This document shows positions 1 through 64,000 of a DNA stretch of 64,000 bases, piece after piece. Origin of the DNA: Nitrososphaerota archaeon (GTDB lineage: Archaea; Thermoproteota; Nitrososphaeria; Nitrososphaerales; Gagatemarchaeaceae); contig DAHVLJ010000022.1 of the NCBI GenBank assembly GCA_027320425.1, forward strand, positions 1-64,000, written 5' to 3'. Each line of letters opens with the position of its first letter. Position 1 is the first letter of the stretch. A program made the position numbers and the translations under genes. The notes under the pieces were generated by a model. That model was not told the DNA's origin. It ran no database searches and was given only the letters and a program-made list of their open reading frames with translations.

Positions 1-275
1 CACGGGGATCTCCTGGGGAAGTTCCTCCCTCGGAGCAGGACGCACGGCGCCAGGAGGCGCGACCGGAGACGGTCGGCTCCAGAACAGAAACGAGACCCGG
101 CCCACCCAATGCGGTGATGGGGTGACCCTGAGGTCGGTGGGAAACGGGATGAAACGGCTGACCCGTGCGGAGCAAGGCCAAACGTGGCCGATGAGACGCC
201 TGCAGGAGGCCAGGGTAGGCCGCTGAGCGGAATCCCGTCTAGAACAGAAGGAGGACTACGGCCGGGACGGGTCGG
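1..275 (+). ncRNA. rnpB: RNase P RNA (archaeal type), 5' end outside window
   Basis: This is the catalytic RNA that removes 5' leaders from pre-tRNAs. The universal core is readable in order: a CR-I-like strand at 18-34 (GGGGAAGTTCCTCCCTC), ACAGAAACGAGACC near 87, GGGAAACGGGATGAAACGG near 138-156, GGAGCAAGGCCAAA at 169-182, GTAGGCCGCTGAGCGG near 214-229, and the CR-V strand AGAACAGAAGGAGGACTAC at 241-259. The CR-I and CR-V strands can pair as P4 (TTCCTCC with GGAGGAC). P1/P2 and most of P3 on the 5' side must lie before base 1, so the gene is cut by the window edge. The 3' end near 275 is an estimate. Confidence 0.93.
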
Positions 276-278
276 AAT

Positions 279-309
279 CCTCGGCGGAGGGAAGACCCCT
301 TCGCCGAGG
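279..309 (+). repeat. Perfect 8-bp inverted repeat downstream of rnpB
   Basis: CCTCGGCG at 279-286 is mirrored by CGCCGAGG at 302-309, giving an 8-bp GC-rich stem with a 15-nt loop just past the RNase P RNA core. It could be a processing or termination hairpin or an extension of the RNA. There is no obvious T tract after it. The stretch from 310 to 433 shows nothing else. Confidence 0.4.
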
Positions 310-433
310 GCCTTAGCACCCACCGCGGACGCATGTCGTTCACTCTCTATCTCCTCGCCGCCACGACCTCACGGAAGCTGACCCACTCTAGGCGCAGAGC
401 CCCTCCCAAGCCCTGAAACTCCTCTCCCTATAG

Positions 434-586
434 GAAGCGGAGAACCCCATCTGTTCCTCCATTGCAGGGGGCCCGAAGGGAGTCTGCGGGACGGTGTTCA
501 AGCTGAAGCCTGACTGCACTGAAGCAAGGTGCAAGCAGGTGGGCGACAGCGACTGCGAGTTCAGGCTCAGAGTCTACCCATGCTGA
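434..586 (+). pseudogene. Remnant of a V4R (4-vinyl reductase) domain gene
   Basis: A frame opens after a stop at 431-433 and runs 50 codons to TGA at 584-586 with no ATG. Its translation resembles the C-terminal end of V4R domains: a Cys shortly after the opening, an Ala-Gly-Gly turn, a hydrophobic strand, then the ending EARCKQVGDSDCEFRL, which follows the family pattern of C-x5-6-C with GD between and an aromatic after the second Cys. V4R domains bind small hydrophobic ligands and are often fused to archaeal regulators. The upstream half of such a gene is not visible in any frame, so this looks like a decayed or transferred 3' fragment. A short coding gene with a rare start cannot be excluded. 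Confidence 0.45.
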
Positions 587-646
587 CGGATTCGCAGGTG
601 TGTTTTCCGAAACACGAATAAAGCGACCAAGTCGGAAAGGTCGAGG

Positions 647-1903
647 ATGCACAGGTTCGCGCACTTCGCAGACGTCCATCTGGGGGCCAACCGGGAACCG
701 GCTCTCCAGAACCTTGAGCTCGAGACTTTCGACCTGGCGACAAGGAAGTGCGCTGAGCTCGGAGTAGACTTCGTGTTGATCTGCGGTGATTTGTTCCACG
801 TCGGCATCCCCGACCTAGGGGTGGTCAACTCAGCCTTGCGGAGCATGATGGAATTGAAGAAACAGGGCATCCCCATCTATGCGATCTATGGGAGCCACGA
901 TTACACGCCCAACGGGACCTCTGTCATCGATATCTTGAGCACGGCCGGCGTCCTGAAGAATGTCTTCAAGCCGAGCTTCGACGGAGGAAGCCTCAGACTA
1001 GGGGTAACGGTGGATGAGAAGACCGGAGCCAAGATCGCGGGGATTTCTGCAAGGAAGATCGGGCTCGAGGGTCGTTACTTCGACGCGTTGGACAGGGGTG
1101 CCCTGGAGCAGGAAAAGGGGTTCAAGATTTTCGCTTTCCACAGCGGGCTGACCGAGTTCAAGCCCGACCATCTCGGCTCGATGGAAACGGTCGACTCCTC
1201 CCTCCTCCCCAAGGGTTTCGATTACTACGCGGGGGGACACATACACCAGAGGGGAGAGTTCAGCCTGCCTGGGCTTCAGAACGTGGTGTTCCCGGGCCCG
1301 CTTTTCACGGGATACGGGGGGGACCTGGAGGCCACCGCGAAGGGGGAAAAGAGAGGACTCTACGTCGTGGAGTTCGACGGTCGCGTCGAAAGCAAGAAGT
1401 TCGTGCCTCTTGACACCGTCCAGGGGCTCTTCAAAGAGTACAACCTGAACGGACGGAACGCGCTCGAGGCAGGAGCTATGGTCTCGGAGGACCTCAAAGG
1501 CGCTTCAGTGGAAGGTAAGCTCGTTGTCGTCAGGGCACATGGGGAGTTATCAGGAGGGAAGGTTGCCGAGGTCGGACTTTCCGCAATCAGGGCAAACATC
1601 ATCCAAAGGGGCGCGCTCCATGTCTATCTGAACAGGAACGGTCTGAAGTCGAGAGAAACTGCTGGGTCGGTCTTCTCAGGTGAGGAACCAGTGTCCATCG
1701 AGCGGAGGCTATTCCTGAGCGAGGGGGCCAAAGTCAGCGTGGGAGAGGAACACCTCCGGGGAGAAGGCGGCGCGAAGAGAGCCGAGGAGCTACTCAGGCT
1801 CTGGCGCCAGCCGCCCCGGCTCGGAGAGATGAAGAAGGACTACGGCGCGAGGATGACGAAGGAAGGGATAATGGCTCTGGAGAGAGGAGAGAACCAGGAT
1901 TGA
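647..1903 (+). CDS. mre11: DNA double-strand break repair nuclease Mre11
   Basis: Mn-dependent phosphoesterase that, with Rad50, processes double-strand DNA ends before homologous repair. Metal-binding motifs appear in order: DVH (D9, H11), CGDLFH (D48), GSHD (H84), AFHSGLTE and GGHIHQ. The third motif reads GSHD instead of the common GNHD. The length of 418 aa is usual for archaeal Mre11 with a C-terminal capping and Rad50-binding region. An A/T-rich box (615-623, CGAATAAAG) lies about 28 nt before the ATG, which fits an archaeal promoter and a nearly leaderless message. The stop overlaps the rad50 start by 4 nt (TTGA), so the two are translationally coupled. The herA and nurA genes often found with this pair are not adjacent. 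Confidence 0.95.
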   Translation: MHRFAHFADVHLGANREPALQNLELETFDLATRKCAELGVDFVLICGDLFHVGIPDLGVVNSALRSMMELKKQGIPIYAIYGSHDYTPNGTSVIDILSTAGVLKNVFKPSFDGGSLRLGVTVDEKTGAKIAGISARKIGLEGRYFDALDRGALEQEKGFKIFAFHSGLTEFKPDHLGSMETVDSSLLPKGFDYYAGGHIHQRGEFSLPGLQNVVFPGPLFTGYGGDLEATAKGEKRGLYVVEFDGRVESKKFVPLDTVQGLFKEYNLNGRNALEAGAMVSEDLKGASVEGKLVVVRAHGELSGGKVAEVGLSAIRANIIQRGALHVYLNRNGLKSRETAGSVFSGEEPVSIERRLFLSEGAKVSVGEEHLRGEGGAKRAEELLRLWRQPPRLGEMKKDYGARMTKEGIMALERGENQD

Positions 1904-3936
1904 TCATCAGAGAGCTTGAGCTCACTAACTTCAGGAGCCACCCCCACTCGACGATTAGGTTTCCTGGAGGAAGGACCCTGTTGGAAGGAGACATCGGGTC
2001 GGGCAAGTCGAGCGTCCTGATGGCGGTGGAGTTCGCGCTGTTCGGCCTCGGGACTGACTCTGGTAACTCTGTGCTCAAGCTGGGAGAGGAAAAGGGAGAG
2101 GTTCGGATGGTCTTCGACGTCGATGGGTCGGAGTATGAAGTCAAACGAAGGTTGCTGCGGAAGTCCGGCCGGGTCCAGCAGGTCGATGGAGAGCTTAGGA
2201 CCCCCGGCGAGATGCTGAACCTCTCCCCGAGCGAGCTCAAGGAGAAGGTGCTGGAGATCCTCGAGTTCAATGAAGTGCCCGATCCCAAAGCCCAGAGCTG
2301 GATCTACAGATATGCGATCTACACCCCGCAGGAGGAGATGAAGAGCATTTTGTCGTTCGCCCCAGAACAGAGGCTCCAGATACTCAGGCGCGCGTTCAGG
2401 ATAGAGGACTACAAGACAGCGGCGTCCAATGCCGAAGACGCCGCGAAGTCGCTGCGGCTGGATGCCAGCAGGCTCGAGGGGATGTCAGAAGGCATCGATG
2501 GACTCAGAGACCAGACCGAGCGACTTCAGCAGGACGAGGAGAAGCACAGAAAAGATCTGGAGGGATTGGAAGAAGCTGAAACGGTGGCGGAACATGCGGT
2601 GCAGGCCGTCAAGGCCGAGCACGAGGACGCGCAGAAGAAAGAGCTGAGCTTACAGAGCTCGAAGACCGAGAAAGAATACTACGAACGGCTAGAGAAGGAG
2701 ACTGAAGAAGACGTCGAAGAGCTGAAGGAGGACATCAAGGTCCTCCAAGGTCGGCTCCTGAAGGCCGAAGCTGCCATCAGCGAGGCTGGGGGGAAGAGGG
2801 TGCCGACGACCATACCCCTCGGCGAGCTCAAACGGAGAGAGCGGAGCCTCGACGCCAGGATGAGGAAGCTGACGGGGATGAAGGCCGCCACCGACTCGAA
2901 GCTGGCCGACTACAAGTCACTAACGGAGAGCGGACTCTGTCCTGTTTGCGAGCGCCCGGTTGAAGCGCATGATTTCGACGAGAAGAGGTCGGTCAAGCAG
3001 GCCGAGAGGGAACACATCTCTGGCGAGCTGGAGGAGGCCGAAAGGGAGCTTGAAGAGCTGAGAAAGAAAATCGAAGAAATGGCGGAATATCAGGAGGCAA
3101 AGAAGGAAGTAGCTTCAAACAGAGCGGAGATGTCCCGCATTAGGGAAGAGCTGGACAAGAAGGAGGCGTCGCTCAGGAAGCTCGAAAAACGGGTAGCGTT
3201 CGCCAAGGACAACATGAAGCAGCTTGGGGAGAAGATACTGGAACTGAAGCGTGCGACCGAGCAGAAGATAGCGGCGGAGAAGAAGCTGGAACACGCTGAG
3301 GTGGCGCTGAGGCGGACAAGGGAATCGCTGATCAAATCAAAAGGAAAGCTAGAGGAAGTCCAGAAGAGGCTGACGGAGATTGCCATCCAGATTGTCGCCA
3401 AAGAAGACGCGTCTAACAAGGGAAGAAGGCTGAAGGAGAAGGAGATATGGCTCGCCGACTATTTCGTTCCTACGGTCAAGGCGATCGAGAAGTCGGTCCT
3501 CGCGACGATCAACCAGGAGTTTGACTCGATGTTCAAGAGATGGTTCGGGATGCTCGTCGCCGATCCGGAGAAGGAGGTGGGCGTCGACGAGGACTTCACC
3601 CCGATAGTGACGCAAGGAGGGTACGAGCAAGACGTGAAGTACCTCAGTGGAGGCGAGAGGACCAGCGTTGCGCTTGCATACCGCCTCGCACTGAACCTTC
3701 TCGCCCAGCGGGTCTCCGCCGGCATGAGATCCAACCTGCTAATCTTAGACGAACCGACCGACGGGTTCAGCAAGGAACAGCTCGGAAGCGTAAGGGAGGT
3801 GCTTGACGAAGTGGGGTGTCCTCAGGTGATAATAGTGTCCCATGACAAGGAGCTTGAGAGCTTCGCGGACCAGATCTTCAGGGTGGTTAAGATCGGAAAC
3901 GAGTCGTCCGTAGCGGTCCCCACGAGCTCAGCATAG
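1900..3936 (+). CDS. rad50: DNA double-strand break repair ATPase Rad50
   Basis: SMC-like ATPase partner of Mre11. It starts with TTG inside the TTGA overlap with mre11. The N-terminal ABC half carries Walker A GSGKSS (K36). A long charged coiled coil runs from about residue 180 to 530, interrupted by the zinc hook CPVC at residues 347-350. The C-terminal half has the signature LSGGERTS (from about 582), Walker B LILDEPTD (D617, E618) and a SHD switch motif. At 678 aa it is shorter than the 850-900 aa common in archaea, mainly because the coiled-coil arms are short. Both ATPase halves and the hook are intact, so it should be functional. Confidence 0.96.
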   Translation: MIIRELELTNFRSHPHSTIRFPGGRTLLEGDIGSGKSSVLMAVEFALFGLGTDSGNSVLKLGEEKGEVRMVFDVDGSEYEVKRRLLRKSGRVQQVDGELRTPGEMLNLSPSELKEKVLEILEFNEVPDPKAQSWIYRYAIYTPQEEMKSILSFAPEQRLQILRRAFRIEDYKTAASNAEDAAKSLRLDASRLEGMSEGIDGLRDQTERLQQDEEKHRKDLEGLEEAETVAEHAVQAVKAEHEDAQKKELSLQSSKTEKEYYERLEKETEEDVEELKEDIKVLQGRLLKAEAAISEAGGKRVPTTIPLGELKRRERSLDARMRKLTGMKAATDSKLADYKSLTESGLCPVCERPVEAHDFDEKRSVKQAEREHISGELEEAERELEELRKKIEEMAEYQEAKKEVASNRAEMSRIREELDKKEASLRKLEKRVAFAKDNMKQLGEKILELKRATEQKIAAEKKLEHAEVALRRTRESLIKSKGKLEEVQKRLTEIAIQIVAKEDASNKGRRLKEKEIWLADYFVPTVKAIEKSVLATINQEFDSMFKRWFGMLVADPEKEVGVDEDFTPIVTQGGYEQDVKYLSGGERTSVALAYRLALNLLAQRVSAGMRSNLLILDEPTDGFSKEQLGSVREVLDEVGCPQVIIVSHDKELESFADQIFRVVKIGNESSVAVPTSSA

Positions 3937-3946
3937 GCCAGGCCGG

Positions 3947-3954
3947 CTTTAAGA
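3947..3954 (+). promoter_or_regulatory. TATA-like box for the nre gene
   Basis: CTTTAAGA is centred about 27 nt upstream of the GTG at 3977. This spacing puts the transcription start at or next to the start codon, and supports GTG 3977 over the ATG at 4010. Confidence 0.5.
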
Positions 3955-3976
3955 GCTGGGAACGGCGGTGTAATCT

Positions 3977-5293
3977 GTGCCGCGGAGGATCACCTGGCTT
4001 TCAAACGTGATGGCGGCTTCAGTCACGGGGCTGGAGGAGGACGTGGCGAAGTCGATCGAGGTTGTTGAAACTCCTCCCGCTTGGATGTGCCTCGCTTGCA
4101 GGGGCGCGAAGCTGCTTTGCGGCAAACCTCGGTGCCCCATCATAGTGAAGGCGCAGGCGCTGGCCAAACAGGCACCCGCGCTGGCGTCAGATGAGATACA
4201 GGGGTCTTCGCCACCAGGCGTCTTCGTCGGTAGGCTGGGATATCCGAAGGTGTCAATCGGACCTATGGTCCCTCCGATGTTCGGAGACACGACAGTGCTT
4301 GACACGCCTGAGGAATGGCTGGGAAAACCAATCGACCAGATTGTGGATTACCGTTACTCGCTTATCAGGGGCAGCTCGAAGGCGAGCGTCGAAGACGCAA
4401 AAGAGCCCGGCAGACTCCTTTCCTCGCTCCAAGAGCTGGCTATGGCAGCACGTCCTGTAGATACCGAGCTGAAGCTCACGAAGTCACCCCGCAGGATTTT
4501 GACCTTGAGCGAGGACACCCAGCCTTACGGACCGTCAGGACCGCTTGGCAGCTTCAAGATAGACAACCCGTCAGTAGACCGCAGGGTGCAGACCGCCTAT
4601 TACGACAGGGACCTAGACGCTGCAGGCGCCGTCGGTGAGCTGTATAGGAAAGGAGTGCTCGTCACCAGGATTCAGAAGGCGTTCTCTCTGGGCATGTTCG
4701 GGATAGGTCCGAAGAGAAAGATAGTGCCTACGCGGTGGAGCATCACCGCAGTCGACAGCTCGCTCAGCCTGGAGCTGGTTGACAAGATCAAGCGTTACCC
4801 CACCGTCGACGAGTATAGGGTGTACAGCTTTGGCGTGTATGACAACCAATACGTCGCGATACTTCTCCCCGAACCTTGGAGGTTCGAGTGGATAGAGGCG
4901 TGGTTCCCCAATACCACCTGGAACCAGTTCACGAAGACCCCATATATGATCGGGGACTATGAGGAATACTTCGGGAGGACGAAGTATGCGAGGGTAGGGG
5001 GGTGCTATTACTCGACCCGGCTTGCGGTGACTGAGGCGCTTGAGAGGGAGAGGAGACAAGCCGCGGCCGTCGTGCTGCGCGAGACCTATCCGGGATTCAT
5101 CATGCCGCTCGGCGTCTGGAACGTGAGGGAAAGCATCAGGGAACTGATGAGGCGGCCCTACGAGAGGCACGATACCTTCAGAGGAGCAATGGAGTCGGCG
5201 CTGTCTAAGATGAAGATTTCACGGGCGAAGTGGGCTCGCGAGAGCGTCATCATCTCAAGAGAACTCACGCAGACCAAGATCAGCGCCTATTGA
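3977..5293 (+). CDS. nreA: Nre-family archaeal DNA repair protein
   Basis: Member of the archaeal Nre family, described in haloarchaea as a PCNA-interacting DNA repair protein. An N-terminal zinc-finger-like cluster C38-x2-C41-x6-C48-x4-C53 is visible. The extreme C-terminus QTKISAY resembles a PCNA-interacting (PIP) box, QxxIxx(F/Y), although the last aromatic is missing. The length of 438 aa is typical. The GTG start was chosen because the TATA-like box sits 27 nt upstream; an ATG at 4010 would give a protein 11 residues shorter. It follows mre11-rad50 in the same direction but has its own promoter, so this is a repair neighbourhood and not one operon. Confidence 0.88.
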   Translation: MPRRITWLSNVMAASVTGLEEDVAKSIEVVETPPAWMCLACRGAKLLCGKPRCPIIVKAQALAKQAPALASDEIQGSSPPGVFVGRLGYPKVSIGPMVPPMFGDTTVLDTPEEWLGKPIDQIVDYRYSLIRGSSKASVEDAKEPGRLLSSLQELAMAARPVDTELKLTKSPRRILTLSEDTQPYGPSGPLGSFKIDNPSVDRRVQTAYYDRDLDAAGAVGELYRKGVLVTRIQKAFSLGMFGIGPKRKIVPTRWSITAVDSSLSLELVDKIKRYPTVDEYRVYSFGVYDNQYVAILLPEPWRFEWIEAWFPNTTWNQFTKTPYMIGDYEEYFGRTKYARVGGCYYSTRLAVTEALERERRQAAAVVLRETYPGFIMPLGVWNVRESIRELMRRPYERHDTFRGAMESALSKMKISRAKWARESVIISRELTQTKISAY

Positions 5294-5329
5294 GATCTTG
5301 AACGTTAAATCGCTCGCGAGGGAGGGAAC

Positions 5330-6031
5330 GTGGAGATGACCAGGCGCCTGTTCTGGGAAGATATGTACGCCAGGGAGTTCGACGCCAAAGTGGTGTCAGT
5401 TGAGTCAGGCCGGATAGTTCTGGACCAGACCGCGTTCAACCCCCGGGGGGGCGGCCTGGTTTCTGATACCGGAATGCTAGGCGGCAGTCGTGTGAAAGAG
5501 GTGGTGAAGGAAGGAGACGAAATCTTTCACGTCGTCGAATCGACCGGCGAGATGGGTCATGGCTCGACCGTGCACGGGGTCCTCGACTGGGAGAGGAGGT
5601 ATCGGATCATGCGGATGCACACCAGCGCGCACATCCTAAGCGCTGTGGTCAACGGCGAGACCGGCGCGCTCATTACCGGGAATCAGATCAGCCCTGATGA
5701 GTCGCGTGTCGATTTCAACCTCGAAGACTTCAGTAAAGAAAAGATGTCAGGTTATATAGACAAAGTGAACACGGCAGCTAGGAGAGGGCTGGATGTGAGG
5801 ACGTATTTTATGAAGCGGGAGGAAGCTCTCGCGAATCCGGGTTTCGTCAAGCTCGCTAATGCGATGCCTCCCTCTCTCGACGAACTGAGGATAGTCGAGA
5901 TAGGGGACGTCGACACTCAGGCCGACGGAGGTGTCCACGTAAAGAACACCAAGGAAATCGGAGAGGTCATCGGGCTCAGGGTGGACAACAAAGGGAAGAG
6001 CAACCGGAGGCTCTACTTCACCGTCTCCTAA
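5330..6031 (+). CDS. alaX: Alanyl-tRNA editing protein AlaX
   Basis: Free-standing editing domain that hydrolyses Ser- or Gly-tRNA(Ala) made by mistake by AlaRS. The N-terminal part has the AlaRS-like stretch TAFNPRGGG. The zinc/active-site motif HTSAH is at H97-H101, and the second half-motif reads QADGGVHV (D199, H203), where AlaRS itself has CGGTH. The Asp for Cys and Val for Thr changes are worth noting. At 233 aa it matches the medium AlaX class. Translation may start at GTG 5330 or at ATG 5336 two codons later. A TTAAAT box near 5304 suggests a separate promoter. Confidence 0.9.
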   Translation: MEMTRRLFWEDMYAREFDAKVVSVESGRIVLDQTAFNPRGGGLVSDTGMLGGSRVKEVVKEGDEIFHVVESTGEMGHGSTVHGVLDWERRYRIMRMHTSAHILSAVVNGETGALITGNQISPDESRVDFNLEDFSKEKMSGYIDKVNTAARRGLDVRTYFMKREEALANPGFVKLANAMPPSLDELRIVEIGDVDTQADGGVHVKNTKEIGEVIGLRVDNKGKSNRRLYFTVS

Positions 6032-6059
6032 GGCTCCGCTGCTGCTTCCTGTCTAGTGG

Positions 6060-6236
6060 CTACCTTCGCCGAGAGACCCACACGGGCATCCTCTTCGCAG
6101 TACAGTTGCCGCAATAGGTCTTCATAGCCCTGCTTGTTTCGTCAAAGATGGTTGTAGAGTGAGACATGCACACCTGTACTCCGCACTCTGCGCACGATGC
6201 GACCGCGTGAGCCTTGCATACCGAGCATCTTGCCAT
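6060..6236 (-). CDS. Small B-box-like zinc-finger protein (58 aa)
   Basis: A short gene with dense metal ligands: C4-x2-C7, H10, C15-x2-C18, C23, H26, then C42-x2-C45. The spacing resembles B-box or small treble-clef fingers, so it probably binds one or two zinc ions. The ATG is at 6236; the run GGGGGTGA just upstream could act as a ribosome binding site, and the preceding 33-aa ORF ends immediately before the ATG in the same frame. The function is unknown. Zinc binding is well supported by the Cys/His pattern; the partner (protein or nucleic acid) is not indicated. Confidence 0.7.
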   Translation of the reverse strand: MARCSVCKAHAVASCAECGVQVCMSHSTTIFDETSRAMKTYCGNCTAKRMPVWVSRRR

Positions 6237-6338
6237 TCATTCACCCCCAATTTTCTCTGCGACATACGACGCAAGGCCCTCAACTTCTGCGAACTTCGTG
6301 AATTCGTCGGAGTCTGAGCGGATGCGGGTAAGGCGCAA
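6237..6338 (-). CDS. Tiny ORF (33 aa) directly upstream of the zinc-finger gene
   Basis: A TTG at 6338 lies about 25 nt downstream of a good TATA-like box (TTATTAAC on this strand, 6359-6366), as expected for a leaderless archaeal gene. The 33-residue product is charged (begins LRLTRIRSDSDEF, ends EKIGGE). Its TGA is followed at once by the ATG of the zinc-finger gene, in the same frame. It could be a real small protein, a leader peptide, or the N-terminal half of one gene split by a stop. No family is recognised. Confidence 0.45.
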   Translation of the reverse strand: MRLTRIRSDSDEFTKFAEVEGLASYVAEKIGGE

Positions 6339-6375
6339 TTGGGTTTTAGGCCCGACTTGTTAATAAACAGGATGT

Positions 6376-6678
6376 CTAAATCGGGAGCTTGACCTCGCCC
6401 CGAAACATGGGAACTCCCTTCTGTTCCAACAACTTCGAGCACTCCTTTGCTCTGGGCTCAGACAGCCAGCCGCTCATAGCCTTCGCGTTTCCGTCTGCGT
6501 CGCAGATGACCAACGCGGCGGTGGCGTTCTTTCCTGGCACTATTTTCTGCAACGCCTCCTCTCCTACCGGAGTCCACTTCGGGACTCCGAGTTTGAGCAG
6601 AAGCATAGGATAGCTCTGGCCTGCGACTTCTTGGAGCACGTCGACGGCGCGAGCCGCCCTCTTCCTACCTTCCCGCAC
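6376..6678 (-). CDS. Hypothetical protein (100 aa)
   Basis: Basic N-terminal helix (REGRKRAARA), then an alpha/beta arrangement with strands LVICDADG and GVPMFRGEVKL. No signal peptide or membrane segment, so probably cytoplasmic. GTG 6678 is taken as the start; the frame stays open further upstream, so the N-terminus is uncertain. It lies 20 nt downstream of the EamA transporter gene on the same strand and may be cotranscribed with it. The family is not recognised. Confidence 0.6.
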   Translation of the reverse strand: MREGRKRAARAVDVLQEVAGQSYPMLLLKLGVPKWTPVGEEALQKIVPGKNATAALVICDADGNAKAMSGWLSEPRAKECSKLLEQKGVPMFRGEVKLPI

Positions 6679-6698
6679 CGCAGCGAAGTAATCCGAGC

Positions 6699-7586
6699 CT
6701 ATCCCCCCAGATATAGCAGGACGAAGACACCGAGGAGCGAAATGACCACGCCGAGCACTTGGTTCATTTCGAGCCTTTCTTTGAGCAGCACGAGTCCGAA
6801 ACCAGCTGCCACTGCTCCGCCCATCCCGGAGATGGCTGTTACAACGGGGAGAGAACCTCCGGGAATTGAGATTCCATATGTTAACGCGAGAAAGCCTATT
6901 GCCTCGAGGATTCCCATGAATATCAGGGGTTTCGAGAAGATAGACTTGGAGGGCCTTATGTCCTGCTTGAACAGGGGAGCGAGGACGGCGCCTACCGAGA
7001 TACCCATTATCCTGAGCACCATGACTGGGACGACCACGCTTACCAGGGGCGCGGCATAGCCCACCCCTACGTAGACCCCGCCGAAGAAGACAGCCGCACC
7101 TAGCGCAGGCAAGAACCCCGCCGTCAGGTTCGGCGCTCTCCCGCCAGAAAACGACTGCCTGAGGGCCGAGAGCTTCGTGGATGTGAGAATTACCCCGACG
7201 ATGATCCCTGCGATAGCGAATATCTGGACCGACGAGAGCAGGGTCCCAAGCAGGGCGATGGAAAGGACGGTCGTGATAGCTGGATACGTGTACGCAACGG
7301 GAGCCACCACAGAGACCACGCCCTTATGGAAGGCACGGTAGAGGAAGGTGAAAGCGACGAAGTTGAGCAGGCCTGCGACGACCAAGACCAACATGGGGAA
7401 CGCCGGGGCGACGAGATGAGGGCTGACGACGGGAGTGAGAGGGATGAGGACCACCAGTGTGATAACCATCGAGTAGATTATCGTCTTGTAGTACCCTATG
7501 CGGTCAGACTGGCCCCTGGAGGTGAAGTCTGCCGTTCCCCAGCAGAGCGCCGTCACGAGGCCCGCTATCACTGATTGGTAAACCAA
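6699..7586 (-). CDS. EamA/DMT-superfamily membrane transporter
   Basis: A 295-aa protein of about ten hydrophobic helices with the internal duplication typical of EamA (drug/metabolite transporter) permeases. The N-terminal repeat begins VTALCWGTADFTSR and each half has a Pro- and Gly-rich helix pair. Such proteins move metabolites across the membrane; the substrate cannot be read from sequence. The start is TTG 7586. A palindromic TATA-like box around 7618 appears to serve this gene and the divergent F420-type oxidoreductase. Confidence 0.85.
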   Translation of the reverse strand: MVYQSVIAGLVTALCWGTADFTSRGQSDRIGYYKTIIYSMVITLVVLIPLTPVVSPHLVAPAFPMLVLVVAGLLNFVAFTFLYRAFHKGVVSVVAPVAYTYPAITTVLSIALLGTLLSSVQIFAIAGIIVGVILTSTKLSALRQSFSGGRAPNLTAGFLPALGAAVFFGGVYVGVGYAAPLVSVVVPVMVLRIMGISVGAVLAPLFKQDIRPSKSIFSKPLIFMGILEAIGFLALTYGISIPGGSLPVVTAISGMGGAVAAGFGLVLLKERLEMNQVLGVVISLLGVFVLLYLGG

Positions 7587-7614
7587 CTGCTGTTGGTATC
7601 CTCCTTTGCTTCGG

Positions 7615-7622
7615 CTTTAAGA
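7615..7622. promoter_or_regulatory. Shared divergent TATA-like box
   Basis: CTTTAAGA reads as CTTTAA/TTAAAG on both strands. It is about 30 nt from the ATG at 7648 (+) and about 32 nt from the TTG at 7586 (-), so one element may drive both genes. Confidence 0.4.
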
Positions 7623-7647
7623 GGCATGCTGAGCACGGTCGGCCAAG

Positions 7648-8655
7648 ATGAAGGTCGACGCCGAAGTCGCTGTGGGTGACCCTGCTGAAGCCTTCGAGCT
7701 GGCCAGGAAAGCCGAGGCTTTCGGGTTCGACTGCTTCTGGGTGAACGAGACCAAGCACGACCCGTTCATCCAGCTTGCAATTGCAGCCGGAGCGACGAAG
7801 AGGATAAGCCTTGGCACGTCGATTGCCTTGGCTTTTACCAGGAGTCCCACGACCCTGGCCTACACCGCTTGGGACCTGCAGGGCCTTTCCAACGGCAGGA
7901 TGATCTTGGGCCTCGGCAGCCAAGTCAAAGGGCACATCGAACGAAGGTTCGGAATGAAGTGGGAGTCCCCGGCCCCCAAGATGCGAGAGGAGGTCCAGGC
8001 CATCCGATCAGTTTGGAAGAGTTGGCAGGACGGGTCCAAGCTCCTGTTCGACGGAAGGTTCTTTCACCTCGACCTCATGACCCCCTTCTTCAACCCCGGC
8101 CCTGTGGCCGAGCCGAAAGTCCCGATCTACATCGCAGGCGTAAACACCGGCATGTGCAGGGTAGCAGGAGAGGCGGCTGACGGATTGCACGTCCATCCTC
8201 TCCACACTGTGAAGTATCTGAGAGAAGTGGTGGCTCCAGCTGTTGAGGAGGGTGCCAAAAAGGCAAAAAGGAACAGAGACGACATCAAGGTTGCCGCGTC
8301 GGTGTTTGCCGCCGTGGGCGAGTCGGCGCAGGAGATTAGGAACGTAAGGGAGGCATACAGGGAGCAAATCTCGTTCTACGCCTCTACCAAGAGCTACAGG
8401 AAGGTGATGGAGACGCATGGATGGGAAGACGTTGCTGACAAGCTGCGGACCTTGTCCATGGGCGGAGAATGGAAGAAGATGCCATCCGAAGTCCCAGACT
8501 CGATGCTGGATGAGTTCGTGGTAGAAGGGTCTTGGGCTGAGATTGGGATGAGAATCAAAGAGAGATATGGAGACCTGGTGGACCGTGCGAGACTGTACCT
8601 CCCATTCGATGGCGATGAGAATTGGCGCAGGCTAGTAGACGGGTTCAGAGCATGA
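7648..8655 (+). CDS. LLM-class F420-dependent oxidoreductase
   Basis: Luciferase-like (beta/alpha)8-barrel flavin/F420 oxidoreductase of 335 aa. Family hallmarks are the start KVDAEVAVGDP, the segment FGFDCFWVNETKHDPF, TSIALAFTRSP, the loop GRMILGLGSQVKGHIERRFG and the later AGVNTGM. The arrangement resembles the family annotated as F420-dependent oxidoreductases of the MSMEG_2256 type. F420 use is inferred from the family and the archaeal setting. The substrate is unknown. Its 3' end overlaps the convergent methyltransferase by 11 nt. Confidence 0.86.
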   Translation: MKVDAEVAVGDPAEAFELARKAEAFGFDCFWVNETKHDPFIQLAIAAGATKRISLGTSIALAFTRSPTTLAYTAWDLQGLSNGRMILGLGSQVKGHIERRFGMKWESPAPKMREEVQAIRSVWKSWQDGSKLLFDGRFFHLDLMTPFFNPGPVAEPKVPIYIAGVNTGMCRVAGEAADGLHVHPLHTVKYLREVVAPAVEEGAKKAKRNRDDIKVAASVFAAVGESAQEIRNVREAYREQISFYASTKSYRKVMETHGWEDVADKLRTLSMGGEWKKMPSEVPDSMLDEFVVEGSWAEIGMRIKERYGDLVDRARLYLPFDGDENWRRLVDGFRA

Positions 8656-9214
8656 CGCTGACTTCCACCGCGTCTCCGATGTCAGTCCCCCAGTTGGGTG
8701 GGGCTTCCCTGTACTTGCTTGAGTAGGCGCCGGAGTTCCTGACGTAGTTGAGATAGGATTTTACCTCCGATTCATGCGACTTGACATTGTCTGCTACCAC
8801 CACACTTCCAGAGTGCAGGAATTTCTCTGCTGACTTCAGATAGGCCAGATAATCATCCTTGACGGCGTCGAGGAAGACCATGTCGAGGGGCCCTTTGAGT
8901 GTCGGAATCACCTGGAGCGCGTCCCCTATGACCACCTCTATTCTGTCAGAGAGGCCCGCCTTCTCGAAGTTGGACCGCGCCGCCCGGGCCATGTCGTCCC
9001 TTATCTCGACGCACACTAGCTTCTGACCCTTTACGAGGTGCCTTGCCATTCTGATGGCGCTGTACCCCACGTTTGTCCCGACTTCGAGCATTCGGTCCGG
9101 TCTGTGTGAGGTCACAACCTCGTCGAGCAGTTTACCACGCATCGGCCCGATTATCGGCCAGCCTCGTGTGGGAGCTACCTCCTCGATCGACTTCAGCACT
9201 TCGTCAGGGTTCAT
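8645..9214 (-). CDS. Class I SAM-dependent O-methyltransferase
   Basis: COMT-like methyltransferase of 189 aa when started at ATG 9214 (MNPDEV). Motif I is LEVGTNVGYSAI, the acidic residue ending strand 2 is in VCVEIRDD, DALQVIP binds the adenine side, and MVFLDAVKDDYLAYL with VVADN are the metal/catechol region of cation-dependent O-methyltransferases. A longer upstream reading frame exists, but the ATG fits the family N-terminus best. It is convergent with the F420 oxidoreductase. The substrate is unknown; small phenolic compounds are usual for the family. Confidence 0.85.
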   Translation of the reverse strand: MNPDEVLKSIEEVAPTRGWPIIGPMRGKLLDEVVTSHRPDRMLEVGTNVGYSAIRMARHLVKGQKLVCVEIRDDMARAARSNFEKAGLSDRIEVVIGDALQVIPTLKGPLDMVFLDAVKDDYLAYLKSAEKFLHSGSVVVADNVKSHESEVKSYLNYVRNSGAYSSKYREAPPNWGTDIGDAVEVSVML

Positions 9215-9305
9215 GGTACCAGCGTAACGACCGCCATCTGTAAACTTGTCGTGGGTCGGCGAAGGACAATATTTTAGTAGCGGCGAGGAGGTTTGCTGTC
9301 GTTTC

Positions 9306-9647
9306 ATGTCCACTGAACAGGTTGACGTAAGAGAGGTTCAGAAACAGATTTCAAAGATAGTCGACCCCGAGATAGGCATGCCAATCGTCGAGATGAATCT
9401 CATCGACAAGTTGGACATCAAGGACGGCCAGGTGGACGTCGAGTATCATGCGACCACCCAGTTCTGCCCCCCTGTCTTTGCTCTGAAGATTTCCCAAGAC
9501 CTCAAAGACAGTCTTTTGCTTGTCAAGGGGGTCAAATCGGCGAAGGTCGTAGTCACCGGTCACTACTTCGCTGACGCCATCAACAAGCAGGTGAACAAGC
9601 CAGTAGGTCTCGAGACGCCCCCTGCCGATCCGGCCCAGAAAACCTGA
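9306..9647 (+). CDS. MIP18-family (DUF59) Fe-S assembly protein
   Basis: A 113-aa protein of the MIP18/SufT/PaaD family, which helps deliver or mature iron-sulfur clusters. The hallmark DPEIGMPIVEMNLI is near residue 20, followed by the Cys-containing strand TTQFCPPVFAL and a C-terminal beta strand with KVVVTGHYF. The ATG at 9306 follows an AGGAGG-like run about 13 nt upstream and an AATATTTTA box at about 9270. It ends one base before the convergent DUF4443 gene. Confidence 0.85.
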   Translation: MSTEQVDVREVQKQISKIVDPEIGMPIVEMNLIDKLDIKDGQVDVEYHATTQFCPPVFALKISQDLKDSLLLVKGVKSAKVVVTGHYFADAINKQVNKPVGLETPPADPAQKT

Positions 9648-10268
9648 TCAGAGAATAGAAAGAGCTGCTGCCACAGCGCCCAGTTTCGCCTTTACCGCAT
9701 CACTGGCCCCACAGACGATTATCGCATCACCTTCGTGCGGGTGGAGTTCATCTCTGATCTCCGACCAGGTCGTGCTCGGGAAGTCTTTCTCACAGTCTGA
9801 GGATCCGCCTGGGACGGTGAATTTACCCGCTCTCAGGACGTAAGATGTAGCACCATCTGCTCCTGACACGACAGAAGCGTCGCGCTGTTGAATCCCGTTT
9901 GAGATAGCGCCACCCCCGGATCGCACTACGACCCCGGCCTGAGACTTTCCGACCGTGAGAGTCGAGCCACGAAGGATTGCAGGCGGCGTTAACCTCCTCC
10001 TGACTGTCTCGTACAGACGGGTCCCTGCCCGCGTGAGCTTGATGCCTGCGGGATCGACCTCCACGAGCCCCGCCTGTCTAAACTTCTTCAGCATGGTCCT
10101 CATGGATCCCTCCCCAACTCCTGCACTTGCGGCCAATGTCTGTCTCCCGACAGACTTCGGAACCCCCAATGCCAGGAACGCGAGCAACAAGTGCTCCCTA
10201 CCAAAGACTGGAGAGGGCCCTTGTCCGCGGCCTCCGCTCAGCTTCAGGAGAGTTCCTAGTGTGGACAA
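9648..10268 (-). CDS. DUF4443 winged-helix regulator
   Basis: A 206-aa protein with an N-terminal winged helix (REHLLLAFLAL, then SVGRQTLAASAGVGEGSMRT as the HTH, and GLVEVDPAGIKLTRAG as the wing) and a C-terminal alpha/beta domain with strands AGVVVRSG and DAIIVCGAS. This architecture fits DUF4443, found mainly in Thermoproteota. It is probably a DNA-binding regulator; the ligand is unknown. The start is TTG 10268, with a GGTTAAAG box about 27 nt upstream, so it is likely leaderless. Confidence 0.75.
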   Translation of the reverse strand: MSTLGTLLKLSGGRGQGPSPVFGREHLLLAFLALGVPKSVGRQTLAASAGVGEGSMRTMLKKFRQAGLVEVDPAGIKLTRAGTRLYETVRRRLTPPAILRGSTLTVGKSQAGVVVRSGGGAISNGIQQRDASVVSGADGATSYVLRAGKFTVPGGSSDCEKDFPSTTWSEIRDELHPHEGDAIIVCGASDAVKAKLGAVAAALSIL

Positions 10269-10372
10269 CTGCCCGATCGCAGCTGTGACTCCTCTTTAAC
10301 CAGTTCCGTGTTTTCAATGGTACCTGCTTTCAGAGAGCTTAAATCGTGGTTGGTTGGATAATCCATCCAGCC

Positions 10373-10921
10373 ATGGGAAACACCAGGAACATCGCAGTGG
10401 TGGCGGTCTTCACCGCGGCGGTGGTCGGGTCTGACTTCGCCCTCGCGCCATATGCGAACTTCAAGCTGATGGACGTCACGGTATTCCTTGTTGCTTACGT
10501 CTTCGGTTTCCGACAGGGCGCTGCGGTCGCCGTGCTTTCTGAAACGATCTGGAGTGTTGTCAGCCCCTGGGGCTTCGCGGGCGCCTTCACTCCGTTCTTG
10601 GTAGGGGGTGAGCTCTTGTTCGCAGTGGCCGGTTGGGGCGCGTCTCGCGTCTGGGGAAAGGATGGAAGGGCCCTTTCACCTACGGCCTTATTCATCGGCG
10701 CGACGCTCGCAATCTGCGCGTTCGCGTGGGATTTTGAAGCCAACGCCGCTAACGCTCTGATCGCCACATGGCCGGATACGAGCTTAAGCCAGGTCATCGT
10801 CTACGAGCTTCAGGGCTTCGTGTTCCCGACCCCTCTCGCGCACGAGCTGTGGGACTTCGTCCTGGGAGCGGTTTTTGCTCCTGCTGCTATAGTCGCGATG
10901 CCCAGGGTGAGGAGGGCCTAG
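10373..10921 (+). CDS. ECF-type transporter S-component-like membrane protein
   Basis: A 182-aa membrane protein with five or six helices. The segment LMDVTVFLVAYVFGFRQGAAVA followed by a Trp-containing loop and PFLVGGELLFAVAGWGAS looks like the substrate-capturing S component of energy-coupling-factor vitamin transporters. The ATG at 10373 is used because the TATA-like box GCTTAAAT (around 10340) is too close to the upstream GTG at 10346. One base separates it from the DUF4430-like gene, so the two form an operon. No ECF ATPase or T component is nearby; shared modules elsewhere are usual for ECF group II. The substrate is unknown, with a cobalamin-like molecule a guess from the partner domain. 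Confidence 0.6.
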   Translation: MGNTRNIAVVAVFTAAVVGSDFALAPYANFKLMDVTVFLVAYVFGFRQGAAVAVLSETIWSVVSPWGFAGAFTPFLVGGELLFAVAGWGASRVWGKDGRALSPTALFIGATLAICAFAWDFEANAANALIATWPDTSLSQVIVYELQGFVFPTPLAHELWDFVLGAVFAPAAIVAMPRVRRA

Positions 10922-10922
10922 C

Positions 10923-11447
10923 ATGGTTGCGAAGTCGACCTTCTACGGAGTCTCTGTCCTGCTCGTAGCGATGCTTGTTATCAGCTCGGTCGTGGCGATC
11001 GCTTACTACAACGACTACCAACGGCAGCTTTCCGTAAACGACCACCAGAGCACAGAGCTGCAGCATTTCATTTCGAGATATGGCGCAGTGCTACAAGCGA
11101 ACATCCTCATAGATTTCGGCAACGGGACCCGCGACTGGTACAATGCAACAGAGGTCCAACCGGGTTGGAACTTGTATACTCTAACGCTCGCCGTGACGAA
11201 CGGCAACGTCAATTCCACCTGTTGCGAGTTCGGGTCTCACCTCGTTACTGGAATCTATGGCGTCCAGAATCAGATTAATCAAAACAAGGCATGGCTTGTG
11301 TGGACGTACAACACCACGAGTTCATGGCAACCCGCGCAGGAGGGCGCAGACCTCATCAACGTCTATAACGATTCGGTCTTCGCATGGACTTTCTGCTCCT
11401 ACAGCCCCAGCACAGGGAACCCAGAGTGCCCCATAGGGACGCCATAA
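10923..11447 (+). CDS. Membrane-anchored DUF4430-like extracellular protein
   Basis: A 174-aa protein with one N-terminal signal-anchor helix (YGVSVLLVAMLVISSVVAI) and an extracellular domain with several N-glycosylation-type NxT sites. The pattern of a beta-rich domain with AWLVWTYN, a spacer and INVYNDSVFAWTF resembles DUF4430, related to the beta domain of cobalamin-binding intrinsic factor. With the S-component gene one base upstream it may be a substrate-binding helper at the cell surface. Assignment is by pattern only. Confidence 0.55.
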   Translation: MVAKSTFYGVSVLLVAMLVISSVVAIAYYNDYQRQLSVNDHQSTELQHFISRYGAVLQANILIDFGNGTRDWYNATEVQPGWNLYTLTLAVTNGNVNSTCCEFGSHLVTGIYGVQNQINQNKAWLVWTYNTTSSWQPAQEGADLINVYNDSVFAWTFCSYSPSTGNPECPIGTP

Positions 11448-11476
11448 GATATAGAAAAAGCCCTCATAACGGGGCC

Positions 11477-12133
11477 ATGGCGCTCCTCTCATGGAGCGGG
11501 GGCAAGGACAGCTCTCTCGCGCTCTACGAAGTCTCGAAATCAGGTCCCTACCGGATCAGCTCCCTCCTCACAACCGTTACAAGAGACTTCGATAGGATTA
11601 GCATGCACGGAGTCAGGAGAAGGCTCCTCGTGGAACAGGCGAGAGCACTCCGTCTCCCGCTAATCGAGGTCTGGATAGCCAAGGACGCTGGAAACGCTGA
11701 GTATGAAGAACAAATGACTCGCGCACTAGTCAAGAGCCATCGTGAAGGCGTGAGGCATGTAATTTTCGGAGACCTGTTCTTGGAAGACGTTCGACGCTAC
11801 CGGGAAGAAGCGCTTTCAAGAGTGAATTTGGCTTGCGCCTTTCCGCTGTGGCACAGGGACACCAAGAAACTCGCCGCTTACTTCGTGAACCAGGGTTTCA
11901 AGGCAATCGTCTGCGCGGTGGACCCAAAGGCGCTCGATTCCAGTTTCTGTGGGAGGGAGTTCGATGAGGCGTTTCTGAACGACCTCCCGGACTCTGTCGA
12001 CCCTTGTGGTGAAAACGGGGAGTTTCATACCTTCGTATATGCGGGGCCGATCTTCGACTCCGAAATCAGAGTCAAGAAAGGAGACGTGATTCTAAGGGAC
12101 GGATACTATTTCGCCGACATCATTCCCGCGTAA
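11477..12133 (+). CDS. Dph6-type PP-loop ATPase (diphthine-ammonia ligase family)
   Basis: Adenosine nucleotide alpha-hydrolase of 218 aa with the PP-loop SWSGGKDSSLAL at the N-terminus and the family motifs GVRRRLLVEQ, GDLFLEDVR, EFDEAFLNDLP and the ending GENGEFHTFVY. In the Dph6 family these enzymes amidate diphthine on translation factor EF2. Some archaeal paralogues may act elsewhere, so the diphthamide role is likely but not certain. ATG 11477 sits about 27 nt after GATATAG, which favours this start over upstream in-frame codons. Confidence 0.8.
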   Translation: MALLSWSGGKDSSLALYEVSKSGPYRISSLLTTVTRDFDRISMHGVRRRLLVEQARALRLPLIEVWIAKDAGNAEYEEQMTRALVKSHREGVRHVIFGDLFLEDVRRYREEALSRVNLACAFPLWHRDTKKLAAYFVNQGFKAIVCAVDPKALDSSFCGREFDEAFLNDLPDSVDPCGENGEFHTFVYAGPIFDSEIRVKKGDVILRDGYYFADIIPA

Positions 12134-12510
12134 GCGCGAACGGCTGCCGTTCTGCGTCGAGCGCATTCAGACCTTGCAGTGTGTTCTGTTCCCAGCTATC
12201 GATTGTGCTGAATCACACGTCTACCGCATTGGCCAGATTTGTCAGTCGGAAGGTCCCCTACGCCACAGCGCGGTGCCGGTTCTGTAAAGGGGCTTTGGGA
12301 CGCTTCAGCCGACGGCGAACAAGGAAGGAGCTCCCCTGAACCTCAGTCCCTTCGGTCCGTCAAGCCTGATGTGCCTGCTGCGTCTGTTCATGCTGGCTGT
12401 GACAGCTCGGATACCAGTTGAACCTGGAAATCAACCAATGCTGACCAACGGCTCAAATGGGAAGAACTGGAGCACGACCCCTTAAGTGGAGAGAGCCCAT
12501 CCGTCGTGCG
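12134..12510. other. 377-bp region without a convincing gene
   Basis: Only short overlapping antisense ORFs occur here: a 35-aa plus-strand frame from TTG near 12231 with one CxxC, and a 29-aa minus-strand frame from ATG near 12392. They lie opposite each other and neither has a TATA-like box at the right distance. The right end holds the promoter of the next gene (CCTTAAGT, 12480-12487). Confidence 0.4.
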
Positions 12511-12864
12511 TTGAACCTGAGCGAGGAACAGATGAAGGCATATGTGGTCGCCCTCGTCCTGGACTCGAACCCAGAAGAAGCCATTAGGGTGCTCGCCGCA
12601 TGGTACAAGGTATCGGTGCCAAAGCTTGGCATAGGTGTTGTCGAAGGCAAAACCAAAGGGGTGGCGGCCATCTACTCCCAAGCACGAAAGGAGATACTCG
12701 CCGCAAGGCGCGAGTTCCTCTATGACCCGTTCGTAATGGTGCATGAATTCTACCATCATCTGAGATCGGTGAGCGGGAAACACAGAGGGACAGAGAAACA
12801 GGCAGACAGGTTCGCTTTGGACTTCATCGAGTCGTACCGGAGAGCCGCGGGTGGCGTCAGGTAG
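12511..12864 (+). CDS. Small zincin-like protein with an HExxHH motif
   Basis: A 117-aa protein with HEFYHH (about residue 84) followed about 18 residues later by EKQADRFA, the arrangement of gluzincin-type metallopeptidases of the ImmA/IrrE kind, in which HExxH and a downstream acidic residue bind zinc. The start is TTG 12511, because CCTTAAGT lies 27 nt upstream; the ATG at 12457 lies upstream of that box. There is no signal peptide. The target is unknown, and a regulatory protease or non-enzymatic zinc protein are both possible. It overlaps the convergent zinc-ribbon gene by 8 nt. Confidence 0.6.
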   Translation: MNLSEEQMKAYVVALVLDSNPEEAIRVLAAWYKVSVPKLGIGVVEGKTKGVAAIYSQARKEILAARREFLYDPFVMVHEFYHHLRSVSGKHRGTEKQADRFALDFIESYRRAAGGVR

Positions 12865-13027
12865 CGCCTGTGGCCGACCAGATGGCGTCATCGTCCGCAA
12901 GGAGCACGAACCCACATCTCTCGCATCTCAGACCTTTAATGACCACCGCCCTTTCTCCACGCCCGAGGCTCTTCTCGTAGTCCAGCATCTGTCCCGCATG
13001 ACACCTATCGCAAATCAAATCAGACAA
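12857..13027 (-). CDS. Small two-knuckle zinc-ribbon protein
   Basis: The reading frame has two CxxC knuckles, CDRC-H and CERC, about 27 residues apart, separated by the charged stretch EKSLGRGERAVVIKG and followed by FVLLADDDAIW. This is a typical zinc ribbon. From TTG 13027 it gives 56 aa. The frame is open for 14 more codons upstream (to about 13069) without a standard start codon, so the true N-terminus is uncertain. The function is unknown. Confidence 0.6.
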   Translation of the reverse strand: MSDLICDRCHAGQMLDYEKSLGRGERAVVIKGLRCERCGFVLLADDDAIWSATGAT

Positions 13028-13122
13028 GTACCCGTCCAGAGTGGCAAAATGATGCCTGGAAAAGTTTACGTGAACTCACTCGCTGGTCGAGGTAGTTGAG
13101 GAAGATCCCTTTCTCATCCGCC

Positions 13123-13548
13123 ATGGGCGGGCCCGGAGACTGCATCTTCTGCAAGATAGTATCACGAGAGGCACCATCCAATGTGGTTTACGAAGACGAC
13201 CGATATATCGCCTTCCTGGACATCTACCCTTTCTCAAAGGGTCACACGCTGGTCTGTCCGAAAGAGCACGGCGAGACGATTTGGGACATGAAGGAACATG
13301 ACATAGCTGACCTTTTCCAAGTCGCATCGAGGGTGTCGAAGGCCGTTGTCTCGGCGGTGGAAGCGGACGGGTTCAGGTTCGTCCAGAACAATGGGGAAGC
13401 CGCAAATCAGGTGGTCGCGCACGTCCATGTACACGTCATCCCGGTCAAGATGGAAGACAAGGGGAGATTCTCAGACCGCAGACGTTTCACGCCTGCTCAG
13501 ATGGAAGAGATTGCTCGACTCGTCAGGGAAGAGATGGCGAAGACCTAG
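13123..13548 (+). CDS. HIT-family nucleotide hydrolase/transferase
   Basis: A 141-aa histidine-triad protein of the Hint/FHIT type, hydrolysing nucleoside phosphoramidates or dinucleoside polyphosphates. The catalytic triad HVHVHVIP is near residue 103, the N-terminal knuckle CIFC can bind zinc, and YEDDRYIAFLDIYPFSKGHTLV is the conserved nucleotide-binding strand. ATG 13123 is chosen since the family begins just before DCIFCKI; a TTG at 13096 would add nine residues. Its 3' end overlaps the convergent CAP gene by 4 nt. Confidence 0.9.
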   Translation: MGGPGDCIFCKIVSREAPSNVVYEDDRYIAFLDIYPFSKGHTLVCPKEHGETIWDMKEHDIADLFQVASRVSKAVVSAVEADGFRFVQNNGEAANQVVAHVHVHVIPVKMEDKGRFSDRRRFTPAQMEEIARLVREEMAKT

Positions 13549-14765
13549 GGCACAAAGACCGAAATGGTGGTCAGGGCGCTGTCTGTGCTCGACCCTGTGA
13601 TCAGGTATACGGTATAGACCCCTTGACCGTAACCCTTGATGAACGGCTCCAAAGAGAAGACGATGTTCATGCTGTTCTGGGTGAAGGACCAGCTTTCGGC
13701 ACAGACGGTCGTCCCCGTGGCGAATTGGCCGCATCCTCCAAAGAAGCCTGTGGGCGGGAGCACGCCTCCCACCAGCGTCCCTGGCCCGTACTCGTGCGGG
13801 GCGTTATCGAGCTGGCTTCGGTTCTCAGGCGAAGGAGTGCTGTCGAATCCTATGTAGATTGAGTTCGGCTTGGGGGTTCCCGCGATTGGGGTTCCAGACA
13901 TCGTGACCTGATATGGGCTGGAGTTCGAGGCGCCAGTCGTCGAGAAGCTAAGGCTGATGTAGACGTTTTCGAACTCTTCATCGAAGAAGACGTGGGTGCT
14001 GTTGTAGGCGACCCCAATCGACACAAAGTTGTGCAGCGGGTCGAGGATGTTGTACCGATGTCCGTTGTTGCAGCAAGCCACGTCGTTGTACACCATCGAG
14101 TGCTCCAGGAACTGGATAGCCTGCTCTACTGCAGAGGTGGATGTGTAGTGGGGTGCTGAATACGCGAGGTAGGCGACGTTCTCGGAATCTGCGCCTAAGC
14201 CACCGAGGAGAGAATAGCGCATGTATGGTTTGAGCCCTTGGACGTCGTAGTGGCTGAAGTATCCATAGTAGAGCATGGAGTCGGCGTGCTGCTGGGCGGC
14301 TTGGTTGTAGTCGAGCGAGACGGGAGCCGAACCGTTGGCTGCACGGTCGGAGTTGATCAGGCTAAGGGCGTACTGGGCCAGAGCGCAGTAGTCAGGAGGG
14401 TACGTTACTTTGGCACTGGTCCCGTTGATGTTGGGAGAAACTAGCGTCCCGACCGAAACCGCGCTTGAACAGTTGGTGGAAGTAACGAACCCGTTGGAGG
14501 GTGCCCCGTTCGCACCGCCCGTCGCTTCGCCCCCTAGCCCAGAGATGTAGGTGTAGCCGTTCTTGAGCGCCATGGACAGATAAGGAGCTACGGCGACGAA
14601 CGCAGACAGCAGAAGCAGCGCCGCGACGACCAATGCCGCTGCCCTGAGCCCCTTTCGGGGAGGCGCCACTGATGAATCGGCGGCTGGTATGTCGGGACTT
14701 TGTGCCCTATGGCTTTCGATTTTCAAATCTATGCATATCGGAGCCCTGTCAGCGTAATAAGCCAA
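13545..14765 (-). CDS. Membrane-anchored CAP/SCP (YkwD-like) domain protein
   Basis: A 406-aa protein with a short cytoplasmic N-terminus, one membrane helix (about residues 41-64: RAAALVVAALLLLSAFVAVA) and an extracellular part. The CAP domain covers about residues 130-290: YALSLINSDRAANG, AQQHADSMLYYGYFSHYD, SENVAYL and HRYNILDPLHNFVSIGVAY. The paired His residues (in QQHAD and FSHYD) match the usual CAP metal/peptide site. A beta-rich C-terminal extension follows. Many NxS/T sites fit a glycosylated archaeal surface protein. The specific role is unknown. Confidence 0.83.
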   Translation of the reverse strand: MAYYADRAPICIDLKIESHRAQSPDIPAADSSVAPPRKGLRAAALVVAALLLLSAFVAVAPYLSMALKNGYTYISGLGGEATGGANGAPSNGFVTSTNCSSAVSVGTLVSPNINGTSAKVTYPPDYCALAQYALSLINSDRAANGSAPVSLDYNQAAQQHADSMLYYGYFSHYDVQGLKPYMRYSLLGGLGADSENVAYLAYSAPHYTSTSAVEQAIQFLEHSMVYNDVACCNNGHRYNILDPLHNFVSIGVAYNSTHVFFDEEFENVYISLSFSTTGASNSSPYQVTMSGTPIAGTPKPNSIYIGFDSTPSPENRSQLDNAPHEYGPGTLVGGVLPPTGFFGGCGQFATGTTVCAESWSFTQNSMNIVFSLEPFIKGYGQGVYTVYLITGSSTDSALTTISVFVP

Positions 14766-14852
14766 TTGCGTTCATGAGTTGTTCAACGGTCTGGAAAATG
14801 GTTGACTCGGGAGCATTCCGAGATCCTGTGGGCTTACGTTTGGCGACGCGGG

Positions 14853-15509
14853 TTAGGCCGTGAGGCCCTCTCGTTCGTCCTGGGCCAGTACGTTCGCAGG
14901 GATTTCGGGGAAGCTTTCTTTCATCCTCTGCTCGGCCACAGCCGAAGCCTCGTCAAGGACCTTCTGAGCGTCTTCATTCGCGAGGTCGAAGTTTAGAGAT
15001 ATCCCTCCTGCGGTCCCTGCGTCTACCAGGACACTGCTCAGCAGACCGGATAACTCACCTATCTCTTTGTCGGCCTCAGGTAGAGCGATGCGCAGGTCTT
15101 CCTTCATGTTCCTTATCACCGAGACGGCTGGTGCGAGGGTGTTCGCGATTTCCCCGAGGTCGTTTATCGTCCCGAGCCTTAGGGCGATCTGTTCCATCGC
15201 GAGCTGGGCTTGCGTCACCATCTTGCCCATCTTCCTCACTTCCGTCAGTTCGTTGGCGTAGACCACCGCATGCTGCATATCGTGTTTGGCAAGGGCAGAC
15301 ACGACGTTTCTGAATATTGTAGCATCGCGTTGCTTGATCCTGTTCACTGTCCCATCGAGCTGGGAAATGAGCAACCTGACTTGTCTGTTCGCTTGTTCGA
15401 GCTGGGTCTTTAGCGGGGTCGTCGCGCGCGCTGATCCTCTGAGCCTATCGACCAGGCCTGGGCCCTGGTCTTTCCGATCCCATTTGGATGAAAAGCTCAT
15501 GGACGTCAT
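14853..15509 (-). CDS. cdvB: CdvB/ESCRT-III (Snf7) family protein
   Basis: A 218-aa, mostly helical protein of the Snf7/CdvB superfamily, which forms membrane-remodelling filaments in archaeal cell division and vesicle release. The basic N-terminus and helix 1 (TPLKTQLEQANRQVRLLI), the motif IKQRDATIFRNVVSAL, the paired helices with YANELTEVRKMGKMV and the long amphipathic AMEQIALRLGTINDLGEI fit the family. The tail is short: no C-terminal winged helix is seen and no clear MIM2 Pro-rich motif, so it may be one of the shorter CdvB paralogues. The box CCAATATACC (15526-15535) is upstream. CdvA and CdvC are not in the window. Confidence 0.87.
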   Translation of the reverse strand: MTSMSFSSKWDRKDQGPGLVDRLRGSARATTPLKTQLEQANRQVRLLISQLDGTVNRIKQRDATIFRNVVSALAKHDMQHAVVYANELTEVRKMGKMVTQAQLAMEQIALRLGTINDLGEIANTLAPAVSVIRNMKEDLRIALPEADKEIGELSGLLSSVLVDAGTAGGISLNFDLANEDAQKVLDEASAVAEQRMKESFPEIPANVLAQDEREGLTA

Positions 15510-15658
15510 TCTAAGCGGTGGAGTTCCAATATACCGAGTGCTCTAATCGGCATGCCAGTTTGAAGAATAAATGTTGACAGGACGAGCCTGGTCGTTGGGC
15601 AAGCACTGGCAACGCTCGTGGGTCAACCCTTTTCAGTCGGACAGCTCCGACGGCGGAT

Positions 15659-15835
15659 ATGAAGACCCAGGGAGACCAGATGAAATGCCCGAAGTGCGGT
15701 CGCTTCGACCTGAAAGAGTCGGGCCAAGGCGTGGCTTGCAGAATCTGTGGTTACACGCTTTCTCCGGGGGAAAACGACAAGTTCAGGCTTTACAAGCTGC
15801 TGAAAGAAGAAGACAAAGGGGCCAAGCGACGCTAG
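15659..15835 (+). CDS. Small zinc-ribbon protein (58 aa)
   Basis: A short gene with the two knuckles CPKC (residues 9-12) and CRIC (residues 27-30), then GYTLSPGENDKFRLY and a lysine-rich tail. The spacing is that of a rubredoxin-like or TFIIB-like zinc ribbon. The basic tail suggests nucleic acid or ribosome contact, which is inference. ATG 15659; stop at 15833-15835. Confidence 0.72.
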   Translation: MKTQGDQMKCPKCGRFDLKESGQGVACRICGYTLSPGENDKFRLYKLLKEEDKGAKRR

Positions 15836-15912
15836 TTCGCTATCGGTCGTCGCGCGTAGAGCAGGCTGTGACCGTAACCGTTTAACAAGCGTGATTGAGA
15901 ACCAGGCGTTGC

Positions 15913-16119
15913 ATGTCCGTCAAGGCAAGCCCCGTCTCGAAGACAGCCGCGACGCTTATCATTGTGTTAGGAATATTCGTCTTGCTGACCGGGATTGTAG
16001 CTGGCGCCCTCGTGAACGAAGTTTTCGGAGCGGCGTTCATAGTCCTAGGTCTCGGCTTGTATGGGTTGCTTCTGAGGTTCACGCGGAAGCTGCGGACTGA
16101 AGTCAGCTCGCAGAGTTAG
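15913..16119 (+). CDS. Small two-helix membrane protein
   Basis: A 68-aa protein with two hydrophobic helices (TLIIVLGIFVLLTGIVAGAL and GAAFIVLGLGLYGLLL) and a basic tail. ATG 15913 is about 32 nt past GTTTAACA, supporting this start over the TTG at 15895. It overlaps the convergent gene by 17 nt. No family recognised. Confidence 0.62.
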   Translation: MSVKASPVSKTAATLIIVLGIFVLLTGIVAGALVNEVFGAAFIVLGLGLYGLLLRFTRKLRTEVSSQS

Positions 16120-16648
16120 GCGCGGTCGTCTGAACAGGAGAGAACCTCCTCTTCAGGTTGCGCTCCCATATCCTGGCCCCGAGGACTCCTCCAATGGTCC
16201 CACTCAGAGCCCCTATGACCAAAACGGGCAGGTAAAGGACGGCGAAAGGCGCGGTAGTGCCGAACCCCAAGGCGATGAAAGCATAGGTCGCGACAAGACC
16301 GACGATGACGGTACTCAGGGACAGCGCGGCCACCAGCCGCTTGGACCTGACTTTCCCTTCCGAGGTAACCCTGAATAGGTAACAGAACACGTCAACCAGG
16401 ACACCGTACAAGAGCGCCACGCCGAACGCGAACGGCCCGAAGGAGAACTGGAATGGAATCTCGACAAGACCGTTTATGAACCCAGTGTAAGTCGCGCCGC
16501 CAGGTCCCAGAAGGACGAAGCTGAGAGAGAGGAGCATTGCCTCGAAGACAATCAGCGAGTCGGCGATCTCGAATGGCAAGGCGCCATACACTACGCCTAT
16601 CATCACTCCGAAGAGCGTGGCCGTGATTAGTTTCTTGGAGTCGACCAA
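16103..16648 (-). CDS. Multi-pass membrane protein, possibly ECF S-component-like
   Basis: A 181-aa protein with about five hydrophobic helices and Gly-rich loops (LLGPGGATYTGFINGLVEIPF, VIGALSGTIGGVLGARIWERN). The layout, with an early acidic residue and a Gly-rich helix 3, recalls S-components or other small substrate-binding permeases. The start is TTG 16648, with GTTAAATAC roughly 33 nt upstream. It is divergent from a BtuF-like gene, which hints at a transport role, but the substrate is unknown. Confidence 0.55.
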   Translation of the reverse strand: MVDSKKLITATLFGVMIGVVYGALPFEIADSLIVFEAMLLSLSFVLLGPGGATYTGFINGLVEIPFQFSFGPFAFGVALLYGVLVDVFCYLFRVTSEGKVRSKRLVAALSLSTVIVGLVATYAFIALGFGTTAPFAVLYLPVLVIGALSGTIGGVLGARIWERNLKRRFSPVQTTAPNSAS

Positions 16649-16751
16649 ACCGGCTGGTGAGTGGCGCTCTACAAGTGTATTTAACGTTGGTTAAAGCCAG
16701 ATGTAACAACCGGGAAACAGATATCGCACCGGGCTGCGCCTAGCATGCCCC

Positions 16752-17591
16752 TTGGAGAGGACCTTCAACGAGATCTTGGGCGAGGAAGTGTCAATCCCAA
16801 GGTCGCCGAAGCGCATCGTCAGCTTCAGTCCGGCCGCAACAGAGACCCTCTTCGAGCTGGGGCGCGGCGACAGTGTCGTGGGGGTGAGCGCTTTCTGCGC
16901 AAGGCCAATCGAAGCGCGGTCTCGAAGGAAGCTAGGGAGCTACAACACGGTCAGGGACGAGGTACTCGACGATATCCGACCGGACCTGATACTCACTGTC
17001 ACGGGATACCAGAGAGATTTCGCGCTACGGCTCTCTAAGAGGTATCCGGTATACCCGTTGGCTCTACCCGTCTCTGTCGCGGGGATTATCGATTTCGTCG
17101 TGAAGGTCGGATTGGTGGCTGGTGCCGTTGAAAATGGAAGGGACGTTGCGAGCAAGCTGCTCAGGTCATTGGCCCGGTTGGAAAGGATTGACGGTTTGAA
17201 CGCGTACGTGGAGATTGATCTGGGAGGCCCAGTGACCTTCGGCCGCTATAGCTACATCACAGACGCGTTCAGGCTCTTAGGTAGTGGCCATGTCTACGAA
17301 GATGCACCATCTGAATGGCTGAAGCCGAACTTCGATGAGGTCGCTTCCAAGGACCCTGACGTGATCTTCTACGAGCCTAAGATGTTCTCGACGTTCGCAG
17401 AAGAAGACGTCGTGCCGTTACTTGCCTCCAGAGAGTGGAGAGGGCTGAGGGCCTCCAAGACCGGAAACGTGTTCGTCACGCCCGGACCCCTGGACTTCCT
17501 TGCCCACCATGGCCCTTCATTTATCACGGAAGCGCTTCCATGGCTGCAAGGAAAGCTCAGACTGGCGAGGGAAAGAATTGGCACTCAGTGA
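16752..17591 (+). CDS. BtuF/FecB-like substrate-binding protein without signal peptide
   Basis: A 279-aa class III (helical backbone) binding protein as used for cobalamin, heme or siderophores. Motifs: PKRIVSFSPAATETLFELG near the N-terminus, VVGVSAFCARP, RPDLILTVTGYQ and the C-terminal lobe with RASKTGNVFVTPGP and TEALPWLQ. No signal peptide or lipobox precedes it, so it is either cytoplasmic or mis-started. TTG 16752 is used; an ATG at 16745 is in another frame. No ABC permease or ATPase genes follow. The 3' end overlaps the next gene. Confidence 0.75.
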   Translation: MERTFNEILGEEVSIPRSPKRIVSFSPAATETLFELGRGDSVVGVSAFCARPIEARSRRKLGSYNTVRDEVLDDIRPDLILTVTGYQRDFALRLSKRYPVYPLALPVSVAGIIDFVVKVGLVAGAVENGRDVASKLLRSLARLERIDGLNAYVEIDLGGPVTFGRYSYITDAFRLLGSGHVYEDAPSEWLKPNFDEVASKDPDVIFYEPKMFSTFAEEDVVPLLASREWRGLRASKTGNVFVTPGPLDFLAHHGPSFITEALPWLQGKLRLARERIGTQ

Positions 17592-18756
17592 AGAGGTGAG
17601 GCAGCCAGCACCGTTCGTGGGCCGGAGCCGCTGGGACGCGATAGTAGTCGGATGCGGAATCATGGGAGCGTCGGTCAGCTACAACCTTGCGAAAAGAGGG
17701 CTGAAGGTTCTCGATATCGAGCGGTTCGGGGTGAACAACGAGAACGGGTCTTCGCACGGGAAGACCAGAATCATACGCCTCGCTTACTACGAAGACCCTC
17801 GTTACGTGCCTCTGCTCCGCAAGGCGTACGACATCTGGAGAGAGGTCGAGCTGAAGACCATGAAGAAACTCCTCCTGATGACTGGCGGCCTCATGGTCGG
17901 CCCTCAGGACGGGCCCTTGGTGAAGGGAGTGCTGAGGAGCGCAGGGACCCACGGTCTCTCTTGCGAGCTCCTTTCCGCAAAGGAAGCTGAAGGGCGTTTC
18001 GAAGCGTTTTCACTTCCGGAAGAGTTCCACGCTGTCTATGAGAAGAATGCAGGGGTTCTGTTCGCCGAGGACTGTGTGAGGGCCTACGTCGGCCTTGGGA
18101 GCGAGGCTGGTTGCGAGTTCAGGTTCTCTGAAGAAGTGAGGAGCTGGAGGAGGGGCGCAGAATCCATAGAGGTCGAGACGCCGCTGGGAAGGCACTTGAC
18201 GTCGAGGCTCATCCTCTGCGCTGGCGCTTGGAACCGAGACCTCCTTGGAGGGTCAATCCCCCTCAATTGTGAGCGCCAGGTCCCGCTTTGGTTCCCTTCA
18301 GGAGGAATGGAGAGATTCACCGCCTCCAGGATGCCGATATTCATCATGGAAGACGCCCCTGGGTCCTACTACTATGGCGTGCCAGAGGTCGGCCACGGAG
18401 TCAAGGTCGCTCGGACTCATGGAGGAGAAATCAGCGACCCCGACAGGATAAGGCGTGAAGTGACCGAAGAAGACGTTGCCCCCGTCAGTGACTTCGTTTC
18501 CAGGCGGTTACGAGGTCTCAGCAGCCAGCCAATGGCCTCCACCACGTGCCTTTATACCAACACTCCGGACTTCAACTTCGTCATAGGCGAACACCCTGAC
18601 GATTCTAGAGTGACAATACTGAGCGCGTGCTCTGGACATGGTTTCAAATTCGCGAGCGTTCTGGGAGAGATAGCGGCCAGAACGGTCACCGGTGATAAGC
18701 AAGACTGTGACATCTCGTTCCTGAGCCCAAGGAGATTCGGATCCAAGTCGGCCTGA
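17578..18756 (+). CDS. MSOX/N-methyltryptophan oxidase-like FAD enzyme
   Basis: FAD-dependent amine oxidase resembling monomeric sarcosine oxidase. The Rossmann motif VVGCGIMGASVSYNLAKRG is followed by an acidic residue (DIERFG), then SSHGKTRIIRLAYYEDP, which contacts FAD in the family. The Cys in TTCLYTNTPD aligns with the Cys that holds FAD covalently in sarcosine oxidase, and SGHGFKFA is the C-terminal FAD loop. TTG 17578 is a tentative start (392 aa); GTG 17596 also fits. It overlaps the BtuF-like gene and is likely cotranscribed. The substrate, a secondary or N-methyl amine, is unknown. Confidence 0.85.
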   Translation: MALSEEVRQPAPFVGRSRWDAIVVGCGIMGASVSYNLAKRGLKVLDIERFGVNNENGSSHGKTRIIRLAYYEDPRYVPLLRKAYDIWREVELKTMKKLLLMTGGLMVGPQDGPLVKGVLRSAGTHGLSCELLSAKEAEGRFEAFSLPEEFHAVYEKNAGVLFAEDCVRAYVGLGSEAGCEFRFSEEVRSWRRGAESIEVETPLGRHLTSRLILCAGAWNRDLLGGSIPLNCERQVPLWFPSGGMERFTASRMPIFIMEDAPGSYYYGVPEVGHGVKVARTHGGEISDPDRIRREVTEEDVAPVSDFVSRRLRGLSSQPMASTTCLYTNTPDFNFVIGEHPDDSRVTILSACSGHGFKFASVLGEIAARTVTGDKQDCDISFLSPRRFGSKSA

Positions 18757-18875
18757 GGCCCGCCCCAGAGGCCGCCCCCTCATGGGACGTTCTCTGGAGC
18801 AGCCGCATAATCTGTGGACATGACTTCAGTCACTTCCGGTCTGTACAAGACCACGCCGAGCTAAGCCCCTTCCAT

Positions 18876-19397
18876 TCACACGGGCAGGATCTTCAGGGCG
18901 TTTTTCGCTCGGAAGAGGTCGCCGCCGCGCGGAGAGAAGATTAGGTCGAAGGCGAGGTAGACCAGTGCTACGACCCAAGTTGCTTCAGAGGACAAGGACG
19001 CTCCTTCCACAGTCAACAAGGCAGCTATAGCCACCGCTGAAGCTGTGGAGGCCACGGTTCCCGACACATACATAGCCGCGACCTTCGTCCTTGAGACCGC
19101 CGTCAGAGACGCCTTAACCGTAGAAAGAGTGGGGACTGGGAAGAGGCGCGCCATCTGACCAACCCTCTTGGGGAGGAGCTTGGCCAGCCCGGTCCTTCCT
19201 ATCCGGATAGCACTGAACCTGATGCCGAAGATTCTCCCTACAAGGTAGTGCGCAGGGCAGTGGACCAGGTAAGTAGCCATGACCTCCACCGCAACTACGT
19301 AGACTGTGTAGAACATCCCAGAGGGAACAAGCAAAGAACCAACAAGAGCGAGTGTGAGCGCGATTATCTCGATGGCGACTCCAGCGGCAGGCTTCAT
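18876..19397 (-). CDS. Hypothetical multi-pass membrane protein
   Basis: A 173-aa protein with four or five helices. A membrane-embedded HCPAH (HxxxH) sits near residue 47 in YLVHCPAHYLVGRIFG, with a GRTGLAKLLP loop after it. The pattern is vaguely like site-2 (M50) peptidases, but the Glu of HExxH is absent. ATG 19397 has a CACTTAAG box about 27 nt upstream. The function is unknown. Confidence 0.6.
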   Translation of the reverse strand: MKPAAGVAIEIIALTLALVGSLLVPSGMFYTVYVVAVEVMATYLVHCPAHYLVGRIFGIRFSAIRIGRTGLAKLLPKRVGQMARLFPVPTLSTVKASLTAVSRTKVAAMYVSGTVASTASAVAIAALLTVEGASLSSEATWVVALVYLAFDLIFSPRGGDLFRAKNALKILPV

Positions 19398-19612
19398 GGT
19401 GTACGGCAGATTCGAGGCGACTTAAGTGTGAACGGCCGGGTGTCGGCCACCGTCCCACTCGAGCCAAACCGAGCCTCGCGCTCAACGACTTCGGATTCGA
19501 CTCAGAAGGCATCGAGAAGATGCCCAGTGAGTACGAAAGCCTTTGTTATGGTGACAACCTTCTCCTCAGTCCTCTTCCAGAATCCGAACATCGCTCTTGG
19601 GCATAGGGTGAT

Positions 19613-20701
19613 TCAGCCGACCCACGAATCTAACTTCGAGGGGCCCGATTCTGAACGCTGGATGTCGGCGACTCGCACACCAATCAACCGCACTGGCTTC
19701 CCCCATGTCTCGAACTCGTCGAGGAGCCTTTCGATGGTCTCGAGCAGGGGACATTCACTGTCCGTGTGGCTGACCAAGGTTCTCTCCCTGGTGTGGGTCT
19801 CGAATCCCCTGAACCTGATTTTGATGCCTGCGACCTTGTAGGAATAGCCTGCTGATTTCAGCCTCCGCATCAACTCTGATGCTCCGTCCGCAGCCTCGCC
19901 CCTTACCTGGCGGAAGTCCTTCACATCGTCCTTGAAGGTCCGCTCAACGCTCAGGGATTTCGGCATCTCCTGCTGCCTTACTTCCACATTCTCCTGGCCG
20001 TGGATGACCCCCCACAGCCAGACCCCGTTCTTTCCGAACCAGGTGAGCAACTGCTTGCCTTCGAGCTCCTGCAGCTGGCTGATCGTGGCGATCCCCTTTT
20101 CGTTCAGGAAGTCCCGGGTCTTCGGGCCTATCCCAGGGACCACCCCAACTGGAAGAGGCGCGAGGAAGCCGGCCACGCCGCTGAATGGGACCACTGTCAT
20201 GCCGTCGGGCTTGTTCCTGTCCGAGGCTATCTTCGCCGATGATTTGTTCGGCCCGATGCCGATAGAGCATGACAGGCCGTGTTTCTCCCGGACTGCTTTC
20301 TTGACCTGGAGTGCGTATGCCGTGGCTGTGCCTTCGTCTCCCGCCTTGCTGGTCACATCGAGATACGCCTCGTCGATGCTCCCCTGCTCGAACCTGTCCG
20401 CGAAGCCCTTCAGAGTAGCCATGACCTGCTCCGAGACCCTCTCGTATAGCCCCCAGTTGGGGGGCATGTATGTCGCCTGAGGGCACAGCTTGAACGCCTG
20501 CGAAATGGGCATCCCAGACCTCAGGCCGAACTTTCTAGCTTCGTATGAGCAAGCTACAACTACACCCCTTCCCTTCCCACCTTCAGGGTCCGCCCCCACC
20601 ACAACCGGACTTCCCTTCAGTTCGGGCCTCTCTCTTACTTCAGCCGAGACATAGAACGCGTCGAGATCGACGTGTAGAACGGTCCTTCTTTCGGATGACA
20701 T
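19613..20701 (-). CDS. dinB: Y-family DNA polymerase (Dpo4/Pol IV)
   Basis: Translesion polymerase of 362 aa. The catalytic carboxylates are visible in HVDLDAFYVSAE (D11, D13 region) and in SIDEAYLDVT; CSYEARKFGLRSGMP is the fingers loop. The helix-hairpin-helix GVVPGIGPKTRDFL and a little-finger domain with SLSVERTF follow. The C-terminus KLDSWVG resembles a PCNA-binding box (QxxLDxFF) in weak form. It starts 7 nt after the DUF72 gene stop on the same strand, so the two form an operon, an association seen in other archaea. Confidence 0.94.
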   Translation of the reverse strand: MSSERRTVLHVDLDAFYVSAEVRERPELKGSPVVVGADPEGGKGRGVVVACSYEARKFGLRSGMPISQAFKLCPQATYMPPNWGLYERVSEQVMATLKGFADRFEQGSIDEAYLDVTSKAGDEGTATAYALQVKKAVREKHGLSCSIGIGPNKSSAKIASDRNKPDGMTVVPFSGVAGFLAPLPVGVVPGIGPKTRDFLNEKGIATISQLQELEGKQLLTWFGKNGVWLWGVIHGQENVEVRQQEMPKSLSVERTFKDDVKDFRQVRGEAADGASELMRRLKSAGYSYKVAGIKIRFRGFETHTRERTLVSHTDSECPLLETIERLLDEFETWGKPVRLIGVRVADIQRSESGPSKLDSWVG

Positions 20702-20708
20702 CTGTCAG

Positions 20709-21497
20709 TTACGACCCGAAAAGCGTCTGCTGTTCGGTACCCTGTGCCTTCCAGTCCAACCCCATAAGACCCAGGAGCCTTCGGAACTCGTTTGCCGACT
20801 CGGGGCTGAAACCAGCGAAGTGGTTGTTGAAGAAGACGTAGCCAGACTCGAACTTTGATGCGTTACCCTTGACGGCGGTCGCCCAGCGCTTCATGTCCTC
20901 GGACCTGTCCTTCTGAACCCCCGTGAACTCGGTAATCTCCCTATCACCGACCATTCTGACATAGATGAAGTCTGCCGTCACCTCTGGCGGAGTCTCAACG
21001 TACTGGTTCAGAGACCAGATCATGGCGATGTTGTTCTTCCTCAGGAGGGAGTATACCTCAGGGGTGAACCATGATTTGTGCCTGAACTCCACAGCGTGTT
21101 TGAAATCGGGGCTAAGATGCGAGATGAAATCCTTCAGGACGTCTTGGTGCGTGCTCAGCTTGACGGAAGGCGGGAGTTGAATGGCAATCGGGCCGAGCTT
21201 GTCTTTCAGTTTGCTCAAGACGCTATAGAAGTAGACGAGGTTCGACTCCGAGTCCTTGAGCTTCTTCTCATGGGTTATCTTCTTGGGGAGTTTTGGAGAG
21301 AAGACGAACCCTGCCGGGGTGTTGTTCCTCCATTGGTTGACCATGAACTGGTTGGGGACCCTGTAGAAGCTCGAGTCTATCTCGACGCAATTGAAGATTT
21401 TCGAGTAAAATGAAAGGTAGTCCTTTGCAGGAAGCCCCTTTGGATAGAACAGCCCTTCCCAGTCTTTGTAGGACCATCCGCTGCAACCTATCCTCAT
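20709..21497 (-). CDS. DUF72 TIM-barrel protein (YecE-like)
   Basis: A 262-aa DUF72 protein. Hallmarks are RIGCSGWSYKDWEGLFYP at the start, YLSFYSKIFNCVEIDSSFYR, LGPIAIQLPP, HAVEFRHKSWF, YVRMVG and YVFFNNHFAG. The biochemical role is unsettled; a link to Fe-S or nucleic acid metabolism has been suggested. ATG 21497 is preferred over 21548 because the TATA-like box (21548-21557) abuts the upstream ATG. Its stop is 7 nt before the Y-family polymerase ATG. Confidence 0.88.
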   Translation of the reverse strand: MRIGCSGWSYKDWEGLFYPKGLPAKDYLSFYSKIFNCVEIDSSFYRVPNQFMVNQWRNNTPAGFVFSPKLPKKITHEKKLKDSESNLVYFYSVLSKLKDKLGPIAIQLPPSVKLSTHQDVLKDFISHLSPDFKHAVEFRHKSWFTPEVYSLLRKNNIAMIWSLNQYVETPPEVTADFIYVRMVGDREITEFTGVQKDRSEDMKRWATAVKGNASKFESGYVFFNNHFAGFSPESANEFRRLLGLMGLDWKAQGTEQQTLFGS

Positions 21498-21547
21498 ATT
21501 TTCAAGGTCCAAACCGAGCCCGTTCCAGACTCTGGAAACGTTCGCCA

Positions 21548-21557
21548 TATTTATTTA
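21548..21557. promoter_or_regulatory. TATA-like box between divergent DUF72 and coiled-coil genes
   Basis: ATATTTATTT lies between DUF72 (-) and the coiled-coil/SPFH operon (+). It is about 35 nt from the TTG at 21588, and can be read as AAATAAATAT on the other strand, about 55 nt from ATG 21497. Confidence 0.45.
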
Positions 21558-21587
21558 GATGGAAAAGCGCCGGAAATTTGTAGGGCC

Positions 21588-22136
21588 TTGTCTCAGGGCA
21601 ATCCGGACATCAGGCAGCAGGTAGATGCAAACAGGGGGATCGCGAAGAAACTGGAGCTCCTCATACCTGGCCTTAGAGGATACAGAACGAAGGAAGACCT
21701 GAGAGCATCTGACTCGATGCTGAGGAACCAGGTGGCAGACAAGCTCGACCACGTGAAGGACAACCTGCAGCAAGTCAGGAAGCAGGTGGCGTCGAACAAC
21801 GACCTTACCAACCTGACGAATGTGGGTTCGCTCATTGCTCAGATACAAACGCTGAGCGGGGAAGTGAGGCATGCGGCTCAGGGCTATTCTGGTTGGGCGG
21901 CGTCAATCCAGATGACCGACGACAAACTCAACAAACTGTACGAATATGACTACGCGTTCGTAAGCTCCGTATGGCAGCTTGACCAGGCGACTGCTCCCGG
22001 GGCGCTTAGCTATGATGGCGCCGCCCCCAACTCGATACAGAGTCTTCTGAACGGACTTTCCCGGTCAGTCGGCGACATTAGGCAGAAGTGGTCGCAGAGA
22101 ATCGAAGCTATTCAGGGCGTAGCCCTGGGACAGTGA
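21588..22136 (+). CDS. Helical coiled-coil protein, first gene of the SPFH operon
   Basis: A 182-aa, nearly all-helical protein with no membrane segment. It starts at TTG 21588. Heptad-like stretches cover roughly residues 35-95 (NQVADKLDHVKDNLQQVRKQ) and the C-terminus has SLLNGLSRSVGDIRQKWSQR. The stop TGA overlaps the next start by one base (TGATG), so it is coupled to the SPFH gene. In Bacillus the SPFH protein YdjI is encoded with the PspA-family protein YdjF; this protein is not obviously PspA, but could fill an adaptor or filament role. The family is not recognised. Confidence 0.65.
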   Translation: MSQGNPDIRQQVDANRGIAKKLELLIPGLRGYRTKEDLRASDSMLRNQVADKLDHVKDNLQQVRKQVASNNDLTNLTNVGSLIAQIQTLSGEVRHAAQGYSGWAASIQMTDDKLNKLYEYDYAFVSSVWQLDQATAPGALSYDGAAPNSIQSLLNGLSRSVGDIRQKWSQRIEAIQGVALGQ

Positions 22137-23224
22137 TGGCGATGGTATTCGGAAAGAAGAGCGGCGCAGAGGTACCGGCGACCGGCGGGAGCGCCATGGG
22201 GTCCACCACCTTTGCGTGGCCGGACGACCAGAAAGTGAACAGTGCGCTTTGGAAGGCTCCGCGACAGATCAGACTCAACGACAACGTGGTGGTCAGGGAG
22301 GACGAAATCGCCGTGTTCTACAGGGACGGGAAGGCGCTCACGTACTTCGACCAGCCTAACCGGTACGCGCTTACCGACTTCAACGCCCCGGTCGTCGGGA
22401 AGCTGCTGAAGTTCTTCACAGGAGTCACTCAGTGGGCTGAGGTGTACTACATACCGAAGAGATACATGGATGGGAAGTTCGGGAGCTCACAACCATACCA
22501 GTTCACTGACCCGACCTTCGGCATCATCAACCTGAGGGTGTTCGGGGAATACAGGTGGAAGATCTCGTCTCCTGAGCTCTTCATCAACCAGTTCGTCGGG
22601 ACTTTCAGCGCTGAGACGTCTGGGGAAGTCGAAGACAGGCTAAAGGAGCAACTCGTCATACTCGTCTACAACGCCCTGGGGAAGATGAAACAGCAGGGAC
22701 TGAAGGTGACAGACCTTGCGGCAAACCTCACCAACATAGAACAAGAGGTCCTGGCCACCGGACCCGACCATCTGGGCCAGTATGGAATAGAGATCAACAA
22801 GATTTCGGGTCTGACCATAAGCCTCCCCGACGAAGTCCAGAAGGCGATCGATACCCGGTCAGAGATGCAGGTCCTCGGAGTTAGCTACATGCAATACCAG
22901 ACGGGCAAAGCCATAGACGACGCCGCCAAGAATCCGAGCGGGGGCGCGGGCACGTTCGCCGGACTCGGTGCGGGTATCGGAGTCGGAGGAGTAATCGGCG
23001 GATCGATGGCTCAGGGGATGGGACAGAGCATGAACCAGCGGAGCTGTCCAAACTGCAGTTCCCTTGTGTCGGCGACAGCGAAGTTCTGTCCCAACTGCGG
23101 ATTCAGCTTTCCAGCCGCGCCAGGAGCGCCCACACCTGCGGGTGCCAGCAAGTTCTGTCCTAACTGCGGCAGCGCTATAACCGCCGGGGCTAAGTTCTGC
23201 AACAACTGCGGGACCAAGGTATAG
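22136..23224 (+). CDS. SPFH (YdjI-like) protein with C-terminal zinc ribbons
   Basis: A 362-aa stomatin/prohibitin-type protein. The N-terminal half has VVREDEIAVFYRDGKALTYF and an SPFH core with RVFGEYRWKISSPELFINQFVG, then LKEQLVILVYNALGKMKQQG. Next comes a Gly/Ala linker (about residues 260-300) and two double-Cys ribbons: CPNC...CPNCG and CPNCG...CNNCG. This matches the COG4260/YdjI group. YdjI recruits PspA to stressed membranes in Bacillus. There is no clear transmembrane helix, so membrane contact would go through partners. Translation starts at ATG 22136 or ATG 22142. Confidence 0.85.
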   Translation: MAMVFGKKSGAEVPATGGSAMGSTTFAWPDDQKVNSALWKAPRQIRLNDNVVVREDEIAVFYRDGKALTYFDQPNRYALTDFNAPVVGKLLKFFTGVTQWAEVYYIPKRYMDGKFGSSQPYQFTDPTFGIINLRVFGEYRWKISSPELFINQFVGTFSAETSGEVEDRLKEQLVILVYNALGKMKQQGLKVTDLAANLTNIEQEVLATGPDHLGQYGIEINKISGLTISLPDEVQKAIDTRSEMQVLGVSYMQYQTGKAIDDAAKNPSGGAGTFAGLGAGIGVGGVIGGSMAQGMGQSMNQRSCPNCSSLVSATAKFCPNCGFSFPAAPGAPTPAGASKFCPNCGSAITAGAKFCNNCGTKV

Positions 23225-23234
23225 GTGCGAGAAG

Positions 23235-24242
23235 ATGTTCTGTCCAAAGTGCGGGGCACAGCTGCCGGACGACGCTGGCTTCTGTTACAAGTGCGGCGCG
23301 AAGGTCGCGCAGTCCACTTCCCCGCAGCCACAGAAACCCTCCCAAGAAGTAATCGCCCCCTCAGGGGCGACATCCCTGAAGTGCCCGAGCTGCGGAGCGC
23401 CCATCAACCCCAAGTTCGGCGAGATGTTCGTCACGTGCGAATACTGCGGAAGCAGCGTCTCCTTGGGTAACGAAGGTTGGAAGAGCATCGACAAGCACAC
23501 CATGTTACCGATCAAGATCAGCCAGCAAGATGACTTACTCAAAGAGATTCACGGCCTGATGGACCATGGGCTGCTTCACAGGCATCTTCAGGAGTCATCA
23601 ACGCTGGAAGAGGTAAACCTGGCGCTCGTCCCCTATTGGCTCCTACCGGTCTCAGCGAGGACATCGCTGGTCGCCGTGGACATTGCGGCAGAGGCTGGGC
23701 AGATCGCCACGACGGCCGCATTGGCTGGCATCATGGGAGGCGCCATCGGAGGTGGCAGAGACAATGGGTTCGGGGGAGGGGGGCTGGTCACCGGGATGAT
23801 GCTAGGAACGATGATGGGAGGAGGCGGGTTCGCGGGCGGCGGCCAAGGAAACCGCAGGTCCTACCAAATGGACAACGACTACAATTTCCCGATCGTGGGG
23901 CTCAAGGCCCTAACCGAATATCAGCCGAAGGACTACCAGTTCAACCTCACGGACAGGGTGCTGTTTGACGCGACCAAGGTGAAAGGGGTGAAGGTCCTCA
24001 ATGGGGACGTAGGCGAAGACGTCGCACGGATGCAGGCCAAGACGCTCGTAGACCAACTGCAGTCGCAGAAGGCCCATTCTGCACATCATATGATTCAGGA
24101 ACTGAACACCCAGTCGGATGTGGGCGAGGCGGAGCTGCTTCACGCGCCTGTCTGGTTCGCCCGCTATGCCCACAAGAATGGGAAGATAGTCCTCGTGATT
24201 GACGCCAACTCCGGCGGGGTCATCAACAGCGTTGGGCTATAG
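23235..24242 (+). CDS. Zinc-ribbon protein with Gly-rich membrane-like segment
   Basis: A 335-aa protein. Residues 3-24 hold a double zinc knuckle (CPKCG...CYKCG) and residues about 54-75 a second one (CPSCG...CEYCG). Then comes an alpha/beta region with EVNLALVPYWLLPV, a Gly/Met-rich hydrophobic stretch near residues 160-200, and a C-terminal domain ending APVWFARYAHKNGKIVLVID. It starts 10 nt after the SPFH gene and so is the third operon member. Its zinc-ribbon plus hydrophobic layout parallels YdjG/YdjH, the partners of YdjI, but homology cannot be asserted by eye. Confidence 0.7.
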   Translation: MFCPKCGAQLPDDAGFCYKCGAKVAQSTSPQPQKPSQEVIAPSGATSLKCPSCGAPINPKFGEMFVTCEYCGSSVSLGNEGWKSIDKHTMLPIKISQQDDLLKEIHGLMDHGLLHRHLQESSTLEEVNLALVPYWLLPVSARTSLVAVDIAAEAGQIATTAALAGIMGGAIGGGRDNGFGGGGLVTGMMLGTMMGGGGFAGGGQGNRRSYQMDNDYNFPIVGLKALTEYQPKDYQFNLTDRVLFDATKVKGVKVLNGDVGEDVARMQAKTLVDQLQSQKAHSAHHMIQELNTQSDVGEAELLHAPVWFARYAHKNGKIVLVIDANSGGVINSVGL

Positions 24243-24285
24243 ATTAGTGCCAACCCAGAAATAGAGATTCCGCGCCGCTCCAGCC

Positions 24286-24507
24286 ATGACCGCAAGCAAA
24301 CAGGGGGTGCCCGTCGTCATACCCAACGACGTCTGGCGGCCCCTAATGGAGATACGCGCCCAGCTGGATTCCGAGTGCCCCGGAGCGCCGACCCCGATAG
24401 AAGAGCTCCTGCGTGAGCTAGCCGCACACTACGCACGGTGTGATGGGGCTGCTGAAGAGGCCGACGACTTCTGCGAGAGAGCCCGGGCCTGGAAGAAGCG
24501 GCGCTGA
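24286..24507 (+). CDS. Small hypothetical protein, possibly RHH-like
   Basis: A 73-aa protein beginning with a strand (GVPVVIPNDVWRPL) followed by two helices, an order like ribbon-helix-helix regulators. The tail is basic (RARAWKKRR). A GAAATAGAG box lies about 28 nt before ATG 24286. DNA binding is inferred only from the layout. Confidence 0.5.
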   Translation: MTASKQGVPVVIPNDVWRPLMEIRAQLDSECPGAPTPIEELLRELAAHYARCDGAAEEADDFCERARAWKKRR

Positions 24508-24558
24508 ATCCCAGGCTGGTCGCCAGAAGATGAGCAGTGGAGCCCGCAGAAGAAACGG

Positions 24559-25020
24559 TCAGGGAGCGGTCGCTGGCTCGGCCGACAGACCTTCCTGGGC
24601 CGTGATTGCCTTGCCGAAATAGTCTTTGACGTTAGGGCGCAAGAAATACCAAAGGATTGCCCCGTCGGCTAAGAAGATGACGGCGCCAGTGAAGCTCCCG
24701 AAGATGAGGACCAGCAGCCCACTCGCCGCCCCGAGGACGCTCAGGACCATCGCGACAATCCGAGCCCAATTCCTGCCTGTCCATAAGCCCCAGCCAATGA
24801 TGATGCCGACGACGCCTCCTATGACGAGCACCACACCGAATAGTTCGACAAATGTCCCAAGGGCACTGGCGCTGAAGTTCCCTAGACCCGCTAACTTCGC
24901 GGCGGATGCGACAACCTCGCCCCCGACGACGAGGATCCCGCCAAGGATCGTAGCGACTGCACCGAAGAGAAGCTCGAGGACCGCAAGGATAGCAACCCCC
25001 AGGGGCCTCTTTGGCTTCAT
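24559..25020 (-). CDS. Four-helix membrane protein (DUF2127/DUF4064-like)
   Basis: A 153-aa protein with four membrane helices. It begins KRPLGVAILAVLELLFGA and contains IIIGWGLWTGRNWARIVAMVLS, a Trp-Gly-Leu-Trp-x-x-Arg-x-Trp-Ala-Arg pattern seen in several small archaeal and bacterial membrane families. It is cytoplasmic-membrane located; the function is unknown. Confidence 0.65.
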   Translation of the reverse strand: MKPKRPLGVAILAVLELLFGAVATILGGILVVGGEVVASAAKLAGLGNFSASALGTFVELFGVVLVIGGVVGIIIGWGLWTGRNWARIVAMVLSVLGAASGLLVLIFGSFTGAVIFLADGAILWYFLRPNVKDYFGKAITAQEGLSAEPATAP

Positions 25021-25083
25021 CTACATCCAGACCCACGCAAGATTAGGCAAGCGAAGGCTTGGGCGCAAGTAGCGGCGCAAAGG

Positions 25084-25278
25084 TCAGCGCCCGAGAGGCT
25101 TGAACTCGAAGCCGCACTTCACACAAACTCGCATGCCGGGAGTGTCTGTTATCACCTGCATGGTGCGGCATTTCGGGCACTCCACCGTGATGTTCGCGTT
25201 CTTTATCGTGCCGGAGTGCTCTGCCCTCACTTTGTTGATGGCATCGCTGTATGCGTCCCTTCTATAGCCTGGTGGCAT
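25084..25278 (-). CDS. Small zinc-ribbon protein (64 aa)
   Basis: A short protein with an N-terminal helix and a C-terminal ribbon: CPKC near residue 34 and CVKC near residue 53, then GFEFKPLGR. The spacing of about 16 residues is that of a classic zinc ribbon. Its role is unknown. Confidence 0.68.
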   Translation of the reverse strand: MPPGYRRDAYSDAINKVRAEHSGTIKNANITVECPKCRTMQVITDTPGMRVCVKCGFEFKPLGR

Positions 25279-25315
25279 AGCAGTTAGCGGAGATTTGCCT
25301 GGAGAAAAGGTTGTC

Positions 25316-25597
25316 CTATTTGACTTCCTCGAGCGTGAAGGTGAACCTTGCTCCGGCGAACTCGCCCGTGCTCACTCTTTCCCAGGCGACCTTGTAGGTC
25401 TTCGTCACGTTCGCCCCGATGATGCTGATCTGCTGTGGAACCTCAGAGAAGAGCTTCTCGACCTTGGCCGGGTCCTTCGTGAAGATGAGGCTCCTGCGCC
25501 TCTTCATGAGATACTTCACGGCGACATTCTGGTGCGCGTGACCCTCGACGGCTATCTTTTCGGCGCCGATATCGATGGTAAACGCTCTCTTTCCCAT
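25316..25597 (-). CDS. Hypothetical protein (93 aa)
   Basis: Compact alpha/beta protein starting MGKRAFTIDIG with a later strand pair (VTKTYKVAWERV, GARFTFTLEEV). ATG 25597 is chosen because ACTATTTACC is about 34 nt upstream; the frame extends further but without support. No family recognised. Confidence 0.58.
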   Translation of the reverse strand: MGKRAFTIDIGAEKIAVEGHAHQNVAVKYLMKRRRSLIFTKDPAKVEKLFSEVPQQISIIGANVTKTYKVAWERVSTGEFAGARFTFTLEEVK

Positions 25598-25692
25598 GTC
25601 AGTCCGATGGGTAGAGCTGAGATGGTAAATAGTTTCGGGGTCAAGGCGAGTGAACAAGGAACTCGAAATGTAGTCGGCAGAAGGTCCTCTTC

Positions 25693-26025
25693 TCAGGGCC
25701 GTTTGATGTTCGTGACTAGGAGTCTGAACTGGAGGGTCTTCCCAGCCATCGGATGCCTCCCGGTCTTGCCGTAAGCTTTCTCGGGAGGTAGCGTAATCTC
25801 CTTTGTCTCGTTGATCCTCATCCCCACGAGAGCGTCCTCGAACCCGCTGATTACCTGGTGCCTCCCGAGTACCACCTGGAGGGGTTTGTAGTCTCTAGCG
25901 GGGCTGTACAGGCCCGCACTGATCGCTTCCTGCTTCATGCTGGTGTCGAAGACCTTTCCTCCCGGAAACTTGCCGAGATAGTGCACCGACACCGTGTCGC
26001 CGTTCTGTGCTGCAACATCGCTCAT
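25693..26025 (-). CDS. FKBP-type peptidyl-prolyl isomerase
   Basis: A 110-aa FKBP domain that speeds proline isomerisation and may assist folding. The motifs GDTVSVHYLGKF, GGKVFDTS, VVLGRHQVISGFEDALVGMR, ETKEITLPPEKAYG and LQFRLLV are in the canonical order. An insertion between the second and third motifs is short, so the chaperone flap domain of SlyD-type enzymes is absent. ATG 26025 lies about 28 nt from ATTTAATTA, supporting a leaderless transcript and excluding the longer upstream frame. Confidence 0.92.
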   Translation of the reverse strand: MSDVAAQNGDTVSVHYLGKFPGGKVFDTSMKQEAISAGLYSPARDYKPLQVVLGRHQVISGFEDALVGMRINETKEITLPPEKAYGKTGRHPMAGKTLQFRLLVTNIKRP

Positions 26026-26736
26026 GACGTCGGACCAGCCCAGGGATGTAATTAAATGGAAAGCCGCCCCTCGCTGTCCTCGTCTGCCTGCCAGCTCCAT
26101 CCGCGGTCATCCTCCCGCGCTCCGTTCCAGCTTCGATTCGCATTCGAGCGCCGAACCGTAACAGGACTTCAGTGCGCGTTCGGGATTCTAACGCTTCTAC
26201 GGTCGAGTCCGGTGCTAAGCATGGAGCTCCACACCTCGCTCGGTCGAAGAAGGGTCATCCTCCTTCCCGTGCGCATCCATCCTCTTGCGTTTCGGCCCTC
26301 GCCTGCGCTTCTCCACCTTCCCGAAGCGTGGTCGTCAAACCGCGCCTGGCTCTGGCGAGCACAAGACCCCGCTCCTGACAGAAGGGCAGCCCGGAATATT
26401 CCCGACCTCGCGCGTAACCGGCGTCGACTCGGACTGCACCTCCAGCCATCAGCAGGGCCAACAGCGAGAGAGCTGACACTGTTCTAGTTTGGGAGCCTGT
26501 TATCTTGGCTTGACGCCAATTGCTGACAAAGGACAGATTTTCTGTTGACCATCGTATCACTGGGAGAGAAAAGAGGTCCGACCGAAGGCTAGTCCCGGCG
26601 AATTGAGCCGTGACACCGAGCTGATGACCTATGGTCGACCCATCGCGCCCCAAGCGGCGATGTCTCGGGTCGGCAGGGTGACTCGCTTCGGGGCAAGCAA
26701 AATAGCAGGGGAACGCACCCCGAAGCGGGAAGGGAA
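26026..26736. other. 711-bp region without a recognisable gene
   Basis: Apart from the FKBP promoter near 26053, several long frames overlap here on both strands (plus 26056-26487, minus 26255-26653), but their translations are rich in Arg, Ser and Pro with no domain, as expected for shadows in G+C-rich DNA. A minus-strand stretch near 26220-26330 encodes a very basic run (VEKRRRGPKRKRMD) in a 32-codon frame from GTG that could be a small protein. No tRNA, box C/D or SRP core was found. The right end may hold the promoter of the next gene (AAAATAG near 26700). Confidence 0.45.
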
Positions 26737-27399
26737 TTGCTCTTCAAGGACAGGGTAGATGCTGGCAGGAAGCTAGCTTTAGCGCTCGCACATCTAAAGG
26801 GGAAGGATGTGGTAGTCCTTGGCATCCCCAGGGGAGGGGTCGTCGTAGCCAACGAGGTGGCCTTGGCGTTGAATGCTACGCTTGACGTTGTAGTGACGAA
26901 GAAGATTGAGGCGCCGGGAGAGCCTGAGTATGCGCTGGGAGCGATCACTCAGGAAGGGGACGTAATCATGGACCGAGAGTCGGCAGAGTCCTTTGGAGCT
27001 GACCCTCGGTACCTGGACGAACAGATACGTCAGAAGAAGGAGGAAGTCAAGGACAGGATGGAGCGGCTCAGAGGGAAGGCACCATATCCGCGCCTGGAGG
27101 GGAGGACCGTGGTCATAGTGGACGACGGCATCGCGACAGGGAGTTCGGTCAGTGCGGCGGTGATCTCGGTGAGGAAGAGGAACCCCAAGGAGATAGTGGT
27201 GGCGGTCCCGGTTGCCCCCGCCGACGCAGTACAGTGGCTCACGGAAGACGGCTCCAAGGTCGTCTGCCTGCAGACGCCAGGGCCCTTCCTCGCCATAGGA
27301 GAGTTCTACGAGAACTTCGACCAGGTCGAAGACATCGAAATCAAGAGGGTGTTGGACGCCAGCGGGGCTCGTCGGTCCGGACAACATTTCAATGCTTAA
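26737..27399 (+). CDS. Phosphoribosyltransferase-family protein
   Basis: A 220-aa type I PRTase of the stand-alone kind. The PRPP loop reads VVIVDDGIATGSSV (about residues 123-136), and the N-terminal VVVLGIPRGGVVVANEVA and VVVTKKIEAPGEPEYALGAI contain the PPi loop and the flexible segment of the family. The target base or substrate is unclear. The start TTG 26737 has a purine-rich GGGAAGGGA just upstream. It precedes the pyr operon but ends near that operon's own promoter. Confidence 0.82.
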   Translation: MLFKDRVDAGRKLALALAHLKGKDVVVLGIPRGGVVVANEVALALNATLDVVVTKKIEAPGEPEYALGAITQEGDVIMDRESAESFGADPRYLDEQIRQKKEEVKDRMERLRGKAPYPRLEGRTVVIVDDGIATGSSVSAAVISVRKRNPKEIVVAVPVAPADAVQWLTEDGSKVVCLQTPGPFLAIGEFYENFDQVEDIEIKRVLDASGARRSGQHFNA

Positions 27400-27481
27400 A
27401 TCCGCACCTCGGCGCAACTTTGTGCGGGTTCAATTTCGAGAAGCGTCACGCTGAAAGAACCCGGTTGTGGAGGGTTCCTCA

Positions 27482-28099
27482 ATGTCTGATGTGATGGGTG
27501 GCAGGGTCGCCCTCGCTGAAGCGCTCTTTCGGATAGGGGCGCTGCGGTTCGGGAAGTTTACTCTTGCAAGCGGCAAGCAAAGCTCGTACTATCTGGACCT
27601 GAGGGTGGTACCCAGCGACCCACAGGCATACCAACTTACCGTTGCCGCGTACGTGGCCATGGCAAAGGAGATGGGCGAGCAGAGATTTGATGCGGTGGCA
27701 GGTATCGCTACCGCCGGGATCGCGTTCTCTTCGCCGCTGGCTTACTCTCTGAAAAAACCAATGTTGTATGTGAGAAGAGAGCAGAAGGGGCACGGGCTGG
27801 GGAAGCTCGTTGAAGGCGCGGTGAAGCCTGGATGGAAGGTCTTGCTGGTCGACGATTTGATTACGGACGGAGGAAGCAAGGTCGACGCGGTCGAGACCCT
27901 GAGAAAGTCAGGTTGCATGGTCAGCGACGTGATGGTCCTGGTGGACAGGCTCGAAGGGGGAAAAGCCACGCTGGAAGCGGCCGGAGCTAGGTTGCACGCC
28001 TTTGCCGACATCAAGAGCCTCGTAGAGACGCTGTACGAATCGAAGAGGGTCACCAAGGCTGACCTCCAAGCGGTACTCAAACAGATGGAGAAGAAGTAG
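27482..28099 (+). CDS. pyrE: Orotate phosphoribosyltransferase
   Basis: Converts orotate and PRPP to OMP in pyrimidine synthesis. The 205-aa protein has FTLASGKQSSYYLDLR at the N-terminus, KKPMLYVRREQKGHG (flexible loop) and the PRPP motif VLLVDDLITDGGSK. ATG 27482 follows GGAGGG by 7 nt; GTG 27467 is less likely. A TATA-like GCTTAAAT lies at about 27391-27398. It heads a pyrE-pyrD-pyrF operon. Confidence 0.93.
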   Translation: MSDVMGGRVALAEALFRIGALRFGKFTLASGKQSSYYLDLRVVPSDPQAYQLTVAAYVAMAKEMGEQRFDAVAGIATAGIAFSSPLAYSLKKPMLYVRREQKGHGLGKLVEGAVKPGWKVLLVDDLITDGGSKVDAVETLRKSGCMVSDVMVLVDRLEGGKATLEAAGARLHAFADIKSLVETLYESKRVTKADLQAVLKQMEKK

Positions 28100-28121
28100 C
28101 CTGAGCGTCGATGCAATCAAG

Positions 28122-29027
28122 GTGAAGATGGGGAGTCTGCACCTGTCCAACCCCACCGTGCTAGCCTCCGGAGTACATGGCAGCTCGCTGGAAAAGGTGC
28201 TTCAGGCGCTCAGATTTGGGGCAGGAGCGGCGGTGACGAAATCCGTGGGCACCGTTCCAAGAGAGGGATACCCCGAGCCTACCCTCGTTGAGGTAGGGGA
28301 CGGAATGGTCAACGCGGCGGGCCTCCCGAACCCAGGTGCAAAGGAGTTTTCGCGCCAGCTCGGCAAGCTCGAAGGCAAGCAACTGCCCGTGTTCGTTTCA
28401 ATCTTCGGAGGGGATGAATCAGAGTTCGCCGAAGTCGTGAGAACCCTAGACCGCAATGACTTCGCCGCCTATGAGCTGAACCTGAGCTGCCCCCATGTGG
28501 CAGGGGTCGGGACAGAAATCGGGCATTCGCCAGATCTTGTTGCCAAGGTCACGAAAGCTGTCAGAGCGAACACGAAGAAGCCTGTTTTCGCCAAGCTCTC
28601 TCCCAACACAGACAGGCTCATCGATGTGGCTTCTGCGGCCGTAGAGGCGGGGGCCGACGGGCTGACCGCGGTGAACACTGTGAAGGCGTTCCCAATCGAT
28701 GTTGAGACAGGGAAGCGTGCTCTCTGGAACGGGCGAGGAGGCCTATCAGGAAGCGCGATACGCCAAGTGGCGCTGAGATGCGTCTACGACCTTAGAGAGG
28801 AATTCGACGTCCCGATAATGGGGTGCGGTGGGATTGCCACCTGGGAGGACGCGGTCCGCATGTTCCTGGCCGGGGCTGATGCGGTGCAGTTGGGCACATC
28901 GACGTTAGATGGATTCGAGGTCTTCCACCAGATCAATGTCGGGATCATCGAGTACTTGGAACGCAAAGGGATTGCCAGGCTGGGCGAGCTTAAAGGCGGA
29001 GCCCAAAGTGGAGGGACCCCGAAATGA
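28122..29027 (+). CDS. pyrD: Dihydroorotate dehydrogenase
   Basis: FMN enzyme of 301 aa (class 1B-like) oxidising dihydroorotate to orotate. Motifs: LSNPTVLASG, GAAVTKSVGTVPREGYPEP, GMVNAAGLPNPG, NLSCPH, FAKLSPN, VNTVKA and MGCGGIATWEDAVRMFLAGADAVQLGTS, the FMN phosphate site. The start is GTG 28122 or ATG 28128. No electron-transfer pyrK partner is adjacent. It overlaps pyrF by 4 nt (ATGA). Confidence 0.94.
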   Translation: MKMGSLHLSNPTVLASGVHGSSLEKVLQALRFGAGAAVTKSVGTVPREGYPEPTLVEVGDGMVNAAGLPNPGAKEFSRQLGKLEGKQLPVFVSIFGGDESEFAEVVRTLDRNDFAAYELNLSCPHVAGVGTEIGHSPDLVAKVTKAVRANTKKPVFAKLSPNTDRLIDVASAAVEAGADGLTAVNTVKAFPIDVETGKRALWNGRGGLSGSAIRQVALRCVYDLREEFDVPIMGCGGIATWEDAVRMFLAGADAVQLGTSTLDGFEVFHQINVGIIEYLERKGIARLGELKGGAQSGGTPK

Positions 29028-29749
29028 CGTTCAAAGAGAAACTGAGACAGTCAGCCGAAAAGCATGGGAGCAAAGTGATACTCGCGCTGGACTTCAGCGA
29101 TCCCTATGACGCAAGGCTGGCAAAAGCCGAGAAGGTGTTAGATGCCACCAAAGGAGAAATCGCCGGGGTTAAGGTCAACCACCACCTCATCCTTCCCTAT
29201 GGGCTTACTGGACTCAGTACAGTCATAGGCATATGCCGCGCGGAAAGGCTCCCTCTCATCGCCGACCTCAAGATGAACGACATCGAGGCGACCAACATCA
29301 ACATCGTAGACTCGCTCACCGCTTATGGGTTCGACGCTGTGATCGCCAACCCGTTCGTCGGCAGGGAGGAGGGCCTCGGAAAGGCTGTCGAAAGAATCCA
29401 TGCCAACCAGGGAGGAATAATCTTCCTTGTATACATGAGCCACAAGGGAGCAGACGAGGGATACCATCTCCGTCTTGAAGACGGGGAACCGATTTACCGG
29501 GTCTTCGCGACCAGGGCCAGAGAATGGGGGGCAGATGGAGTAATCGTCTCGGCGAAGGCGACCAACAAGATCGCCGAGATCAGAGGAATCGTGGGAGACA
29601 GTTGCCTGATCCTCACCCCGGGCGTAGGTGCCCAGGGAGGCGAAGCCTCCGACAGCCTGGGAGCGGGGGCGGACTATGTGATAGTAGGAAGGTCGCTGAC
29701 CGGGTCATCTGACCCGCTGAAGGCTGTCCGTGCGTTAAACTCGAGCTAG
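29024..29749 (+). CDS. pyrF: Orotidine 5'-phosphate decarboxylase
   Basis: Decarboxylates OMP to UMP. The 241-aa TIM barrel has LALDFSDPYDA, the catalytic Lys/Asp array in ADLKMNDIEATN (D-x-K-x-x-D), GTPGVG-like LTPGVGAQGG and the phosphate-binding YVIVGRSLTGSSDP. Its ATG overlaps the pyrD stop, so the genes are translationally coupled. Confidence 0.94.
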   Translation: MTFKEKLRQSAEKHGSKVILALDFSDPYDARLAKAEKVLDATKGEIAGVKVNHHLILPYGLTGLSTVIGICRAERLPLIADLKMNDIEATNINIVDSLTAYGFDAVIANPFVGREEGLGKAVERIHANQGGIIFLVYMSHKGADEGYHLRLEDGEPIYRVFATRAREWGADGVIVSAKATNKIAEIRGIVGDSCLILTPGVGAQGGEASDSLGAGADYVIVGRSLTGSSDPLKAVRALNSS

Positions 29750-29800
29750 TTCCATCTGCCTTGTCTCAGCTTCTAGCATGTCCGTGGGCATACCGTGCCG

Positions 29801-30178
29801 CTAGATTGCCAGGCTAGCATAATAGTCCCAGATTTTCCGTTGAGACTCTTTGACGTAATTCATTTCAACCGCGGAGAGCTTGGGGTCTGACGCCCTTTCG
29901 TAGGGCCGTCTAAGAGACGCGGGAAGGCCGGCATCGCAAAAGAATCCACCCCCAGGAAATCCCGTGTCCTTGCGGACGATTATGGCCGCGAACCCCGGGG
30001 CGCCTCTAGCATACTCCGCCCTGTCGACAGCGGCGATGGCGTTGAAGAGCGGCGGCCCCCTGGATACGCCCATGATTTTCATCAGCTGCCCATATGTGAG
30101 AGTACCTCTGACCCTTGCGACATTCACCAGCTCCTTCCTCAGTACCTCGAGCTCCTGACCCGGGTCGTTCGTGCTCAT
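29801..30178 (-). CDS. Hypothetical protein (125 aa)
   Basis: Starts with a helix-turn-helix-like stretch (ELVNVARVRGTLTYGQLMKIMG), followed by FAAIIVRKDTGFPGGGFF and a C-terminal helix with QRKIWDYYA. The middle resembles small winged-helix or DNA-repair-like domains, but I cannot place it in a family. A promoter-like GCTTTAGG lies about 25 nt before ATG 30178. Confidence 0.6.
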   Translation of the reverse strand: MSTNDPGQELEVLRKELVNVARVRGTLTYGQLMKIMGVSRGPPLFNAIAAVDRAEYARGAPGFAAIIVRKDTGFPGGGFFCDAGLPASLRRPYERASDPKLSAVEMNYVKESQRKIWDYYASLAI

Positions 30179-30253
30179 CCGACAGCTCCGAGCCTAAAGC
30201 GCATTGAACCCATGGATGCCGCGTCTTACCAGATATAACGGATGTCCCGCGAC

Positions 30254-30766
30254 TCAGGATTCGAGGCTTCGCGCTACCTTGAACTGGTCTCCTACGATTG
30301 ATCTCATGTTGAGGAGGCCGAGAGGTCTACCATGGTCAGTCACGAAGACGGTCCTGATTCGGTGTTTGGCCATGAGCTTTACGCCCTCGGAGAGAGGTTC
30401 GTCTGCTTCTATTGATATCATGGGAGACGTCATAATCTTGCGGACAGAAACGGTAGATGAGATCAGGTCGTCTGCGGCCACCCTGTTCAAGACGTCCCTC
30501 TCAGTGAGAATCCCCTTCGGTTCCCCCTTGATCAACACTAGTATGTTTCCCGCCCCTCTTTCCCTCATCATCTGGGCAGCTTTCAGTACAGACTCATTCG
30601 CGTCAATCATAAGAGGGTCGGTCTTCACGAAGTTCCTAACCGTCGGAGCCTTGGACTCTGACGCTTCAATCCAGAAGGTCAGCGAGTAGTGGCAGTTCGG
30701 GCACTCTTCCGGGGTCAGCTCTCCTTCAAAAATGTGCCCACAACGGTAGCATTCCCACCTAGCCAT
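30254..30766 (-). CDS. Zinc-ribbon/CBS-pair regulatory protein
   Basis: A 170-aa protein. Residues 6-25 form a rubredoxin-like ribbon (CYRC...CPNC) as in rubrerythrins. The rest is a CBS pair (Bateman module), with FVKTDPLMIDANESVLKAAQMM, GILTERDVLNRVAADDL, the second repeat beginning RKIMTSPMISIEADEPLSEG and ending TDHGRPLGLLNMRS. CBS pairs sense adenine nucleotides or other ligands; the output is unknown. A TATA-like CTTAATATAC lies near 30795. Confidence 0.87.
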   Translation of the reverse strand: MARWECYRCGHIFEGELTPEECPNCHYSLTFWIEASESKAPTVRNFVKTDPLMIDANESVLKAAQMMRERGAGNILVLIKGEPKGILTERDVLNRVAADDLISSTVSVRKIMTSPMISIEADEPLSEGVKLMAKHRIRTVFVTDHGRPLGLLNMRSIVGDQFKVARSLES

Positions 30767-30817
30767 GCCCTATGGAAAGGCGCTTCTGTAGTATATTAAG
30801 AACGTGGGGCCAGTGTT

Positions 30818-31150
30818 CTACCGCGTGTTGGGAACCGGGTCTTCCTTCGGTGACGTCGCAATCAGCCGTCGCGCTTTCTGCTGGCATGTCGACGCGTTGT
30901 CCGCATAATACTTCCACGTAGTGTAGCTTTGCTCCACCTTCGCAAGCAACAGAAGGATGTCTGCGGCCTGAAGATAGTGGGAGACCGCTGCACCTTGCGC
31001 GCCAGCTTTCTCCTCAGAGGCAGCGTCAGCCATCAATTGCTCCGCATACCATCTCAGTTTCTGCGAGCGGGTCATCGATTGGTTTGGCCCTGACTGAGGA
31101 CTGGGTTTGGGCGGGGCCTGCATGGACTCTCGGGATGCCGATGACGGCAA
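30818..31150 (-). CDS. Stand-alone MIT-like three-helix protein
   Basis: After a Pro/Ser/Gln-rich N-terminus, residues about 30-100 form three amphipathic helices: KLRWYAEQLMADAASEEKAG, GAAVSHYLQAADILLLLAKV and YADNASTCQQKARRLIA. Spacing and the A-x6-G-x4-A-x2-YxxA pattern resemble the MIT domain, which in Vps4/CdvC binds ESCRT-III tails. No AAA+ domain follows. The start may be ATG 31150 or ATG 31123. With a CdvB gene in the same window, a role in the Cdv system is possible but inferred. Confidence 0.55.
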   Translation of the reverse strand: MPSSASRESMQAPPKPSPQSGPNQSMTRSQKLRWYAEQLMADAASEEKAGAQGAAVSHYLQAADILLLLAKVEQSYTTWKYYADNASTCQQKARRLIATSPKEDPVPNTR

Positions 31151-31202
31151 AAGACGGAAGAGTCACATTTCTTTGACGGAGGTGAGAACCTCTAGGAATC
31201 TT

Positions 31203-31685
31203 TCAGCTGAACGTGATGGCGGTCCCGACCGCTATCCCGTTGGCCGAGGCGAAACCTGCCCCTGCTTCAATCACGAAGTCGGCAGGCGAAGTTGGCGTAT
31301 AGATAGTGCAGAGGCTCGAGTTGTAGCACGACGGAGCCCCTGACACCAGATAGACCACCCTTGCAGAGCTCCCGGTGGAGTTGATCCAGATTATGTCAAG
31401 GCTTGAATTGGTGTCATACATCCAAAAGGACCACTCGTTTGCCGAAGGGAAGACGAAGAGCATGGTCGTCGACCGTGTGATGGTGGTGTTCATCAGTCCT
31501 TTCAGTCTCTCCGGCTGTGTCGTGGCAGTGTAGTTGAAAGCGTAGGTCCTTCCGTTGACAGTGAACGAAGACGGGACGCCGGCGGTGACTGACCCTGGCG
31601 GCAGGGAGAAGACGTAGTATCCGTAGCCTGCTATGACAAGCATCGCAACGAACGCGGTCACATAGATGATCTTCAGCGAGGGCAC
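31203..31685 (-). CDS. Membrane-anchored DUF192 protein
   Basis: A 160-aa protein with an N-terminal signal-anchor helix (IIYVTAFVAMLVIAGYGYYVF) and a DUF192 domain: ERLKGLMNTTITRSTTMLFVFP, FWMYDTNSSLDIIWI and a C-terminal VIEAGAGFASANGI. DUF192 proteins are small extracytoplasmic beta domains of unknown function. GTG 31685 lies about 29 nt past GAAATACTCA. NxT/S sites suggest surface glycosylation. Confidence 0.85.
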   Translation of the reverse strand: MPSLKIIYVTAFVAMLVIAGYGYYVFSLPPGSVTAGVPSSFTVNGRTYAFNYTATTQPERLKGLMNTTITRSTTMLFVFPSANEWSFWMYDTNSSLDIIWINSTGSSARVVYLVSGAPSCYNSSLCTIYTPTSPADFVIEAGAGFASANGIAVGTAITFS

Positions 31686-31867
31686 TGATTACCTACCACC
31701 GCTATGAGTATTTCAGATGTCCGCCTTACCACACCCCGAGACTTCGCGCGTAGGTTCCTGTCCCATGCAGGACCACAGCTTCGGACTTTCCAGAACGCAG
31801 TGGGCGCTTGGGGCCCCGAAGTTGTGAGCCCACGCTTGTTTTTTAAAGAGCCTGCGCGCCGTGGCTT

Positions 31868-32494
31868 TTGAGACTCCTGAGAGATGTGAACAACGGCCTC
31901 GGTTACAGTCCAGAGGTGAGCCCGAGAGATGCGGACGTCATACGCGCCATCGGAGATGAGGGACTTTCAGTGTTCACTTTCGATGGTCTCAGGAGAATCA
32001 CGCGATCTCATCCGGAGACCCTTTCAAGAATCCTGGACAGGCTGGAAGACAGCGGGCTGGTAGTGAGGACCCCTGAAGGGTATTCCGTGACGGAAAAGGC
32101 GATGAAAGTGCTCGGTCCGAGGCAAACAGCGAGCGCGACGCATTCCGTTCCGATACTGCACACCTTCCTTCCATACGAAGCCAGCGCGGAGAAAATCGTT
32201 GCCGCCCTCAAGGGGAGATGGCTGGATAACATCAGATGGGTGGGCATGGCTGATGGCGAAGATGGGATAGTGATGAAATGGGTGACCGATGATGGCGGTG
32301 CTATTGTGGATGCTAAGTTCTCTGCCGGTCAGCTCGACATCGAAGCCAAGGTCGCTGATGACTCTGACCTTCCGAAGGCGGTGCGTGCGGCTCATCAACT
32401 GGTCGGAAGGATGTCAAGGCTATACGCGAGCCCGAGGCCTGGGAGCAGGACGGCCCTCATGCGTATAGGGCACTCCATGCCTTATGCTATGTGA
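31868..32494 (+). CDS. Winged-helix transcriptional regulator
   Basis: A 208-aa protein with an N-terminal winged helix (DADVIRAIGDEGLSVFTFDGLRR as helices, SHPETLSRILDRLEDSGLV as recognition helix, RTPEGYSVTEKAM as wing), like ArsR/MarR-type DNA-binding domains. The C-terminal domain (MKWVTDDGGAIVDAKF, LDIEAKVADDSDL) is not recognised. The TTG start is about 24 nt past TTTTTTAAAG, a strong TATA-like box, so the message is probably leaderless. Confidence 0.7.
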   Translation: MRLLRDVNNGLGYSPEVSPRDADVIRAIGDEGLSVFTFDGLRRITRSHPETLSRILDRLEDSGLVVRTPEGYSVTEKAMKVLGPRQTASATHSVPILHTFLPYEASAEKIVAALKGRWLDNIRWVGMADGEDGIVMKWVTDDGGAIVDAKFSAGQLDIEAKVADDSDLPKAVRAAHQLVGRMSRLYASPRPGSRTALMRIGHSMPYAM

Positions 32495-32563
32495 GCAGAC
32501 AACTCTCGAACCCGCTCAACAAGTATGCCGTCCATCTGACCGTTTGCTGGTGAATTCGACAAA

Positions 32564-33478
32564 ATGATTGGTACTGAAGGGATTCAGCTGTTGCAGTCTT
32601 TTTCAAACGCTGTGACTGAGCTGGCAGAAAGCGTCTCGCCATCCGTGGCGAGCGTGAACGCAGGGAGGAGAAGCGGCACTGGAATCGTCTGGTCAGAGGA
32701 TGGGTTGATTGTAACAGCGAACCACGTGGTCGGCCAATCGGCGTCTCCAACCGTGACCCTTGGAGATGGGAGGGAACTCCCCGCGAGGGTGGTGGGCATA
32801 GACAGCTACTCGGATTTCGCGCTCCTCAAAGTCGACGCGAGCGGATTGTCGCCGATAAGACAAGGGAACGCCGACGACGTCAAAGTGGGCCAGTTCGTGT
32901 TGGCTCTCGCTAACCCTCAAGGGAGGAAGGCGTCGGCTACTTCCGGTATAATCACGAGCCGAAGGAGAAGTATGAGAGGGTTCTGGGGAGTGATGATCGA
33001 GGACGCAGTGATATCCGACGCGAAGCTCAACCCAGGTTACTCGGGGGGCCCGCTGGTCGACGCGTCAGGAAGACTCTTGGGGATGAACGTGGCCTATTTC
33101 GCAGGCAGAGGGGTCGCAATCTCCGTCGACGCCCTGAAAGAGGTCGCATCCAGGGTCGTTAGAGACGGGAAAGTGAAGAAGGGGTTCCTCGGGGTAGTGG
33201 TCGAGCCGATGGAGCTGCCAGAAGACCTGGCGAATTCATCTGAAGTGAACCAAACCGAAGGCCTGCTCGTCAGATCCGTGGAACCAGGGTCTCCGGCAAG
33301 GGTTTCAGGGGTAGTAATGGGTGATGTCATTCTGAAGCTGGGCGACGCGAAGGCCACTGATGAGTACGAACTTCATCGGGCGCTCACTGGAGGAGTAGTG
33401 GGCAAGCAGGTGACGCTGACTGTACTCCGAGCCGAGAAGATTGCAGAACTGAAAGTGACACCGAAGGAGGCGGACTAG
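32564..33478 (+). CDS. HtrA/DegP-like trypsin-type serine protease with PDZ domain
   Basis: A 304-aa S1C-family protease. The catalytic His is in TANHVVG, Asp in YSDFALLKVD and Ser in NPGYSGGPLVD, followed by AISVDALKEVA. A PDZ domain covers about residues 205-295 (GLLVRSVEPGSPARVSGVVMGDVILKLGD). There is no signal peptide or membrane helix, so it appears cytoplasmic, unusual for HtrA but seen in archaea. ATG 32564. Confidence 0.9.
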   Translation: MIGTEGIQLLQSFSNAVTELAESVSPSVASVNAGRRSGTGIVWSEDGLIVTANHVVGQSASPTVTLGDGRELPARVVGIDSYSDFALLKVDASGLSPIRQGNADDVKVGQFVLALANPQGRKASATSGIITSRRRSMRGFWGVMIEDAVISDAKLNPGYSGGPLVDASGRLLGMNVAYFAGRGVAISVDALKEVASRVVRDGKVKKGFLGVVVEPMELPEDLANSSEVNQTEGLLVRSVEPGSPARVSGVVMGDVILKLGDAKATDEYELHRALTGGVVGKQVTLTVLRAEKIAELKVTPKEAD

Positions 33479-33506
33479 ATTGCTCCGACTCGTCATGGGG
33501 TCACTC

Positions 33507-33550
33507 CCCAGGGAGCCCTATTTCCCGCAGCCGGGCGCGCCCAGGGAGCC
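33507..33550. repeat. Short direct repeat CCCAGGGAGCC, two copies
   Basis: CCCAGGGAGCC occurs at 33507-33517 and again at 33540-33550, between the HtrA-like gene and the next gene. It may be chance or a small regulatory or termination element. A G+C-rich segment and no TATA-like box surround it. Confidence 0.3.
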
Positions 33551-33590
33551 GCTCCCTCCTCTACGACCCCCTAGCTAGCGGCGGGCTGGG

Positions 33591-34070
33591 TTGATTAGGG
33601 CCCATGACGGGGCGCTCACCGTGAGCGAGATCAAGGGCAAGACCCACCACGGCGAGATGACCATCGACCAGATTGCCGAGATTCAACCAGGGATGGCGAC
33701 ATTGATGAAGGAGACCGGAGACCGGTTCACCCAAGCATACTATGCTGCAAAGGGAGGAAACTGGAAGCTTGCAGCGCACCACCTGAACCAGATTCGAGCC
33801 GCATTCAGGGCGGCCAAGACCACGAGGCCGAAGTATGCCGAGGACTTGTCTGCCTACGACAAAGACTACCTGCTCCCGATATTCGAGGCCGTCCATAACC
33901 AGAACTGGAGCGAGTTTGAGATCGCGTTCAGAAGAGGGGAGGAGGGATCAGACGTCTACCACGACAAGCGCGGCTACTCTCACATAAAATATGTCCTCCC
34001 GAAAGAGCCTCCGTCCAATCTGTATCTCGGACCGCCGGAGAATTTCAAACGTGACGGAACGGCGCGCTAA
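33591..34070 (+). CDS. Cytochrome-c-like protein lacking the heme cysteines
   Basis: A 159-aa helical protein. The segment FTQAYYAAKGGNWKLAAHHLNQIRAAF followed by IFEAVHNQNWSEFEIAFRRG and the ending YSHIKYVLPKEPPSNLYLGP recalls small bacterial c-type cytochromes in which a CxxCH motif stands before the last segment. Here the corresponding place reads GSDVYHDKRGY: the His remains, both Cys are gone. There is no signal peptide, so it is probably cytoplasmic. The start is uncertain (TTG 33591, or GTG about 33621). Homology is an inference from pattern. Confidence 0.5.
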   Translation: MIRAHDGALTVSEIKGKTHHGEMTIDQIAEIQPGMATLMKETGDRFTQAYYAAKGGNWKLAAHHLNQIRAAFRAAKTTRPKYAEDLSAYDKDYLLPIFEAVHNQNWSEFEIAFRRGEEGSDVYHDKRGYSHIKYVLPKEPPSNLYLGPPENFKRDGTAR

Positions 34071-34409
34071 CTACAGCCTGTCGACTAGCTTCATCATCTC
34101 CGAATAGTGATGCTCTATGATGGGAGCGCCGCTCGTACCCATCATCTTCTCGGCGTTGCTTCTGCATTCGGAGATTGCCGTCATGATGCCTGCCTTGGTT
34201 GGCTCTACGTAGCTTACCCCGCAACTTGAGAACACCCCTTCCACGAAGCCTTTCACCTGTTGCTTGAGCTGCTCATCCGTGACTGCCTGACCGTGAAGCC
34301 TGGAGAATTCTCCGTTGGCGCTTTCGAAGCACTTCAAGAGTTCATCTCTGACGAAAGCCGGCGTCAGCTTATCGTCGCCGACCTCTGGCGCTTTGTAGGT
34401 TTCTCGCAT
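34071..34409 (-). CDS. Hypothetical protein (112 aa)
   Basis: A helical, acidic protein beginning MRETYKAPEVGDDKL, with Cys in SSCGVSYVEP and ISECRSN. No signal peptide. ATG 34409 lies about 27 nt from the shared TATA-like element at 34431-34440, which supports it over a longer upstream frame. Found divergent to the PLP enzyme, so the two may be coregulated. The function is unknown. Confidence 0.6.
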   Translation of the reverse strand: MRETYKAPEVGDDKLTPAFVRDELLKCFESANGEFSRLHGQAVTDEQLKQQVKGFVEGVFSSCGVSYVEPTKAGIMTAISECRSNAEKMMGTSGAPIIEHHYSEMMKLVDRL

Positions 34410-34430
34410 GAGAGGGGCATTATCACATAT

Positions 34431-34440
34431 GTTATATATT
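34431..34440. promoter_or_regulatory. Shared divergent TATA-like box
   Basis: GTTATATATT reads as AATATATAAC on the other strand. It is about 27 nt from ATG 34409 (-) and 29 nt from ATG 34465 (+), near-ideal archaeal spacing on both sides, so both genes could be transcribed from this one AT-rich element. Confidence 0.6.
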
Positions 34441-34464
34441 CCTGTCTGTCCTAGGGGTCTAGAT

Positions 34465-36000
34465 ATGCAGAGCACGTCCAATGACCGGTCCCTGCTGGAA
34501 CGCTTCGACTCTGAGATTTGGACCAAGATTCCGCACCCAGACACCAAGGGGATATCCAATCCGACCCCGTTAGAAGACGTCACCGCCACACTGATCCAGT
34601 GTGCGAAGGAAGAATACGGCATGAGCCTGCATCCAGGCGCAATAGTCTACGCCAAGCTCGACTCGAAGATCAGCGGAGGGTCGGTAAAGGTCAGACCTGC
34701 CGTCGCTATAATCCGTGACGCCATAAAGTCAGGGAAGTTGAAATCGGGCCAGACAGTCTTCGAGGCGACTTCCGGAAACTTCGGGCTTGCGCTCGGCTCC
34801 CTCGGGAAGCTGGGGCTCGACGTGGTAGCCATAGTGTCAAGAAGGTTGCAGCAGGGCGTCATCGACAGCCTCAGGCGCGATGGGGTCAGGCTCATCAACC
34901 TCGACATAGACATCTGCCCGGCGCCGGGACTAGGAGGAGACGCGGACCTGGCTGTGGCCAAGGGTGTAGCCGCTGGCGTCGCCCAGCAGCTTGTGGAACT
35001 AGGCTTCGACCGCAAGGCGTTCGACGCCGTCAGGAAAGATGCGGAAGAAGTGCTGGCGAGACAGGACGCGATTGGCTTGGCGAAGTTGTTGGCGCACGCC
35101 TACGGGGGTTTCTGCACAGAACAGTATGACAACGAACTCAACACCGGGACGCACTTGGCGGTGACTGGGCCTGAGATCGACCAGCAGCTCGCTTCCCAGG
35201 GAGGCTCTTTGGGCGGGTTCGAGTTCGTCTGCACCTTCGGGACAGGCGGGACCGCCGGCGGGGTAGGCAGGTACATCTCCTCAAAGTATGGAAGAAAAGG
35301 GGTCAGAGTGGTCTTTCCTCTCGCGGGGCAGGATGTCGCCGGGATCAGATCAAGAGAGAAAGCGACGGGGTTGAAGTTCTATGAACCAGATTCGTATCTG
35401 GGGATTCACGAAGCTGACTTCGAAGAAGCGACTAGGTTGTTCGAATACTTCAACAAGAAAGGAGTGGATGTCGGAGAGAGCGGAGCTCTGGCGCTCTATG
35501 CCGTGCTTCAACTAATCAACTATGGAGTGGGAAACAGGTTCGTGGTCATGGTGGCAGACGGAGCCTCGAAGTACGTGCATGAAGTCGCGGCCGTAGCCAG
35601 GAGAGGCAAGAGGGACCAGGTGAGGTTTGACGAGGCCGCTTCAACAATCGGGGAATACGGGGCGGTGCTTTGGGCGCACAACACCTTCGTCCCCAGGCCG
35701 GAAGGCATCAAGGCCATCGCCGCGTCGTTAGGATGCGAGGAGTCCGCAGTCAGGGTGGCTAATTCGAGGGATGTGCAGGCTGTTCTTAATGGAGGAACGC
35801 CTTCGTCGGACTTTGAAAAACTCCTCCCCAAGGACGACAGGCCTGTACTTCTGGTATGCATGGCAGGGGCTACTTCTATGATGCTTGCGAAGGTGCTCGA
35901 AAGGAGAGGGATAGCCGCAGAGAGCTTGGTGGGAGGGATTACAGGACTCCCTGCCTCAAAGGGGAAGCAGCCTTTCGAACTGGTCCAGATATCCCGCTGA
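34465..36000 (+). CDS. PLP-dependent cysteine synthase-like enzyme fused to a rhodanese-like domain
   Basis: A 511-aa protein. The first two thirds are a fold-type II PLP enzyme of the cysteine synthase/threonine synthase group: a Lys in SKISGGSVKVRP, TSGNFGLALGSLGKLGLDVV as the substrate loop, CTFGTGGTAGGVGRY as the phosphate cup and GESGALALYAVLQ. From about residue 415 a C-terminal extension contains SSDFEKLLPKDDRPVLLVCMAGATSMMLAKVLERRG, where the Cys followed by a loop, helix and Gly-rich strand looks like a rhodanese active site. Such a fusion suggests sulfur transfer coupled to amino acid synthesis. The substrate is unknown. Confidence 0.78.
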   Translation: MQSTSNDRSLLERFDSEIWTKIPHPDTKGISNPTPLEDVTATLIQCAKEEYGMSLHPGAIVYAKLDSKISGGSVKVRPAVAIIRDAIKSGKLKSGQTVFEATSGNFGLALGSLGKLGLDVVAIVSRRLQQGVIDSLRRDGVRLINLDIDICPAPGLGGDADLAVAKGVAAGVAQQLVELGFDRKAFDAVRKDAEEVLARQDAIGLAKLLAHAYGGFCTEQYDNELNTGTHLAVTGPEIDQQLASQGGSLGGFEFVCTFGTGGTAGGVGRYISSKYGRKGVRVVFPLAGQDVAGIRSREKATGLKFYEPDSYLGIHEADFEEATRLFEYFNKKGVDVGESGALALYAVLQLINYGVGNRFVVMVADGASKYVHEVAAVARRGKRDQVRFDEAASTIGEYGAVLWAHNTFVPRPEGIKAIAASLGCEESAVRVANSRDVQAVLNGGTPSSDFEKLLPKDDRPVLLVCMAGATSMMLAKVLERRGIAAESLVGGITGLPASKGKQPFELVQISR

Positions 36001-36006
36001 CTTTAC

Positions 36007-36447
36007 TCAGATTCTCTTTTCTGATTGCGGCCGGACCATTATCTTCTTGGGCCTGGGCCCCAGGGACAGGATTGTCTTTTCGTAGTCTGACCAACTGACC
36101 CCCAACTTCTGGGCGACCATCATCTCGATGCTCGTAGCAAACTCGTGCTCGCTCCTATAGGGCGCCTTCGGATGGTCTCCGGGCTCTGCGTCGACAGGGT
36201 GCAGGTTCTGCTTCCTTTCAACTTCAAAGTTCACGTCGAAGGCGACCACCTCGTCGTCGGTGATACCGTGCATCTTGCATAGCTCGTATTCGATCATTTC
36301 GTGCAGCGCCACCAAAAACACATACCTTTGGTCCCGCATCTTGCTCACCCTGATCTGGGCCGGCTTTCCGGATGCCTTCCCAGGTATCCAGTCGCCGACC
36401 GTCTCGTACCTCTGTTTCCTATGTGGAAGTTGGGATATCGTGAACAT
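36007..36447 (-). CDS. Hypothetical protein with an HEMIE metal-like motif
   Basis: A 146-aa protein from ATG 36447 (MFTISQLPHRKQRY). It has ETVGDWIPGK, then MRDQRYVFLVALHEMIEYELCKMHG and DVNFEVERK. HEMIE (His-Glu-x-x-Glu) in a helix resembles a metal site. The end carries SEHEFATSIEMMVAQKLGVSW. I know of similar unannotated proteins in archaea and phages but no function. The longer frame upstream is Arg-rich and probably not translated. Confidence 0.58.
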   Translation of the reverse strand: MFTISQLPHRKQRYETVGDWIPGKASGKPAQIRVSKMRDQRYVFLVALHEMIEYELCKMHGITDDEVVAFDVNFEVERKQNLHPVDAEPGDHPKAPYRSEHEFATSIEMMVAQKLGVSWSDYEKTILSLGPRPKKIMVRPQSEKRI

Positions 36448-36852
36448 CGGTTGGAGGTCTCCTCTCCTAGGCGAGCCGCGACGGAGCCCTGCGGAGGGTC
36501 CCCTAGAGATCCCACGTGGGAGGGCACGCCGGAAACCTTGTGATGACAAGTTAGACCTGGAATAGCCCTCCCAGCGCCCCCTAAGGGATAGGCTGTCAAA
36601 ACGGCGCCCCCTTTTGGTTAACCAAAGTTCAGCCGCATGAGAAGGCATCGCCTGGGTGAAGAGGACCCCATCCCTCTCTGGCTTATCTAAGGGTCTAAGG
36701 CAATCCATGAGAGGAAGCAGACCAGAAGCTGGTTGACGGTGCCGATCGAGGAGAACGTCTTGGTGTGGGTTCGCCCTGGTCTGGCAACGTGTTGGGCGTG
36801 GATTCTAACCTGGCGTTTCGGCAGGCAAGAAACCCGGGCGGTCTCGTGGAAC
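36448..36852. other. 405-bp region without a recognised gene
   Basis: Contains G-rich palindromes (GGTTAACC near 36620, GGAGGGTCCCC near 36495) and a stretch resembling a helix, GGTCT near 36692 with AGACC near 36722, enclosing GAGGAAGCAG. This is suggestive of structured RNA but does not match the SRP helix 8 core. No convincing ORF on either strand. Confidence 0.4.
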
Positions 36853-37242
36853 CTATGTTTTCTTGAACTCAAGGGCGGCTGAATTGATGCAGTATCTGAG
36901 CCCCGTTGGCGTGGGTCCGTCATCGAAGACGTGACCAAGATGAACCCCGCAGTTTCCGCAGCTCACTTCTGTTCTTACCATACCCATGCTCCTGTCGCTG
37001 TCTTCTTTGATGTTGCCCGCTGTCAGAGGCTGGAAGAAGCTGGGCCACCCAGTACCTGACTCGAACTTGGTGTCCGAGCTGAAAAGAGGAGTGCTGCAGA
37101 CTACGCACCGGTAGACCCCTACCTCGTGGTTGTCCCAGTATTTGCCGGTGAACGGCGCCTCCGTTCCTTTGAAAAAGCAGACGTTTACTGACTCCCTGTC
37201 CAGCTTGGCTTTCATCTTCTCCATTTCCTCCTTGGTGAGCAT
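36853..37242 (-). CDS. msrB: Peptide methionine-(R)-S-oxide reductase MsrB
   Basis: Repairs oxidised methionine. The 129-aa protein has all MsrB marks: two zinc CxxC pairs (CVVC and CGNC), [21 protein letters not shown] and the catalytic Cys in RYCINSAAL near the C-terminus. ATG 37242 is about 28 nt from CTTATACTT, so it is leaderless-like. Divergent from the ParB-like gene. Confidence 0.95.
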
Positions 37243-37340
37243 CAGACCGTGAAAACTTCGGCCCAAGTATAAGTCTTCGACCCCTGGCGACTGGTGTCGG
37301 ATAGTCTTAAGAGGCTCTGGCCGAAATATGAATCTGCGGT

Positions 37341-38243
37341 ATGCCAAAGTTCTCCACCGCCCAGCAGGGCTGGAAAGAGCAGACCGGCAGCATAATGACG
37401 ATAGAGACTTCGAAATTCTTCGTCGGCAAGACGAACGTCAGAAAGTCCCCAGGGGACGTCGGAGACCTGGTAGACTCCATCAAGGAGAAAGGGATTCTCG
37501 AACCTGTGCTGGCCAGGCCGATAGGAGGGAGGTACGAGCTCGTTGTCGGCTCTCGGAGGTTCGAGGCTGCTAAGATCGCTGGTCTGAAGAAGCTCCCGGC
37601 GATAATAAGGCCCATGACGGATGAGGAAGCCATCATCGTATCGCTCGTCGAGAACATCCAAAGGAGGGACGTAGAGCCAGAGGAAGAGTACGATGCGATC
37701 ATGGCACTAAGGAAAGCGAACCCGAAGGCGTACGGCTCGCCCGAGCAACTGGCCCGAGCCTTGGGCAAGTCCAAACGATATGTCGAAGACAGGATTAACG
37801 CGGTAGAAGCGATTCGCGTGATTAGGAAGGAGAGCAGGGCTGACATAACCGTGAAGCAGGCGCCGCTGCCGAAAGAGAGGAAGGAAGGAGTCCTCCCAGT
37901 CAGGCATGCTACCTTCCTCCACAGAGCCGAAGAGGCGCAGTCGGTCCAGGAGCTCCCAAGGAAAGAGAGAGCGACACAGTTGAAGGAACTCGCTGAGACA
38001 ATAGCGCAGCTCCCCACCCCCGAAGCAGAGAACGTGGTGAGCCACTTCGTCATGGCCCCCCAGAGGCCCGTGGAAGACATCAAGAAAGAAGTGTCGTATC
38101 TCCACGCGGTCAAACTGGAGGTGCTCCTCGACCCGAGAGTAGCTGACGGCCTCAGGAAGGCGGCAGAGGAAAGGAACACCACCATGGAAGCGGTGGCGAC
38201 CCTCGCCATCCACTCGTGGCTAAGGCAACAGCGTTACGCCTGA
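37341..38243 (+). CDS. ParB/Srx-domain DNA-binding protein
   Basis: A 300-aa ParB-family protein. The N-terminal ParB/sulfiredoxin domain has [30 protein letters not shown] and [16 protein letters not shown] (CTPase-type motifs of ParB). The central HTH is [19 protein letters not shown], and the C-terminal region is helical and contains [10 protein letters not shown] and [14 protein letters not shown]. No parA gene is adjacent, so it could be a segregation protein, a nucleoid regulator or a transcription factor. ATG 37341. Confidence 0.85.
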
Positions 38244-38427
38244 TGAGGCAGACCACCAGTGCGCCCATTCATCCCCTACAGGGCGCTGAGGCACACGAAG
38301 CCAGACCCTCGTGCCTTGGTACGCTCCTTCATCCCGAGGCTGTCGCCAGTATAGGGCATCCCAGCCTTCGAGCATGCCGCGGCTAGCTGAGCCTGAAGTT
38401 CAGCTTGGCTCGGGCGTCGTGTGTAAG

Positions 38428-39405
38428 TCAGTCCTCTTCTGAAGACGGTTTGTTCCCGAGGATGTCGTCTATCCTTCCCATGACGTCGCTGTCGAGGGCA
38501 GCGAGGAACTGGAGGGACCCCATGTTTTCTTCAACCTGGTTGACTGTGGTTGCACCGGTGATGACGGTGCTTACGTGATCGTTCTTCCTCGCCCAGGCGA
38601 GGGCGAGCTGCGCCATGGTGCAGCCGAGCTCCCCGGAGATGTGTTGTAGCGACTTCACCTTGGCAATCCTCTCAGGTGTAATCACGCTCTCCTTTAGCCA
38701 ACTGTAGCTGGGCAGTGAAGCTCTTGTCCCCGCGGGTATCCCATCGTTGTATTTGCCGCTGAGGAGCCCTGAAGCGAGAGGGCTCCAGGTGGTGGTCCCG
38801 AGACCTATCTCTCTGTAAAGAGGGAGGTACTCTTTCTCCACCCGTTCGCGGTGGAGCATGTTGTACTGGGGCTGTTCCATCTGTGGGGGTGTCAAACCGA
38901 GCTCTCGTGCAATTGCGTGTGCGCGCATTATTTCGGCGGCGCTCCACTCTGAAGTCCCCCAGTAGAGGATTAGTCCTTGATGGATGAGGTCATCCATGGC
39001 CCTGACTGTCTCCTCGATGGGGGTGTTAGGGTCGGGGCGGTGGCAGAAGAACAGGTCGAGATAATCCATCTGCATGCGCTTCAACGAGCGCCTGCATGCC
39101 TCGTAGACGTGCTTTCTAGAAAGCCCTTCATCGTTGGGGCCATCTCCTCCCCAGAAGACCTTGCTTGAGACTACTATGTCTGTCCGCTTCCACCCCAGTT
39201 TTTTGATCGCGTTGCCCATCACGGCCTCTGCGTTCCCTCCCGCATAGACTTCGGCGTTGTCGAAGAAGTTCACGCCAAGTTCGAATGCCTTTGACATGCA
39301 TTTCATTGCGACGTCTTCTCCAACCTGACCCCCGTAGGTCACCCATGCCCCCAGCGAAAGTTCGCTGACCTTGATGCCTGCGCTTCCCAGTCTCCTGTAT
39401 TGCAT
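38428..39405 (-). CDS. Aldo/keto reductase (Kv-beta/YghZ-like)
   Basis: A 325-aa NADPH-dependent oxidoreductase with the AKR barrel. The catalytic tetrad positions are in [11 protein letters not shown] (Asp, Tyr), VVSSKVFWG (Lys) and [11 protein letters not shown] (His). [25 protein letters not shown] and a NADPH-binding C-terminal [15 protein letters not shown] are also present. Carbonyl substrates are unknown. ATG 39405 with ATTAATAC about 29 nt upstream. Confidence 0.93.
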
Positions 39406-39486
39406 TTGACGAGCGTCGGGATTTGCTGTGTATTAATCTGATGCCGTTGGGAAAAAGGGGAAGGGCGGGGACTCAATCCCGCCTCT

Positions 39487-40032
39487 TCATGCAGATATGG
39501 TGACCAACAGCCGCGCGGCGAACTCTGAAGATCCGTTCGTCAGGTCGACGCGGACGACGCCATAGCTTGTGCTGCCGAACTTGCCCAAGTTCCTGTCGAG
39601 GAACATGAACCGCGCGCTTCCAGCCTGCGCCTGGCCGGCAATCGCGCGGCCGAGCGAACCGAGTTCAGCCGAACCTGACGAGATGGCGTAGGTGGTCCCG
39701 TTGATGCTCAGTGAACCTCCGGTGACCGATAACGTGTACCCCCTTGCGAAGGCTCCGGTTACCTGGAATGAGATGGTCCCCGAAGCAGTGCCGTTGCTTG
39801 CGCGGTCACCGACGACCCAGTATCCCCCCGCGACGCTGGTCAGAGTGATGCTCTGGCCGACGGAGAGTTGTATCTTCTGTGAGGGTGTGTAGGCAGAACG
39901 CAGCGTGAGCCGCTGCGGGTTGGTTGTCTGTGGTGAGCTCGCGGCCGCAGCCATCGCCGGGATGGCGAAGAGCAGGGTGACAACGGCGAGCACCCCTAGA
40001 GTTGAGGCGACTGTCGTTTTCTTCGTGTTCAT
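39487..40032 (-). CDS. Secreted hypothetical protein with signal peptide
   Basis: A 181-aa protein with a clear signal peptide (KKTTVASTLGVLAVVTLLFAIPAMAAAAS) and a beta-rich mature part, with QKIQLSVGQSITLTSVAGGYW and SGTISFQVTGAFARGYTLSV. No family recognised. ACTATATACT lies about 33 nt before ATG 40032. Confidence 0.65.
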   Translation of the reverse strand: MNTKKTTVASTLGVLAVVTLLFAIPAMAAAASSPQTTNPQRLTLRSAYTPSQKIQLSVGQSITLTSVAGGYWVVGDRASNGTASGTISFQVTGAFARGYTLSVTGGSLSINGTTYAISSGSAELGSLGRAIAGQAQAGSARFMFLDRNLGKFGSTSYGVVRVDLTNGSSEFAARLLVTISA

Positions 40033-40154
40033 GTCAGTGATAGCCTTGTTGGGCGTCCGGAGTATATAGTGGGGCGGAAACGAGCGTCTGGACTTTCGGT
40101 CTAGACCTTGGTTCGGAAAGGTTAAAGTGGAAACTCGGGGCCAAAGGTTCCCGA

Positions 40155-40793
40155 ATGCTCAGCGGCGCGCTGATCACCTTCGGGCTCAACATCTGCAGCG
40201 CGTTCGTCGCCCTGTTGACCAGTTACTACGCCTACAAGTCAAACAGGCTGGTCGGAAGCCCCATCCTCGGGTCAATAGATGTAGGCTTCATGCTCCTTGG
40301 GATCGGTCTGGCCGTGGACGCAGGGACTTCCCTGGTGTCAGGAAGGCTCCTAGTCGAGGTCCCGGCGGAGAGAGCGCTCACGCTCTACGCTTCATTCTCC
40401 TATCTGGCGATCCAGATGGTCGCATACCTGGTAGTCGCGGTAAGCTACGCCAGGGTGACATATGGGAACAGGGCGACGGCCGTTCCTGTGGTGCTCGCTG
40501 GAGCCGCGGCCCTTGGGCTCTATCGTTTCTCCCTCCTCAGCTACTTCGTGTCGTTGCTGCTGCTCGCTTTCGTCGTGTTTCAAGGGGTCCTGATTAGGTC
40601 AGGGGGAAAAAGCCGGTTCTCGGCGATGGTGCTGCTCGGCTTTGGACTGATTCTTGCAGCCCACGTGGTCCTGCTCTTCTCAGTCCTCATGCTAGGCACC
40701 GCGCTCTTCATCATAGGTACCGGGATCCAGTTCCTTGGCTTCGTTTCACTTCTCGCCTTCGTCGTCAGGAGCGAAGTGGTTGGCCCAAGGTGA
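40155..40793 (+). CDS. Multi-pass membrane protein paired with a winged-helix gene
   Basis: A 212-aa protein with about seven hydrophobic helices and few polar loops (GLNICSAFVALLTSYYAY, TLYASFSYLAIQMVAYLVVAVSYARV, VVLLFSVLMLGTALFIIGTGIQF). No conserved catalytic residues. Its stop lies 14 nt inside the next gene. The combination suggests a membrane sensor or regulator unit, but function is unknown. Confidence 0.68.
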   Translation: MLSGALITFGLNICSAFVALLTSYYAYKSNRLVGSPILGSIDVGFMLLGIGLAVDAGTSLVSGRLLVEVPAERALTLYASFSYLAIQMVAYLVVAVSYARVTYGNRATAVPVVLAGAAALGLYRFSLLSYFVSLLLLAFVVFQGVLIRSGGKSRFSAMVLLGFGLILAAHVVLLFSVLMLGTALFIIGTGIQFLGFVSLLAFVVRSEVVGPR

Positions 40794-41064
40794 AAAGCAG
40801 AGGAGTGTCCTAAGGATAAACTTGGACATCCTCAACGCAGTGAAGGATGAAGGCGACGCGAAGCCGACCCACATCCTGTACAAGGCCAACCTTTCCCACG
40901 AGCGGCTTGTGAGATACCTCGATGATCTGCTGACAAAGGGGCTCGTAGAAGTGAAGCAGGACGGAGAGAACAGGACATACAACATCACCTCTAAAGGGGT
41001 GGGATTCCTTATCGAGATGAGGAAGGCAGAGGCGTTCGTCCAGGGCTTCGGACTGAACATCTAG
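40780..41064 (+). CDS. Winged-helix DNA-binding protein (HTH_45-like)
   Basis: A 94-aa protein from TTG 40780. The core LDILNAVKDEGDAKPTHILY, LSHERLVRYLDDLLTKGLVE and NRTYNITSKGVGFL matches the small archaeal winged-helix domain where a recognition helix and a wing are followed by a C-terminal helix. It overlaps the membrane-protein gene, implying joint expression. Targets unknown. Confidence 0.78.
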   Translation: MAQGEKQRSVLRINLDILNAVKDEGDAKPTHILYKANLSHERLVRYLDDLLTKGLVEVKQDGENRTYNITSKGVGFLIEMRKAEAFVQGFGLNI

Positions 41065-41099
41065 ACGTAATAGCGGAGCCGAGCTGGTCGAAACAGGTG

Positions 41100-41459
41100 C
41101 TAGGAGGGCCGGTTCCTCATGAGTTCCCCGATCTCTCGGTCCAGCCGCACCACCTCGGTCTGGAACCTGTCCATTTCTGCCTGGTCCCTCTCGATTCCCT
41201 GCTTTTTGCTGGTGATCTGGTTCTTCAAGTCGGCCAACCCCCTGTTCGTGGTGTCCATGTTGGACGCCAGCAGCCTCATCCTGCTGTCCAGCTCGTTCTT
41301 CTGCGCCTGGTAATCGGCGTACAGCTTCTCGGTGGTCGCCAGCTTGGATTGAAGATCCCGGAGCTCCTGCTCCTGCTTTCGCACCTTTTCATAGAACTCG
41401 TTGGCCTTGGCTTCGTTGTTCCTTCTGCGCTCTTGGGCGCCTGAAAGCTGGTAGCTCAC
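41100..41459 (-). CDS. Small coiled-coil protein
   Basis: A 119-aa protein that is almost one coiled coil (KVRKQEQELRDLQSKLATTE, VVRLDREIGELMRNRPS). No membrane helix. GTG 41459 is about 25 nt from the shared box ATATTTAT at 41481-41488. Function unknown. Confidence 0.65.
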   Translation of the reverse strand: MSYQLSGAQERRRNNEAKANEFYEKVRKQEQELRDLQSKLATTEKLYADYQAQKNELDSRMRLLASNMDTTNRGLADLKNQITSKKQGIERDQAEMDRFQTEVVRLDREIGELMRNRPS

Positions 41460-41480
41460 GGAGACGTCCCGTCAACTTTG

Positions 41481-41488
41481 ATATTTAT
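41481..41488. promoter_or_regulatory. Shared divergent TATA-like box
   Basis: ATATTTAT lies about 25 nt from GTG 41459 (-) and 33 nt from GTG 41517 (+). The upstream TTG at 41478 for the plus-strand gene overlaps this box, so the GTG is the better start. Confidence 0.5.
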
Positions 41489-41516
41489 CCCTGACACCCG
41501 CGGGCAACGGGGAATC

Positions 41517-41702
41517 GTGTCTCCAAGGAACAAACTCCTGATAGCGCTCCCTTTCGTGGCCGCGTTCGTTGTCGCCCTTGCCTACTTCCAGCTCTTTACA
41601 GACCCTGTGGTCATTGCGTTCATCTTCATCCTGTGGGTCGCAGTGAGCCTGCGAAACAGGCGAAAGTTCCACAGCCAGGAAAACAGAGAACGGGACCGTT
41701 AG
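41517..41702 (+). CDS. Small two-helix membrane protein
   Basis: A 61-aa protein with two hydrophobic helices (KLLIALPFVAAFVVALAYFQLF, PVVIAFIFILWVAVSL) and a basic, charged C-terminus. GTG 41517 chosen from the TATA spacing. Ends 6 nt before the stop of a convergent metallopeptidase gene. Function unknown. Confidence 0.58.
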   Translation: MSPRNKLLIALPFVAAFVVALAYFQLFTDPVVIAFIFILWVAVSLRNRRKFHSQENRERDR

Positions 41703-41708
41703 ACTAGG

Positions 41709-42398
41709 TCAAGGGGGCGCAAGGCGGTCGTAAGGGACAATGAGGCCCAACTCCTTCTCCCTCTCTCGGAAGTCAGGACAGACCTTCCCCAGCTTCAGCC
41801 TGAAGGAGGCCGAGTGGTTGAACTCCAACAGGTGGGTCAGTTCGTGGAGGACCACGTACTCCCTGAGCCGTTCGGAGAGGGCGGCCAGCTGCCAGCTGAA
41901 TGATATCCTTCCCGTCCTGGTGCAGTAACCCCACTTGCTGATTTCCCTGACGTCCACCCTGGTCGGCCTTGCTCCAACGACCGGCGAAAGTTCGGAGACC
42001 TTTCTTACCACGTAAGCTGAGCTTTCTTTCAGAAACCAGCGTCGGAGGAGTTCTTTGATCCGTTTTCTTTCATCAGCGCACATCTCCACTGTCCCCCTTT
42101 CCCAGTTGACTGCTATGCCTTCGCTATGACCTGTGACATGAACCAGTTTGAGCAGGCGGCCTTCTATCATGACCATGTCGTTTTCCAGTACGTTCTTGGT
42201 CGAGGATAACCGGTCGTACTCCCTTTCGAGCCATCTGGTGCGATCCCTGATCGTCTTCTCGACGTCCACTGTTACGCCGCGTGGGACCACCACCTCCAGC
42301 TTCAAGTCCGGGCGAAGCCGAAGGTAGGTGTATCTGCGGCTGGTCCCCTTCAACACTACGTACTCCACCCTCTTTGTGCCGAGGTGGAGGAAGGGCAA
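41709..42398 (-). CDS. YgjP-type (DUF45/M48-like) metallopeptidase
   Basis: A 229-aa protein with VVLHELTHLLEFNHSASF: HELTH binds zinc and the second His in FNHS is a further ligand, as in the DUF45/YgjP group. The N-terminal beta part (RRYTYLRLRPDLKLEVVVPRG) and the RDRTRWLEREYDRL helix match. TTG 42398 lies about 29 nt from GGTTAACTA. Peptidase or nucleotide-related activity is not settled. Stretch 42399-42654 upstream holds the promoter and no convincing gene. Confidence 0.83.
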   Translation of the reverse strand: MPFLHLGTKRVEYVVLKGTSRRYTYLRLRPDLKLEVVVPRGVTVDVEKTIRDRTRWLEREYDRLSSTKNVLENDMVMIEGRLLKLVHVTGHSEGIAVNWERGTVEMCADERKRIKELLRRWFLKESSAYVVRKVSELSPVVGARPTRVDVREISKWGYCTRTGRISFSWQLAALSERLREYVVLHELTHLLEFNHSASFRLKLGKVCPDFREREKELGLIVPYDRLAPP

Positions 42399-42654
42399 TG
42401 GTGGAATCCAGGCTGCCGTAGCTAGTTAACCCTAGCAGGTACACTGACAGTGCGTCGAGCGGATTTCTGACCTCTGCTCGACCTCGCCGTCTCCGCCGGG
42501 AGGGCATTACTGGTGTAGAGTTCGCACGGTCCATCCCGCTCTCGCCGCAGATGCAGCGGCAACAGTACTTCGGCTCTGACAACCTGAGTCGTCCCCTGGC
42601 GAGGTTACTTCCCACCGGGTTCCCAACTGCTTCTGGTACGGCGCAGATAGGCGG

Positions 42655-43197
42655 TCAGTTCTTCGTCAGCTGCATGAGGTACCGTGGTCCCAATGAAACA
42701 GACTTCACGACGGTGAACATGCCCGTCTTCTCGACCAGTGCTTTGAGCCCGTCTATTGTTATCGTGTCGACTCTCTCGCCCATCAGTTTTCCTATGAACC
42801 TGAAGAGCCACCCCTGCCCCGAGCCGGGGCTCACTTCTAAGATTACGAAAGAGCCTCCCTTCTTCAACACCCTCGCGATCTCTTTGAGCGAGGCGCCTTT
42901 GTCGGCGAAGTGATGGAGTGACATGGTGGCATATGCCTTGTCGAACTCGGAGTCTGAGAATGGCAGTCTTTCCGCACCGGCGACAGAACACCTCACACTC
43001 GGGAGTCCCTTCCTCATGGCCGCGATTTTCTTCTCGCTGGGGTCGACCGCGCATATTTCGGCGCCGGCATACACTTCCAAGACCTTTGCGACGATGACGC
43101 CCTTCCCCGCCCCAATATCGAGTATCTTATCGGCCTGCTCGGGAGTCAGCATGGCAATGAATTGACCCCAGATTGGCCCTGAGTCAGCCCATGTCAT
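42655..43197 (-). CDS. Class I SAM-dependent methyltransferase (UbiE-like)
   Basis: A 180-aa methyltransferase: KILDIGAGKGVIVAKVL (motif I), EICAVDPSEKKI (motif II), FDKAYATMSLHHFADK and SFVILEVSPGSG (motif III). The substrate is unknown. ATG 43197 lies about 33 nt from the shared TTATTTAAG box, which the RNase H-like gene also uses. Confidence 0.83.
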   Translation of the reverse strand: MTWADSGPIWGQFIAMLTPEQADKILDIGAGKGVIVAKVLEVYAGAEICAVDPSEKKIAAMRKGLPSVRCSVAGAERLPFSDSEFDKAYATMSLHHFADKGASLKEIARVLKKGGSFVILEVSPGSGQGWLFRFIGKLMGERVDTITIDGLKALVEKTGMFTVVKSVSLGPRYLMQLTKN

Positions 43198-43224
43198 CGG
43201 ATACCTTTGTTCTGCCGCTCTGCG

Positions 43225-43234
43225 TTATTTAAGT
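43225..43234. promoter_or_regulatory. Shared divergent TATA-like box
   Basis: TTATTTAAGT sits about 33 nt from the minus-strand ATG 43197 and about 30 nt from the plus-strand ATG 43260, and reads as ACTTAAATAA on the other strand. It may promote both genes. Confidence 0.5.
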
Positions 43235-43259
43235 GGCCAACCGGCCGAAGTCCTGCGGT

Positions 43260-43676
43260 ATGCGACTCCTGAGAAGGCCCAGGCCATCCAGGGTCTTCGT
43301 CGATGCGAAGATTCTGAACATGCACGACCCGGCGCTGCAGAAGGAGGCGTATGTCGGTTACGTGGTGGAGGGTAAAGGAGACCGGAGCGTAAAGCGCGTA
43401 GAGGCGACCGAGAGCGATGACGCGGAAGTCATTGCGATAATGTTTGCGATAGAAGAGCTCAAGGACTCCCTGGGAAGCTTCACCGTCGTCTGCGACCACG
43501 AGTCTGTCGTGTCAGAAGCGAGAAGGGAGAGCGTCAAGAAGCCCAGTGCGCTTCTCAAGAAGCTCCGTGACATGTTGAAGGACAATCCGTCCATAAAGCT
43601 CGAGGCGCTCCAGGCCAACCTCGCACATCAGGTTGTGACTGAATATGTGAACGCCCTCAAAGCTGGTGAGCAATAG
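43260..43676 (+). CDS. RNase H-fold protein
   Basis: A 138-aa protein with RVFVDAKI (first Asp), ATESDDAEVIAIMFAIEEL (Glu/Asp helix) and VVCDHESVVSEARRES (next Asp), the order of acidic residues in RNase HI-like folds. An extra substrate handle or missing last carboxylate cannot be judged by eye. ATG 43260 was chosen from the TATA box spacing. It may be an RNase HI or an inactive relative. Confidence 0.62.
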   Translation: MRLLRRPRPSRVFVDAKILNMHDPALQKEAYVGYVVEGKGDRSVKRVEATESDDAEVIAIMFAIEELKDSLGSFTVVCDHESVVSEARRESVKKPSALLKKLRDMLKDNPSIKLEALQANLAHQVVTEYVNALKAGEQ

Positions 43677-43739
43677 CCCGAGGCCAGCCCGCTGTCAGCG
43701 AGGAGATGCGTTTGTGCCCGTCACGCATCTTACCTGCTG

Positions 43740-44285
43740 CTAGTCGTGGTACTTCTTCTCACCGGCTCTTATGGAGACCTTCAGCCAGTTCTCCCGTGGA
43801 GGAAGAGGACAGACATAGTCTTCCGAGTAGGCGCAATACGGGTTGTAAGCATAGTTGAAGTCGACCGCGTATTCATCGTCATGCTCGACCTCCATGTCCA
43901 GATACCGTGCGGCGCCGTAGCTCTCGCTACCCGATGTGCTATCTCTGAACGGGATGAACAGGGTGGGTTCGTCCTTCTCTGCCGCTTGGTAGGAGTTGAC
44001 AAGCACCACTGTTCCTCCAATCGACAACTCGAAGTACCCGACCCTGTTGAAAATCTGGCGGGTCCCTCGGCTCGTCGAGACCATGATGGCCTCTGGGTCG
44101 GTATACCTGTGTAGCCTCGCCTCGACTCTCAGGCCGGAGTCGGGCTCGAAGTATTTCAGTCCCCTGAAAACAGCTTTCTCGCCCTGAGGGATGGGAGACT
44201 CAGCGCCCAATCTGAAGAACTCGTCCTTTTCATGCCTATATCTCAACAGAGCTCTTTGCCAAGTCGCTAGGTCCTGGGCGTCCAT
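43740..44285 (-). CDS. DUF1684 family protein
   Basis: A 181-aa protein with the DUF1684 signature: FIPFRDSTSGSESYGAARYLD, DFNYAYNPYCAYSEDYVCPLPPRENWLKV and AGEK. The role is unknown; the family is widespread in bacteria and some archaea. ATG 44285 fits the family N-terminus (WQRALLRYRHEKDEFF). The CxxY/Cys residues are conserved in the family. Confidence 0.88.
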   Translation of the reverse strand: MDAQDLATWQRALLRYRHEKDEFFRLGAESPIPQGEKAVFRGLKYFEPDSGLRVEARLHRYTDPEAIMVSTSRGTRQIFNRVGYFELSIGGTVVLVNSYQAAEKDEPTLFIPFRDSTSGSESYGAARYLDMEVEHDDEYAVDFNYAYNPYCAYSEDYVCPLPPRENWLKVSIRAGEKKYHD

Positions 44286-44374
44286 CGTATCTCGACTCGT
44301 TCGGGCAGAGATAGGGTTTTCCAGGCGCGCTGAAAACTGTAAAAGCGCTCGCGCCTGACCCAACCCGCGCGGTC

Positions 44375-45856
44375 TTGGCTCGTAATCCAGTGATCCAGGA
44401 GATACTGAAACGCTACACCCAGGTCTGGGCGCTCGGCCATTCGATGGCTGTGCTGGGATGGGACACGGAGACTCACATGCCTGAGAGGGGCGCCAGGCCG
44501 AGGGGCATTGCTTCGGGCCAACTAGCCATGCTCTCGCAGAAGGCGACCACGGATCTTGACGGGCTCGTCAGAAAGGCAGAGAAAGCAAAGGACCTGGATG
44601 ACATGGAGAAGGGCGTCGTTAGGGTCCTTCGACGCAGCCTCGACTATTACCTCAAAATTCCGCCCGAGCTCGTAGACGAACTACAGAGGGTGACTACTGA
44701 AGCGACCGTCGTGTGGCGGCAGGCTCGCAAGAATTCGGATTTCAAGCTGTTCAGGCCCCACCTGGAGAAGATCGTCGCTCTGGAAAGAACAGTTGCAGAT
44801 AGGCTGGGGTATGAGAAGCACCCCTACAACGCGCTTCTAGATCTTTTCGAGGAGGGGTTCACCGTCCGGGATGCGGACGCGGTCTATTCGAAGCTAGTTC
44901 CAGCGAGCAAGAAGCTGCTCACCAAGGTGACAGAGGCAGGCATCTATCCGTCAAAGCACCCCCTAGAGTTGGCAAGGTACGACACAGACGCCATGCTGAG
45001 CGTCAACGAGGGAGCGATCCAGTTGCTGAGGATGCCCGCAGACAGGTTCAGGATGGACGTGTCTACCCACCCATTCACCACCCAGATAGCCCACGATGAC
45101 GTCAGAATCACCACCAGGTACGAAGGGAAGGACTTCAAGGCGTCGCTCTTCGGCACGGTGCACGAGAGCGGGCATGCCATATACGGACTGGGCATCAGCG
45201 AAGGTCTTGCGTACACGCCCTTAGGGGATGGAGCGTCATACGGGATTCACGAGTCGCAATCGAGGTTCTGGGAGAACGTGGTGGGGAGGAGCAGAGGTTT
45301 CGTCAGGCTCTTACGTCCCGTTCTGAGCAAGAACCTTCAGTTCGTAAAGAAGTACAATGACGAGCAGCTGTACCTTTATTTCAACACGGTCAGGAAGAGC
45401 TACATCAGAGTGGAGGCCGACGAGCTGACTTACAACCTCCACACCGCAGTAAGATATGATGTAGAGAAGAAGGTGATAGGGGGCGAAGTGAAAGTGTCAG
45501 AGATACCGTCGCTTTGGAACGACACGTTCGACGACTATCTCGGGATACGGCCCCGGAACGACGCGGAAGGAGCGCTCCAAGATGTCCACTGGAGTGGAGG
45601 CTCGTTCGGATACTTCGCGACATACACCCTTGGTAACATCGTCGCCGCAATGATATGGCACAAAATGAAGGACGGAGCCTTTGTTCAAGACGCCCTTCAG
45701 GAAGGAGACATCGTAGGTTTGAAGAGTTGGCTTGGGAAGAAAATCCACCGGTTCGGTATGACCTACTCCCCCAAAGCGCTGCAGCAGAAAGTGTTTGGGG
45801 AAGCATATGCGCCGCAGAGGCTGCTTACGTATTTCGAGCGGAAGTATCTGGATTAG
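44375..45856 (+). CDS. M32-family (Taq-type) metallocarboxypeptidase
   Basis: A 493-aa zinc carboxypeptidase. The active site VHESGHAIYGLG holds HExxH; HESQSRFWENVVGRSRGF supplies the downstream HES motif and Glu ligand. The N-terminus reads GHSMAVLGWDTETHMP, with the family WD pair, and C-terminal TYNLHTAVRYDVEKKVI. It removes C-terminal amino acids from peptides in the cytoplasm. TTG 44375; the family length (about 500) fits. Confidence 0.94.
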   Translation: MARNPVIQEILKRYTQVWALGHSMAVLGWDTETHMPERGARPRGIASGQLAMLSQKATTDLDGLVRKAEKAKDLDDMEKGVVRVLRRSLDYYLKIPPELVDELQRVTTEATVVWRQARKNSDFKLFRPHLEKIVALERTVADRLGYEKHPYNALLDLFEEGFTVRDADAVYSKLVPASKKLLTKVTEAGIYPSKHPLELARYDTDAMLSVNEGAIQLLRMPADRFRMDVSTHPFTTQIAHDDVRITTRYEGKDFKASLFGTVHESGHAIYGLGISEGLAYTPLGDGASYGIHESQSRFWENVVGRSRGFVRLLRPVLSKNLQFVKKYNDEQLYLYFNTVRKSYIRVEADELTYNLHTAVRYDVEKKVIGGEVKVSEIPSLWNDTFDDYLGIRPRNDAEGALQDVHWSGGSFGYFATYTLGNIVAAMIWHKMKDGAFVQDALQEGDIVGLKSWLGKKIHRFGMTYSPKALQQKVFGEAYAPQRLLTYFERKYLD

Positions 45857-45883
45857 GCCGGTGACAGACGGACCGCATAGTTG

Positions 45884-47521
45884 CTACGCGGCCGCGTTAT
45901 CCCCCTCTTCTAGGGACTCCGCCAGCCGCCTCAATATCTCCCTCTCCAGTATCGTGCCCAGCATTCCGCCTTTTTCATCGACCACCGCTATGATTGGGAC
46001 GTTAGTCTCTCTGAACAGAGTTGCGAGGTTGAGACCTGGTTCGTCTTCCCGCACCTTGACGACCTTGGTGAGCGGGGAGTCTGATACTCTCATGCTTGCC
46101 ATCTCGCGCCTGGAAAGGCCGGTGATGTCGCGCATGAGCAGGGTAGCCACCGGCCTCCCTGACCTCAGGACCACCGCTGCGCGGGCGTCGAATTCGACGA
46201 GTGTTTTTAGCGCGTCCCTTACAGGATCGTCATAGCCTACCGCCACGGTGGGAAGGGTCTTGCAGATTTCAACGGCCGGCATCGACTGCAGATGCTGCTT
46301 GACCATTTTCTTTTGGGTCCCTGCCTCGTGGTCGATGGAGACCAGCTTGGCGCGGCGCCGGAAGAGAAGCGGCGCGGTGAGCGACAACAACGCTATCCCC
46401 ATGGCCGCGGCAGAATAACCGAAACCCCCGATGAGGGCCGTCCCAGCGGTGAACGCGGTAACAAGTAGGGCGGCGTCGACCCCGCCATTTACGCATGTGC
46501 CGAACGCGTTCCTCCACCGGTCGACCTGGAAGAATCCTGCCGATGCCGCGCCCACGGCTGCGTCGGACGCCAGCGCGACGCCGAATATAGCCAATCCTGC
46601 TACCAGAAGCGCGGGGGTCACACGTACGAAGTAGAGGCCGAGCCCGGCGAAGAACATCGGCTCGAAGAACCCGTAGGTGAAGGCCCGGAGCTTCTCCATC
46701 AGGACTGGCCTCGCAGCGAGGAACTTCTGCATCAGCAGGCCCAAGAAAAGCGCTACTATCGCGGCGTTGAAGCCGGTGACCTGCCCGACAAACCCCGCGA
46801 TGAGAAGGATAGAGATTATGATTGCGAACACAACCTCGCGGCTCTTGAGATGGGTTTCCACCTTCTCCAACAGCGGGACCATCACATACCTTCCGAAGGC
46901 AACGATTCCTAGGATGGCGGCAGCGACCTCTCCCGCGGTGAACGCAATCGAGAGCGCTGTGATCGCCTTCCCGGCGAGATCGAACACGAAGGAGTAGAGC
47001 ACCACGGCCGCCACTTCTATCACGAGGACCTGAGAGAATATCGCGGTGCCTTCGTCAGTACGTGCGAGGCCGGTGTCGGTGAGCAGCCTCGACAAGGGCC
47101 CCGCGCTGCTCATCCCGGCCACGATGCCGATCACCAGTGCTTCGGTGAACTGCCCGAACAGGTAGTAGGATATGCTCGTGATGGCGAGAAACCTCACCAG
47201 GAACTGGGCCAGTGAGACGAGGAGTGATGTCCTCTTGGCGAAGACTCCCTTGAGCCTTTCAGCCTCGAACTCTTCCGCACCGGTTACGAAGAGGAGGAAG
47301 TCAATCCCTATGGACACGAACAGTGTGATGGTCGGGAGGACGTTGATCACGTTGAACACCCCTGGGCCGAGCAAGGTCCCCACCAGGATGGCTCCGACGA
47401 AAGGGATGAGCCCGATTTTGCGGAACGCCTCCTCGCCGAGCTTGGCTCCTATCAGCAGTATGCCCAAGTAGGCGAGTGATGACACAGCGATAGGGACGCT
47501 GCTAAGTATTGCCAACTCCAC
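45884..47521 (-). CDS. Cation:proton antiporter with C-terminal CBS pair
   Basis: A 545-aa protein. Residues about 1-400 hold roughly 12 membrane helices of the Kef/CPA type with SIGIDFLLFVTGAEEFEAE, and SSAGPLSRLLTDTGL as a helix break. Residues about 420-540 are a CBS pair (LPTVAVGYDDPVRDALKTLVEF, VATLLMRDITGLS, GGMLGTILEREILRRL), likely regulating transport by binding nucleotide. GTG 47521. Ion specificity is not visible. Confidence 0.87.
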   Translation of the reverse strand: MELAILSSVPIAVSSLAYLGILLIGAKLGEEAFRKIGLIPFVGAILVGTLLGPGVFNVINVLPTITLFVSIGIDFLLFVTGAEEFEAERLKGVFAKRTSLLVSLAQFLVRFLAITSISYYLFGQFTEALVIGIVAGMSSAGPLSRLLTDTGLARTDEGTAIFSQVLVIEVAAVVLYSFVFDLAGKAITALSIAFTAGEVAAAILGIVAFGRYVMVPLLEKVETHLKSREVVFAIIISILLIAGFVGQVTGFNAAIVALFLGLLMQKFLAARPVLMEKLRAFTYGFFEPMFFAGLGLYFVRVTPALLVAGLAIFGVALASDAAVGAASAGFFQVDRWRNAFGTCVNGGVDAALLVTAFTAGTALIGGFGYSAAAMGIALLSLTAPLLFRRRAKLVSIDHEAGTQKKMVKQHLQSMPAVEICKTLPTVAVGYDDPVRDALKTLVEFDARAAVVLRSGRPVATLLMRDITGLSRREMASMRVSDSPLTKVVKVREDEPGLNLATLFRETNVPIIAVVDEKGGMLGTILEREILRRLAESLEEGDNAAA

Positions 47522-47582
47522 GTATCACGCTCGCTTTGGTATCGTGTTCGACGGGCTTTTAATGCAACGACCGCGCCCGTCC

Positions 47583-47912
47583 CTACGCCAGCTCGAACTC
47601 GACCAACCACAGCTGGTCGGTCGACCTGAACCCCTGCTTCGACCAGTACGCCTTTACCTCTTCCACGGAGCCCGCCCCGTCGCGTCTGGCGAGCTTCGCG
47701 TCTATCTCCCCTATCTTCAGGCGGCGTACCCCGGTGACCTTGATCTTGGCGAACTTCACGGGTGGGTATCCCATCCTCGCCGCGTCGTAGACTTCGCCCA
47801 CTTCCACCCTGGCCTTCTGCCACTTCCTGAGGGTGATTGTCTTGACCCCTTCCTTCACTTGCCCGGCGGATCTAGCGCCGAAGGTCAACAGAGCCAAGCA
47901 GACCGCCCACAA
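47583..47912 (-). CDS. ASCH-domain protein
   Basis: A 109-aa protein: LLTFGARSAGQVKEGVKTITLRKW, then EVGEVYDAARMGYPPVKFAKIKVTGVRR and a helix ending with DQLWLVEFELA. This fits the ASCH fold related to PUA, probably RNA binding or acting on modified nucleosides. ATG 47912. It follows the MaoC-like gene with a 22-nt gap and is likely in one transcript. Confidence 0.74.
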   Translation of the reverse strand: MWAVCLALLTFGARSAGQVKEGVKTITLRKWQKARVEVGEVYDAARMGYPPVKFAKIKVTGVRRLKIGEIDAKLARRDGAGSVEEVKAYWSKQGFRSTDQLWLVEFELA

Positions 47913-47934
47913 CTCGCCATGGACATAGCCAGAT

Positions 47935-48255
47935 TCATCTTCTGATTATGCCTTGCGTCCCGCCCCTCAGGACCTCTTTCCCTTCTTGGTTCATGCAGAC
48001 GATAGAAATGCCGACTTCGAACCTTTCCTGCCTCTCCTTGACCTTCTTCACCGTTCCTACGCACGTCACAGTGTCCCCGACGAAGACAGGCCTGAGGAAT
48101 TCAAACCTCATTGTTTTGGCTATGTAGTTCATGTCACCTCCGAGCTTCGTCGGAAGCGTCGCGGTAAGCAGCCCCTGAACCATGACCCGGCCCTTGCTGT
48201 CGGGCAGCATGTGGTGCACCCCCCTGTCCCCCGAAATCTCTGCGAACGCCATCAC
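47935..48255 (-). CDS. MaoC-like hot-dog protein, N-terminus without a normal start
   Basis: From ATG 48255 the product is 106 aa, covering MAFAEISGDRGVHHM, GLLTATLPTKLGG and FEFLRPVFVGDTV, the second half of an R-specific hydratase-like hot-dog domain. The frame is open upstream to about 48400 and its translation continues the family pattern (KPTIGQRSTYTRTFIREDV), yet holds no ATG, GTG or TTG before the GTG at 48258. The true start could be a rare codon, or the gene has an N-terminal frameshift. The catalytic Asp/His of hydratases is not clearly conserved. Confidence 0.62.
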   Translation of the reverse strand: MMAFAEISGDRGVHHMLPDSKGRVMVQGLLTATLPTKLGGDMNYIAKTMRFEFLRPVFVGDTVTCVGTVKKVKERQERFEVGISIVCMNQEGKEVLRGGTQGIIRR

Positions 48256-48356
48256 GTCTTCCCGTATGAACGTCCTGGTGTAGGTCGACCTTTGACCGAT
48301 AGTAGGTTTCTTCGTAGTTTTCGGTTGGGCCCGGGCATAGATTGAGGTTTCGGCGC

Positions 48357-48752
48357 CTAGCGAGGCGTTCCTTCGGTCGGGAAAAGACGGTCGTATCCCG
48401 GCATGAGGGCCATCTCGTCACTAGTCCCCTCCCACATCGCCTCTGGGGGGATTGGGCGCATCTCCAGCCCTGCAAGTGTCATCCTGAGCCACGGGATGGA
48501 TATCCTTTGGCCCTGGCAGTCCCCACCCTGTGAAATCGCCGAAGATATGAGCCCCCTATAGTAGTCCCTCATGTCCAAGTCATTAGATGCGTGTGAACCA
48601 GACGCCCTGGTCGTGAGCATCTCCGTGCTCCTCCTAGGTAGTTCAGAGAGTTCCGTCTCGTCAGGCTTGAGGGCGAGGTCGGTCGCCCATCTGTCCTTCT
48701 GCCCTTCTCGATAGAACCGCCTCAGTATCGACTCCATCATGTACTGAGCCAT
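48357..48752 (-). CDS. Hypothetical protein (131 aa)
   Basis: Contains QGQRISIPWLRMTLAGLEMRP and a Cys in QGGDCQGQ. It starts with a helical MMESILRRFYREGQ. The family is not recognised. Stop codon at 48357 overlaps the open upstream part of the MaoC-like frame. Confidence 0.5.
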   Translation of the reverse strand: MAQYMMESILRRFYREGQKDRWATDLALKPDETELSELPRRSTEMLTTRASGSHASNDLDMRDYYRGLISSAISQGGDCQGQRISIPWLRMTLAGLEMRPIPPEAMWEGTSDEMALMPGYDRLFPTEGTPR

Positions 48753-48862
48753 GACCTGGACGCTTAATCATACGATGCATTTGTAACGCCAGTTAGCCGC
48801 CGTTCAGGTTTGTAGAACGGTCGTTCTTACACTGACAATAGGCGCGTGAGACGCGACCGCTT

Positions 48863-49819
48863 CTATGAGGTGAGTATTCTGGCGAGCAGCTCGCGTGATA
48901 TGTTTCCACCAGACACGACCACGACCACCTTCTCCCCGTGAACTTCGTGAGACTTGGAGATCAATGGAGCAAGAGGTGCCGCGCCCGACGGCTCGGCGAT
49001 TATGCGGGCAACCTTCGCCATGGTAGCGGTCGCGAGAAGGATTTCGTCTTCAGTGACTGTAAGCGCGCCGTCGACGTATCTGGAACACGCCTTGAACGCG
49101 AGCTCCCCAAGGGATGAGGGAACCAAGCCATCAGCAATGGACGCAGGGTTGGGGACATTCACTATCTGCCTCGCAGCCAAAGCAGATGAGAGCTTCGGAG
49201 CACCTTGCGGCTCTACGCCTATCACCGCGGCGCCAGGTTTCGCCGTCTTGACCGCGATAGAGATCCCTGATATCAGCCCACCTCCCCCGACCGGCACGAT
49301 GACCGTGTCTAGGTCGACGAGTTGCTCACAGATCTCGATGCCGCAGGTTCCCTGCCCTGCTATCACATCAGAATCGTTGAACGGGTGGACGAACGCCGAG
49401 TCTGTCGTCGTCGCTATCGCTCTAGCTTTAGCTTCCCTCTCTTCGCTGAGCTTCCCTGCCCGGACCACCTCCGCCCCGAAGTCTTGGATGGCCTCAATCT
49501 TCTCTTTTACAGCGGTCTCCGGAACTACGATGGTACACTTCTTTCCGAGCAACATCGAGCTGTACGCGACCGCTATGCCGTGGTTCCCCGATGAAGCGGC
49601 TACGATGCGGCGCTCTCTCAACCGCGATATCTTGTTGTATGCGCCGCGAATCTTGAAGACTTTGATCGGCTGGAAGCATTCCAACTTCAGATACACCCGC
49701 CTGGCCGCAAGTTTCGACAGGGCAGGAGACTCGATCAGTGGGGTCCGTGACGCGACCCCTTCTATGGCCTTTGCCGCGTTTTGGATTTCGCGGATGCCTG
49801 GCGGGTCGGTAGATGTCAA
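48863..49819 (-). CDS. Threonine dehydratase/serine racemase-like PLP enzyme
   Basis: A 318-aa fold-type II PLP enzyme. Schiff-base Lys in FKIRGAYNKI, SSGNHGIAVAYSSMLLGKKCTIVVPE as the substrate loop, GGGGLISGI as phosphate cup, VEPQGAPKL and the C-terminal SGGNIS. No regulatory ACT domain, so it is the catabolic or racemase type, not the biosynthetic IlvA. TTG 49819, about 30 nt from TTTTCAAATC. Confidence 0.88.
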   Translation of the reverse strand: MTSTDPPGIREIQNAAKAIEGVASRTPLIESPALSKLAARRVYLKLECFQPIKVFKIRGAYNKISRLRERRIVAASSGNHGIAVAYSSMLLGKKCTIVVPETAVKEKIEAIQDFGAEVVRAGKLSEEREAKARAIATTTDSAFVHPFNDSDVIAGQGTCGIEICEQLVDLDTVIVPVGGGGLISGISIAVKTAKPGAAVIGVEPQGAPKLSSALAARQIVNVPNPASIADGLVPSSLGELAFKACSRYVDGALTVTEDEILLATATMAKVARIIAEPSGAAPLAPLISKSHEVHGEKVVVVVSGGNISRELLARILTS

Positions 49820-49904
49820 ACCCCGCGGAGACGCCCCTTGGAAGACGGATTTGAAAAGGTCCTATGCGTCCTGAGTGCGGCAGGGCGTGGGTTGCCACCC
49901 CCGC

Positions 49905-50420
49905 TCATAACCTGAGCCTCATCTCGTTGGTTGGCTCGAAGCCCAAACCAAGGTATAGCGGCCTCCCTTCTGCAGAAGCATGGAGAATAATCCTGTCGTA
50001 CTTCCTGTCTGTGCACCATTTGACGGCGCTCTTGACCACCAGCCGCGCGACGCCTTTGCGTCTGTAGCGCCTTTCGGTATACATAGACATCAGGTATGGC
50101 ACCACTAGACGCGGGCTTGTGGGCCGAGGCTGTTCTTCCCGGACCCAGATGCACCCGCTCCCTGCCACCGTGCCGCCGGAAGTCCGGGCTATGAATCCGA
50201 CCAGGCGCTTCTCCGACAATCTCTTCCTTATCCATGTCCTGGTGATTTTTTTGGATTCACCCACGGCAGCGCCCAATTCCGGGTGGATGTCACCCCACAT
50301 TTTCAGTCTGTGTGAGACAAGGACGTCCAAATCACCTCGATGCGCCAAGGTCACGTTGAACTCTAACGGCGTCGTGACGCCATGGAGAGTGCTGCTATCC
50401 TGTTTTGGTCTTTGTGGCAA
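49905..50420 (-). CDS. GNAT-family N-acetyltransferase
   Basis: A 171-aa GNAT domain: VGFIARTSGGTVAGSG, PYLMSMYTERRYRRKGVARLVVKSAVKWC as the acetyl-CoA loop (R-x-x-G-V-A) and LHASAEGRPLYLGLGFE. The substrate is unknown. The start TTG 50420 is weakly supported; GTG 50378 would shorten the N-terminus by 14 residues. Confidence 0.82.
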   Translation of the reverse strand: MPQRPKQDSSTLHGVTTPLEFNVTLAHRGDLDVLVSHRLKMWGDIHPELGAAVGESKKITRTWIRKRLSEKRLVGFIARTSGGTVAGSGCIWVREEQPRPTSPRLVVPYLMSMYTERRYRRKGVARLVVKSAVKWCTDRKYDRIILHASAEGRPLYLGLGFEPTNEMRLRL

Positions 50421-50456
50421 GGAGACACGTCCAGAAAGGCGATGATGTCTGCCCTG

Positions 50457-51005
50457 TTACTCCGGCGCCCTTGTAGGGGCCCTCGGCTTCTCCAGTGCAG
50501 AGATAATCTCCTTGCAGAAGGCTGGGAGGTCGGCCGGGTATCGTGATGTGATGACGTTGCCGTCTCTCACCACGGGCTGGTCGAGATATCTCGCTCCGGC
50601 GTTAACCATGTCCTCCTTGATGGAGCTGAAGCATGTCATGGTCAGTCCTTCCGCCAGGCCGGCAGAAACCAAGACCCACCCTGCGTGGCATATGGCTGCG
50701 ACCACCTTTCCTTGATCATTCATCTTTTTGACGAAGCCTAACAGCGCCGGATACCTGCGCATATAGTCGGGAGCATAACCCCCGGGGATAACAACGGCGT
50801 CGAACTCCTTTGGGTCGGTCTCGGCGGCTGTCATGTCAGGTTTGGCTTCGAGCCCGTGCTTTCCCCGGTAGACGTCGCTCGAACCCGTCCCCACGACCGT
50901 CAGCTGCGCACCCTCTTCCTTCATCCTGTAGTATGGGTACCAGAACTCGAGGTCCTCATACATGCTCTCGACTAGTATCGCCACTTTCTTGCCTGTGATT
51001 GGCAC
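50457..51005 (-). CDS. DJ-1/PfpI-family protein (YhbO-like)
   Basis: A 182-aa class I glutamine amidotransferase-like protein. The conserved Glu in ILVESMYEDLE, GVVIPGGYAPDYMRR-like stretch AVVIPGGYAP and the nucleophile Cys in AICHAGWVLVSAG are present, as in PfpI, which is a protease or deglycase candidate. GTG 51005 is selected because GGCTTAAAT lies about 28 nt upstream, and the next gene is divergent. Confidence 0.9.
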   Translation of the reverse strand: MPITGKKVAILVESMYEDLEFWYPYYRMKEEGAQLTVVGTGSSDVYRGKHGLEAKPDMTAAETDPKEFDAVVIPGGYAPDYMRRYPALLGFVKKMNDQGKVVAAICHAGWVLVSAGLAEGLTMTCFSSIKEDMVNAGARYLDQPVVRDGNVITSRYPADLPAFCKEIISALEKPRAPTRAPE

Positions 51006-51104
51006 GCCCCGCGGGGAGGTCAAACGCGATTTAAGCCGTTGTCGGAGTCTGCCTGGGTGGGAGTAAGCCTTACGTTGAAGAGCAAAGCAGACGTGACATT
51101 GGGT

Positions 51105-51959
51105 ATGCAACACGGACCGCTGTCGGGAAGGGTGTGCATGGTCACCGGGGCGAACTCAGGCATCGGAAAGGCGACAGCGGAGAAGCTCGCCAGCCTTGGG
51201 GCGAGCGTGGTCCTGGTGTGCAGAAACAGGAGTAGAGGAGAGGCCGCAATGGCTGAAATCAGAGAAAGGACCAGCAATAGCTCGCTGGAGCTGCTTATCG
51301 CCGACTTCGCTTCGTTCCAGTCGATAAGAGATATGGCCATGGCGTTCGCCGGCAGTCACGACTTCCTGCACGTTCTGGTCAACAACGTGGGGGTTGCGAA
51401 ACTAACGCGTTCGGTGACGACGGACGGTCTCGAGACAACCTTCGAAGTCGATTATCTGTCCCAATTTCTACTTACGAACCTGCTGTTAGGCGTCCTGAAG
51501 AAGAGCGCTCCCTCTCGAGTCGTCATGGTTTCCTCGGTTTCGCATTATGGGGGGCACATCGACTTCGACGACCTCCAGATGGAGAAGGGATACCGTGTGA
51601 TGAAAGCATATGGTAGGGCGAAGCTCGCTCAGGTCTTGTTCACCCACGAGCTCGCGAAGAGGCTTGAAGGGACTGGAGTCACTGCGAACTGCCTTCACCC
51701 AGGAGCAGTCGCCACCAACATCTGGGGGAGACCCCTGGGTCCGCTTTCGTTCCTCGCGAAGGTCAACCGTTTCTTTCTCCTTAGCCCCGAAAAAGGGGCA
51801 GACACATCAGTGTTTCTCGCTTCGTCTCCCGACGTCGCAGGGATTTCCGGGAAGTACTTCGACAAGAGAAGAGAGAAGAGGTCCTCTGCGGAGTCGTATG
51901 ACGAGGCGCTCGCGCAGAAGCTCTGGGACGTCAGCGCCAAGCTCGTGGGCCTTACCTAG
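51105..51959 (+). CDS. Short-chain dehydrogenase/reductase
   Basis: A 284-aa classical SDR: VTGANSGIGKATAEKLASLGA (NAD(P) site), LVNNVGV, catalytic Ser in MVSSVSHYG and YGRAKLAQ (Y-x-x-x-K). It resembles retinol-dehydrogenase-like oxidoreductases of broad specificity. ATG 51105; an upstream frame start exists without support. Confidence 0.9.
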   Translation: MQHGPLSGRVCMVTGANSGIGKATAEKLASLGASVVLVCRNRSRGEAAMAEIRERTSNSSLELLIADFASFQSIRDMAMAFAGSHDFLHVLVNNVGVAKLTRSVTTDGLETTFEVDYLSQFLLTNLLLGVLKKSAPSRVVMVSSVSHYGGHIDFDDLQMEKGYRVMKAYGRAKLAQVLFTHELAKRLEGTGVTANCLHPGAVATNIWGRPLGPLSFLAKVNRFFLLSPEKGADTSVFLASSPDVAGISGKYFDKRREKRSSAESYDEALAQKLWDVSAKLVGLT

Positions 51960-52119
51960 ATTCCGAGTGTGAATGCCCGTGCCTGCTGGTAAGCCATCCG
52001 CCCTCTGTATGACCCTTCAGCCTAACGAGACAGTGTGACCTGACCGAGGGAACCCAAGTACAACCGCGCCGCCGAAGCGGGCCGGATGTTTTACATACGG
52101 CGGTGGTGCACAAGCGGGC

Positions 52120-53118
52120 ATGCAGGCCCCCGAGATAGCATCGTGGCTGGGGGATTACGTCGAGCCTGTCAACGCAGCTCTGGAGGAGCTCAACCCCCCT
52201 GGAACGGAGACCCCCCTGGAGTTTGCGGTGAGAGATGCGCTTTTCACAGGCGGGAAGCGGGTGAGGGCCACCCTGGCGCTGCTATGGTGCGAAGCTTATT
52301 CCGGCGACTCGCGCCCTGCGATCCCTCTGGCCGCCGCCTACGAACTCGCCCATGCGAGCGCCCTGATTCAGGATGACATCATCGACAAGTCAGACATGAG
52401 GAGGGGAGCCAAGTCAATAGCTGCGAAGTACGGGTTGACGACGGCTTTGCTTGCTTCTGATCTACTCCTGTTCAACGTTCCCAAGATGGTGGCGAAGTAT
52501 GAGACTTTGGAAAGCAGAAGGCTCGCGAGGGTACTGGACCTCCTTGGCGACGCTTGCAAGGCGTCTACTTGGGGAGAGTTCATCGACATGGCGATGGCGC
52601 GCGACGGAAACGAGACTGAGGAGAGGTACGAAGAGATGATCAAGCTAAAGACGTCGAGCCTTTTGAGCGCGCCCTGCGCCAGCGGCGCACTGGTAGGAGG
52701 GGCGACGGAAAGAGCGGCCTCGACTGCGGGAGAGTTTGGAGAGCAGATCGGGCTGGCATACCAGATTCAGGATGACGCGCTCGACCTTGTCGGGGAAGAA
52801 TCGGAGCTGGGCAAGCCGACACTAACTGACCTCAGAGGCGGGAAAAAGAGCTTCGTCCTCATGCACTGTCTGGACCACAGCTCCGAAGAGGACCGTAAGT
52901 TCGTTCTAAGCCTGGTCGGCAGGACCGGTCCATACCGTCATGACGAAGTCTTGAGGCTAAGGACGCTGATAGAGGAGAAGGGATCGCTGGGCTTCGCACG
53001 CGAGAAGATAGCCCGGCACACAGCCAACGCGAAAGAGGTGCTCGCATCAGCCCCTCGAGGCAGAGCTAGAGAGAGGTTGTCTGAGCTGACAGAATACCTC
53101 GCAGTAAGATACTACTGA
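52120..53118 (+). CDS. Trans-polyprenyl diphosphate synthase (GGPP/FPP synthase-like)
   Basis: A 332-aa prenyltransferase that condenses isopentenyl units for archaeal ether lipids and quinones. First Asp-rich motif LIQDDIIDKSDMRRG, second YQIQDDALDLVGE, and GKRVRATLALL near the start. Residues before the first DDxxD control chain length (ASALIQDD); no large aromatics are evident there, so C20 or longer is plausible. ATG 52120 has GTTTTACATA about 28 nt upstream. The 160-bp region before it and 110 bp after show nothing else. Confidence 0.92.
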   Translation: MQAPEIASWLGDYVEPVNAALEELNPPGTETPLEFAVRDALFTGGKRVRATLALLWCEAYSGDSRPAIPLAAAYELAHASALIQDDIIDKSDMRRGAKSIAAKYGLTTALLASDLLLFNVPKMVAKYETLESRRLARVLDLLGDACKASTWGEFIDMAMARDGNETEERYEEMIKLKTSSLLSAPCASGALVGGATERAASTAGEFGEQIGLAYQIQDDALDLVGEESELGKPTLTDLRGGKKSFVLMHCLDHSSEEDRKFVLSLVGRTGPYRHDEVLRLRTLIEEKGSLGFAREKIARHTANAKEVLASAPRGRARERLSELTEYLAVRYY

Positions 53119-53228
53119 AACCCCTCGCGACGTCTTGGGCAATATAAGCGGACCCATGACGAACTGATAGACGCCCCCATGTTTTTGGCGTGTGTAGATG
53201 TTTGGTCTTGTCTGACCGCACGCGCCGG

Positions 53229-53606
53229 CTAGCGCTGTTTGGGTCTCCGAGTCGGGTCGATCAAGAAATATCCTGATCGAAGGATGTCGCGCCCTATGAT
53301 TACACCATACCTCATCTGTGACCTGTCAGCTACGCCTACTTTCAGCCGGAAGGTCTGCCCCTTTAGGCTGATCGACGCGTCTACGAGCATCCTCTGTACC
53401 GTCTGGTTTCCAGCAGATACCTTCACCGTCACCTTCGAGCCTGTCGGAGGTAGCTTCAGTTTGCGGGCCAGCTCGTCGCTGACGGTCGTCCTGTCTGCTC
53501 CCGTGTCGACCTTCGCCCTGACGCTCTCCTCCCCAGCTGGGCCCGAGATCAGCACCCTGACCACCAAGCGCACTATCTTCTTCTCGGGAGCGGGCTGGGA
53601 CGTCAC
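53229..53606 (-). CDS. Retropepsin-like peptidase (RimB-like)
   Basis: A 125-aa protein. The catalytic motif AKVDTGADRTTVS (D-T-G) is followed by a beta-rich part with SAGNQTVQRMLVDASI and DRSQMRYGVIIGRDIL, then FLIDPTR. This is the PF05618/RimB type of single-domain aspartic protease, which in E. coli is co-encoded with RimK and processes its poly-Glu product. GTG 53606 overlaps the rimK stop by 4 nt (GTGA), so coupling is strong. Homology to RimB is from motifs only. Confidence 0.76.
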   Translation of the reverse strand: MTSQPAPEKKIVRLVVRVLISGPAGEESVRAKVDTGADRTTVSDELARKLKLPPTGSKVTVKVSAGNQTVQRMLVDASISLKGQTFRLKVGVADRSQMRYGVIIGRDILRSGYFLIDPTRRPKQR

Positions 53607-54475
53607 TTCTTCGCCTTCCTGGCCGCATATTCGATTATCTTTCCAGGGACATCGACGTCGGTTGCCTTCATGAGCCCCTTGAACCCCGGAGAGGCGTTGA
53701 CCTCTATGAAATAGGGTCCGTCCTTCGAGCTGATCATGTCTATGCCCGCCACTTCGACGCCCACCGCCTTTGCCGCTTTCACCGCCATTTCCCTCTCGGA
53801 TTCGGTGTTGTCGTAGGGGATGCCTTTTCCCCCAAGATGGATGTTGCTCCTCCATTCGTTGGGACCAGCCTTTCTCACCATGGCGCCAACCACCTCGTCT
53901 CCCACTACGAACATCCTGATGTCTTCTCCGGGATTCGGGACAAAGCTTTGGATCAGTATGAGCTGCTTGAGTTCCACGAGTGTGTCTATGATTGGTCCTA
54001 CATCGCTCACCTTCTCGACCTTCATCACTCCCACTCCTTGCGTCCCTGAAAGAAGCTTGAGGACGAGGGGCGGCGGCGACCGCTCGATGATGTCGCCAGC
54101 CTTGATCTTGGAGGCGACAAGAAAGCTTTCGGGTATCTGGAGGCCGGCAGCCTTGAGCCGCTGCATGGTGGCGAATTTGTTTCTCGCCGCGGCGAGCCCA
54201 GTGGCCGAAAGGGTGGTCGGGACGCCCATGAAGGCGAGGTGGTTGAGCAGGAGGACGCCGAAGTCCGTCATGCTCCGCCCAATCCTGGGTATCACGACGT
54301 CTGTCTCCCTAAAGGATTTCGAGCCGTGAAAGGCATCAAAGTAGACATCGTCCACCCTGAGCTGCACGTCCCCGGTCTTGTAGAACTCGGTCTCGTGTCC
54401 CATATAGCGCCCGGCTTTGATTATCTTCCGCGTCGTCCAATAATCCATGTTCTTGGACAAGACGCCTATTCGCAA
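53603..54475 (-). CDS. rimK: RimK-family ATP-grasp ligase
   Basis: A 290-aa ATP-grasp enzyme adding amino acids (Glu in known cases) to proteins or cofactors. Motifs: AARNKFATMQRL, VLKLLSGTQGVGVM (ATP site), FVPNPGEDIRMFVVGDEV and MISSKDGPYFIEVNASPGF (Mg ligands). In archaea the family also contains MptN, CofF and LysX. TTG 54475 is chosen from the CGTTATTT box at 54499-54506. The retropepsin-like gene follows with a 4-nt overlap, favouring the protein-modifying RimK type. Confidence 0.85.
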   Translation of the reverse strand: MRIGVLSKNMDYWTTRKIIKAGRYMGHETEFYKTGDVQLRVDDVYFDAFHGSKSFRETDVVIPRIGRSMTDFGVLLLNHLAFMGVPTTLSATGLAAARNKFATMQRLKAAGLQIPESFLVASKIKAGDIIERSPPPLVLKLLSGTQGVGVMKVEKVSDVGPIIDTLVELKQLILIQSFVPNPGEDIRMFVVGDEVVGAMVRKAGPNEWRSNIHLGGKGIPYDNTESEREMAVKAAKAVGVEVAGIDMISSKDGPYFIEVNASPGFKGLMKATDVDVPGKIIEYAARKAKK

Positions 54476-54654
54476 GCGAAGTGCGCGAACCTCCACCCGT
54501 TATTTGGGTGTTGGTTACAAGCATGCGGCCCATCCCGCCGCACGAGGCGAGTTCAGAGGAGACGCTTCCGGAGAAGTCTATCTCCTCATGGGAGTGGGAG
54601 TCGGCGTCGTCCTAGCGGGGTTAACAGGGGCAAGCGCAGGCCTAGAACCGTACA

Positions 54655-55146
54655 TCAACCTCTAGTCCCGTCGCGGTTCATACCTCTGTTTCGATATGCA
54701 CGGAGTATGAAAGGTGCGACCCGATCCCCATACTTTTTCTTGACGCTGGCAGGGAGGTACCTGTATGCCCGCACGACCTTCCTGCACGCTGGGCTCCCAC
54801 ACTTGCAAGGCATCGTGAAGCCCGGCCAGTCTACGTCGCAGGAGTAGTCGAAGGTGAGCTCTTCCCCCTTCATGATGTCTCTTTCGGCAATGATCCTCGT
54901 CCCTTTGATGCCACAGTTGGGCTCGCACGAGTGATTGAAGTACCAGATGACGCCGTGCCTCCTAGGGACGACATACCTGTCGTACCCCACTTGTAGGGTG
55001 TATGGCCAGTCCTCCACCGGGATTTCCCAAATCCATTTCGGCTTCCCATAGAATGCTGCGATTACCGTTGACCGCCAGATGCGGCCCGCTGCGAATACGC
55101 CCTTTCCCTTGGGACCCGCGTCCCCGATGACTGTCCGAGCCCTCAG
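54655..55146 (-). CDS. SET-domain protein, likely CTG start
   Basis: A 163-aa protein when started at CTG 55146; the GTG at 55017 gives 120 aa but drops GPKGKGVFAAGRI, the first SET motif. The rest is canonical: WYFNHSCEPNC (NHSC), AERDIMKGEELTFDYS (Tyr in FDY) and a post-SET-like CKCGSPACRK with zinc Cys. The CTG overlaps the preceding stop (CTGA), the same geometry as ATGA/GTGA overlaps elsewhere in the window. SET domains methylate lysines on proteins; in archaea few are studied. Start assignment is inferential. Confidence 0.72.
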   Translation of the reverse strand: MRARTVIGDAGPKGKGVFAAGRIWRSTVIAAFYGKPKWIWEIPVEDWPYTLQVGYDRYVVPRRHGVIWYFNHSCEPNCGIKGTRIIAERDIMKGEELTFDYSCDVDWPGFTMPCKCGSPACRKVVRAYRYLPASVKKKYGDRVAPFILRAYRNRGMNRDGTRG

Positions 55147-55694
55147 GTCCCTCGTGCCTCCCTTTCCACCCTGTCTGGGATGACGTACAATGAAAGCTCG
55201 TCCTCTTCGTCTCTTTTTTTGGGCGTCCAGCCTTCGAACGTCCAGACGTATGAGACCACCCTGGCCCCTGGGCTCAGTTCGGCCAGCAGTTTGGATTTCA
55301 GTCGCTGGTTGGTTCCCTGGGTGAGGAACATCGTCACGATTGTGGCTTCGCTCAAGTCAACATGAAAGAAGTTTCCCCACTCCACCTTTGCGCGTCCATT
55401 CAGGCGCATCAGTGAAATCATCGCCCGGGAGTAGAGGACCCTAAGAGGGTCAGCCTCTAAGCCCACCGCGCGGGCGCCAAAACTCTTCGCGGCTTCGATC
55501 ACGATTCTTCCGTCTCCCGATCCGAGGTCGTACACGATGTCAGTGGGTCCGGTCCCGGAAAGCTCCAGCATGCGGCTTACCTTCCTCCGTGACGTAGGTT
55601 CCCAGCCTGCCCCGACGGCGGCAGTACCAAGTAGGAACAACCCGAGCGCCGCTCCGAAGGCCATGAGCCCGATTCCAATGATAGCCGAGCCCAC
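55143..55694 (-). CDS. aKMT-like SAM methyltransferase with N-terminal membrane helix
   Basis: A 183-aa protein. Residues 4-30 are a membrane helix (IGIGLMAFGAALGLFLLG). Then EPTSRRKVSRMLELSG, VYDLGSGDGRIVIEAAKSFGARAVGLEADPLRV, WGNFFHVDLSEATIVTMFL and LLAELSPGARVVSYVWTFEGW, which matches the Sulfolobus-type protein lysine methyltransferase aKMT and its DOT1-like relatives. It starts GTG 55694, 18 nt after the MFS gene, and overlaps the SET gene. Confidence 0.75.
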   Translation of the reverse strand: MGSAIIGIGLMAFGAALGLFLLGTAAVGAGWEPTSRRKVSRMLELSGTGPTDIVYDLGSGDGRIVIEAAKSFGARAVGLEADPLRVLYSRAMISLMRLNGRAKVEWGNFFHVDLSEATIVTMFLTQGTNQRLKSKLLAELSPGARVVSYVWTFEGWTPKKRDEEDELSLYVIPDRVEREARGT

Positions 55695-55712
55695 GGTCTG
55701 AACTTAGGCCCG

Positions 55713-56960
55713 TCAGATTTGACCGTTTTGTCGCGGGCGCTCAGGAAGATATTTTGACATCAGCACGATGCAGACTAGGGTGCCGACGAGACTAGCGAGC
55801 AGGGGGAAATAGTAGCCGAAATACTGGTAGAGGTAGCCCCCTATGATTGGCGCGGGGGCAGCCACCAGGCCCCTGAATGCGGCGACCCGCCCCCCGACCC
55901 CTCCGCGCGTCTTTGGAGGGGCATGAGTCATCAGGAGCGAAGACACCCCGGGGACCCAGGTCGTGACGCTCGTACCGAACAGCGCAGACAGGATAAGGAA
56001 CTCAGGGAGGGTACTCGAGAGCGCCCACCCAGCCATTAGAACAGTGCCAATCGCCTCCGACAATATGAGGGTCCGCTTGGGGCCCACCCGCATCAGCACT
56101 CTGGTAGCTGGGAACTGGGACGCGAGCATGGCCAGATAGAATACGCTCACCAGCAGCCCTATCTCTGAATCGGAGAAATGGAACTGACCCTGGGCCATAG
56201 CGTAGATTATGTTGATCGTTATGCCGAAGGCGAAGGCGTCGGACGCCAGCGCGCCGTAGAGTCCCCAGGAGGACTTGGGGAAGGTGAAAGCCTCCCTGAG
56301 CGAGAATCGCCCCTCCTGTTCCGGCTCGGCTGCAGTCCTGTGCGTGATCTCGCGCAGCTCGTGCCAGTAGAGATAGAGGTCCACACACTCGAGCAGGGCT
56401 GCAGCCCCGAAGACCACCAGATACCCATAGGATTCGGCGATGGCTCCGGCGAGATACGGAGAGACTACCCCCGGCAGAGTCCCAAGGAAGAATATGACGC
56501 TGTATGCGACGTCCATCTTGCGCGGTTCGAGGCCGACCGATTCTGCGACCATCGCCTGCGTCGCCGGGCTCCCGAGCACGGACACCCCATAGAGGAGAAA
56601 AGCGACGAGGACGAGATAGCCGTCTCTCAGGACCGCAGAGCCGGCGAAGCAGAGCATTGAGGCGACCGTAGTAACGCTACCCAACATGATAGACTGCTTT
56701 CTGCTGTGGAGGTCTGAATGGTGCCCCGCGAGGGGCTGGACGAGGGTCGCCGTCAGCCCTGAGAACCTGTTACCCACTGCCTGAAGAATCCCTACCGCCG
56801 GGACTCCAAGCCCAATCGTCAGTGGGAAGATTTGAAGGGCAAAGTTGAGCATGCCGAGATAGATCCCCGAGATAAGCCCGGTGACCGCAATCGCTCTGAT
56901 GTTGCGGTTCAGCAGGAGGGACCTGGAAAGGCCGATGATCCCTTGAGGTTTGTCCGCCAC
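55713..56960 (-). CDS. Major facilitator superfamily transporter
   Basis: A 415-aa, 12-helix MFS permease with the usual GHHSDLHSRKQ-like loop between helices 2 and 3 and a large central loop (ITHRTAAEPEQEGRFSLREAF). GTG 56960 lies about 28 nt from CATTAACCAT. It leads an operon with the methyltransferase and SET genes. The substrate is unknown. Confidence 0.85.
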   Translation of the reverse strand: MADKPQGIIGLSRSLLLNRNIRAIAVTGLISGIYLGMLNFALQIFPLTIGLGVPAVGILQAVGNRFSGLTATLVQPLAGHHSDLHSRKQSIMLGSVTTVASMLCFAGSAVLRDGYLVLVAFLLYGVSVLGSPATQAMVAESVGLEPRKMDVAYSVIFFLGTLPGVVSPYLAGAIAESYGYLVVFGAAALLECVDLYLYWHELREITHRTAAEPEQEGRFSLREAFTFPKSSWGLYGALASDAFAFGITINIIYAMAQGQFHFSDSEIGLLVSVFYLAMLASQFPATRVLMRVGPKRTLILSEAIGTVLMAGWALSSTLPEFLILSALFGTSVTTWVPGVSSLLMTHAPPKTRGGVGGRVAAFRGLVAAPAPIIGGYLYQYFGYYFPLLASLVGTLVCIVLMSKYLPERPRQNGQI

Positions 56961-57081
56961 AGTCGGGGATGCGTTCGCATGGTTAATGAGATTAGTTCGA
57001 ATGCGGCACCGGTAAAAGCGACGGGTATCTGAAGCACTTAGACTGGGAGGCCTTATCTAACGACCTCTGCGTCGTGGAGCC

Positions 57082-57261
57082 ATGCCTCGAATCGAATTGT
57101 ACGAAGGGACCCAGAAAATCGCCGACATCGGTCTGCCAGAGAAGAAGTTCAAGACTGGCTCGGTGGGTTATTGGGCGACTCAGAAGGTGGAGATCAACGG
57201 GAAGCGATACCAAGCGCAGTTCCAGATTGTGGAGATAGGCTCCAAGCAGTCTAAGGAATGA
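57082..57261 (+). CDS. Small hypothetical protein (59 aa)
   Basis: A basic beta-strand-rich protein: MPRIELYEGTQKIADIG then KTGSVGYWATQKVEINGKRY and QFQIVEIGSKQ. ATG 57082 is about 30 nt after CTTATCTA. The composition suggests a small DNA- or RNA-binding or cold-shock-like fold, but no family is recognised. It is convergent with the cupin gene, 4 nt apart. Confidence 0.65.
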   Translation: MPRIELYEGTQKIADIGLPEKKFKTGSVGYWATQKVEINGKRYQAQFQIVEIGSKQSKE

Positions 57262-57265
57262 GCGC

Positions 57266-57664
57266 CTAGGCCTCAGCTTCTTCTTCGTATATCGACTCGT
57301 ACTTCTCCGTCTTTGGGACGATGCACAGGAACTCCGCCGTCGCCTTCCCCGTGTTCTTGTACCAGTGGGGAGTCCCCTGCGGGATGAAGATCGAGTCCCC
57401 TGCCTTCACCTGATGGACCTTCTTCCCAATCCCGACTCTGTAGCTACCTCTGAGCACATACTGTTCGTGCTCGATTTCGGGATGATAGTGCCTCGGGATG
57501 CTCCCGCCTGGCCTGATTCTGAACCTCCTCATCTCGAAGTTGGGGGCACCATCGTGTCTGTCCACGAGCCACTCGATCTCGGTCTTGACAGCGTTCTCTA
57601 CCTTCTTCGGCCTCAACTTACCTGCGGGCTTGACTGGCATTTCGGGCACCGGTCGTCCATACAC
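57266..57664 (-). CDS. Cupin-domain protein
   Basis: A 132-aa single cupin: PGGSIPRHYHPEIEHEQYVLRG holds the metal ligands (H-x-H-x-E), and DSIFIPQGTPHWYKNTG the second His. It may be a dioxygenase, sugar-binding or sensor protein. The start is GTG 57664, with ATG 57640 as an alternative. TATA-like AAATAAAC farther upstream. Confidence 0.82.
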   Translation of the reverse strand: MYGRPVPEMPVKPAGKLRPKKVENAVKTEIEWLVDRHDGAPNFEMRRFRIRPGGSIPRHYHPEIEHEQYVLRGSYRVGIGKKVHQVKAGDSIFIPQGTPHWYKNTGKATAEFLCIVPKTEKYESIYEEEAEA

Positions 57665-57743
57665 CTGCTATAAGATGAGCGCGGAGACGTCGATGCGTCG
57701 TTATCCGTAAATAAACAAACCCAGGTCAGTCAGCGAAAGAGAT

Positions 57744-59312
57744 GTGAAAGGGGCTGTGATGCGCTTTGGTTACGTGTTTCTGGTTCTTCTCCTGCTCTTA
57801 CACCCCCCGGCGTTGGCTGGGCGAGCGGGCGCGCCGCCCACTGGTCCGGTGGTCTACTCGGTCATCCTGGCTCCCGGATATTACGAGTATTTCCCCCTAC
57901 AAGCCTTCGTGAACGGGACTGTGGTCCACTATAGCGCGGTCAGTAACGCCAGCGTCGCGACGGCTTTGATGACCGCCGCGCAGTTCCAAGATTTCAGCTA
58001 CAACAACGGGCCAATGTCGAGCTCGGTCGCTTTCCAGAACGGGACGGATGTGTCCCAGACGGCTAGCCTCGTCAACGGGAGCTACGACGTGCTCGTGTAC
58101 GCCTATGGTGGGAGCGCTAACGCCACGCTTTCCGTGTCAGCGTATCCGAATAACCCGCTTGCATACGGCCCCATCACAGCGCCAGAGCCGACGGGGATAG
58201 CCTCTTTCGGCCTGACCAACGAATCAGGATCGGATTCGCCATATGCTGTAACGTCGACAGGGATCGTCGGGCTGGTCTCTATCTCGAGCATGACGGCGTA
58301 CAACTCAACTGCAGGTTCGGTCGGTGCCAACCCCTCTGGGGCGACTGTACAGCTCAACGCCATGCTCGTGGTGGACGAAGGAGGAAACAGGAGCCAGGTC
58401 TACTGGTGTCAGAACACCCCCGATTTCGTGACTGCGGCTTCGCAGGTCGCACTTTCTGACAACGTCTGGAACTCGAGCGTCACGGGGTTCCTTTCCAACG
58501 ACTCGATCACTTCTCAGGGAGGAGGAGGGTACGTCTCGGTCTACCAGCAGAACGGGATTACGCAATACTTCTATGCCTACGGTGAATCCAACTCTACTTA
58601 CTCCCTTCCTTTGGGGATGGCGCTCCTGATGAACGCTACGGCTGAACCGGGGACGGGGGTGCTGGTCAGTTTCGGCGCGGGGATGACAGGGATGGGACTT
58701 GGGACGGACTGGTTCGACAACGTGACCATACACGACCCCGGGGTGACGCGTGCGTATTTTGAGACCAACGGTAACTATTCAACCCCCATCGGTACATTCT
58801 ACGACGCTGAGCTGGTCTTCGCCGGTGAAGGGAACGGAGAGTCTACCAGCTTCACCAGCCTGAATTCTTCTATGGGTCTCTACTACACGAACGGGACAAG
58901 CGGTTCCCTGTACGCATTCCCGTCTTACTTCAGCTTTGGTCGAGACACGGCCGAGGCGGCATACAACGTCGAATCGAGTTATCTCGGGGACGGACAGGCT
59001 AGGGTCACCGTGGGGACGCCGGCCTACGACTATCTTGGAGCCGCCAGCGGCAGCTACACTATCGCTTCTGCGGAGGCCTCTCTGGGTTTCCCTGGCTTCA
59101 GCAACAACAGCGCTTCGGTCACGACCTCATCTACGCCCACTACCACGAGCACGACGACCCAGGCATCCAGCAGCAGCACCAGCCCGGTTCCCCCTCCCAA
59201 CGGAGTTCCGGACTTCCCATACCAGCTACCAAGCGTGGTCGCTTTCGTCTCGTTGATCGTGGTGGCTTACGTCGTAATCAGGCGGCGTCCCGGCAGCGGC
59301 CGACCATCATAG
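57744..59312 (+). CDS. Thermopsin-like (A5 family) surface protein with C-terminal anchor
   Basis: A 522-aa secreted protein. Signal peptide residues 1-25 (FGYVFLVLLLLLHPPALA). The middle carries the thermopsin pattern: APGYYEYFPLQAFV, PTGIASFGLTNES, AMLVVDEGGNRSQVYWCQNTPDFV, LSDNVWNSSVTGFL, LPLGMALLMN and TDWFDNVTIHDPG. A Thr/Ser/Pro stretch (about 455-490) and a C-terminal membrane helix with Arg-rich tail suggest a cell-wall-spanning anchor. Many NxS/T sites. Thermopsin is an acid protease; the active-site Asp of this one cannot be proven by eye. Confidence 0.78.
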   Translation: MKGAVMRFGYVFLVLLLLLHPPALAGRAGAPPTGPVVYSVILAPGYYEYFPLQAFVNGTVVHYSAVSNASVATALMTAAQFQDFSYNNGPMSSSVAFQNGTDVSQTASLVNGSYDVLVYAYGGSANATLSVSAYPNNPLAYGPITAPEPTGIASFGLTNESGSDSPYAVTSTGIVGLVSISSMTAYNSTAGSVGANPSGATVQLNAMLVVDEGGNRSQVYWCQNTPDFVTAASQVALSDNVWNSSVTGFLSNDSITSQGGGGYVSVYQQNGITQYFYAYGESNSTYSLPLGMALLMNATAEPGTGVLVSFGAGMTGMGLGTDWFDNVTIHDPGVTRAYFETNGNYSTPIGTFYDAELVFAGEGNGESTSFTSLNSSMGLYYTNGTSGSLYAFPSYFSFGRDTAEAAYNVESSYLGDGQARVTVGTPAYDYLGAASGSYTIASAEASLGFPGFSNNSASVTTSSTPTTTSTTTQASSSSTSPVPPPNGVPDFPYQLPSVVAFVSLIVVAYVVIRRRPGSGRPS

Positions 59313-59318
59313 GACAGC

Positions 59319-60323
59319 CTACAGGAATGCAGAAGGTAGCTGCATATCCTTCATGGTCCGAAGGCCGGGTGCAGATGATACGACCTTGGGGGCCATGTTG
59401 ACGAGCATCGCCACGGTCCCGTGATCCCCATGGACGCAGGGGCTGATCGTGCAATCCACGGGCGGAACTCCCTCTATCTTCACTCGGTCGTACTCTTCGT
59501 CCGAGCCGACATAGGCCATGAAGTCCAGCTGTATGCGCGGCTCTCCGGCCACCATGCCCCTTGCAGACTGTCGCACTCCGGTCACCCTCCCCGTCGGGAT
59601 CCTGATGTAACCCTGTGCAGGCGACTCCGCGATGACGGGTTTCACGTCGCCTATCTCCACGCCGTCCAGCTTCCATCCGATGGCGTCGGCAAGCATAGAA
59701 ACAGACTGCTCCAGGCCGACGTGACCTGAAATCTGACCGTCTTTGATAGCCTTCTCGAACTCCGCTTTCGTCAGCCCCGCGCCGACTTTCTTCTGGAAGG
59801 GGACGCGCCTGGTGGCAGCGTTCATCCTCCTAGTCACGGTGATCTTTTCGATGCTCTTGCAGGGAGCTGACAGCATGATTGGGAGCGCGTCCATGAGGAA
59901 CCCGGGGTTGATCCCTGTCCCGAGGACGGTGGCGCCGTGCTTCTTAGCCGCCTGATCGAGCCTTGCAGCCAGCTTCCTGTCAACCGCGTACGGATACGAC
60001 AGCTCCTCGCATGATGAGACGACGTCCACCCCGCGGGCTATCACCGATTCCAGTTGCGGCACGGCGGTATGCAGGTAGCTGGCGGTCGTGTGAATAGCCA
60101 CATCAACGTCCTTGGTGAGCACCTTTCCAAGGTCGTTGGAGACCTTTACTCCTGTCGATGAGTCCATACCTATGACCTCGCCCAGATCCTTGCCGACCTT
60201 TTTCGGGTCGATGTCATAGGCCCCGACGAGGTCCATGACGCTCCCCTTCTCCTCAAGGATGAACTTGGCAGTCAGACTGCCAATCACGCCCACTCCGAAC
60301 GACACAACTCTAAGCTTGCTCAT
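59319..60323 (-). CDS. DapB/Ord-like NAD(P)-dependent dehydrogenase
   Basis: A 334-aa protein with an N-terminal Rossmann fold (VVSFGVGVIGSLTAKF), DVAIHTTASYL, and SSCEELSYPYAVD, similar to the N-terminal domain of dihydrodipicolinate reductase in 2,4-diaminopentanoate dehydrogenase (Ord). GINPGFLMDALPIML and GVRQSARGMVAGEPRIQLDF fit the same group. True DapB for lysine synthesis would be shorter. Function and substrate are not certain. ATG 60323 is about 27 nt from the shared box at 60345. Confidence 0.8.
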   Translation of the reverse strand: MSKLRVVSFGVGVIGSLTAKFILEEKGSVMDLVGAYDIDPKKVGKDLGEVIGMDSSTGVKVSNDLGKVLTKDVDVAIHTTASYLHTAVPQLESVIARGVDVVSSCEELSYPYAVDRKLAARLDQAAKKHGATVLGTGINPGFLMDALPIMLSAPCKSIEKITVTRRMNAATRRVPFQKKVGAGLTKAEFEKAIKDGQISGHVGLEQSVSMLADAIGWKLDGVEIGDVKPVIAESPAQGYIRIPTGRVTGVRQSARGMVAGEPRIQLDFMAYVGSDEEYDRVKIEGVPPVDCTISPCVHGDHGTVAMLVNMAPKVVSSAPGLRTMKDMQLPSAFL

Positions 60324-60344
60324 GTTTCACTCGCCATCCGGGTG

Positions 60345-60354
60345 CGATTTTAAG
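60345..60354. promoter_or_regulatory. Shared divergent TATA-like box
   Basis: CGATTTTAAG is about 27 nt from ATG 60323 (-) and 26 nt from GTG 60376 (+), fitting both genes. This makes the GTG the best start of the plus-strand gene. Confidence 0.55.
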
Positions 60355-60375
60355 GGCTGCGCCCGGCTGGGTGCC

Positions 60376-60681
60376 GTGGGAACCGCATCCAGTACGACAG
60401 GGGCCGAACCTTCTGGGGAGATTAAGAACATCAGGGAGTTCAGGCAGGTCAAGCTGAGGGCCGAAGGAGTAATCGTGACCACCGGGTCCAAGCCTCCGCG
60501 GGCCCATCGGGCGCTTTGCAGGGAGCTGTCAGAAGAGAGGTTCACCGAAGCCGTGGTCTTCAACGAAGGGAAGAAGGGAAGGTATTTCCTGAGGAGAGAC
60601 CTCACCGAGGCCGTGAGGGAGTTCCAGGCTGTAGCGTGCATGAAATGCAAGCCCGAGAGGCCCATCTCCAGACCAGACTAG
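60376..60681 (+). CDS. Hypothetical protein (101 aa)
   Basis: A small basic protein with strands IREFRQVKLRAEGVIVTTG and AVVFNEGKKGRYFLRRDL, a helix between, and a C-terminal CMKCKPER (CxxC). GTG 60376 chosen on TATA spacing. It could be a small nucleic acid-binding or zinc protein. No family recognised. Confidence 0.6.
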   Translation: MGTASSTTGAEPSGEIKNIREFRQVKLRAEGVIVTTGSKPPRAHRALCRELSEERFTEAVVFNEGKKGRYFLRRDLTEAVREFQAVACMKCKPERPISRPD

Positions 60682-60784
60682 ATTGGCCGACAACCACGCC
60701 CAGTCCGGTGGGAGAGCGAGAGGAGTGCGCTTCTACGCCGCAGCTACGAGCGTCGCGGTCCTTTCGCCATGTCGTTCGGATGGG

Positions 60785-62299
60785 TCAACCGGAGATCTTC
60801 TCCCTGTACCTCGGGGGCACCCTATGCTTCGTGGCCTGCTCGAAGGCATACGCCAGCCTGAGCAGCGTGGGTTCGCTGAAGGCGCGGCCCATGAACGATA
60901 TGCCCACAGGGAGACCGAAAGCGAATCCTGCCGGCACCGTGACTTGCGGATAGCCCGCGATGGCAGTCGGCTGTGAAGAACCGCCCATTCCGTGGTCTCC
61001 GTCGACTAGGTCTACAGTCCACGCGGGGGCGGTGGTGGGGGCCACCAGCGCATCTAGCCTGTGCTTGGACATTACAAGGTCGACTCCCTTTTGACGTGAA
61101 AGGAGCAGCCCTCGTTTCAACGCCCTGAGGTAGGCTCTGTCCTTCAGGTTGGTGGTCTTCTCTGCCTTTAGGAGGATGTCCTGGCCGAAGTACTTCAGCT
61201 CCTTCTCACGGTGCCTTTCGTTGAACTCTATGACCTCCTTCAGAGAACGCACTCTGGACCTTCCGAGCCCCTTGAGGTAACGGTTGAGGTCGGATTTGAA
61301 CTCGTAGAGGAGGACGGTCATCTCTCCCTCTCCCATGTTCTTTGCCGTCGGGATGTTCACCGGGTCGATGATCTTGGCACCCAGGGACTTCATCGTCTTG
61401 ATCGCCGCTCCGGCTATCTCGTCGGCCCTTTCGCTATATCCCCAGTATACCTCTCTTGGGATACCAATCCGTGCCCCGTTCATGCCGTCGGGGTCAAGGA
61501 ACTTCGTGTAGTCTCGGTGGGACCTGCCACGGGCCGATCGGGTTGAGGGGTCGTCAGGGTCAAATCCGGAGATTGCACCCAGTAGAATCGCGGCGTCAGT
61601 CACAGAGCGGGCCATGGGTCCGACTGTATCTTGGGAGTGACCTATTGGGACCACGCCGGCGCGAGAGACGAGGCCGAGGGTAGTCTTGATGCCTACAATC
61701 CCGTTCACTGAGGATGGACACAGGACCGAGCCGTCCGTCTCCGTGCCAAGGGCCGCCGAAGCCAGGTTGGCGGAGACTGCGACGCCTGAGCCCGAGCTCG
61801 AGCCGCATGGTGTCCTGTCAAGGACGTAGGGGTTGCGGACCTGGCCCCCGCGCGCGCTCCATCCGCTGGTGGATGCGTTCGAGCGGAAGTTTGCCCACTC
61901 GCTCAGGTTTGCCTTCCCTAGGATTACTGCGCCGGCTTCCCTGAGCTTCGCCGCTACGAAGGCATCCTTCCGAGGTCGTGATCCGACCAGCGCAAGCGAG
62001 CCTGCCGTGGTCTCCATTCCATCGGCGGTCCCTATGTTGTCTTTCAGGACTATCGGGATGCCGTGAAGCGGCCCCCGTGCCCCCTTGTCCTTCCTCTCCT
62101 GGTCGAGTAGGCGGGCTATTTCGAGGGCGTCAGGGTTGACCTCGGCGATGGAACTGAGCCGGGGCCCATCTCTATCGGTCTTGGATATGCGGCGGATGTA
62201 CCATTGGACCAGCCTTGCCGAAGTGACCTTCCCGCTCTCCATGGCGGCCTGAAGCTCAGGGATGCTCGCCTCCTCGGGACTGTGGGGCAACTCTCTCAA
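60785..62299 (-). CDS. Amidase-signature hydrolase
   Basis: A 504-aa amidase. The Ser-cisSer-Lys site is visible: the Lys in PIVLKDNIGTADGMETTAGS, the two Ser in TPCGSSSGSGVAVS and the nucleophilic Ser region in LGTETDGSVLCPSSVNGIVGIK. Such enzymes hydrolyse amides and include GatA, but no GatB/GatC is near, so it is not clearly tRNA-related. The C-terminal half carries GGSSQPTAIAGYPQVTVPAGF. TTG 62299; GGATAATAAC about 27 nt upstream. Confidence 0.92.
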   Translation of the reverse strand: MRELPHSPEEASIPELQAAMESGKVTSARLVQWYIRRISKTDRDGPRLSSIAEVNPDALEIARLLDQERKDKGARGPLHGIPIVLKDNIGTADGMETTAGSLALVGSRPRKDAFVAAKLREAGAVILGKANLSEWANFRSNASTSGWSARGGQVRNPYVLDRTPCGSSSGSGVAVSANLASAALGTETDGSVLCPSSVNGIVGIKTTLGLVSRAGVVPIGHSQDTVGPMARSVTDAAILLGAISGFDPDDPSTRSARGRSHRDYTKFLDPDGMNGARIGIPREVYWGYSERADEIAGAAIKTMKSLGAKIIDPVNIPTAKNMGEGEMTVLLYEFKSDLNRYLKGLGRSRVRSLKEVIEFNERHREKELKYFGQDILLKAEKTTNLKDRAYLRALKRGLLLSRQKGVDLVMSKHRLDALVAPTTAPAWTVDLVDGDHGMGGSSQPTAIAGYPQVTVPAGFAFGLPVGISFMGRAFSEPTLLRLAYAFEQATKHRVPPRYREKISG

Positions 62300-62393
62300 C
62301 CGTCGGATTCCCTGTTATTATCCGGTTTTGTCTCCTTCGGTATGAGGCGAGTCAGAGCGCGACCTTAATAGAAGCCGGGAAAAATCGAAAGAT

Positions 62394-62543
62394 ATGTCAT
62401 TCCTGAAGAAGATGAAGGAGAAGACGGAGGAAGCGGCGAAGAAGACCGCCGAAGTAGGCAAGGAGGTCGGCGAGAAGGGAGTCGACTTAGGCAAGCAGGG
62501 CGCCAAGAAGACCGGAGAAGCGGTCAAGCAGAAGGACGATTAG
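62394..62543 (+). CDS. Lysine-rich amphipathic small protein (49 aa)
   Basis: A repeated Lys-Lys/Ala/Glu pattern in 11-residue-like units (KKMKEKTEEAAKKTAE, GKEVGEKGVDLGKQGAKK), reminiscent of group 3 LEA-type or histone-tail-like proteins. ATG 62394 is about 28 nt after CCTTAATA, a good promoter. It may protect membranes or proteins, or bind nucleic acid; function not shown. Confidence 0.62.
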   Translation: MSFLKKMKEKTEEAAKKTAEVGKEVGEKGVDLGKQGAKKTGEAVKQKDD

Positions 62544-62605
62544 CTCAGCCTTCTGAAACTTAGTCAGAAAAAGAGGGAACTGTGACCTGCGCCCGTAGGC
62601 ACAGA

Positions 62606-63871
62606 TCACCAGTCCTGTGATTCCTGATTCTGATTCTGGACCGTGCAGCTAGCGGTGCTCAAAGGCAGCGTGCAACTGACGAGCTGGTTGGCTCCGTTAG
62701 ACGCTATCACGTGGAGCGCATAGACCTGGCCTGGGGTGGTGGACGGCACGAGGGTGAAGTTGGAGTTCCCGTAGCTGATTATTCCCGAGAATGTGAACTG
62801 GACGCACTGGCCCGGGTTGATGGTCAGGTTGTGGAAGTCAGACAGCTCCTGCTCTCCGTTGGCCAGCCCTAGCTTGGCCGTCGAGCATGAAGAAGTCGAG
62901 GTGCTGGTTGGGGTGGACACAGGGATGAAGACCACTTCGTTGATGTGAGTCGGTATGGCACACATGTCGGGTCCATCTGCATGACTTGCTGAATGGTTCC
63001 CGTCCCCTTCTCCCTGGCTCTGGCTTCCCTGGCTTCCGAACGTCTGACAGGCTCCGCCGACAACGGTGAAGTTGCCGTGCAGGCCTATGCCGACGAGGCC
63101 CACGGGGACGCTGGCAGAGTTGTTCACTATGGCGGTGAATGTGGTAGCGTTGTTAGCCACTGAAAGGGCAGTAATCGAGGCGGTGACGTTGCCCTTGGCG
63201 CTCCCCAGAGCGTTGTTGTCGTTGGCTGTCAGCTGGTGCTGATCACCGACATGGTCGGAACTATTGCTGTGCCCCATGATCCCTACTGAAGATGGGATCA
63301 ACTGGTAGCCAGAAGGTGTGTCGACCACGACCGGGTTCAGCTGCAGGAGAGCAAAGTCCCCGGCGCTGAAGCCTGTCGGATGGGCCATGGTGACTTGGAA
63401 CGACGTTCCGCCTGTTGCCAGGGCGACGGTCGAGACAGTGTTGTTGACGTCGATGTTGATCTTGGACACTGTGAACGTCACCGAATAGAGCACCGATGAG
63501 TTAGGGAGGCTAGCGAGGGCGATGGTCTGGGATACGTTCTGCAGCTTCATCAGGTCGATGGTCGCCGAACCCCCTGAGGGGGTCACGGCCACTGTTTTGG
63601 TGTTGAGCTGCCCCGAAGTCCCGGTCGGCTCGCCGACGAGGAGGGCTATTGAGGAATAAGTGAGGTTCAGAGAAGTGGTGAGCGAAGGCACCTGCGGTGG
63701 GTCGGTCAGCCATATCGCCAGTGGCGAAAGCTGGCCCCCGGTGGAGTTGTTTGATGTGCTGTTGGCGCCGGTCATCGGGAGGCCGATGTACAGGAACGAA
63801 GCGGCCACGATGCCCAGCGATACGATGATTGCGACTGCGGCGTACTGCAAGGTCGTCTTCTTTACGGACAT
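62606..63871 (-). CDS. Surface protein with DUF4382 domain
   Basis: A 421-aa protein with a signal-anchor helix (LQYAAVAIIVSLGIVAASFLYIG) and an extracellular DUF4382 domain: LSPLAIWLTDPPQVPSLTTSLNLTYSSIALLV, IDLMKLQNVSQTIALASLP and the strand LLQLNPVVVDTPSG. A long Ser/Thr/Asn-rich region with many NxT/S sites follows. Two Cys in the C-terminal tail may pair. ATG 63871 (MSVKKTTLQYAAV). Role unknown; archaeal and bacterial secreted proteins of this type often sit on the cell surface. Confidence 0.8.
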   Translation of the reverse strand: MSVKKTTLQYAAVAIIVSLGIVAASFLYIGLPMTGANSTSNNSTGGQLSPLAIWLTDPPQVPSLTTSLNLTYSSIALLVGEPTGTSGQLNTKTVAVTPSGGSATIDLMKLQNVSQTIALASLPNSSVLYSVTFTVSKINIDVNNTVSTVALATGGTSFQVTMAHPTGFSAGDFALLQLNPVVVDTPSGYQLIPSSVGIMGHSNSSDHVGDQHQLTANDNNALGSAKGNVTASITALSVANNATTFTAIVNNSASVPVGLVGIGLHGNFTVVGGACQTFGSQGSQSQGEGDGNHSASHADGPDMCAIPTHINEVVFIPVSTPTSTSTSSCSTAKLGLANGEQELSDFHNLTINPGQCVQFTFSGIISYGNSNFTLVPSTTPGQVYALHVIASNGANQLVSCTLPLSTASCTVQNQNQESQDW

Positions 63872-63912
63872 CGGGTCAAGGGTCACCCCCTGGGGGGCAT
63901 AATCCTAGAGTG

Positions 63913-63948
63913 TTGAACGGGCCCATGAAACGGTCATGTGCCGTTCAA
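63913..63948. repeat. Perfect 8-bp inverted repeat upstream of DUF4382 gene
   Basis: TTGAACGG (63913-63920) is mirrored by CCGTTCAA (63941-63948) with a 20-nt spacer. It lies 42-77 bases upstream of the DUF4382 start, near where its promoter should be. It could be an operator. The rest of 63887-64000 has no gene. Confidence 0.4.
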
Positions 63949-64000
63949 TCGCCTTGAAACCTCGGTAAAACAGACCCTGGACCCGTGTTTCCACGTCATT

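Follow-up and report, generated by a model that had tools for sequence, protein, structure and literature searches.

Organization of the operon

The window, i.e. the whole stretch of 64,000 nucleotides that was analyzed, derives from a 0.9-Mb assembly that is 53.5% complete and contains three consecutive genes on the forward strand, which we labeled g1, g2, and g3 (Table 1). There is a one-base overlap (TGATG) between g1 and g2, and 10 nt separate g2 from g3. All three genes are under purifying selection, with dN/dS values of 0.055–0.139 in comparison with relatives. A TATA-box-like element is positioned ∼30–40 nt 5′ of the TTG start codon of g1, and an alignment of related loci recovered it, at constant distance and with sequence variants, in 16 of 16 cases. 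The overlap and 10-nt spacing, the purifying selection, and the conserved TATA-like element together establish g1-g2-g3 as a genuine operon, as originally predicted for the coordinates in Table 1. A search against a library of defense systems returned no weighty match. The TATA-like element touches the start codon of a divergent DUF72 gene, next to which a Y-family DNA polymerase is encoded on the same strand.

Table 1. Position of the operon and of neighboring features in the window
Feature	Position	Strand	Description
CdvB-like gene	14853–15509	-	Pfam Snf7 E 6.5e-4, below cut-off
Y-family DNA polymerase gene	19613–20701	-	divergent neighbor
DUF72 gene	20709–21548	-	divergent neighbor
TATA-box-like element	21548–21557	+	tatttattta; 5′ of g1
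g1	21588–22136	+	TTG start; 182 aa
g2	22136–23224	+	362 aa; SPFH/Band_7_1 of YdjI type
g3	23235–24242	+	335 aa; two N-terminal zinc ribbons, YdjG-like

g2 is a YdjI-type SPFH protein

The central protein g2 matches PF13421 (Band_7_1) with an E value of 5e-32 (111.7 bits against a cut-off of 24) and PF13240 with an E value of 4e-14 (52 bits against a cut-off of 25). The latter match corresponds to two C-terminal zinc ribbons that are preceded by a Gly-rich linker. No transmembrane helix was apparent from hydropathy, the best 19-residue value (1.44) falling in the Gly-rich linker. With a Band_7_1 domain above the cut-off, zinc ribbons at the C terminus, and no transmembrane helix, g2 qualifies as a member of the YdjI-type SPFH proteins, and the resemblance to YdjI noted in the original prediction is hereby confirmed.

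Profile searches for g2 and g3 were made without the zinc ribbons, through which whole-protein profiles drift. The SPFH profile of g2, the relatives of which were compared in alignment A5, reaches solved stomatin with an E value of 6e-6. It also matches UBR4, perhaps through the zinc-ribbon end. A Band_7_1 gene is likewise present in Sulfolobus acidocaldarius.

g3 resembles the zinc-ribbon protein YdjG

Pfam places both zinc ribbons of g3 at the N terminus. The structural model of g3 features β-rich regions, a Gly-rich stretch of low confidence (about 161–203), and a confident C-terminal α/β domain, and it has no significant match in the PDB according to Foldseek. With two zinc ribbons and a C-terminal domain, g3 has the layout expected of a YdjG-like protein. 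A ribbon-free profile built from archaeal g3 sequences only matched Bacillota proteins from the loci L065 (E 2.8e-16), L062 (E 1.4e-11), and L063 (E 4.2e-10). Judged by profile similarity, g3 is a distant homologue of the zinc-ribbon protein that Bacillota encode between pspA and the SPFH gene, i.e. in the place of YdjG; the likeness was measured on the pspA-linked Lachnospiraceae protein of L065, which stands in for YdjG of Bacillus subtilis.

The third protein had initially been described as a zinc-ribbon/hydrophobic protein similar to YdjG or YdjH. Its ribbons and its homology to YdjG agree with that description, but its hydrophobic layout does so only in part: the transmembrane segment of YdjG has no clear counterpart in g3 of the window by hydropathy (best 19-residue value 1.33), whereas the g3-like protein of L062 attains 2.83 and some other archaeal relatives reach 1.8–2.1. 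The comparison to YdjH as a zinc-ribbon protein had to be abandoned. According to passages of PMC11237479, YdjG of B. subtilis carries two zinc ribbons and YdjH a TPM domain. Inspection of the surroundings of the archaeal units revealed no TPM gene, and among the loci a TPM profile derived from the protein of L062 matched L062 alone.

Among 84 archaeal loci, g3 lies directly downstream of the pair formed by g1 and the SPFH gene in 40 and upstream within 3.5 kb in 13, and it was undetected in 28, which makes g3 an optional component. In L010 (9111–11219), the g3 frame is lengthened to 702 amino acids, with the g3 domain at the C terminus.

g1 is a predicted helical bundle

The model of g1 (AlphaFold2, pLDDT 84) consists of two short N-terminal helices followed by four longer ones (residues 35–69, 73–94, 111–134, and 149–179). 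The protein is thus predicted to be a helical bundle, and it belongs to a family without a described function, consistent with the initial impression of an unfamiliar helical protein. Its N terminus bears the motif KKLxLxIPGxxGYRxxED and forms short basic-amphipathic helices, the amphipathicity of which is moderate.

A Pfam search of g1 returned no family over the cut-off. Weak matches below the cut-off to HBM, spectrin, and apolipoprotein were dismissed as generic coiled-coil similarity. The sole notable relative among curated models is NF047596 (LIMLP_15305, Leptospira), which g1 matches with an E value of 1.8e-11 and a score of 44 bits, where membership in the family requires 210 bits. The 48 g1 sequences in alignment A1 all match this model as well (best E value 2e-15), yet far under the cut-off, so that by the rule of NCBI g1 is a relative and not a member of the Leptospira family. 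The literature that we found does not describe a function for the Leptospira protein.

Comparison of the g1 model with the PDB by Foldseek gave no match with an E value ≤0.001. A CdvB2 filament appeared at rank 43 (E 0.98, TM 0.17), a monomer model being a limited test in this respect, and the comparison of the AlphaFold2 monomer with the PDB revealed no ESCRT-III fold in g1. Profile comparisons of g1 with PspA and with CdvB were blank, but they had no power, because the positive control (PspA with CdvB) was blank too.

g1 and the SPFH protein form a conserved pair

Homologues of g1 are present, mostly in single copy, in 180 of 349 Thermoproteota genomes and in 63 of 243 Thermoplasmatota genomes. 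They were also detected in 17 of 101 Chloroflexota genomes and in 49 of 158 genomes of one Chloroflexota class. The pair of g1 and SPFH thereby reaches about half of the sampled Thermoproteota and a quarter of the sampled Thermoplasmatota.

We identified 79 loci with a relative of g2. Where such loci held both genes, g1 was located ≤150 bp upstream of the SPFH gene and in the same orientation in 54 of 56 cases; the two exceptions (L057 and L058) carry a true PspA gene between g1 and SPFH. Conversely, SPFH followed ≤150 bp downstream of g1 in 33 of 37 12-kb loci found through g1 and in all 60 short loci, which were chosen as the best-scoring matches and therefore lean to close relatives. Gene neighborhoods thus show that g1 and SPFH are constantly paired across the archaea and in part of the Chloroflexota, usually together with zinc-ribbon partners, and chance cannot explain why the pair was kept over such distances. 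Conservation of the neighborhood, which had been named as a check of the original prediction, holds across Thermoproteota and beyond.

In Chloroflexota outside the class sampled above, 11 of 16 g1 loci have no SPFH gene within 150 bp (among them L135, where SPFH is found at 328 bp), indicating that g1 can act apart. In one Chloroflexota group (L138, L140, L141, L143, L144, L146, L147, and L149), g1 without SPFH lies beside a conserved cluster resembling molybdenum-hydroxylase-type oxidoreductases. L243 (5864–7694) encodes a very divergent g1. The 431-amino acid protein that follows it begins like an SPFH protein and has a weak zinc ribbon at the C terminus, but no Band_7 model matches it.

PspA accompanies the pair in some Chloroflexota and the SPFH protein in Bacillota

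YdjI-type SPFH genes of Bacillota occur with pspA and without g1. The gene orders are pspA-SPFH in L064, pspA-(g3-like)-SPFH in L065, and SPFH-(g3-like)-TPM in L062, and these gene sets match the published pspA-ydjGHI set of B. subtilis. In that organism, YdjI brings PspA to the membrane, and PspA foci need YdjI, YdjG, and YdjH (PMC8581546). The archaeal unit shares with pspA-ydjGHI a Band_7_1 SPFH protein that has C-terminal zinc ribbons but lacks a transmembrane helix, and a YdjG-like partner with two zinc ribbons in the same operon; its SPFH and YdjG-like parts are of known kinds. In contrast to the B. subtilis set, it lacks pspA and the TPM gene and adds g1, which is absent from the Bacillota examples, and in the genus of the window it has no clear transmembrane anchor.

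In Chloroflexota, pspA adjoins g1 in 16 genomes and is followed by SPFH wherever the sequence extends far enough. This arrangement (L057, L058, L252, and others) preserves the order and strand of g1 and the zinc-ribbon SPFH gene known from archaea. It differs in the insertion of pspA (PF04012 with an E value of 7e-50 in L058), in a DUF4178 domain on g1 (as in L057 and L058), and in an upstream membrane/HTH/zinc-ribbon gene, and no g3 was seen. In other Chloroflexota, g1 directly precedes SPFH. The 16 pspA-linked members form one branch of the g1 tree within the Chloroflexota (support 91; the tree was searched quickly, with SH-aLRT as the sole support measure, and is arbitrarily rooted), indicating that PspA joined late and once in that lineage.

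No PspA over the cut-off was detected in 25 genomes of the window's genus, in the source genome (53% complete), or in 14 other archaeal carriers, and pspA is absent from the window and from all archaeal loci examined. The helical g1, encoded directly upstream of SPFH like pspA in L064 and L058, could on this basis be a functional replacement of PspA, that is, a membrane-remodeling protein recruited by the SPFH protein, and its moderately amphipathic N terminus would suit such a role. However, g1 and PspA are neighbors in the 16 Chloroflexota genomes, and their occurrence in one operon argues for g1 as a partner and not as a stand-in. Furthermore, the helices in the predicted bundle of g1 are shorter, and its fold has no meaningful match in the PDB, PspA and ESCRT-III folds included. 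We therefore consider a replacement of PspA by g1 improbable and discarded the original proposal that g1 takes the place of PspA.

CdvB is not a conserved neighbor

The original prediction had also pointed to a nearby gene for CdvB, a homologue of ESCRT-III. A CdvB-like gene is indeed present in the window (Table 1), but its relevance was not borne out. The gene is encoded on the strand opposite to the operon, with other genes between, and CdvB is near the unit in 7 loci only, all from Nitrososphaerota or close kin. PF03357 (Snf7) matches 14 of 32 carriers and 0 of 10 from Thermoplasmatota, although part of the missing matches are missed detections, because the model is insensitive in archaea and misses its cut-off even in Sulfolobus acidocaldarius. 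Passages of PMC10936438 ascribe minimal ESCRT systems to Thermoplasmata.

A joint SPFH-ESCRT system of archaea that serves vesicles or repair, in which the unit would cooperate with ESCRT-III, would be in line with the distance of about 4–8 kb to CdvB in several Nitrososphaerota loci. It would also fit some methanogen ESCRT loci that, in passages of PMC10936438, include SPFH proteins with zinc ribbons. These Meth_adaptin loci likewise place a zinc-ribbon SPFH protein of archaea in a membrane-trafficking context; however, of the Vps4, ESCRT-III, and adaptin-like proteins that the same passages list for them, none recurs beside g1-SPFH. In view of the strand, the intervening genes, and the few loci concerned, we regard such a system as very improbable, and no link between CdvB and the g1-SPFH unit is visible.

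Proposed function of the g1-SPFH unit

Taken together, g1-g2-g3 is probably the form that the YdjI-type SPFH membrane module takes in archaea, one that does without PspA. The unit most likely serves as a scaffold, made of the SPFH protein and its constant partner g1, that acts in membrane stress or in quality control. The membrane-stress role can fairly be inferred by association, and it is drawn from the bacterial relatives only. The passages of PSP and ESCRT surveys considered here (open-access main text) mention neither the constant helical partner nor an archaeal form devoid of PspA nor the intermediate seen in Chloroflexota.

Stomatin and flotillin oligomerize on the inner membrane face. 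By analogy to these SPFH proteins, g2 may oligomerize there as well. The helical bundle of g1 would be the cognate subunit that binds g2, and the short basic-amphipathic helices at its N terminus might contact lipid. The zinc ribbons of g2 and g3 would hold the complex together. In L221 (6618–7619), the SPFH protein possesses a SHOCT domain (PF09851, E 5e-8) instead of zinc ribbons, which fits an assembly role of the ribbons; SHOCT domains are tied to PSP systems in passages of PMC11237479. The assembled complex might detect membrane under stress, act as a scaffold on it, or deal with the membrane proteins located there. PspA would then be a membrane-remodeling effector that was added to the SPFH scaffold in Chloroflexota and separately in Bacillota, and the archaea described here would employ another effector or none.

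The associations with PspA in Chloroflexota and Bacillota could, however, be unrelated to the archaeal function. The unit would then be an SPFH scaffold of general purpose, for the quality control of membrane proteins or the organization of microdomains, comparable with HflK/C, prohibitin, or flotillin, without a particular link to PspA-type stress repair, and PspA would be a coincidental later partner. Such a scaffold would account for the absence of PspA from the archaeal carriers tested and for the g1 tree, on which PspA was inserted once, as a derived event, and other SPFH families work with proteases and chaperones (PMC2636767). Nevertheless, we consider it unlikely, though less so than the alternatives discussed above: the same SPFH subfamily is tied to pspA in two bacterial phyla with differing gene orders, YdjI as its sole studied member works with PspA (PMC8581546), and no protease gene recurs in the g1-SPFH loci inspected.

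Under the favored reading as a PspA-free YdjI-type module, the single-copy pair with its strict order in two archaeal phyla and part of the Chloroflexota is a strong candidate for a membrane guard. Most sampled archaeal carriers have no recognizable PspA, and membrane protection in such archaea is poorly known. We tentatively suggest, as a possibility somewhat short of even, that g1-SPFH is an old two-protein membrane machine independent of PspA, and that PspA is a late and repeatedly recruited client. If true, this would turn around the prevailing picture, in which SPFH proteins are accessory to the phage-shock response. The g1 family offers a concrete target, and the pair allows a test of which is the earlier component of membrane-stress modules, the SPFH scaffold or PspA.

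In the genus of the window, the proteins of the unit have no clear transmembrane helix, and a small neighboring gene with hydrophobic helices is absent. Many other archaeal lineages encode small multi-helix hydrophobic proteins beside g1-SPFH that could be membrane anchors. Proteins of 112–125 amino acids with several hydrophobic helices adjoin the pair in L224 (3273–3623), L229 (5396–5773), L235 (6492–6869), L246 (7294–7632), and L043 (7112–7450).

Further neighbors of g1-SPFH include, in one archaeal group, an arrestin-fold protein with a weak zinc-ribbon match in L224 (1144–1734; Arrestin_N E 5e-7), similar proteins being encoded in L227, L228, and L229. A TPR-like protein (∼310 amino acids) paired with a zinc-ribbon protein (∼490–515 amino acids) is found beside g1-SPFH in L221, L235, L236, L237, L238, and L242.
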